From: a virus | Reading direction: 5' to 3' (one strand) | DNA length: 28,133 nucleotides | IMG/VR virus record: IMGVR_UViG_3300025732_000207 | Location: 1 to 28,133 of that record | Part shown: positions 1 to 28,133 of the stretch, in pieces | How the letters are laid out: every line of letters starts with the position of its first letter | Position numbering within the stretch: the stretch's first letter is position 1 | Notes under the pieces: model-generated | Database searches by the model: none | The model's input: only the letters and a program-made list of their open reading frames with translations | Told to the model about the DNA's origin: nothing | Position numbers and translations under genes: made by a program

Positions 1-129
1 GAACAATTTGTGAATGACTGTTATTGTGTGGATCTTCCTGCTTTTCTTGTGATTGACTGGGAAGAGAGTTTCGATTCTCTTGATTTTGTCTTCACTGACA
101 ATGGTTATGTGTTTGATACTTGTTTTTAA
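1..129 (+). CDS. C-terminal fragment, possibly ArdA-like antirestriction protein
   Basis: The reading frame is open from base 1 and ends at TAA 127-129, so only the last 42 residues are present. The visible pattern is E-x-F-V near the start, then DLPAFLVIDWE, then TDNGYVF close to the end. It resembles the C-terminus of ArdA-type antirestriction proteins, where an E-F helix, an (I/L)P..L..YIDYE segment and a final G.VF motif are usual. ArdA proteins mimic DNA and block type I restriction enzymes. The assignment rests on a short resemblance; the N-terminal domains lie outside the window. The end of this gene abuts a 38-bp tandem duplication that also contains the start of the next gene. Confidence 0.5.
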   Translation, partial: EQFVNDCYCVDLPAFLVIDWEESFDSLDFVFTDNGYVFDTCF

Positions 130-193
130 TTATGCTTCTGAAACTAACTGACATTAACTGCTTTTAATTATGCTTCTGAAACTAACTGACATT
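124..193 (+). repeat. 38-bp tandem duplication (one full plus one 32-bp copy)
   Basis: Bases 124-155 recur exactly at 162-193, a period of 38 bp. The unit carries the end of the upstream stop region and the start codon plus first eight codons of the downstream gene. The first copy therefore encodes only an 11-codon decoy (ATG 132, TAA 165-167), while the second copy (ATG 170) opens the full 68-aa gene. Because 38 is not a multiple of three, the two starts are in different frames. Confidence 0.9.
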
Positions 194-376
194 GAGTTTG
201 ATTTTGAAGATTCATCTGGGGAACTTCCTTATGATGAACAGGTCGCAGTTGCTAAATCTGTGATTGGAGAAGTCTTTGAGGTTGAAGATGAAGATGAACT
301 TGCTGATTTGATTTCCGACCAAACTGGTTGGTGTGTAAAATCATTGGATTATCTTGTAATTATTGAATCTCATTGA
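170..376 (+). CDS. small acidic conserved cyanophage-type protein (family A)
   Basis: This is a 68-aa, strongly acidic protein of unknown function. It starts LLKLTDIEFDFED and ends with a TGWCVKSLDYLVII segment. It is clearly a paralogue of the protein at 1954-2172. They share T-D-I near the start, an (I/V)G-x-(V/I)-(W/F)-E-(V/A)-(D/E)-D-E-D core, and TGWC-x-x-S-(L/I)-D-Y near the C-terminus. The start at 170 is used because it gives the paralogue-like N-terminus; the duplicated upstream ATG at 132 closes after 11 codons. The next gene starts 1 nt after the stop, so the pair is probably cotranslated. No function can be assigned. Confidence 0.75.
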   Translation: MLLKLTDIEFDFEDSSGELPYDEQVAVAKSVIGEVFEVEDEDELADLISDQTGWCVKSLDYLVIIESH

Positions 377-377
377 A

Positions 378-572
378 ATGTCTGATTTTAACCGTCAAGA
401 ACTTGTTGAAGCATACATTGACCGTGTGCTTGATAATATGAGCACCAAAGATTTGATTCGGATTGTTGGGGACCAACTGGAAGAGAATCTCTCTACTTAC
501 AGTGATGAAGAACTACTCACTGAGGTTGAGGGATACTATCCTGAACTCCTCGGTCTAGAGGAATCTGCCTGA
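378..572 (+). CDS. small acidic conserved protein (family B)
   Basis: The 64-aa product starts at ATG 378, immediately after the previous TGA at 374-376. It has a helical, acidic character with the pattern ELVEAYIDRVLDNM, then SDEELLTEV, then GYYPELL. The protein at 4003-4218 has the same layout (helix, D-S-M-D/D-N-M-S, S-x-E-(D/E)-(I/L)-L-x-E, then a YY pair), so the two look like diverged paralogues. Small proteins of this type recur in T4-like cyanophages, but I know of no established function. The TGA stop at 570-572 is the first base triplet of the conserved intergenic module that follows. Confidence 0.75.
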   Translation: MSDFNRQELVEAYIDRVLDNMSTKDLIRIVGDQLEENLSTYSDEELLTEVEGYYPELLGLEESA

Positions 573-671
573 GTCCAATGATACCCTGTGCCACTTGTTC
601 TAGTGGCACAGTAAATGAGCACGGTGCCCAAAACGTGCTATATTAAGAGGGTGGAAGGGACCACCCCACCC
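570..671 (+). promoter_or_regulatory. intergenic hairpin-promoter module, copy 1
   Basis: The stop codon is part of TGAGTCCAATGATAC (570-584), which is identical in copy 2. A perfect 9-bp stem, TGTGCCACT (587-595) with AGTGGCACA (602-610), has a 6-nt loop. It is followed by GTAAATGAGCAC, then an extended -10 box TGcTATATT (636-644), with TGAGCA (616-621) at 17 bp in the -35 position. A GGGTGG/CCACCC stem (649-654 with 661-666) falls at the predicted transcript start. I infer a transcript-end hairpin followed by a promoter for the gene at 700; there is no U-tract, so factor-independent termination is uncertain. Confidence 0.65.
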
Positions 672-699
672 ACACTGTTCACCTTAACTTTATTTTATC

Positions 700-933
700 A
701 TGACTGCTGTTGCTACTCTGCCCCGTGATGTGATGGTTGGTATGCTCCGCAAGGGAGAAACTGGCAATGACATTCTGAACATTCTGAATGTCATTGTTCC
801 TGACAATGATGAGGTTGCAGATGCCCACGATGTTGAGTTCAATCGTGAGCAAGCATGTGAGGATCTCGGTATTGCTGATTGCCCCGAGAATGATGATGAG
901 ATTGCACGATACATGGAATCTGCTGCAGTCTGA
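700..933 (+). CDS. small conserved hypothetical protein (family C)
   Basis: The 77-aa acidic protein starts at ATG 700, after a leader of about 50 nt that carries a G-rich stem-loop. Near the N-terminus it has LRKGETGNDILNILNVI. This segment resembles LLSNAKDGNELINILNAI in the 32-aa product at 4797-4895, so the short gene looks like a minimal relative of this family. The rest is rich in D and E and contains an FNREQACEDLGI helix. No catalytic motif is seen and no function is assigned. It is the first gene after promoter module copy 1. Confidence 0.75.
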   Translation: MTAVATLPRDVMVGMLRKGETGNDILNILNVIVPDNDEVADAHDVEFNREQACEDLGIADCPENDDEIARYMESAAV

Positions 934-943
934 GTTTAATTTT

Positions 944-966
944 GGGGGGAGATTTATTCTCCCCTC
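944..966. other. short perfect hairpin between two small genes
   Basis: GGGGAGA (946-952) pairs with TCTCCCC (958-964) around a TTTAT loop, extendable by two pairs including one G-U. It lies between the stop at 933 and the ATG at 996. There is no T-tract after it on either strand, so it may be an attenuating or RNA-stabilising stem rather than a classic terminator. Confidence 0.55.
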
Positions 967-995
967 TGTGGAATAGTTCTTTACCCTTGATTCCA

Positions 996-1184
996 ATGTT
1001 TGTTATCTGTCCCGCATCTTTTGATCTGATTGAGGCAGAATGGTTTGATGATCTGTATGATGCAAAAGAGGATGCACTAGATTGGAGTGTTGAACTCTCT
1101 GGTGAAAATGTGATTGTGTATGAAGCACAAGAAGATGAAGATGGTTCATATGACTTTAATAAACTCTGCTCCATCTGTGCCTGA
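996..1184 (+). CDS. small acidic hypothetical protein
   Basis: The 62-aa product starts at ATG 996; an upstream in-frame TTG would run through the 944-966 hairpin and is rejected. The central segment AEWFDDLYDAKEDALDWSVEL is the most distinctive part: it resembles a short amphipathic helix followed by a strand (ENVIVYEAQ). The protein ends in CSICA. Small proteins with a YDAKEDALDWS-like core recur in cyanophages, but without a known role. The TGA stop (1182-1184) begins another TGAGTC module. Confidence 0.7.
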   Translation: MFVICPASFDLIEAEWFDDLYDAKEDALDWSVELSGENVIVYEAQEDEDGSYDFNKLCSICA

Positions 1185-1270
1185 GTCTAGTGTGAGACTG
1201 TGCCAGTTGTAGCACTGTCCACTATACCCCCCAAACGACCCCCTGCCCTGCTATACTGAACGGAGTTCAG
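1182..1270 (+). promoter_or_regulatory. intergenic hairpin-promoter module, copy 4 (degenerate hairpin)
   Basis: The module starts with TGAGTC at the stop codon. The hairpin is weaker than in the other copies: TGTGCCAGT is present on the left, but the right arm reads ACTGTCCAC, so only CAGT/ACTG (1204-1207 with 1214-1217) pair cleanly. An extended -10 box TGcTATACT lies at 1249-1257. CTGAAC (1256-1261) then pairs with GTTCAG (1265-1270) around a GGA triloop. The same triloop stem, with GAA, occurs at the promoter at 2567-2588. This is the likely promoter for the DUF2786 gene at 1280. Confidence 0.6.
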
Positions 1271-1279
1271 ACAAACGCA

Positions 1280-1954
1280 ATGGATCGCACTCAAGTTCTT
1301 GCTAAGATTCAGTCCATTCTGAAACTGCAAGAGAATACTACATTTGACGGTGAGGCATCTGCTGCTGCCGCAATGATTGATAAACTGTGCAAGCAGTATG
1401 GTATCACTATCAATGAAGCAACTGAAACTCAAGTTCTTGATGAAGAGTTTCTGTCATTCAAGAGAGTTAATACTGCTCTCACTCTTCTGCTCAATGCGAT
1501 TACATCTTTTTATGATGCAAAAGCATATCTGAAGAATGGTGATACTAAGTCTCTTCAGGTGATTGGTAGTGAAGCACAACAAATCCAAGTGCGACTCTAT
1601 TATGATTATCTGGTGCAAGTGATGGAGAAAGAAGCAGATGTTGCACATCAAGCAGAGAAAGTTCTTGCTTCTTTGACTGGTGCTACTGTTTCCCGCAGTT
1701 TCAAGATTAACTTCCGCAAAGCATTTGCTGATAAAGTTGCTCTGCGTCTGCGTGAAATGAAAGAAGCAGAAGGTCGAGTTCATGATGATGCAGAGGCAGT
1801 GAATAACAAACTGTCTGCAATGCGATTTGGACGTGCCAAGAAGATGAATGGTGCGAGTGGTGCTGGTGCCTATGCTGGTTCTAATGTTGGTGCTGGTGTT
1901 TCACTTAACCGTCAAGCAAGTGGTTCTGTGACTAAACAACTTTGCGGAGTTTGA
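1280..1954 (+). CDS. DUF2786-family protein
   Basis: The 224-aa protein is one of the few long genes in the accessory strip. Residues 4-45 match the DUF2786 pattern: a helix of the type xxLAKIQSILKL, then TTFDGEASAAAAMIDKL and KQYGITINEA. This domain occurs in many phage and bacterial proteins of unknown function, typically followed by a second alpha/beta domain, here residues about 60-180 (FYDAKAYLKNGD, VRLYYDYLV, SFKINFRKAFADKVALRLREM). Residues about 193-215 are a Gly/Ala/Ser-rich, probably disordered tail. The start lies 10 nt after the triloop stem of its promoter. The stop overlaps the next start (TGATG). The biochemical role is not known. Confidence 0.8.
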   Translation: MDRTQVLAKIQSILKLQENTTFDGEASAAAAMIDKLCKQYGITINEATETQVLDEEFLSFKRVNTALTLLLNAITSFYDAKAYLKNGDTKSLQVIGSEAQQIQVRLYYDYLVQVMEKEADVAHQAEKVLASLTGATVSRSFKINFRKAFADKVALRLREMKEAEGRVHDDAEAVNNKLSAMRFGRAKKMNGASGAGAYAGSNVGAGVSLNRQASGSVTKQLCGV

Positions 1955-2172
1955 TGATGCAATTCCAAATTACTGATATTCGATTTGATTGTTCTCTTGA
2001 TTGTGAGGATGATTGGGATGAATCCGATCAAATTGCAACTGAAGAGAAACTTGCTGAAGAATATATTGGTCAAATCTGGGAGGCAGATGATGAAGATGAT
2101 TTGATTGAAGAGATTACCTGTGCGACAGGTTGGTGTATTCTTAGCATTGATTACCGTATTATTCTGAACTGA
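1954..2172 (+). CDS. small acidic conserved protein (family A paralogue)
   Basis: The 72-aa product begins at ATG 1954, which overlaps the TGA of the DUF2786 gene by one base; a second ATG at 1957 is equally possible. It is a paralogue of the product of 170-376: FQITDIRFD at the start, a WEADDEDDLIEEI core and TGWCILSIDYRIIL at the end. The tryptophan-cysteine pair is invariant between the two. The extra DWDESDQIATEEK insert makes it slightly longer. The overlap implies translational coupling with the upstream gene. Function unknown. Confidence 0.75.
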   Translation: MMQFQITDIRFDCSLDCEDDWDESDQIATEEKLAEEYIGQIWEADDEDDLIEEITCATGWCILSIDYRIILN

Positions 2173-2178
2173 ACGAAA

Positions 2179-2502
2179 ATGAAACTGACGATTAACGAGT
2201 GCAAAGTGATGTGGGTTGTTGGTGCTGCCGAACGACTTGCAACTCTTGGTCTACTTTCACCTGATGTGCCACTGAAACTTTCTGCTGAGTCAATAGATTA
2301 TTTTATTGAAATTGACGAGCATCGAGATATTCTTTTTTCCAGTGATTTTGAGATTGCACAAATCTTCAAGGCAATCGCAAACTCCGAGAATGACTATGAA
2401 GTGAGTGATGAAGATACCAAGAATGTAATTGATTTGATTCTTGAGTATAAGAACAATCGCACTGAGATTGTGAAATACGCATTGTCTCATCAGACTGTGT
2501 GA
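2179..2502 (+). CDS. hypothetical protein
   Basis: The 107-aa product starts at ATG 2179, 6 nt after the previous stop. It is predicted to be mostly helical (VGAAERLATLGLL, FEIAQIFKAIANSE, DTKNVIDLILEYK) and moderately acidic. I see no motif that identifies a family. It ends at the TGA (2500-2502) that begins module copy 2, so it closes the transcription unit that starts at 1280. Confidence 0.7.
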   Translation: MKLTINECKVMWVVGAAERLATLGLLSPDVPLKLSAESIDYFIEIDEHRDILFSSDFEIAQIFKAIANSENDYEVSDEDTKNVIDLILEYKNNRTEIVKYALSHQTV

Positions 2503-2588
2503 GTCCAATGATACGGTGTGCCACTTGTACTGGTGGCACACTAAAAGAGCACGAGGGCACCTGAGGTGGTAGACTGAACGAAGTTCAG
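2500..2588 (+). promoter_or_regulatory. intergenic hairpin-promoter module, copy 2
   Basis: TGAGTCCAATGATAC (2500-2514) is identical to copy 1. TGTGCCAC (2517-2524) pairs with GTGGCACA (2533-2540). CTAAAAGAGCAC follows, then an extended -10 box TGgTAGACT (2567-2575) with AGAGCA (2546-2551) 18 bp upstream. CTGAAC (2574-2579) pairs with GTTCAG (2583-2588) around a GAA triloop at the presumed transcript start. It would drive the gene at 2598. Confidence 0.65.
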
Positions 2589-2597
2589 GGATGAGAA

Positions 2598-3176
2598 ATG
2601 ACTACTTTCACCGTCAACAAAAAGGGTCAAGAAATCAACTTCGAGAGCAAGTTTGATACTCTCTCGGATGCAAAATCTTATCTGTCGTACAATGTGAAGT
2701 TCAATACTTTTGTGAATGATCTGCTTGCGAAAAAGAATCTGACTGTTTCGCAAGAATCCTGGATTCATTATCTTGCAACTCAGGATCTGATTGATTCTGA
2801 AACTCCTGTTGTATTTGGTCCTTACAAGCAACTGGTGAACAAGATGTATGATGCTGGTGCATATCGCGCAACGAAGTTTCAAGTGCGACTGCCTGGTATT
2901 ACTCTTTCCACGGTGAATAAAGGTGCAAACATTGGTTGTGTTTATGTGTATGAGAACAATCAATATGTTGCAAAGATTACTGCAACTGGTGATCTGATTG
3001 GTAATGTTTCCGAAGATGTTAAGAATCTTCTGGAAGATGCCAATGATAATCTTCTGCAACTTGCAAAGATTTATGGTCACGAGACTGGCACTTGTTCGAT
3101 TTGTGCTCGCACACTGAATGATCCTCTCTCTGTGCAGATGGGAATTGGTCCTGTTTGTGCAAAACGTCTCGGTTGA
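2598..3176 (+). CDS. DUF6011-like zinc-motif protein
   Basis: The 192-aa protein has a C-terminal treble-cysteine motif: C166-S-I-C169, then LNDPLSVQMGIGPVC187. This matches the DUF6011 signature (C-x-x-C-x-R-x-L, DP.S...GIGP.C), a small probable zinc-binding module often appended to phage proteins that act on DNA or to helicase-like proteins. His161, five residues before the first cysteine, might supply a fourth ligand. The N-terminal part (residues 1-150) is not recognised; it contains an FDTLSDAKSYL helix and a strand-rich section near residues 95-130 (KFQVRLPGITLS, NIGCVYVYENNQYVAKI). It is the first gene behind promoter module 2. The zinc site is inferred, and the substrate is unknown. 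Confidence 0.75.
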   Translation: MTTFTVNKKGQEINFESKFDTLSDAKSYLSYNVKFNTFVNDLLAKKNLTVSQESWIHYLATQDLIDSETPVVFGPYKQLVNKMYDAGAYRATKFQVRLPGITLSTVNKGANIGCVYVYENNQYVAKITATGDLIGNVSEDVKNLLEDANDNLLQLAKIYGHETGTCSICARTLNDPLSVQMGIGPVCAKRLG

Positions 3177-3205
3177 GTTCTTTATTCCCTTTACCAGCTA
3201 AAACA

Positions 3206-3454
3206 ATGTTCGATCAACTTACTTTTCAACCGCATAATCTTCCTGGTGCAGTTCATGGTACATATAAGTTCAGCAATGGTTGGGAGATTTCTGTAGTTTC
3301 TGGACCTGCAGGATGTGGTTTATATGGTAATCTTGCAGATGAAACATATGAGGTTGCAATCATTCGACCGAATAATCATATGACTGATGATGTAAGTGGA
3401 TGGAATACTAAACAAGAAGTAAGTGCGATGATGTGGGTGCTATCTCAACTCTGA
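3206..3454 (+). CDS. conserved small hypothetical protein
   Basis: The 82-aa product starts at ATG 3206; the in-frame extension upstream overlaps the zinc-motif gene and is not needed. Distinctive features are FSNGWEISVVSGPAGCGLYG and VAIIRPNNHMTDDVSGW, followed by a QEVSAMMWVLSQL helix. It is probably a compact alpha/beta fold of a type seen in T4-like cyanophages, with no assigned activity. The next gene starts 5 nt after its stop. Confidence 0.7.
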   Translation: MFDQLTFQPHNLPGAVHGTYKFSNGWEISVVSGPAGCGLYGNLADETYEVAIIRPNNHMTDDVSGWNTKQEVSAMMWVLSQL

Positions 3455-3459
3455 GGAAC

Positions 3460-3666
3460 ATGACTGAAGTTCTAAGTTTCATGAATACATTATCCGATGA
3501 AGATTTGTATAATGAAGAGCAACTGTTGCGTAAGTTTCTTCATCTATCTCATGTTGAGTCGCACACCCCATGTGCCACCTGTAGCACTGGCACAGTAAAT
3601 GAGCACAGACCCCAAAGTGTGGTATTATTAAAGGGTGGAGGGAGCAGGGGTGCCTGTCCCACCTAA
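3460..3666 (+). CDS. small hypothetical protein with read-through C-terminus
   Basis: The 68-aa frame starts at ATG 3460. Only about the first 33 residues (TEVLSFMNTLSDEDL, EEQLLRKFLHLSH) look like an ordinary small acidic protein. The remaining 35 residues translate the hairpin, -10 box and G-rich leader of promoter module copy 3. At the other three modules a TGAGTC supplies the stop codon. Here TGAGTC (3555-3560) is present but one frame away, so a small indel near the 3' end probably removed the native stop. Alternatively, the ancestor always ended here in this frame. The N-terminal half is plausibly a real gene; the tail is probably accidental. Confidence 0.5.
   Translation: MTEVLSFMNTLSDEDLYNEEQLLRKFLHLSHVESHTPCATCSTGTVNEHRPQSVVLLKGGGSRGACPT
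3555..3663 (+). promoter_or_regulatory. intergenic hairpin-promoter module, copy 3
   Basis: TGTGCCA (3571-3577) pairs with TGGCACA (3588-3594). GTAAATGAGCAC follows, as in copy 1, then an extended -10 box TGgTATTAT (3620-3628) with TGAGCA (3600-3605) exactly 17 bp upstream. The leader carries a strong G-rich stem-loop: GGGA-(G)-CAGG (3640-3648) pairs with CCTGTCCC (3653-3660) around GGTG. It would drive the gene at 3690. Unlike the other copies, it lies inside an open frame from the upstream gene. Confidence 0.6.
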
Positions 3667-3689
3667 GTCCAATTCTTCATTTGATTAAG

Positions 3690-3863
3690 ATGACTGCTGC
3701 TCAACGAATGGAAAAGCAATTCTTTATTGAGTTCATTCGACTTATTGATGAAGTGCAGGGTAAGTCTAAACTTCCTTCACAGATTCATTCTTCTCGTAAA
3801 TCTGCTTGGGTAAAGCAAACACAAAATCCCAAGCAAAAGAAAGATGCACTGTCCCGAGTTTGA
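3690..3863 (+). CDS. small basic hypothetical protein
   Basis: The 57-aa product starts at ATG 3690, directly behind promoter module 3. The first half is a helix (QRMEKQFFIEFIRLIDEVQGK). The second half is rich in K, S and Q and carries a positive charge (SSRKSAWVKQTQNPKQKKD), unlike the acidic neighbours. A nucleic-acid-binding role is conceivable but no family is recognised. Confidence 0.6.
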   Translation: MTAAQRMEKQFFIEFIRLIDEVQGKSKLPSQIHSSRKSAWVKQTQNPKQKKDALSRV

Positions 3864-3871
3864 GTTCTAAA

Positions 3872-4006
3872 ATGCGAATTGCACTTTTGTTTGCTACAGT
3901 GTTCTTTGGTATTTCATTGACAGCAAATGCACTTGCAACTGTGAATGAGTATCAAGAAAAAAGAGCAGAACAATTCTGTCAAGTTCAACCTGATTTTTGT
4001 AAATGA
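3872..4006 (+). CDS. small secreted or membrane-anchored protein
   Basis: The 44-aa product starts at ATG 3872. Residues 1-22 form a signal-peptide-like hydrophobic segment: a short basic start (MR), a core of IALLFATVFFGISL, and an ANALA end resembling an A-x-A cleavage site. If cleaved, the mature part would be about 22 residues with two cysteines (FC and FC at the end), which could form a disulfide. It overlaps the next gene by ATGA (4003-4006), so the pair is translationally coupled. It may act in the host membrane or periplasm; no family is recognised. Confidence 0.6.
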   Translation: MRIALLFATVFFGISLTANALATVNEYQEKRAEQFCQVQPDFCK

Positions 4007-4218
4007 CTCTCACTCACACACAACTCGATAAGATTATTGAAATCTATGCTACGGCACTTGTTGATAGTATGGATGAAAAGATGCTTGAGAACTTTGTGTA
4101 TGAAACGATTGTAGAAAATATGTCTCATTCAAGTGAAGAGGATATTCTGAATGAACTCTATGCTTATTATGATGAAGAGGATGCTGATAGAATTGTAGAG
4201 TCTGTTTCTTCTCTCTGA
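4003..4218 (+). CDS. small acidic conserved protein (family B paralogue)
   Basis: The 71-aa acidic helical product overlaps the upstream stop by ATGA. Its pattern (QLDKIIEIYATALVDSMDEK, then SHSSEEDILNELYAYYDEED) parallels the product at 378-572, which suggests a duplicated family within this strip. No cofactor or catalytic motif is visible. Function unknown. Confidence 0.7.
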   Translation: MTLTHTQLDKIIEIYATALVDSMDEKMLENFVYETIVENMSHSSEEDILNELYAYYDEEDADRIVESVSSL

Positions 4219-4238
4219 CCTGTCCCGCATAAAAACAA

Positions 4239-4400
4239 ATGCTGATTAAAACTGTTTTCGACATTGAGACTAAGCAACCTGTTTATGCAGTTTGCAATTC
4301 CAATCATCGGTGCGGTTATGTCATCTATTCAATGACAAAAGCAATTCAAGCAGCACAATGTAAGGATTTCGATCAAGTTCAACAACTCTTCTCCAAATGA
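4239..4400 (+). CDS. small hypothetical protein
   Basis: The 53-aa frame starts at ATG 4239 and overlaps the next start by ATGA at 4397-4400. The sequence begins MLIKTVFDIETKQPVYAVCN, then HRCGYVIYSMTKAIQAAQC, with a final DFDQVQQLFSK helix. The overlap and frame preservation support it as real. Four residues, FDIE, resemble an exonuclease motif, but the rest does not fit such a domain, so I do not assign that function. Confidence 0.6.
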   Translation: MLIKTVFDIETKQPVYAVCNSNHRCGYVIYSMTKAIQAAQCKDFDQVQQLFSK

Positions 4401-4642
4401 CTAACACTTTTCAAACCGATCTGACCGAAACTTCTTATAATGGTTGGACGAATTATGAAACCTGGAATGTTGCTCTCTGGATCAACAATGATGAAGGTTT
4501 GTATAATCTTGCCCGTCAGTGTGGTGATTATCAAACCTTCGTAAATGAGATCGGTGTTGGATACTCTACTCCTGATGGTGTTAAGTATGCTGACCCCAAA
4601 GTAAATGCGGTCGAAATCAATAGTGATGTGTTCGACTTCTAA
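4397..4642 (+). CDS. DUF7249-like conserved protein
   Basis: The 81-aa product contains the distinctive stretch YNGWTNYETWNVALWINND at residues about 14-32. This motif is shared by many phage and bacterial small proteins grouped as DUF7249. A helix (GLYNLARQC) and an acidic C-terminal half follow. The ATG overlaps the previous stop, which implies translational coupling. The family is widespread in phages and plasmids, but I know of no established function. The family name is from memory of the motif, not from a search. Confidence 0.75.
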   Translation: MTNTFQTDLTETSYNGWTNYETWNVALWINNDEGLYNLARQCGDYQTFVNEIGVGYSTPDGVKYADPKVNAVEINSDVFDF

Positions 4643-4651
4643 TTCACACAA

Positions 4652-4795
4652 ATGAAAGAAATTACTTACAAGTTTACTCCTGATGAACTTGATGTTCTAC
4701 AAGAATTGATTGAATTTCATTCTGGTGCTGAATTACCAGAACATATCAATCAAGATGCTTATGATTCTCTCTTTGATAAAGTGATGTCTAATTAA
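4652..4795 (+). CDS. small acidic hypothetical protein (family D)
   Basis: The 47-aa frame starts at ATG 4652. It starts KEITYKFTPDELDVLQELIEF and ends AYDSLFDKVMSN. The layout (a short strand, an E-L or D-Q start of a helix, a spacer, then a final helix) is shared with the product at 5195-5353, so these are probably relatives. It is short, but supported by tight packing between neighbours. Confidence 0.6.
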   Translation: MKEITYKFTPDELDVLQELIEFHSGAELPEHINQDAYDSLFDKVMSN

Positions 4796-4796
4796 A

Positions 4797-4895
4797 ATGA
4801 AGAAAAAAGAAATGTGCCAATTACTATCTAATGCAAAAGATGGTAATGAACTCATCAACATTCTAAATGCAATCTTTATCTCGAAAAACAAATGA
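4797..4895 (+). CDS. very small protein (family C relative)
   Basis: The 32-aa frame starts at ATG 4797, one base after the previous stop, and overlaps the next start (ATGA, 4892-4895). The segment CQLLSNAKDGNELINILNAI resembles residues 17-33 of the product at 700-933. Conservation of that segment and perfect packing argue that it is expressed. Confidence 0.55.
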   Translation: MKKKEMCQLLSNAKDGNELINILNAIFISKNK

Positions 4896-5188
4896 AAACA
4901 ACAGTTAAAGATATTATTCAACAACTTGAAAAACTGAATCCTAATGATGCAGTCTTTTTCACTCTTTATACAAAGGAAGATGTAAAAGTATTTGAACATT
5001 ATGATCCAGTATCAAATGAAATTGTTTATCCATATAATGATGAACTAGCAGAACAAGTTCTATCTAATCTAGATTGTTATGATATAATCTATGAAACTGT
5101 TTATAAGTGTATGAATGATGAAATCTCTTATCAAGTAGATAAACTCTATAAACAAGAAAACATTACTCTTGAACCTGCTTCTTACTAA
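4892..5188 (+). CDS. conserved small hypothetical protein
   Basis: The 98-aa product starts at ATG 4892, overlapping the previous stop. The N-terminal segment TVKDIIQQLEKLNPNDAVFFTLYT has the form 'helix, LNP-(N/D)-x-x-V, strand' that is common in small phage proteins. The C-terminal half is a long acidic helix with many tyrosines. No function is assigned. Confidence 0.65.
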   Translation: MKTTVKDIIQQLEKLNPNDAVFFTLYTKEDVKVFEHYDPVSNEIVYPYNDELAEQVLSNLDCYDIIYETVYKCMNDEISYQVDKLYKQENITLEPASY

Positions 5189-5194
5189 TACACA

Positions 5195-5353
5195 ATGAAA
5201 GAAACATTTGTAAGGTTGAATGAAGATCAAATGAATCTCATTCTCTATTGCATAGAACAACAATCGTATGAACTCGATAGTAATGAATACACACTATGCG
5301 AAGGTATCATTGACTCTTTCAATCATGCTATTACTGAACTTAATGTGAAATAG
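5195..5353 (+). CDS. small acidic hypothetical protein (family D relative)
   Basis: The 52-aa frame starts at ATG 5195, six bases after the previous stop. The sequence KETFVRLNEDQMNLILYCIE is followed by a short spacer and CEGIIDSFNHAITELNVK. It has the same strand-helix-helix layout as the product at 4652-4795. It is the last gene of the accessory strip; about 1.2 kb without a convincing gene follow. Confidence 0.6.
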   Translation: MKETFVRLNEDQMNLILYCIEQQSYELDSNEYTLCEGIIDSFNHAITELNVK

Positions 5354-5479
5354 GTTAATATTAAGTTAATAAAAAAATGTATTAAAAAACATAGTTAAGT
5401 GTTTTGTAATGCTGACATTTATATTATGATAATGTTATATGATTGTCTCTCTATTCTCTCTAAACCCTTCTAATTAACT

Positions 5480-5541
5480 ACTCTAAAGACTTATAAATGC
5501 CTCTAGTTATTAACTCTAAAGACTTATAAATGCCTCTAGTT
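5480..5541. repeat. 29-bp direct repeat, two copies
   Basis: Two exact 29-bp copies lie at 5480-5508 and 5513-5541, beginning ACTCTAAAGACTTATAAATG and separated by only 4 bp (period 33). They are about 130 bp upstream of the DnaA-box cluster. Tandem copies of this size are reminiscent of iterons, though two copies are few. Confidence 0.9.
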
Positions 5542-5625
5542 CTTGTTGTATAAGACCGCATTATAACATAAGAATCAAAAAAAGTCAAGACCTATAAGTC
5601 ACTTCCGGAACTGGCACAATGCAAC

Positions 5626-5654
5626 TTGACAAGGACTGCGAGAACTTATACACT
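5626..5654 (+). promoter_or_regulatory. sigma-70-type promoter reading into the DnaA-box cluster
   Basis: A perfect -35 TTGACA (5626-5631), a 17-bp spacer and TACACT (5649-5654, four of six matches to TATAAT) predict a transcript starting near 5661. No open frame of note lies downstream, so the product would be a non-coding or primer RNA running through the TTTTCCACA boxes. Confidence 0.55.
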
Positions 5655-5670
5655 AGGGGAAAGTGATGAG

Positions 5671-5801
5671 TTTTCCACAGGCAAGTGTTAAAAGTTTTCC
5701 ACAGGTTGATAAGAGAATGTAGTGTTTGCAAGGGTTTATAAGAATTGCCCTGTGGAAAAAGTCTTATAGTTTTCCACAGGTTTATGAGATTCTGTGGAAA
5801 A
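5671..5801. other. cluster of five TTTTCCACA boxes (cyanobacterial-type DnaA boxes)
   Basis: Exact 9-mers lie at 5671-5679 (+), 5695-5703 (+), 5751-5759 (-), 5770-5778 (+) and 5793-5801 (-). TTTTCCACA is the form of DnaA box described for cyanobacteria (compare E. coli TTATCCACA). Boxes 3 and 4 form an 11-bp inverted repeat (5749-5759 with 5770-5780). Boxes 4 and 5 form a 12-bp one (5768-5779 with 5792-5803). The two alternative pairings are mutually exclusive. Binding by host DnaA is inferred. Confidence 0.75.
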
Positions 5802-5931
5802 CTCGTGATGTATTAGAACTCGTTATCCTATGAGTTCGTTATATGATGATCTGCCGATATTGTTCGTCCTTATCTGCAGCATATTATAATACTTCGTTCT
5901 GTGAGTATGATACTACTTTGTTCGTGTATTA

Positions 5932-6340
5932 TTCTTATATTATAATACTGTTATATCTAATACACTTACACACTTGTAGTTCTTATCGTTCTATGCTATA
6001 CTATTCGTTGTATACAGGTGTTCGGTGTAACCTATGCTTAAACCTTACGATTACATGACCTGGTATACACTTTTCTATTCTTATCTGACAGTGTTGTGTA
6101 ATTCTCATACATAAGCACCCGTCGTGATACCATACCCCCCATACAGTTTACTATTCCGTCCTGACAGTGATGTTTAATTCTTATACATGTGCCCCTTCGT
6201 TATAGCATACCCTCCATATAGTTTGTTATAAGAATACAACAGTCTAGTATATTAACTATTCGTGGTTGTTCGTTATTCTTATAAAACAGGACAGTATATA
6301 AAGAATAGACAGTTATTCTTATTTGTTTCTTATTCTTATA
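5932..6340. repeat. dispersed TTCTTAT elements
   Basis: TTCTTAT is present at 5932, 5980, 6078, 6178, 6276, 6316, 6327 and 6333, with one inverted copy at 6227-6234. Nine copies of a 7-mer in about 410 bp far exceed chance even in AT-rich DNA. Two lie in the 76-bp repeat; the rest are independent. Function unknown. Confidence 0.65.
6075..6225. repeat. degenerate 76-bp tandem repeat, two units
   Basis: Unit 1 (6075-6150) and unit 2 (6151 to about 6225) both begin CTATTC, then carry CTGACAGTG, TTAATTCTTATACAT-like and CCATA(C/T)AGTTT blocks in the same order and spacing. The matches are interrupted by substitutions, so this is an old duplication. It lies in the gene-free region and does not encode a repeated protein. 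Confidence 0.75.
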
Positions 6341-6534
6341 GTAAACCGATGCCCCCCCGATATAAAAATCAAAGGAACCCCTAACCTACAAAACTTTGAA
6401 AACGACCGAGATTTTATGATTGATATAAAAAAATTTTGCCTCAAAAAAAATTCGGCATAGGGTCGATTTAGAAATGGGTCAAAGATAATAAGAAAAAATA
6501 CTATATAAGTTTTAATAAGCAGGGAGGGGGGCAA

Positions 6535-6687
6535 ATGAAATTAGAGTTTGACGAATATGAGGTTGATTTATTAATTGAGAGTATTCAGCATAGGATAGAT
6601 TCGGACAAAACGATAGTCACTAAAGATTCAATTCGAGCAGATTTAGAGGATTTAATTCGAAAGTTAGAGGATAATGAATACTTATGA
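6535..6687 (+). CDS. small acidic hypothetical protein
   Basis: The 50-aa frame starts at ATG 6535, preceded by a strong purine ribosome-binding stretch (AGGGAGGGGG, 6521-6530). The product is mostly helical and acidic (FDEYEVDLLIESIQHRI, SIRADLEDLIRKLED). It overlaps the next gene by 14 bp. It is the first gene after the non-coding region. A TATATA element at 6502-6507 may be its promoter -10 box, though I see no good -35. Confidence 0.65.
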   Translation: MKLEFDEYEVDLLIESIQHRIDSDKTIVTKDSIRADLEDLIRKLEDNEYL

Positions 6688-6832
6688 TGTAACTGTGAAG
6701 GGGATCAAGATATTTGAAAACATTTCCCAGGAGGAATTACAGAAGAATCTGATACAGGTCAGAGGACTTGTATGGACGAGTGGGGGGAGTGATCAAGACA
6801 TTGAAGTGGTTGCGATAAATGAAGTGAGATGA
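6674..6832 (+). CDS. conserved small cyanophage-type protein
   Basis: The 52-aa frame starts at ATG 6674 inside the end of the previous gene. It reads MNTYDVTVKGIKIFE, then a helix (SQEELQKNLIQVRG), then LVWTSGGSDQDIEVVAI. This strand-helix-strand layout ending in RGLVWTSGGSDQ is characteristic of a small protein that I recall as recurring in T4-like cyanophages. No function is assigned. The 14-bp overlap suggests coupled translation. Confidence 0.65.
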   Translation: MNTYDVTVKGIKIFENISQEELQKNLIQVRGLVWTSGGSDQDIEVVAINEVR

Positions 6833-6855
6833 TAGAATGTGACAGTAAAAACCAG

Positions 6856-6863
6856 TGTAAATA
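6856..6863 (+). promoter_or_regulatory. possible late promoter (TGTAAATA)
   Basis: This is one mismatch from the T4-type late promoter box TATAAATA. It lies 60 bp upstream of the glycosyltransferase start at 6923, in the gap after the previous stop. A single short motif is weak evidence. Confidence 0.3.
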
Positions 6864-6922
6864 AAGAAGCAGATTGAATTTCTGTGATGTTATTGAATTC
6901 ATTTTAGGAGAATTTGAAAAAG

Positions 6923-7675
6923 ATGGCAAAAGGGTTTACAGTTAAAGCAAAGACACCACCATCAACCGAGAAGGGGGATGACTTTGATATGATGCAAGCA
7001 AGGGAAATGATTCGGGGGAAGACAGTAGTTTTCTGTTTACCTGGAAGAGGATGTTCTTACATTTTCCTGAAAGCATTTGTCCAATTATGTTTTGATTTAG
7101 TTCAAGCAGGTGCAAGTATTCAAATTTCGCAAGACTATAGTTCTATGGTTAACTTTGCGAGATGTAAGTGTTTAGGTGCGAATGTTCTCAGGGGTCCGAG
7201 TCAGAAACCCTGGGATGGCAAATTAGATTATGATTATCAACTTTGGATTGATAGTGATATTGTATTTGATTCGGAGAAGTTCTATCGTCTTGTGTCTATG
7301 GACAAGGACATTGCCGCAGGTTGGTATTGTACCGAAGACGGGCAAACGACTTCCGTTGCTCACTGGTTAGACGAAGAGGATTTCCGAGGAAATGGTGGAG
7401 TGATGAATCACGAGACTCTTGAGAGTATGTCAAAACGTCGCAAACCGTTTACAGTTGATTACACTGGATTTGGATGGGTTTTAATTAAGAAGGGAGTGTT
7501 TGAGAATCTTGAATATCCTTGGTTTGCTCCAAAGATGCAAGTCTTTGAGTCTGGTGAAGTTCAAGATATGTGTGGAGAGGATGTTTCATTCTGTCTAGAC
7601 GCAAAAGACAAGGGATTTGAGATTTGGTGTGATCCTCGCATTCGTGTGGGACATGAAAAGACTCGTATCATTTGA
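6923..7675 (+). CDS. GT-A-like glycosyltransferase
   Basis: The 250-aa product is probably a cytosolic sugar-transferring enzyme of the GT2/GT-A fold. Visible support: a first strand KTVVFCLPGRG (residues 33-43), the D110-S-D112 motif in a QLWIDSDIVF strand (metal and nucleotide-sugar binding), a DYTGFGWVLIKK acceptor-side strand (residues 179-190), and GED (218-220) followed by DPRIRVGH244, which fits the usual late Asp and His. The start is ATG 6923; an in-frame TTG at 6914 sits only three bases after AGGAG (6906-6910), while ATG has a 12-base spacing, so the start is not certain. In cyanophages such proteins may decorate virion or host surface sugars; the substrate cannot be read from the sequence. 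Confidence 0.7.
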   Translation: MAKGFTVKAKTPPSTEKGDDFDMMQAREMIRGKTVVFCLPGRGCSYIFLKAFVQLCFDLVQAGASIQISQDYSSMVNFARCKCLGANVLRGPSQKPWDGKLDYDYQLWIDSDIVFDSEKFYRLVSMDKDIAAGWYCTEDGQTTSVAHWLDEEDFRGNGGVMNHETLESMSKRRKPFTVDYTGFGWVLIKKGVFENLEYPWFAPKMQVFESGEVQDMCGEDVSFCLDAKDKGFEIWCDPRIRVGHEKTRII

Positions 7676-7699
7676 AAAAACCGTTTAAAAAAACCGTTA
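7675..7699. repeat. 12-bp tandem repeat with AACCGTT
   Basis: AAAAAACCGTTT (7675-7686) is followed directly by AAAAAAACCGTTA (7687-7699). It begins at the stop codon of the glycosyltransferase gene and precedes the AGGAG ribosome-binding site (7711-7715) of the next gene. Confidence 0.7.
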
Positions 7700-7724
7700 A
7701 GTAATTTATTAGGAGATTTATACA

Positions 7725-7868
7725 ATGGCAGTAAAGAAAAGTGGGAAAGGTGGAGTTAAAGTTGAAGCAAAACCGAAGAAAACCATTCAAGGTTGCGGTA
7801 GAAATACTAAATATAGTGCGACCAGTCGTAATAAGGCAGGAAAACGGTACAGAGGACAAGGAAGGTAA
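7725..7868 (+). CDS. small basic conserved protein
   Basis: The 47-aa product is very basic, with 20 or so K and R residues: a GKGGVKVEAKPKKT N-terminal half and NKAGKRYRGQGR at the end. It has a good AGGAG ribosome-binding site (7711-7715). Small lysine/arginine- and glycine-rich proteins ending in KRYRGQG(K/R) are known from T4-like cyanophages. The composition suggests binding to DNA, RNA or an acidic virion surface. It is too short to show a fold. An ACTAAATA element at 7806-7813 inside it may be a promoter for the next gene. Confidence 0.7.
   Translation: MAVKKSGKGGVKVEAKPKKTIQGCGRNTKYSATSRNKAGKRYRGQGR
7806..7813 (+). promoter_or_regulatory. possible late promoter (ACTAAATA)
   Basis: The same 8-mer occurs twice in the 43-bp gap before the gp8 gene (23760 and 23780). 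Here it is 57 bp before the ATG at 7871, inside the upstream gene. Confidence 0.3.
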
Positions 7869-7870
7869 TC

Positions 7871-8470
7871 ATGTACTACCTAGATGTTCATGATGAGTGG
7901 AGTGCAATTCATCATGATGATCTATGGATTTACAATAAATTACAGTTAAGTCGGGTTTTAGGGTATACTTGTGGTCCAATTGGATCAAAAGTTCCTAAAC
8001 CCGACTTTTATATTGTTCGACCAGCAATTAATTTTCTTGGAATGGGTCGTTTTGCAGAGATTTTATGGATTGAAGACAGCACTGAACACTTCCATCCATC
8101 TAATTTTTGGTGCGAAGTGTTCAAAGGAGAGCATTTAAGTGTTGATTTTTACCAAAAAGAGTCAAAATTGGTCGTGAGAGGAACAAAATCGGACACTGAC
8201 CCTCTTTATAAGTGGCAAAAATGGGAAAAAATTGATAGGAAAGTCGAATTTCCTCCGATTTTGTCCCGTTTATCAGGAAATTATGATTGGATTAACTGCG
8301 AATTCATCGATGGAAACCTAATTGAGGTTCATGTAAGGCAAAATCCAGACTTCAGATACGAAAATGAGGTTGCAATTCCAATTTGGGAAGACGAAAATCA
8401 AAATAATCTAAAAAATTTTAATTATATTGAAGATTCTGACTATAAAAGACGAGGTTTTTATATAAAATAA
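7871..8470 (+). CDS. conserved phage protein, possibly ATP-grasp-like
   Basis: The 199-aa protein starts at ATG 7871, two bases after the previous stop. It has an LGYTCGPIG turn, the phrase FYIVRPAINFLGMGRF (residues about 47-62), FWCEVFKGEHLSVDFY (78-94), and a C-terminal CEFIDGNLIEVHVRQNPDF (about 150-168). The order 'RP..N..GMG', a strand ending in H-x-S-V-D, and 'E-F-I...(L/I)IE-V-H-(L/V)-R-x-N-P' recalls ATP-grasp enzymes such as carboxylate-amine ligases, but I cannot confirm the fold by eye. It could be a conserved cyanophage protein with no known function. Its TAA overlaps the putative late promoter for speD. Confidence 0.6.
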   Translation: MYYLDVHDEWSAIHHDDLWIYNKLQLSRVLGYTCGPIGSKVPKPDFYIVRPAINFLGMGRFAEILWIEDSTEHFHPSNFWCEVFKGEHLSVDFYQKESKLVVRGTKSDTDPLYKWQKWEKIDRKVEFPPILSRLSGNYDWINCEFIDGNLIEVHVRQNPDFRYENEVAIPIWEDENQNNLKNFNYIEDSDYKRRGFYIK

Positions 8471-8473
8471 ATA
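8466..8473 (+). promoter_or_regulatory. T4-type late promoter candidate (AATAAATA)
   Basis: This is an exact match to NATAAATA, the T4-like late promoter core recognised by the gp55 sigma factor with host polymerase. It lies across the stop codon of the upstream gene, 45 bp before the speD start. The distance and position are right, but AT-rich chance matches are common. Confidence 0.45.
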
Positions 8474-8518
8474 TTTTCTGTGCTATTTGGGAGTTTATGC
8501 TAATTGGAAAAGTTTTTA

Positions 8519-8845
8519 ATGGGAAATCACCTTCTTTTGGAAGTCTATAAGGTTGATTTTTCTCTTTTAAATGACGCAGAATCACTGAAGAACGCAATGT
8601 TGGACGGCATTGAACGGGCAGGTATGACCGTCTTAAACACGTTTCACCATTGTTTCTACCCTCAAGGGTGCACGATCGTAATAGCACTCTCTGAGAGTCA
8701 TGTATCGTGCCATACGTGGCCTGAAAATGGGTGTGTTGCAATTGATGTTTATACATGTGGACCAGGAAATCCAAAATTAATTGCACTTGAATTGTTAAAA
8801 TACTTAAACTCAGATGAATATAATCTAAGATATCTTTTCCGTTGA
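8519..8845 (+). CDS. speD: S-adenosylmethionine decarboxylase proenzyme
   Basis: The 108-aa product catalyses decarboxylation of S-adenosylmethionine, giving the aminopropyl donor for spermidine. It is a pyruvoyl enzyme that cleaves itself at a serine. The start ATG 8519 gives the typical MGNHLLLEVY; an in-frame TTG at 8504 is less likely. The cleavage motif is LSESHVSCHTWPE, with Glu59-Ser60 as the processing site. His65 and Cys80 (in DVYTCG) match the conserved processing histidine and catalytic cysteine of the short bacterial and archaeal enzymes (Ser63, His68 and Cys83 in Thermotoga). All three are present, so the enzyme should be active. It sits alone among structural genes, a setting known in marine cyanophages, where it may supply polyamines for DNA packaging or host translation. 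Confidence 0.93.
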   Translation: MGNHLLLEVYKVDFSLLNDAESLKNAMLDGIERAGMTVLNTFHHCFYPQGCTIVIALSESHVSCHTWPENGCVAIDVYTCGPGNPKLIALELLKYLNSDEYNLRYLFR

Positions 8846-8885
8846 TTAAATAATTAAGGAGATAGGAACCTCCCTCATAAAAGTT

Positions 8886-8908
8886 CTGTTTTAATTTTAA
8901 AACAGGAG
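8886..8908 (+). promoter_or_regulatory. hairpin touching the ribosome-binding site
   Basis: CTGTTTTA (8886-8893) pairs perfectly with TAAAACAG (8898-8905) around a 4-nt loop. The last base of the stem is the first base of GGAG (8905-8908), the ribosome-binding site of the gene at 8915. It could tune translation or mark a processing site; an ATTAAATA element (8845-8852) lies upstream. Confidence 0.5.
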
Positions 8909-8914
8909 TTACCA

Positions 8915-9154
8915 ATGGCACTTTTTCCCGTTGATAGAGATCAAGATTATATGCATGAAATGTGGGGAACTAATAAGTTAGTTACAGATTACACTTTAAC
9001 TAAAGAAAAAAGAATTCTTCAGGAAGTCATGAATGATCGTGCACCAAGACATGATTTTGAAAAACAAAATGATATTCACAAGAAGATTCGTAACGATGAA
9101 GACTACGATGATTGGAATTACGGGACTGAACCAATTTACGGAAAAACCCAATGA
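8915..9154 (+). CDS. small conserved hypothetical phage protein
   Basis: The 79-aa product starts at ATG 8915 behind the GGAG site. It has MALFPVDRDQDYMHEMWGTNKL at the start and an acidic, Asp/Tyr/Trp-rich end (DEDYDDWNYGTEPIYG). Its position just before gp25 and its presence in front of the baseplate block suggest that it belongs to the late unit. No family is recognised; function unknown. Confidence 0.7.
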   Translation: MALFPVDRDQDYMHEMWGTNKLVTDYTLTKEKRILQEVMNDRAPRHDFEKQNDIHKKIRNDEDYDDWNYGTEPIYGKTQ

Positions 9155-9193
9155 AAACTATTATAGATATATTAAATGTAAATCATTTCTTTA

Positions 9194-9595
9194 ATGGCAC
9201 TAAGGATCTCTAGAAAATTTAAAGACATTAGTTTGTCTTTTTCAAGACATCCCATAACGAACGATTTAATTGCCCTAAACAATGAGGATGCAATTAAAAG
9301 GTCTGTGATAAACTTGGTTCGAACTCGTGTCGGTGAAAGATTTTTTAATACTTTAATTGGATCCTCAGTTGAACAATCTTTATTTGAATTGCAAGACCCA
9401 GGATCTAAAGTTTTTTTAGAAACTGAAATTGAAACACTATTAAACAACTTCGAACCAAGAATTAGATTGAATAATATTTCAGTAGATTTTCCAAAAGATA
9501 CAAATGATTTATTAGTTAGAATAGAATATGATATTGTCGGACAAGCATTTCCATCACAAAATATAGAGTTTCTCTTATTACCATCTAGAGTATAA
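9194..9595 (+). CDS. 25: gp25-like baseplate wedge subunit
   Basis: The 133-aa product matches the T4 gp25 / GPW_gp25 family, the lysozyme-like baseplate wedge component that triggers sheath assembly. Typical features are FSRHPITNDLIALNNEDAIKRSVINLV (residues about 16-43), RVGERFF(N)TLIGSS (47-60, with the R-G-E-R-x-F signature), and a strand section ending VRIEYDIVG. Its TAA overlaps the gp6 start by one base (TAATG), so it is translationally coupled with gp6, its physical partner in the T4 wedge. The length is close to the family's usual 130 or so residues. Confidence 0.92.
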   Translation: MALRISRKFKDISLSFSRHPITNDLIALNNEDAIKRSVINLVRTRVGERFFNTLIGSSVEQSLFELQDPGSKVFLETEIETLLNNFEPRIRLNNISVDFPKDTNDLLVRIEYDIVGQAFPSQNIEFLLLPSRV

Positions 9596-11478
9596 TGTCA
9601 CTCAATCAATTTACCAATTTAGATTTTAATGATCTAAGGTCTCAAATAAAAGATTATTTGAGAGCAAATAGTAGTTTTACGGATTTTGATTTTGAGGGAT
9701 CAAATTTTTCTGTTTTAATTGATCTGTTAGCATACAATTCATATATTACTGCATATAACACAAATATGGCAGTAAATGAATCTTTTATTGATAGTGCCAC
9801 ATTAAGAGAAAACGTCGTATCATTAGCAAGAAATATTGGTTATGTACCAAGATCAAAAAGATCATCGAGAGCAAGAGTAAGTTTTACTGTAGATACTTCT
9901 GGAATTGGCATTAAAACAGTTACTTTAAGTGCAGGAGTAGTTGCTCTAGGTAATGTAATAGATGGAAGTTATATATTTTCTTTACCAGAAAAAGTTACAG
10001 TCCCTGTAGATAATTTTGGAATAGCAACTTTTTCAGATATTGAAATATATGAAGGTGTATATCTTACAAAAGCATATGTAATTGATAATACACAACCAAA
10101 TCAAAAATTTATAATCCCAAATGCCAATGTTGATACAAGTACAATTCGTGTTGTTGTAAACGGATTGACGACAGAAGAGTATGAATTATATTCAAATATT
10201 TTTGAAGTAAATAAAAATTCAAAGATTTTCTTGTTACAAGAAACCGAAGATGAAAAATATGAAATTCTTTTTGGTGATAATATATTAGGAAAAAGACCAG
10301 TTACTGATTCTGCAATTGAAATTACTTACATAGTAACAAATGGAAGTAATGGTAATGGGTGCTCTAATTTCACCTTTAATGGTCTTTTAAAGGACGACAT
10401 AGGAAATCCAATTACAAATGGTGTCTCTCTACTGACAACGACTCAAAAGTCTGAGAATGGAGATGAAATTGAATCAATCGATTCAGTCCGTTATCTTGCT
10501 CCTAGAATATATGCTTCTCAATATAGAGCAGTTACTGCAAATGATTATAAAGGATTGATTCCTTATATTTTCCCAAATGTAGAGTCTGTAAGTGCGTATG
10601 GTGGTGATGAGTTGGATCCACCAGAATATGGAAAAGTTTTTATATCAATAAAACCAAGAACTGGTAAGTTCTTATCAAGAATTACAAAAGAAGAAATTAA
10701 AAAGAAACTAAGGCAATATTCTGTTGCTGGAATTAAACCAGAAATTGTTGATCTTAAATATCTTTACATAGAACTTGATGTTTCTTCTTATTATGATAGA
10801 AGTACAACATCAAATGTTTCTGATTTACAGTCAAAAATTTATAATACTATTACTTCGTATTCAACATCGTATGAAATCAATAACTTTGGAGGAAGATTTA
10901 AGTACAGTAAACTTTGTTCCTTAATAGATGATACAAGTCGTTCAATTACTTCAAACATTACGAAAGTTAAAATTAGAAGAGATCTTCAACCAGTTTTTAA
11001 TAAATTTGCAACTTATGAGTTGTGCTTTGGGAATAAATTCCATATAAAGAAAAATAATATTTCCGATAATCGTGGATATAATATAAAAACAACTGGGTTT
11101 ACAATAAATGGAGTTGAAGGAACATTATTCTTCAGTGATGTGCCTACAGACAATAATACAGGATCAATATTTTTCTTTAAATTGGAAAATAATATTCCAG
11201 TCATTGTCAAGAATAATGCAGGGTATGTTGATTATAATAAAGGAGAAATATTTTTAGATAACGTAATTATTACAAGTTCAGTTAATCCAGATGGAATTCA
11301 AGTGCAAGCAGTTCCAGACTCAAATGATGTCATAGCATTTAAGGATATATATTTAGAATTAAACATAGAGAATACTTCAGTGACAATGATAGAAGATACT
11401 ATTTCTTCTGGTGAAAACCTGTCAGCAACAAATTATATAACAACCTCAAGTTATACTAACGGAGAGTATACGAGATAA
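9595..11478 (+). CDS. 6: gp6-like baseplate wedge subunit
   Basis: The 627-aa product corresponds to T4 gp6 / the baseplate J family, the ring-forming core of the baseplate wedge. The N-terminus (FTNLDFNDLRSQIKDYLRAN, then FDFEGSNFSVLIDLLAYNSYITAYNTNMAVNESFIDSA, residues about 4-68) and the RENVVSLARNIGYVPRSKRSSRARV stretch are characteristic. A second landmark is RYLAPRIYASQYRAVTANDYKGLI (about 300-325). T4 gp6 is about 660 residues, so the length fits. It follows gp25 with a one-base overlap and precedes the giant structural protein by one base. Confidence 0.92.
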   Translation: MSLNQFTNLDFNDLRSQIKDYLRANSSFTDFDFEGSNFSVLIDLLAYNSYITAYNTNMAVNESFIDSATLRENVVSLARNIGYVPRSKRSSRARVSFTVDTSGIGIKTVTLSAGVVALGNVIDGSYIFSLPEKVTVPVDNFGIATFSDIEIYEGVYLTKAYVIDNTQPNQKFIIPNANVDTSTIRVVVNGLTTEEYELYSNIFEVNKNSKIFLLQETEDEKYEILFGDNILGKRPVTDSAIEITYIVTNGSNGNGCSNFTFNGLLKDDIGNPITNGVSLLTTTQKSENGDEIESIDSVRYLAPRIYASQYRAVTANDYKGLIPYIFPNVESVSAYGGDELDPPEYGKVFISIKPRTGKFLSRITKEEIKKKLRQYSVAGIKPEIVDLKYLYIELDVSSYYDRSTTSNVSDLQSKIYNTITSYSTSYEINNFGGRFKYSKLCSLIDDTSRSITSNITKVKIRRDLQPVFNKFATYELCFGNKFHIKKNNISDNRGYNIKTTGFTINGVEGTLFFSDVPTDNNTGSIFFFKLENNIPVIVKNNAGYVDYNKGEIFLDNVIITSSVNPDGIQVQAVPDSNDVIAFKDIYLELNIENTSVTMIEDTISSGENLSATNYITTSSYTNGEYTR

Positions 11479-11479
11479 A

Positions 11480-14400
11480 ATGTCAGAAATCAACAGAGTA
11501 AAAATACAGGATTTTATTCAATCCCAAATTCCTGAATTCTTAAATGAAGAATCCCCTTTGTTTAATGAATTTTTAAAGCAGTATTATATTTCACAAGAAC
11601 ACCAAACTGGAGTTTCTGACTTAGCTACGAATATACAAAAATATAAATCAATTGATAATTTCAATAACGAGACATTTTATACTGACACTAATCCTTGTAT
11701 ACTTACATCAGAAATATTTGCATTTGATTCTACAATAGAAGTAAATCATACTATTGGATTTCCTAGAAAATATGGATTGCTGAAAATTGATAATGAAATC
11801 ATCACATACATGGGAAAGACAGCAACTTCATTTACTGGTTGTGTTAGGGGATTTAGTGGAATAGACAGTCTTGAGAAAAATTTAAATTCTCAGCAATTAA
11901 ATTTTTCAACTACTTCTGCAGAAGGACATTTAGAAAATTCCATTGTACAGAACCTAAATGTAATTTTCTTTGACAAATTTTTTACAAAGTTCAAAGCACA
12001 ATTTTTACCAGGTTTTGAGAGTAGAGATTTTTTTGAGAAAGTAGATATTAAAAATATTTTAAGAATTGCTAGAGACTTTTATTCTACCAAAGGAACTGAC
12101 ACTGCATTTAAAATTTTATTCGAAGTTCTTTTTGGAAAACAAATTAGTGTAATTAAACCACAAGATTTTCTAATTAGACCCTCTGATAATACATACATTC
12201 TAACAAAAAATATTCTTGTAGAAAAAGTTTCTGGTGGAGATCCTTTAGATCTAATAGGAAAAACTTTATTCCAAGAAATAGAAAGTTCGGTTATTGCAAG
12301 TGCATCAATATACAATGTTGAATATCGTCCAACTGAAGATAAAGATTTGTATGAAATATCATTGGATATTGAAAGTTTTGTTTCTGATTTTGAAACTACA
12401 AGTAAAACAAGAGTATTAGAAAATATTGTTGCTAACTCTGATTACGTTACAGTTGATTCTACTATAGGATTTCCTCAAAGTGGAAATTTAGTATTAAATT
12501 CCTCAAGTTTAACCAATAATGTAACTTTAACTTATACGGATAAAACTATAAACCAATTTCTTGGGGTTAGTGGTTTATTATTTAACATAAACATTGATGA
12601 TGAAATATTTGAGAATAAATTTGCATACAGCTTTTTAGATGATGAATCTACTATAACTTTTAGAGTAATTAATGTTATTTCCGACTTAGATTACTCAACT
12701 ACATCAAATCTGAGAGTTGGTGATAAAATTGCCTTGTCATCTTTTGGAATTGATTTAAATTTTAAACCAGAATTTAGAAGTTGGATTTACAATATCCCAA
12801 CTTCACACAGAATAAAGTCAATTAGTTTATCTGGAGACTCTAATGGAAATATTTGGAATTTAGAGTTATTTGATAGTATTAAATTTTATGTTGGAGAAGA
12901 GGTAGAATTATCTAATCCAGATGATATAAATGATATTCCAGTTAATACTGTAATTAGAGACATTATAACTGAAAAAGTTGTAGAGGTAGAAACTTCAGAA
13001 GATGTTTCACTTAAAACTTTTGTCAACAAAAAATTAAAAAAAGCAGAAAGTAATCAAAATTATTTCGAAAATGCCTCAAAACTTTTTGCTGGAATTCAAA
13101 ATACTTACATTGATTTTTCTGAAGAAAACATTTATGTAGCATCAAGTGGTCTTCCAAATTATAAAATTTTCTCTAAAGATAGAACAATTAATGTTACTAC
13201 ATCAGTTGGAATTGGAACAACGACTATTTTAGACACTTCGGAGACTCATAAGTTCTATACTGGTGAGCAGATTTATTATTTCTCATCAGCAAATTCTGGA
13301 ATAAAAACAGGAATATATCATGTAACTGCAATTGGTGATGTAAAAGATAGTAAGCAAATAAGTTTGTCTTACAATAAAAGTGATGTATTTACTAAAAAAT
13401 ATGTTCCAATTAATCTTGGAATCTCAAGTGATTATTTTGTAAGAATTGATTATGAAAATAAAGAGTTAGAGCATCAAAAGATATTTAAAAAGATAAATCT
13501 AACAAAAAATGCACAGATTTTAACTTCCAATGAAAATAGAACTACTAACAACAGGCAAGTTGGTTTATTGATAAATGGTGTTGAAATTTATTCTCCAACA
13601 TTGTATGATGAAAATATTTACTATGGAAAGATTGATTCCGTTCAAATAACAAATAGGGGAAAAGACTATGATGTAATTAATTACCCAACTATAGACATTA
13701 TTGACGAAAATGGTTATGGAGCAGATGTCCATGTCAATATTGTTGGGGAATTAAAAGATATTAAAATTGTTTCTCCTGGAATTGGATATGAAGTAAAACC
13801 AAAAATTTCAATTGTTGGTGGAAATGGTTCTGGTGCTGTGGTTGAACCAAATTTAGTAAGAACAAGAATTATTTCTGGGTTTAGAGGAGATGGAATTGGA
13901 GTTGATCCAACAACTATAACCTTTGTGGAAAATCATAATTTTGATAATGGTGAAGAAGTTATATATGATTCTAATGGAAATTCAGACATTTTCCCATTAA
14001 AAGATAAGTCAAGTTATTTTGTTGGAATAGTAAATTCAAAAACAATTAATTTATACAATACTTATTCTGATGCAATTAACCAGCAGAATAATATTAATTT
14101 TGTTGGAATAAGTTCTGGATTCCATAGATTCAAAACATTAAACTCAAAAAATACAATTACAAAAATTTATGTTAGAAGCAGTGGGTCTGGATATTCCAAT
14201 AAGAAAGTAAAAGTTCCCTCTTTGCTTTCTTATGACAATAAAACCAATGGTGTCAATACATTTGATGATTATATTTTTGCAAAGAATCATAATTTTAAAA
14301 CTAAAGATGTTTTACTTTATAGTCGTACAGGAACTGCAATTTCTGGATTATCAACAACAACATCCTATCTTGTAACTGTATTAGATTCTAATAAATTCAA

Positions 14401-17400
14401 ACTATCTGAAGCAGGAATAGGAACAAACTTTAATGAGGATAATTACAAAAACAAAAAATATGTAAAATTATCTTCTGTTGGTTCTGGAATTCATGAATTT
14501 TCCTATCCACCAATAGAAATTAATGTTGAAAGTTTGTCTGGAATATCATCTTCATCAATAGTTACACCAATACTAGAACCATTAATTCTTGGTTCAGTGG
14601 ATAGTGTTTTCATCAATGAAGGAGGAGTTGGTTATGGAGTTTCAAATATAATTAATTTCCATAGAAGACCAAATATTGGAATTTCAAGTATAACATCAGA
14701 AGCACTTCTAAGACCAATTATTTTAAATGGATCTATCGTTGATGTTCAGATATTAAACTATGGAAATGGTTACGATAAAGGAATTGATATAGTTGTAGAT
14801 GGAGATGGGGATTTTGCTGAAATTATTCCAATCATTGAAAATGGAAGAATTTCAGGAGTAAACATAGCAAATGGTGGGATTGGATATAAGCAAAGTAATA
14901 CTAACTTGATTGTTTCAAGAAGAGGAACCGATGCAAGATTTATTGCAAACGTTTTCGAATGGAAAGTTAATGAAGTTGAAAAAAATTCATTCCTTTTAGA
15001 TACTGATGATGAGGGAATTATAGTCCCAAGCAAAAATACTGAGTTTGGTCTTCAATTTGTTAACTTCTACTCACCAAAATTATTAAGAAGACAAATTAAA
15101 GATCATATTGACAATGCCAACAGAGAAGTTTTAACTGAAAATCATTCTCCTATTATTGGATGGGCATACGATGGAAATCCAATTTATGGTCCATATGGAC
15201 AAGTAAATTCTGAATTTAGAAGAATAAGAACCAGTTATATAAAAGATGTTTTAAGAGATCCTCTATTAAGACCAGATTTCCCAGAGGGATTCTTTATTCA
15301 AGATTATAGATTTGATGAGGCAATAGGTGATTTGGATGAATATAATGGAAGATATTGTGTTACACCAGAATATCCTAATGGAACTTATGCCTATTTCTGC
15401 ACAATAGATGATAAGTTAAGTTCTAAACCAGAATATCCATATATTATTTCCACATCATTTAAAAATAATCCCATTCCTGAGAATTATGATTCTAGATTTA
15501 TTCAGGATGAAAAGACAGAGAGTTTTGATTTAATTAGGAATACTGGTCCATATTTTATTGACTCGGAGAATTCTTCTTATAAGTTAATTAAAAAAATTAA
15601 ACCTAATTATAAGCAAGAATTTTCTATTCAAAAAATTAAATCATCTGGAATAGATGCAATAGAAATTTATGATCCAGGTTTAAATTATGAAGTCAATGAT
15701 CCTGTTATTTTTGATAAAACCTTTTCTGGTGGAAGTGGTGCTTCTGCTTTAGTTTCTAGAATTAGAGGAAAAGACTTACTTTCAATGCAAATTGGTGTAT
15801 CAACTTTTTCATCTGTCGATTTTGAAAATAACGGAAACGTTTTTTATGCCAATACAAAACAGCAACATAATTTACTCACAGGTGAAAAGGTAGTAATTTC
15901 TGGAATATCTACTTCTGAGTTTTCTTACATAGAAGGAGAGAGAGAAATCTTTGTTCCACAAAAAACTGTAGGTTTAACATCTTCTATTCCAAACTTAGCA
16001 ACAACAGGTGTATCTACTTTTATAAGTGTAAATGATATTACTGGATTTGAAATTAATGATTTAATTAAAATAGATAATGAATTATTAAGGATCACTAAAA
16101 TATCTGAAGAGGAATCCAAGTTTCACGTTAATAGAATATCAAATACTGGGGTTCATACTGTAGGTTTATCCTCGGTATTCTTAGTTCCTACTAAATTTAT
16201 TTTTAATGTGATCAATTCGACAAAAAATATAGTAAAAAATAAAGTATTATATTTTGATTCAAAATCTTTAGTTGGTTTCGGTACTACAGGATCAAATTAC
16301 ACATTATTCAGCAATGAAAATTTATATGTTCCAGAAAAAGCAATTTATATAAAAAATCATAAGTTGTATACTGGACAGGAATTAACATATAACGTTGGTG
16401 TTGGTGGAACTGGACTATTAGTTTCTAATAATTTAGTTGCTACTGCTTTTAATTTAATTGACGGACAAAAGGTATACGCAGTAAATTATGGTAATGATTT
16501 TGTGGGTTTATCTACTTTAGGTTTTACAACCTCTGCTGGAATTGGAACATTATCAAGATCATTATATTTTTACGATAATGCTTCTGTTACTGGTTATTCT
16601 CATTCAATAACCACTTTAAATAAAAAAGTTTATGGTCAAGTAGAAAATTATAACTTAGTCTCTGTAACAAAAGAACCTCATGAACTAGAGACATATGATA
16701 AAATAAAATTCAATATTATTCCAAGTTTAGTTGAAAGTGTTTCATTAAAATATGATGTGGTTTTAAGAAAAATTGTAACCAAACTTGTAGACTTTGATTC
16801 TTCAACAGAAGTATATACTTCAACTTCTGAGATTGGGTTATTGAACCATAAATTAAAAACTGGTGATAAAGTAGTTTACTACAATAATGAAAATACTAAT
16901 GTTGGTGGTATACAAAATAATAAAACTTATTTTGTAATTAAAAATGATTCTAACAAAATAAAACTAGCAACTTCTTATTATGATAGTTTAATTGGAAATG
17001 CAATTTCTATTACGTCTGCTAGTACTGGAACTCATTCATTTGCTATGATTAACCCACCTTTAACATTTACTAAAGGAAATTTAATAGAGTTTGATCTGTC
17101 TGATAAATCATTAATTGGAATGGATCTAAAACTTTATAAAGATGAAAACTTTATAAACGAAATTGAATCATTTAATTATAAAAGAAACTTTATTGAATCT
17201 GGTATAGATGGTGCTAAATTAACAATTAATACTGGATTAGTAAATGTTCAAAATCAAATTTACTATAATTTAATTCCATCTGGTTCTCCAACTATTGAAA
17301 AATATCAGATTTCTTCTGATTTGGAAGTCAATGGAAGAAATAAAATTATTTTCAATGCTACTACAATAAATTCAGAATATTCAGTTATTTCTACTGGTTC

Positions 17401-20400
17401 CACATCATTTAAAATAAATTTAAAAAATAAACCAGAATCAGTAAGTTACACAATATCCTCAGGAATTTCTTCAATATACTATGATACTGATTCTGAAAAT
17501 ACCAAAGGACCTATATCTACAGTTAAGATAAACTATTCTGGAAATGGTTATTCAAAAATACCTGCCATTAGTAGTGTACTATCGAGTAATGGAACAAGGG
17601 CAATTTTAAAATCAGCATCTTCTACTATAGGAAAAATTGATATTACTGAAAGAGTGAAGGATGGTTATGATTATCCAACTGATAAAACATTAAAACCATT
17701 TTTAAGTGTGCCCACAGTAGCACAAATAAAAAATATCTCAAGAGTTGATTATATTGGAATTGTTACTGGAGGAAAAGGTTATAATTCTGCACCAAGATTA
17801 GTTGTAATTGGAAATAATAAAATTAAATTATCATCTGCCGTAAATGGGGGATCGGTTTCTGTTGTAAGTATATTAGATAATTCATTTGAATTATCTGTTC
17901 CATTGAGAATTGTTCCAACAAATAATTCAAATGGTTATGATATTGATGATATTGTTGTTGCTGGAAATGATGTAACACTAGAACTTATAAACAGCAACAA
18001 TCAAATCTATCCATTGATTTCTACCGGATATGGTACAACTGAAGTTGTATTTCCATTCTCTGTTGGAGATGAGATTTTTATAGAAAAATGTAGATTAAAT
18101 TTAACTGAAAGAGATGAATCTGGCAATTTGGTTGCCAAAGATAATTTTAATTCAAAAGATTATAATTATAGGTTCTTTACTGTTACTGGGGTTAATACTG
18201 GAAATTACACTGTAACTTACAGTATGGAGGGAATTTCTAACAACCTTGGTGAATATACCAGTGACTTTAATTATGGTTATGTTGTCAATAAAAAAAATAT
18301 GGCAGAATTTGAAATGGTATTAATTGATGATTCTAAGTATATTTCCGGTGAATCTGTTTCTGGATTTGATGAATTTGGAACTAACACATTTTATGCTAAA
18401 GTGATGGAAAATGGGTGGGATACAGAAACAAATCAAATAAGACTAATAGATTCAGTAGGATCATTAAGAGTAGGAAATATTTTAGTTGGAGAAAAATCAA
18501 AAATTAGAGGTACGGTAGGTTCAGTTAATCAATTTAATATACCAGCAAATCTTGGAGTAAGTAGAGAAAAAGTTAACAAGTTTAGTGACAATGTTGGATT
18601 CTTAAATGATTATCAACAAAGAATTTCTGACAATGATTATTACCAGAAATTTTCCTATTCAATTAAGAGTACTATTCCATATGATGATTGGAGAGAACCA
18701 GTAAAGTCATTAGTCCATCCAGCAGGATTAAAGGAATTTTCTGATTTAGATGTTGTTGGAATTGCAACTACTGGACCTGTAAATATAGGAATTGCTAAAT
18801 CTTTTAATATGAAGGTAGGTGTTGCAATAACTGATATTTCATTAAAAGTTAATATTGATAATTTAGAGTCATTCTATAACAAATATAATTTCTCGATGGT
18901 TACTGAGGATGAGCAACTTGAAGATGGTTCCATAGAAAGAATATTTTTCCCAGATGGAGTTAATTTACTTCCATTTATTTTAAATAAAACAAATAAAGTT
19001 ATTACTGTCGATGATATTAGTGATCAATTTACTGGTTTCACTACCTCTCTTGGTGGTGAGATTATTGGAATTACATCATTTAAATTAAAAAATAATGGAA
19101 CTTCTTTATTCTATCATTTATTTGATTCATATGACTTAAACATTGTTGATTTAGATAGAGATAGATTTTTTATTCCAAATCACAATTTCCAATCTGGCCA
19201 GAAACTCAAGTATTTAACTAACGGTCAAGCAAGTATAGGAATTGCAACCACATCGTTGGTAGAAAGTTCTATAAAGGTTTATTCCAGTGCTGGAGAAGTT
19301 TCAGTAGCATCAACTGAATCAAATATAATTATGGAAATTGGTGGTACTACTGGCAGTGCTTTATACGAGAATGGGTACAATGTTGCAATTACTGGACCAA
19401 TATCTGGAATTTCATCAGATGTAACCCCCAATTTTTCGTTTAATCAAAATGCATTTTATGGTTTCCCAAGTGGTTACCCGCAAAATTCTACTACTGGTGT
19501 GGGAACTGATGCCAGATTTAGTGTTTTTATTGTTTATAATTCAAGCACTGGATCCCCAATCTCAACATCAGTTGTTTTAGTCGAAGGTGGAAATGGATAT
19601 TCAGTTGGAGACGTGGTTTCCATATCTGGAACATATTTTGGTGGTTCTAGTCCAACAAATGATTTATCATTTACAGTTTCAAGAGTTGCAAACACGATAA
19701 TACCTCTAGAGGCAAATAATACTTATACTAATGTTTCTGGAGTTACTGTTGTTGGTGTTGGAACAAATGCAACTTTCAATATTTCTAGAGATTCAACTGG
19801 TGCTATTTCTTCCGTTCAAGTAGTTGATGGTGGTTATGATTATACTTTAAGTGATAATATTACAATTTTAGGATCTGATGTTGGTGGGGTTTCTCCTGGA
19901 GATGACATATACTTATCACCAACAGTTCTCGGAAGAAATACTCTTCCAGATATACTTTATGTTGAAAAGATTGATGATAATCACTTTAGTGTTTCTGGTT
20001 TAAGTACTTCCGAACCTCTCAATTTGACTTTAGTTGGTTCGGGACAACATGAATTCATTTATCAAAACCAAAATGCAAGTAGCATAATCTCCATAGACAA
20101 TATTATTCAAAGTCCTCTTTATATAAGAGATGTTTCTGTGTCTTACTCTGGAATTATAGGATTAACTACTACTATAATTCCTATTAGTTCTGGAATTTCT
20201 TCTATTACAACTTTAGATATTTTAAAAGTAGAATCAGAATATTTTAAGATTAAAAATATTATTGGAAATAATTTAGAAGTTTCAAGAGGATTTTTAGGAT
20301 CTATTCCAGATATCCACTCTTCTGGAATAGCAGTTACAGTTTATAGAGGTGACTTTAATATTATTAAGGATACAATTCATTTTACCACTCCTCCATACGG

Positions 20401-23400
20401 ACCTACTGGTCCAGAAGGTTTAAAGACTAGATCCACATTTAATGGAAGAGTATTTTCAAGAAGATTTGATCCTTTTGCTATAAATGACAAAAATATTGTC
20501 CTTGATGATATTTCCCAAAACTTCACAGGAATTGCTGCTACTCAATTTACTTTGAAGTCAAATAAAGAAGATGTGGTTGGAATATTTACAGATACTAATA
20601 GTTTACTTACTTCTGGATCTAATATAAACAATAATCCATTCATTTTAATAAATAATGTTCCACAAATTTCAAAAGTAGACTTTGATATTGATACTCCAGG
20701 TCAAAATAGTATAAAATTCTTGACTGGTACACCAAGAGCAGGGAAAATTTCTAGAGTAGCAATCACTACTGGATTTGGTTATCAACCATTGGTTGGGGCA
20801 TCTGCTACCGTTTCTGTATCTGTTGCAGGTACAATAAATGGAATTTATTTAACAGGGAAGGGATCTGGGTATAGAACTGCCCCAATAATTACGTTACAAT
20901 CTAATGTTGGAAGTGGAGCATCATTCTCTGCATCTATTGGTGCAGGTGGAACAATAACAAGTCTGTCAATTGTTAATCCTGGTTCTGGTTATACCACGAA
21001 TATTAAACCCAATGTTGTGATTGGAATTCCCTCAAGTTATAGTGATCTTGGTCTTTTCTATACTAATGGTTCTAGTGGCATTGGAACTGGTGCTAGAGTT
21101 TCTGTTGTTGTTGGAAATGGATCCAGCATAATAGGATTTAAATTAGAAGAACCTGGAATTGCATATAAAGTTGGTGATGTTCTTAATGTATCTGGAATAA
21201 CAACCAATCCTACAGTTGGTACTGCATTTAGTGCCTTTACAATTACAGTTCAAGAAGTTCAAACTGATAAATTCTCTGGATTTTATCCAGGACAATTTGT
21301 AAAGTTTGATGATATTGGAAGATTTTTTGATGGAAGAAAAACTAAATTCACCTTAACTGTCACTCAAGGAAATCAAACTAGCATATTAACGTTTAAAGTG
21401 GATCCAAATTCTTCATTAAATATTGAAAATAATTTCTTTATTTACATAAATGATGTTCTACAAGAACCTATTGCTTCTTATACTTATTTTGGTTCAAGAA
21501 TTATATTTAAAGAAGCACCAAAAGCAAATTCAAAATGCACAATACTGTACTACAGGGGTTCTGATCTTGATGTTGAACAAATTGATCCTCCAAGAACAAT
21601 TAAAGAAGGTGATTCAGTAAAGATTGGAGAAAATATTTTAGACCTTTATGACAGAGAACAGTTTGAAAGAATTGTCAAAAAGATAGTATCGTCAAATTCT
21701 TTAGATACATTTACTTATGATAGTATTGGCATCAATACGGATCCAACTAAAGAAAGACCTCTGACATGGAAAAAACAAACAAAGGATGCAATAATAAGTG
21801 GAGTACTTTATTCAAAATCAAGACCAAGTTTACAATCTAGAATTGTACCAACATCTAAGATCATAAAAAATGTAGACAAAACTGATACTACAATTTATGT
21901 CAGTAACGCATTCCCACTATTTTCGAATGTTGATAGTTTATCTGAAGATTTGAGGAATGTAATAGTCAGTGATAATAAAGAAATAGCACCAGCACTATTG
22001 CAACCAGTGATTTCTAGTGCAACTGAAGTTTCTGGAGTAACTGTAAATTATAGTGGTGTTGGATATGCATTAACTACTAAACCAAAGGTTTCAATATCTT
22101 CTGCATTTGTATTGAAAAAAGATTCTATTCTAGACTGGAAAACAACATCAGGAATTGGAACAACATATGAGTTTAGATCAATTGCTTATGGAAACAATAT
22201 AGTTTCTGTTGGGTCTAGTGGTTTAGTTGGAATTAGTACAAATGGTTTTACTTGGAATCGTCAAACAACAGGATATGGGACTACAGTAAACTTTAATTCT
22301 ATAATTCAATATACAAATAATCAATTTATTTCTGTAGGAAGTACAGGAACTGTATTCTCTCTTGTTGGAATAGGAACTACTGTATTCTCTTTAACTAAAT
22401 TTGATTTAATTAAAGAAAACTTTATTCTTGGTTACGAAGTTCCAGTTTTGACCCCTAGTACTTATAATAAAGATTTTAATGATGTAACTTATTCTCCTTC
22501 AAAGAATACAATAGTTGCTGTTGGAGAAGGGTCTGGATTATTCTCTTCAGTTGGAATTGGAACCACAACACTTTATGAAAAAATTTCTCCTGCAATTTCA
22601 AACTTAAAGAGTATTTGCAATAATGAGTTTTACTTTGTTGCAGTTGGAAGTGGTGGAAATATAATCTACTCAATAAATGCTTTAATTTGGTACATTGTCC
22701 TAGAATCAAATACAACCCAAACACTAAACAGTGTAATTTGGGATGGAACAAGATTTATTGCTGCAGGTAATGCTGGAACAATTTTAACATCAACAAATGG
22801 TTATGATTCTTGGCAAAAACTTACTATTAATATTTCCGAAAATATTTCAAAAATAAGATACTATGATGGTTATTATATTATATTGACATCTCTTGGTGAC
22901 TTGTACTATTCATTCGATTTAACAAGATGGTTACTAAGAAGCACAAAACAATCAAATGATATTAAGGATGCTATATTTGTAAATGATTTGGGTGATGAAG
23001 GTAGATATATTGCTGTTGGTACAGGAGCAACAATAATGTATTCAGAACCTGTCTTCAATAGGGCAACAGCAGTAGCAAATGTTACTTCTGGGGTAGTGAC
23101 TACTGTGACGGTATTAAATCCTGGATTTGGGTATTCTTCTGATAATCCACCTCCAGCATTGGTTGAATATGATGGAAGTAGAGTTGAGCAAATAAAATCA
23201 ATAAAAGTTAAAGGTGATTTTGGTATTATTACAAGAGTTTCTGTTGGGGCAAGTACAATTGATTTTGTATTAAAATCAGAAAAGTATGATAATTCAACTC
23301 TTGGAATTGGTTATAGTGCATTGGATTCATACGGAGTTTTAAATAGTGGATTGGAGGTTGGAGATTATTTTGTGATTTTGGAAAGTAATGCAATTGCTGG

Positions 23401-23764
23401 ACATGCTTTAACTGGCATTTCAACTTATCTTGGTGGACTGGGAGCATATCCAAGTTCAAGAATTGGAACTGCAAGATCCTTTATTGATGGTGTATACAGA
23501 GTTGAAAGAGTTACCTCTGCTGCTGCTGGAATAGTCACAGTTGGATGTAATTTTGCTAAATCTCCTTCTGGTGGGGCAATACAAGTCACTGTTCCAACAA
23601 ATACAAATGGATTTGCTGGAAGATATAGTTGGGGTAAAATATATGATTATCAAAATCGATCAAGAGAAACCCCAAAAGACTTTATTGTAAACACAAATAA
23701 TGGTTTGATTGGTTTGTCTACTGGACCAGACGTATATAGAACACGTAGTCTATATTATAACTAA
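11480..23764 (+). CDS. giant gp7-like baseplate structural protein with YHYH and propeller domains
   Basis: This is an uninterrupted 4094-codon frame between gp6 and gp8, the position of T4 gp7 (about 1030 aa), so it is about four times larger. The N-terminal 250 residues look wedge-like (KIQDFIQSQIPEFLNEESPLF; an IARDFYSTKGTDTAFKILFE helix near 195-215). Residues about 1220-1310 form a YHYH-type domain (GWAYDGNPIYGPYG, then TPEYPNGTYAYF). Residues about 3545-3855 contain repeated (I/V)-x-VG-x-x-G-x-(I/L)-x-x-S blades like BNR or YCF48 propellers. At least sixteen GxGY-type repeats are spread from about residue 760 to 3880. The frame is open throughout. Likely a peripheral baseplate or fibre-like structural component; the T4 gp7 assignment is by position and the N-terminus. 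Confidence 0.8.
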   Translation: MSEINRVKIQDFIQSQIPEFLNEESPLFNEFLKQYYISQEHQTGVSDLATNIQKYKSIDNFNNETFYTDTNPCILTSEIFAFDSTIEVNHTIGFPRKYGLLKIDNEIITYMGKTATSFTGCVRGFSGIDSLEKNLNSQQLNFSTTSAEGHLENSIVQNLNVIFFDKFFTKFKAQFLPGFESRDFFEKVDIKNILRIARDFYSTKGTDTAFKILFEVLFGKQISVIKPQDFLIRPSDNTYILTKNILVEKVSGGDPLDLIGKTLFQEIESSVIASASIYNVEYRPTEDKDLYEISLDIESFVSDFETTSKTRVLENIVANSDYVTVDSTIGFPQSGNLVLNSSSLTNNVTLTYTDKTINQFLGVSGLLFNINIDDEIFENKFAYSFLDDESTITFRVINVISDLDYSTTSNLRVGDKIALSSFGIDLNFKPEFRSWIYNIPTSHRIKSISLSGDSNGNIWNLELFDSIKFYVGEEVELSNPDDINDIPVNTVIRDIITEKVVEVETSEDVSLKTFVNKKLKKAESNQNYFENASKLFAGIQNTYIDFSEENIYVASSGLPNYKIFSKDRTINVTTSVGIGTTTILDTSETHKFYTGEQIYYFSSANSGIKTGIYHVTAIGDVKDSKQISLSYNKSDVFTKKYVPINLGISSDYFVRIDYENKELEHQKIFKKINLTKNAQILTSNENRTTNNRQVGLLINGVEIYSPTLYDENIYYGKIDSVQITNRGKDYDVINYPTIDIIDENGYGADVHVNIVGELKDIKIVSPGIGYEVKPKISIVGGNGSGAVVEPNLVRTRIISGFRGDGIGVDPTTITFVENHNFDNGEEVIYDSNGNSDIFPLKDKSSYFVGIVNSKTINLYNTYSDAINQQNNINFVGISSGFHRFKTLNSKNTITKIYVRSSGSGYSNKKVKVPSLLSYDNKTNGVNTFDDYIFAKNHNFKTKDVLLYSRTGTAISGLSTTTSYLVTVLDSNKFKLSEAGIGTNFNEDNYKNKKYVKLSSVGSGIHEFSYPPIEINVESLSGISSSSIVTPILEPLILGSVDSVFINEGGVGYGVSNIINFHRRPNIGISSITSEALLRPIILNGSIVDVQILNYGNGYDKGIDIVVDGDGDFAEIIPIIENGRISGVNIANGGIGYKQSNTNLIVSRRGTDARFIANVFEWKVNEVEKNSFLLDTDDEGIIVPSKNTEFGLQFVNFYSPKLLRRQIKDHIDNANREVLTENHSPIIGWAYDGNPIYGPYGQVNSEFRRIRTSYIKDVLRDPLLRPDFPEGFFIQDYRFDEAIGDLDEYNGRYCVTPEYPNGTYAYFCTIDDKLSSKPEYPYIISTSFKNNPIPENYDSRFIQDEKTESFDLIRNTGPYFIDSENSSYKLIKKIKPNYKQEFSIQKIKSSGIDAIEIYDPGLNYEVNDPVIFDKTFSGGSGASALVSRIRGKDLLSMQIGVSTFSSVDFENNGNVFYANTKQQHNLLTGEKVVISGISTSEFSYIEGEREIFVPQKTVGLTSSIPNLATTGVSTFISVNDITGFEINDLIKIDNELLRITKISEEESKFHVNRISNTGVHTVGLSSVFLVPTKFIFNVINSTKNIVKNKVLYFDSKSLVGFGTTGSNYTLFSNENLYVPEKAIYIKNHKLYTGQELTYNVGVGGTGLLVSNNLVATAFNLIDGQKVYAVNYGNDFVGLSTLGFTTSAGIGTLSRSLYFYDNASVTGYSHSITTLNKKVYGQVENYNLVSVTKEPHELETYDKIKFNIIPSLVESVSLKYDVVLRKIVTKLVDFDSSTEVYTSTSEIGLLNHKLKTGDKVVYYNNENTNVGGIQNNKTYFVIKNDSNKIKLATSYYDSLIGNAISITSASTGTHSFAMINPPLTFTKGNLIEFDLSDKSLIGMDLKLYKDENFINEIESFNYKRNFIESGIDGAKLTINTGLVNVQNQIYYNLIPSGSPTIEKYQISSDLEVNGRNKIIFNATTINSEYSVISTGSTSFKINLKNKPESVSYTISSGISSIYYDTDSENTKGPISTVKINYSGNGYSKIPAISSVLSSNGTRAILKSASSTIGKIDITERVKDGYDYPTDKTLKPFLSVPTVAQIKNISRVDYIGIVTGGKGYNSAPRLVVIGNNKIKLSSAVNGGSVSVVSILDNSFELSVPLRIVPTNNSNGYDIDDIVVAGNDVTLELINSNNQIYPLISTGYGTTEVVFPFSVGDEIFIEKCRLNLTERDESGNLVAKDNFNSKDYNYRFFTVTGVNTGNYTVTYSMEGISNNLGEYTSDFNYGYVVNKKNMAEFEMVLIDDSKYISGESVSGFDEFGTNTFYAKVMENGWDTETNQIRLIDSVGSLRVGNILVGEKSKIRGTVGSVNQFNIPANLGVSREKVNKFSDNVGFLNDYQQRISDNDYYQKFSYSIKSTIPYDDWREPVKSLVHPAGLKEFSDLDVVGIATTGPVNIGIAKSFNMKVGVAITDISLKVNIDNLESFYNKYNFSMVTEDEQLEDGSIERIFFPDGVNLLPFILNKTNKVITVDDISDQFTGFTTSLGGEIIGITSFKLKNNGTSLFYHLFDSYDLNIVDLDRDRFFIPNHNFQSGQKLKYLTNGQASIGIATTSLVESSIKVYSSAGEVSVASTESNIIMEIGGTTGSALYENGYNVAITGPISGISSDVTPNFSFNQNAFYGFPSGYPQNSTTGVGTDARFSVFIVYNSSTGSPISTSVVLVEGGNGYSVGDVVSISGTYFGGSSPTNDLSFTVSRVANTIIPLEANNTYTNVSGVTVVGVGTNATFNISRDSTGAISSVQVVDGGYDYTLSDNITILGSDVGGVSPGDDIYLSPTVLGRNTLPDILYVEKIDDNHFSVSGLSTSEPLNLTLVGSGQHEFIYQNQNASSIISIDNIIQSPLYIRDVSVSYSGIIGLTTTIIPISSGISSITTLDILKVESEYFKIKNIIGNNLEVSRGFLGSIPDIHSSGIAVTVYRGDFNIIKDTIHFTTPPYGPTGPEGLKTRSTFNGRVFSRRFDPFAINDKNIVLDDISQNFTGIAATQFTLKSNKEDVVGIFTDTNSLLTSGSNINNNPFILINNVPQISKVDFDIDTPGQNSIKFLTGTPRAGKISRVAITTGFGYQPLVGASATVSVSVAGTINGIYLTGKGSGYRTAPIITLQSNVGSGASFSASIGAGGTITSLSIVNPGSGYTTNIKPNVVIGIPSSYSDLGLFYTNGSSGIGTGARVSVVVGNGSSIIGFKLEEPGIAYKVGDVLNVSGITTNPTVGTAFSAFTITVQEVQTDKFSGFYPGQFVKFDDIGRFFDGRKTKFTLTVTQGNQTSILTFKVDPNSSLNIENNFFIYINDVLQEPIASYTYFGSRIIFKEAPKANSKCTILYYRGSDLDVEQIDPPRTIKEGDSVKIGENILDLYDREQFERIVKKIVSSNSLDTFTYDSIGINTDPTKERPLTWKKQTKDAIISGVLYSKSRPSLQSRIVPTSKIIKNVDKTDTTIYVSNAFPLFSNVDSLSEDLRNVIVSDNKEIAPALLQPVISSATEVSGVTVNYSGVGYALTTKPKVSISSAFVLKKDSILDWKTTSGIGTTYEFRSIAYGNNIVSVGSSGLVGISTNGFTWNRQTTGYGTTVNFNSIIQYTNNQFISVGSTGTVFSLVGIGTTVFSLTKFDLIKENFILGYEVPVLTPSTYNKDFNDVTYSPSKNTIVAVGEGSGLFSSVGIGTTTLYEKISPAISNLKSICNNEFYFVAVGSGGNIIYSINALIWYIVLESNTTQTLNSVIWDGTRFIAAGNAGTILTSTNGYDSWQKLTINISENISKIRYYDGYYIILTSLGDLYYSFDLTRWLLRSTKQSNDIKDAIFVNDLGDEGRYIAVGTGATIMYSEPVFNRATAVANVTSGVVTTVTVLNPGFGYSSDNPPPALVEYDGSRVEQIKSIKVKGDFGIITRVSVGASTIDFVLKSEKYDNSTLGIGYSALDSYGVLNSGLEVGDYFVILESNAIAGHALTGISTYLGGLGAYPSSRIGTARSFIDGVYRVERVTSAAAGIVTVGCNFAKSPSGGAIQVTVPTNTNGFAGRYSWGKIYDYQNRSRETPKDFIVNTNNGLIGLSTGPDVYRTRSLYYN

Positions 23765-23787
23765 ATAACTTACTTCTCAACTAAATA
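23760..23787 (+). promoter_or_regulatory. paired late-promoter-like boxes (ACTAAATA x2)
   Basis: ACTAAATA lies at 23760-23767 and again at 23780-23787, 20 bp apart, in the 43-bp gap before gp8. Each is one mismatch from NATAAATA. The second is 20 bp before the gp8 start. Two copies at two helical turns apart may be a real pair or coincidence in AT-rich DNA. Confidence 0.35.
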
Positions 23788-23807
23788 GAAAAAAGTGTTT
23801 GTTTAAA

Positions 23808-25376
23808 ATGGCCGCAATTATATCTGACCAATTTAGGATTTTAAATGCTGATTCTTTTGTAAAAAGTCTTGTATCTGTAGGGAACACATTTAATACCTAT
23901 TATACCTTTATTGGTCAGCCAAATAGCATTAATCCTTTGGCAAATGGTAATATTAACTGGAATACATTAACTCCACCACCTCTTGATGGGTTTAGAGAAG
24001 AGAATGAAATAAAAGAAACTATTATTGCAATGAAAAAAATCACTCAAAGTGATGTGAAGAGAATGATAAGAAAGGTCCAATGGACTGCAGGAAATACATA
24101 TGAGATGTATAGACATGATTATACAATTTACAATAAAACCCCAAACACAGATCAAGCAAGTTTGTATGATGCAAACTATTATGTGATCAATGAAGATTTA
24201 AGAGTTTATATTTGTTTACAAAATGGAACAGATCCAGAAAATCCAGGAGGCAAACCATCATTTGATCAACCAAGTTTTATTGATTTAGAACCTAGATCAG
24301 CAGGAACCAGTGGTGATGGATATATCTGGAAATATCTTTACACTATCAAACCATCAGAAATAGTAAAATTTGATTCGATTGAATTTATCCCTGTTCCTGA
24401 AAGTTGGGGAGAAACCGGAGAATCAATTGCAACAAAAAATAATGCAATTGACGGAAAAATTGAAGTTATTACCATAACAAACAGAGGAAATGGATATGAA
24501 CCAATATCCAAGTCTTTCACAAACATTCCAATTCTTGGGGATGGGCAAGGAGGAAAAGCAACAATTACAATTGATTCATTCGGTAAAGTTTCTGAAGTAT
24601 TTGTTACTGATGGTGGAAGTGGATATACAAAAGGAATAATAAAATTTGCTCCAGGTGAACCTGGAATACCAGTAGAATTATCTAATGATATTGATATAGC
24701 AACATTTGATGTTATTATTCCACCAAAGGGTGGTCATGGATATGATATTTATAGAGAACTTGGTGCATACAGAGTTCTTTTATACTCTAGGTTCTCTACT
24801 GATGAGACAAATCCAGATACAATTATAGGAAATGATTTTGCAAGAGTGGGTGTTTTAAAGAATCCAACAACTACCGGAAGTGACGTAGAAGTATTAACTG
24901 CGGCAGAAGTAAGTGGATTAAATGCATTAAAATTAGCAGGAATTACTAGTTTAACTACGTATGCTGTTGATTCTATCATAACTCAAACAGTTGGTTCTGG
25001 AGTTACTGCAATAGGATTTGTTGCATCCTGGGATAGTGTAACTGGTGTCCTTAAGTATTATCAACCAGCAGGTTTAGCAACATCAAGAGTTGGGTATAAA
25101 ATAAATAAATTTACGTCATCTCCTGTATCTGGAGGGTCTTTAGTAATTAATTGTGATACTATAACTGGATCCCCATTGTCTATACATTCTGCATTTACTG
25201 GTCTAAGTACTGTAATAAATAATAGGACATATCAACTTGGAAGTAACTTTGTTTCTGGAATTTCAACTTCAGAATATAATAAAAAATCTGGTGAGATTAT
25301 TTACATTGATAATTTCAAGGGAATACCAAGATCTTTAAGTCAAAAAGAGGATATTAAAATAGTACTGGAGTTCTAA
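23808..25376 (+). CDS. 8: gp8-like baseplate wedge subunit
   Basis: The 522-aa product starts at ATG 23808 (an in-frame TTG at 23799 is less likely) and has no clear Shine-Dalgarno. The N-terminal third resembles T4 gp8: a SDQFRILNADSFVKSL start, YTFIGQP, GDGYIWKYLYTI near residue 175 (compare GDGYVWEYLF in T4), and FIPVPESW. T4 gp8 has 334 residues; this is about 190 longer, and the extra part contains two GxGY repeats (near residues 225 and 268) of the kind found in the giant upstream protein. It forms part of the wedge that contacts gp6, gp7 and gp10 in T4. It is followed after 3 bp by the next structural gene. Confidence 0.85.
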   Translation: MAAIISDQFRILNADSFVKSLVSVGNTFNTYYTFIGQPNSINPLANGNINWNTLTPPPLDGFREENEIKETIIAMKKITQSDVKRMIRKVQWTAGNTYEMYRHDYTIYNKTPNTDQASLYDANYYVINEDLRVYICLQNGTDPENPGGKPSFDQPSFIDLEPRSAGTSGDGYIWKYLYTIKPSEIVKFDSIEFIPVPESWGETGESIATKNNAIDGKIEVITITNRGNGYEPISKSFTNIPILGDGQGGKATITIDSFGKVSEVFVTDGGSGYTKGIIKFAPGEPGIPVELSNDIDIATFDVIIPPKGGHGYDIYRELGAYRVLLYSRFSTDETNPDTIIGNDFARVGVLKNPTTTGSDVEVLTAAEVSGLNALKLAGITSLTTYAVDSIITQTVGSGVTAIGFVASWDSVTGVLKYYQPAGLATSRVGYKINKFTSSPVSGGSLVINCDTITGSPLSIHSAFTGLSTVINNRTYQLGSNFVSGISTSEYNKKSGEIIYIDNFKGIPRSLSQKEDIKIVLEF

Positions 25377-25379
25377 GAA

Positions 25380-28133
25380 ATGCCCCAAAATACCAACTTA
25401 AACATATCTCCATATTTTGATGATTTTTCAGAATCTAAAAAATACCAAAGAGTTTTATTCAAACCAGGAACTTCAGTACAAGCCAGAGAATTAACTACAT
25501 TACAATCTATATTACAAAATCAAATTGAAAAATTTGGTCAGCATTTCTTCAAAGAAGGATCTATAGTAATTCCAGGTCAAATTGCATATGATTCAAATTA
25601 CACTTGTGTGCAGATTGATGAAACCCATCTAGGGATTCCTGTCTCTTTTTATATTTCAAGTTTGATTGGAAAACTAATAAAAGGAGAAACAAGTGGAGTT
25701 ACAGCAAAGGTAGAAAATTATATTTTAGGAACTGAATCTGATAGAGGAAACACAACATTATACATCAAATATCAAAGTTCAAGTGAGACTAATTTTTCTA
25801 CTAGAACTTTTGTAGATGGTGAAAATTTATTAGTTTTAGAAGACATCAGTTATTCATTAAGTACGATTAGAGCAAATACAACGTTTGCAACTACTATTTT
25901 AACAAATTCAACTGCAATTGGATCTGCAGCAAAAATTTCTAGTGGTGTCTATTTTATTAGAGGATTTTTCGTAAGTGTAGATAGTCAATCAATTATCCTA
26001 GATCAATATGATAATGTACCATCATATAGAGTTGGTCTATCAATAGAAGAAGAGATTGCCGTTGCGTCAAATGACTATAACGATTTATATGACAATGCTC
26101 AAGGATTTTCTAATTTTTCTGCACCCGGAGCAGATAGATTAAGAATTTCTACAACCCTAACAAAAAAAGGAATAAATGATTTTAACGATGAAAACTTTAT
26201 TGAACTTTTAAGAATAGAGGATGGTGATCTCAAAAGTTTCATACAGAATCCAGACTATAATCTCATTCAAGATGAACTTGCTAGAAGAACATATGATGAG
26301 TCTGGAGATTATTATGTTAAACCATTTATAATAAATGGTAAGGAATCTTTGAATAATAGAATTGGGAACAATGGAATTTATTATGAAAATCAGCAAACAA
26401 GACAAGGAAATGTCCCTTCTGCTGATTTAGGATCATTAACAATTAGTCCAGGAAAAGCTTTTGTTAGAGGGTATGAAGTTGAAACAATTGATACCACTAT
26501 TCTAGACTTTAACAAACCAAGAACTACAGAAAAAGTAATCAATCAATCTATTCCAATTTCAATAGGAAGACAGATTAGATTAAATAATGTTTATGGGTCT
26601 GCTCCTGTGGGATTTGGAACAACCTCTCAGGTTTCTTTGTATGATTCAAGAACTGCAACTCCAGGAACTCCATCTGGAAGTAAAATTGGTGTTGCTAGAA
26701 TTTATGACTTAAAATTAAAAAATTCTGAATACACAGATGCAACTACAGTGTTTGATTGCTCTTTATATGATATTCAAACATACACTGTACTAACTTTAAA
26801 CTCTTCAATAACCCAAAATGCCCCTTGTTTAGTTCAGGGAAAGAGTAGCAATGCTAGTGGTTATTTGGTTAGTAGTGTGAGTAGTAGTAATATTCTTACA
26901 TTATATCAAGTATCTGGTTCATTCAGAAAAGATGAGCAAATATCAATTAATGGTATAGACAATGGAAGAATAATAACTAGAATTAGGGATTATAATCTTT
27001 CTGATGTCCATCAACTAGTAGCAAATACCTCTGTATCTGGAGTTGGAACTTTTACCGCAGATCCAATACTCTCTAATGTATTTTTGCTTTCAAATACATC
27101 CACTCAATTTACAATATCTGCATCAGGTGGAATAGGAACAGTCACCTGTCCTGATAGAAATTTCACAATAGGAATTTCCACAGGGGACATCATATCATAC
27201 ACAAAACAGGGGGAAAATATTCCTACTTACAATTATGTAAGTAATGTCGATCAAGTAAACAATATTTTAAATATTGGAGCAACAACTAATGTAGTTGGTG
27301 TTTCAAGTGGTACTCTTCCCTCTTCAACAATTGTTTCAAATGATCTAAGAAAAGTGACCCTTGAGGTTTTAAACACTGGAAGTGCTTATCTTTATTCGAC
27401 TCTTGGTAATTCTAATATTTCTAATTTAGATCTTTCTACTTCTGATTTAGTATTTAAAAAATCTTACACAATAACAGTAGCATCAAATACATATAGTGGA
27501 ACTTTAGAAACTGATCCAAACTTAACTTTGGAACCATTTGATGAGGAAGACTATACTCTTACTTATAATTCGACAGGAGTTGTAGAGTCACTTACTGACC
27601 AAAAATTATCTGTATCTGGAAGAACAGTAACTTTAAATAATTTAAGTCAGAATGGTTCTGCGATATTAACAGTAACATTTAGAAAAATTAATTTAAAAGT
27701 TAGGAAAAAAGATTTTGTTAGATGTTCCAGTTTAGTTGTAAGCAGATCTTCTCTTCCATCTTCTGGAATTGGAACAACCACATTGAATGATGGGTTAACC
27801 TATAATCAAATATATGGATTAAGAGTACAAGATAAGGAAATATCTTTGAATGTTCCTGATGTTGTATCTATTTTGGGAATTTTTGAATCTTCTACTATAA
27901 ACGATCCATCTCTTCCAAAAATAACTTTTAGTACTTTAAATTCAAACGTTAATAATTTAATAAGAGGAGAAAAGTTAGTTGGACAATCCAGCAATGCTGT
28001 TGCAGCATATGTCCAAAGTAATGGGATAAATGAAATTGAAATAATATATTTAAATGAAAATAGATTCTTCCTTGATGAAGAAATAATTTCTTCAGAAACT
28101 AATATAACAGGTAGAGTTGGTTCTATTTCTTTT
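25380..28133 (+). CDS. DUF4815-like virion structural protein (3' end outside window)
   Basis: The frame starts at ATG 25380, 3 bases after gp8, and stays open for 918 codons to the window edge. Near the N-terminus it has YFDDFSESKKYQRVLFKPG, then VQARELTTLQSILQNQIEKFG and HFFKEGSIVIPGQI. This ordered set is typical of the DUF4815 domain of phage virion proteins, usually baseplate or tail-fibre-attachment components. Further on, GKAFVRGYEVETIDTTILDFNKPRTTE (residues about 360-385) is another landmark of the family. It probably attaches to the baseplate periphery, the position of gp9/gp10 in T4. Total length cannot be judged. Confidence 0.8.
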   Translation, partial: MPQNTNLNISPYFDDFSESKKYQRVLFKPGTSVQARELTTLQSILQNQIEKFGQHFFKEGSIVIPGQIAYDSNYTCVQIDETHLGIPVSFYISSLIGKLIKGETSGVTAKVENYILGTESDRGNTTLYIKYQSSSETNFSTRTFVDGENLLVLEDISYSLSTIRANTTFATTILTNSTAIGSAAKISSGVYFIRGFFVSVDSQSIILDQYDNVPSYRVGLSIEEEIAVASNDYNDLYDNAQGFSNFSAPGADRLRISTTLTKKGINDFNDENFIELLRIEDGDLKSFIQNPDYNLIQDELARRTYDESGDYYVKPFIINGKESLNNRIGNNGIYYENQQTRQGNVPSADLGSLTISPGKAFVRGYEVETIDTTILDFNKPRTTEKVINQSIPISIGRQIRLNNVYGSAPVGFGTTSQVSLYDSRTATPGTPSGSKIGVARIYDLKLKNSEYTDATTVFDCSLYDIQTYTVLTLNSSITQNAPCLVQGKSSNASGYLVSSVSSSNILTLYQVSGSFRKDEQISINGIDNGRIITRIRDYNLSDVHQLVANTSVSGVGTFTADPILSNVFLLSNTSTQFTISASGGIGTVTCPDRNFTIGISTGDIISYTKQGENIPTYNYVSNVDQVNNILNIGATTNVVGVSSGTLPSSTIVSNDLRKVTLEVLNTGSAYLYSTLGNSNISNLDLSTSDLVFKKSYTITVASNTYSGTLETDPNLTLEPFDEEDYTLTYNSTGVVESLTDQKLSVSGRTVTLNNLSQNGSAILTVTFRKINLKVRKKDFVRCSSLVVSRSSLPSSGIGTTTLNDGLTYNQIYGLRVQDKEISLNVPDVVSILGIFESSTINDPSLPKITFSTLNSNVNNLIRGEKLVGQSSNAVAAYVQSNGINEIEIIYLNENRFFLDEEIISSETNITGRVGSISF

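Follow-up and report, generated by a model that had tools for sequence, protein, structure and literature searches.

Phage T4 replicates from several origins per genome, including oriE, oriF and oriG, some of them of the R-loop type; these origins are not known to use DnaA or to carry an array of DnaA boxes. In Escherichia coli, the chromosomal datA locus acts together with IHF to inactivate DnaA. Phages of other groups do carry host-DnaA boxes where they replicate: in lambda such boxes lie beside promoters in the pR/pO region near ori-lambda (PMC3985674), and boxes are also predicted in the replication region of a Pseudomonas phage, so sites of this kind are not new for phages at large. Among cyanobacteria, most share the DnaA box TTTTCCACA, and the DNA-binding domain of one cyanobacterial DnaA binds origins bearing this 9-mer in vitro (PMC4674748). 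For the T4-like cyanophages, which are among the most abundant viruses in the ocean, the start of replication is unsettled, and a review offers only the prediction of a single theta origin for Syn9 (PMC2984593). Recruitment of DnaA to start or control replication would be unexpected for T4-like viruses, and a search of the open literature found no report of DnaA-box arrays in T4-like phages, or of DnaA boxes in T4-like cyanophages.

Here we describe a DnaA-box array in one IMG/VR fragment of 28,133 bases, the whole of which we call the window. The window is T4-like cyanophage DNA (Kyanoviridae), and its closest annotated genome is that of S-SRM01.

RESULTS

Five exact boxes in a gap between early and late genes

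A first-pass annotation of the window had claimed five exact copies of TTTTCCACA, three on the plus and two on the minus strand, that form inverted pairs and are of the cyanobacterial type. An exact-match search places them just so, at 5671-5679 (+), 5695-5703 (+), 5751-5759 (-), 5770-5778 (+) and 5793-5801 (-), and the type agrees with that reported (PMC4674748). Boxes 1 and 2 are direct with a 15-nt spacer, boxes 3 and 4 are everted with a 10-nt spacer, and boxes 4 and 5 are convergent with a 14-nt spacer, the most frequent convergent spacing among cyanophages. A single isolated further copy lies at 13924 on the minus strand, and no extra box with at most one mismatch was found between 4901 and 6900. 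Dinucleotide shuffles give an expectation of 0.81 copies for the whole 28-kb window (maximum 4), compared with five within 131 bp, so the array is not a product of chance. A permutation control agrees: when 1,260 permutations of the 9-mer were searched for close pairs in 12 genomes, TTTTCCACA gave them in 9, the runner-up in 4, and 1,186 permutations gave none. Together, these two results rule out a chance origin, and multiple exact boxes of the host type cluster beyond expectation. A general search for over-represented 9-mers was of no use, as tandem repeats from other parts of the genomes swamped it.

All five boxes fall inside a gap of about 1.18 kb (5354-6534) that has no convincing ORF. 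On one side of the gap is a strip of small early ORFs, and on the other a block with glycosyltransferase, speD, gp25 and gp6. Two genes of this block served as syntenic markers. The glycosyltransferase ORF (6914-7675, +), downstream of the cluster, has tblastn relatives in at least 105 phage records, several of which carry that annotation, and speD (S-adenosylmethionine decarboxylase; 8504-8845, +) has an annotated homologue in S-SRM01. The long stretch at 5820-6530, also without convincing genes, holds many repeated motifs of the TTCGTTATA and TTCTTATA types and a 55-nt direct repeat (6065-6119 and 6141-6195). The early strip contains small acidic ORFs that appear to be duplicates (170-376 and 1942-2172; 363-572 and 4003-4218), and ORFs resembling them occur in loci L037 and L088.

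The cluster is kept at one place in about half of the isolates examined

The region has almost no direct nucleotide similarity to the isolates, so the locus had to be located through motif and synteny. Ten of 20 complete Kyanoviridae isolates carry one box cluster (Syn9, Syn33, S-PM2, P-SSM7, S-SM1, S-CAM22, S-RIM2, S-CREM1, DSL-LC02 and DSL-LC03), and all ten clusters lie in the equivalent interval from the early small genes to gp25; Syn9, S-SM1 and DSL-LC02 have merely two or three close boxes. The other ten isolates, including P-SSM2, P-SSM4, P-HM1 and S-CRM01, have no cluster. Conservation at the predicted syntenic locus, run as a check that could have refuted the first-pass annotation, is thus seen in many relatives, but others lack the cluster wholly, and S-SRM01, the closest annotated genome, is one of them. 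The annotation had inferred a host-DnaA-dependent origin or a DnaA-titrating decoy and judged that either would be out of the ordinary here. The array itself is common among T4-like cyanophages (10 of the 20 genomes), although it was undescribed as far as our search reached. P-HM1 (NC_015280) has exact boxes at 175804 and 176693, 889 bp apart, which may be due to chance; they flank a stretch that resembles the leftward promoter block described below (~176456), outside the gp25 interval.

In a box-blind sample, contigs were chosen only for a speD relative, and 39 of them extend over the sequence upstream of the glycosyltransferase gene as well. Ten of these have four to seven boxes, one has a single box and 28 have none, and no copy of the reversed control 9-mer occurs in any of the 39. 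Collection-wide scans for close box pairs, together with loci from earlier scans, brought the number of loci that hold such a pair to at least 240. One earlier pattern scan also picked up siphovirus-like tail loci with boxes at a 12-bp period (L028 and L031), which are unrelated and were set aside. Among the matches listed, the cluster lies upstream of the marker gene in all 97 marker-bearing loci, and cyanophage-like loci account for 61 of 209 matches to TTTTCCACA, 1 of 120 to the E. coli-type box TTATCCACA and 3 of 120 to the reversed control, so the type of box matches the host. Arrays of TTATCCACA are frequent in other phages, where 68 of 120 listed matches (L818-L937) have at least three copies in 500 bp.

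In one group of relatives the box columns are invariant (36/36), compared with 384 of 618 flanking columns. In a tree of the glycosyltransferase, phages with boxes fall together in a single group of 20 rows with strong support. Box presence requires 3 changes on it, compared with 11.5 when labels are shuffled; the true number of changes may be below 3, because rows L096-L098 were kept as box-free without a check of upstream length.

Host-like spacing points to host DnaA as the likely ligand

Once near-identical contexts were removed, phage convergent spacers peaked at 4, 14-16 and 25-26 nt (R 0.83 at 10.5 bp) and direct spacers at 2-3, 12-13, 23-24 and 34 nt (R 0.74 at 10.5 bp), a helical phasing of 10.5-11 bp. 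Clusters in cyanobacteria have direct spacers of 2, 12-13, 21-24 and 33 nt, so the phage boxes keep the same helical register as those of the host, and E. coli-type boxes in other phages keep this register too. For the reversed control the signal was far weaker (R 0.29), and most of its peaks fell on multiples of three. A convergent pair is present in each of the nine isolate clusters examined in sequence, whereas the fractions of inverted pairs among the loci from the scans carry a bias, since such pairs were a requirement in one scan. Of 194 genomes sampled from the cyanobacterial class, 157 have close direct TTTTCCACA pairs, compared with about 5 for a control pattern. DnaA domain IV, the DNA-binding domain, was sought in 20 phages and is encoded by none, so we set aside a phage-encoded DnaA for these genomes. 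Taken together, the cyanobacterial boxes, their syntenic conservation, the host-like spacing and the lack of a phage DnaA domain IV make host DnaA the obvious and, judging from sequence, very likely ligand of the array.

Since DnaA binding is itself a prediction here, this 9-mer might serve a phage protein or another host protein, or the inverted pairs might act as RNA hairpins. Convergent pairs with a 4-nt spacer could fold in this way, and the S-PM2 (NC_006820) cluster at 19231-19264 overlaps annotated tRNA-Asn and tRNA-Leu genes. We consider these explanations highly improbable, because the box is identical to that of cyanobacteria, the helical register is equal in host and phage, hairpins are impossible for direct and widely spaced pairs, and an Rfam search returned nothing above any family's gathering score.

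An AT-rich element and promoter-like sites lie beside the boxes

To the left of the boxes is an AT-rich element (5354-5420; 82% AT in 5360-5420) with the core TTAAAAAACATA at 5382, a candidate unwinding element. Positions 5390-5429 are 0.80 identical to loci L165 and L153. The core motif TTAAAAAA[CT]ATA is found 19 times near clusters and twice far from them, an enrichment of about 49-fold. An AT-rich element thus adjoins the predicted initiator sites, as in an origin, but of 138 clusters just ~19 have the strict core nearby, and the core may stand on either side of the box pair. The isolates P-SSM7, S-CREM1, S-CAM22 and DSL-LC03 are bipartite, with a convergent pair by the AT-rich stretch and a second group of boxes 0.3-0.6 kb further on; L106 and L110 are also bipartite, with the pair on the opposite side of the core. 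The window retains the core and the right-hand array and is missing the first box pair.

A leftward sigma-70-type promoter, TTGACT-N17-TATAAT (5560-5588, -; 11/12 consensus, extended -10), points away from the genes and across the AT-rich element. It is retained in all nine aligned sequences, isolate DSL-LC03 among them, and 5550-5589 is 0.88-0.90 identical to L165 and L153; few parts of the region are as well conserved as this promoter block and the AT-rich core. Promoter-like sites as a whole number 11 compared with 8.9 in shuffles, so the case for this promoter depends on its conservation. Just upstream of its -35 element, ACTGGCACA (5610-5618, -; TGTGCCAGT on the promoter strand) is also kept in all nine sequences, but it was rejected as a cluster-specific motif because it is merely 2-fold enriched near clusters. 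Also left of the array are two tandem copies of GACTTATAAATGCCTCTAG (5488-5506 and 5521-5539). Each copy contains TATAAATG, which is near the T4 late promoter TATAAATA, and doubled blocks resembling them occur in L148 and L165.

A rightward promoter-like site, TTGACA-N17-TACACT (5626-5654, +; 10/12 consensus), would fire into the boxes. Its TTGACA is retained in L148, L165 and DSL-LC03 and absent from the L099 group. In the window this site stops 17 bp before box 1, which begins about 10 bp past the site's expected start. Such an arrangement, the conserved leftward promoter and the position of the boxes where the small early genes give way to the late baseplate genes would all suit a DnaA that acts as a transcription factor, repressing or activating the adjoining promoters so that the host DnaA level times early or late phage transcription, with no replication start at this locus. 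We regard this as unlikely, given that the distance from promoter to boxes varies from ~0.1 to 0.4 kb between relatives and that the leftward transcript would carry no conserved gene; the gene upstream of the locus itself varies between relatives.

The DnaA-trios of the host origin are missing

A bacterial oriC with the basal unwinding system has DnaA-trios next to a box (PMC8287927), and in Cyanobiaceae the trios (CTACTACTA) adjoin the boxes of oriC. Upstream of dnaN in this family (L668-L697), several genomes clearly show TTTTCCAC..TTTCC(A/T)CAGG-CTACTACTA, and exact TTTTCCACA boxes are few in most. Of 125 phage clusters, 1 has trios beside its boxes, which does not exceed the level in shuffled sequence, so the phage loci do not share this basal-unwinding feature, and we rejected the array as a copy of a host oriC. 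GC skew was uninformative, as it gave no origin signature and was similar in phages with and without the cluster.

DISCUSSION

Because about half of the related phages examined share the array at one fixed place, it probably serves to recruit a host protein for the start or control of replication. On the sequence evidence, we give roughly even chances to the array being a host-DnaA binding site at a locus of phage replication initiation (or control). Host DnaA would bind the phased boxes as an oligomer and, aided by transcription from the leftward promoter, would open the AT-rich stretch that this transcription enters, where the phage gp59/gp41 helicase machinery could load. A first theta-type round would start there before recombination-dependent replication takes over, and DnaA held on the array might, as a by-product, dampen host initiation. 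This sequence of opening, helicase loading and a theta-type first round at the locus is a proposition we hold to be about evenly balanced. If the locus is an origin, it would not be a copy of the host's, and the duplex would be opened by way of transcription and the AT-rich core, rather like lambda or the R-loop origins of T4. It fits that Syn9, the subject of the single-origin prediction, carries the cluster locus, at about 52.6 kb.

The presence and absence of the cluster also bears on another role. Half of the genomes are without it and must replicate all the same, which speaks against an origin, and the pattern suggests that the cluster is not essential to all relatives. The missing trios, the scarcity of the strict core and the arrays of two or three close boxes also weigh against an origin. 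The array could instead be a datA-like decoy that, with the multiplication of phage genomes, soaks up or inactivates host DnaA and so halts initiation on the host chromosome, without being the phage origin. Richer arrays bring 4-10 perfect boxes per phage genome, compared with 0-2 exact boxes within 600 bp ahead of dnaN in host Cyanobiaceae, and the absence of trios is as a decoy would have it. A decoy, however, could do without a set position, an AT-rich core and a promoter, and yet all three are conserved, and several phages retain only two or three close boxes. For these reasons we favor an origin and think a decoy rather unlikely, although both a decoy and control of the promoters are serious rivals.

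Building on the origin reading, we tentatively suggest that a large clade of T4-like cyanophages, unlike T4, initiates at a single host-DnaA-dependent origin that sister lineages lost or never had, although we lean slightly against this wider claim. If true, DnaA dependence would be a switchable trait inside one phage family, linked to host DnaA, and lytic phages of the T4 group would be tied to the host replication initiator and to the varying dependence of cyanobacteria on DnaA. The array also gives a precise candidate initiation site in named isolates, with cluster-free phages as natural negative controls.

Each of the known systems resembles this locus in part. The cyanobacterial oriC, upstream of dnaN, is like the phage array in its 9-mer, its clustering and its direct-spacer register, but the phage locus lacks both DnaA-trios and dnaN. 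Convergent pairs are prominent in phages, whereas host clusters have 7 convergent and 186 direct pairs, a rough comparison since direct pairs were the criterion for picking the host loci. The E. coli datA locus offers a likeness in its roughly five DnaA boxes clustered outside oriC, a likeness that for the cyanophages is drawn from sequence. T4 origins share with this locus, within genomes of the same general type, a promoter adjoining AT-rich DNA, but T4 has several origins, compared with one box locus per cyanophage genome. Lambda is similar in having host-DnaA boxes beside promoters in a phage replication region; it differs in using its own initiator, O, with few and weak boxes, whereas the cyanophages, a different phage group, carry many perfect ones.
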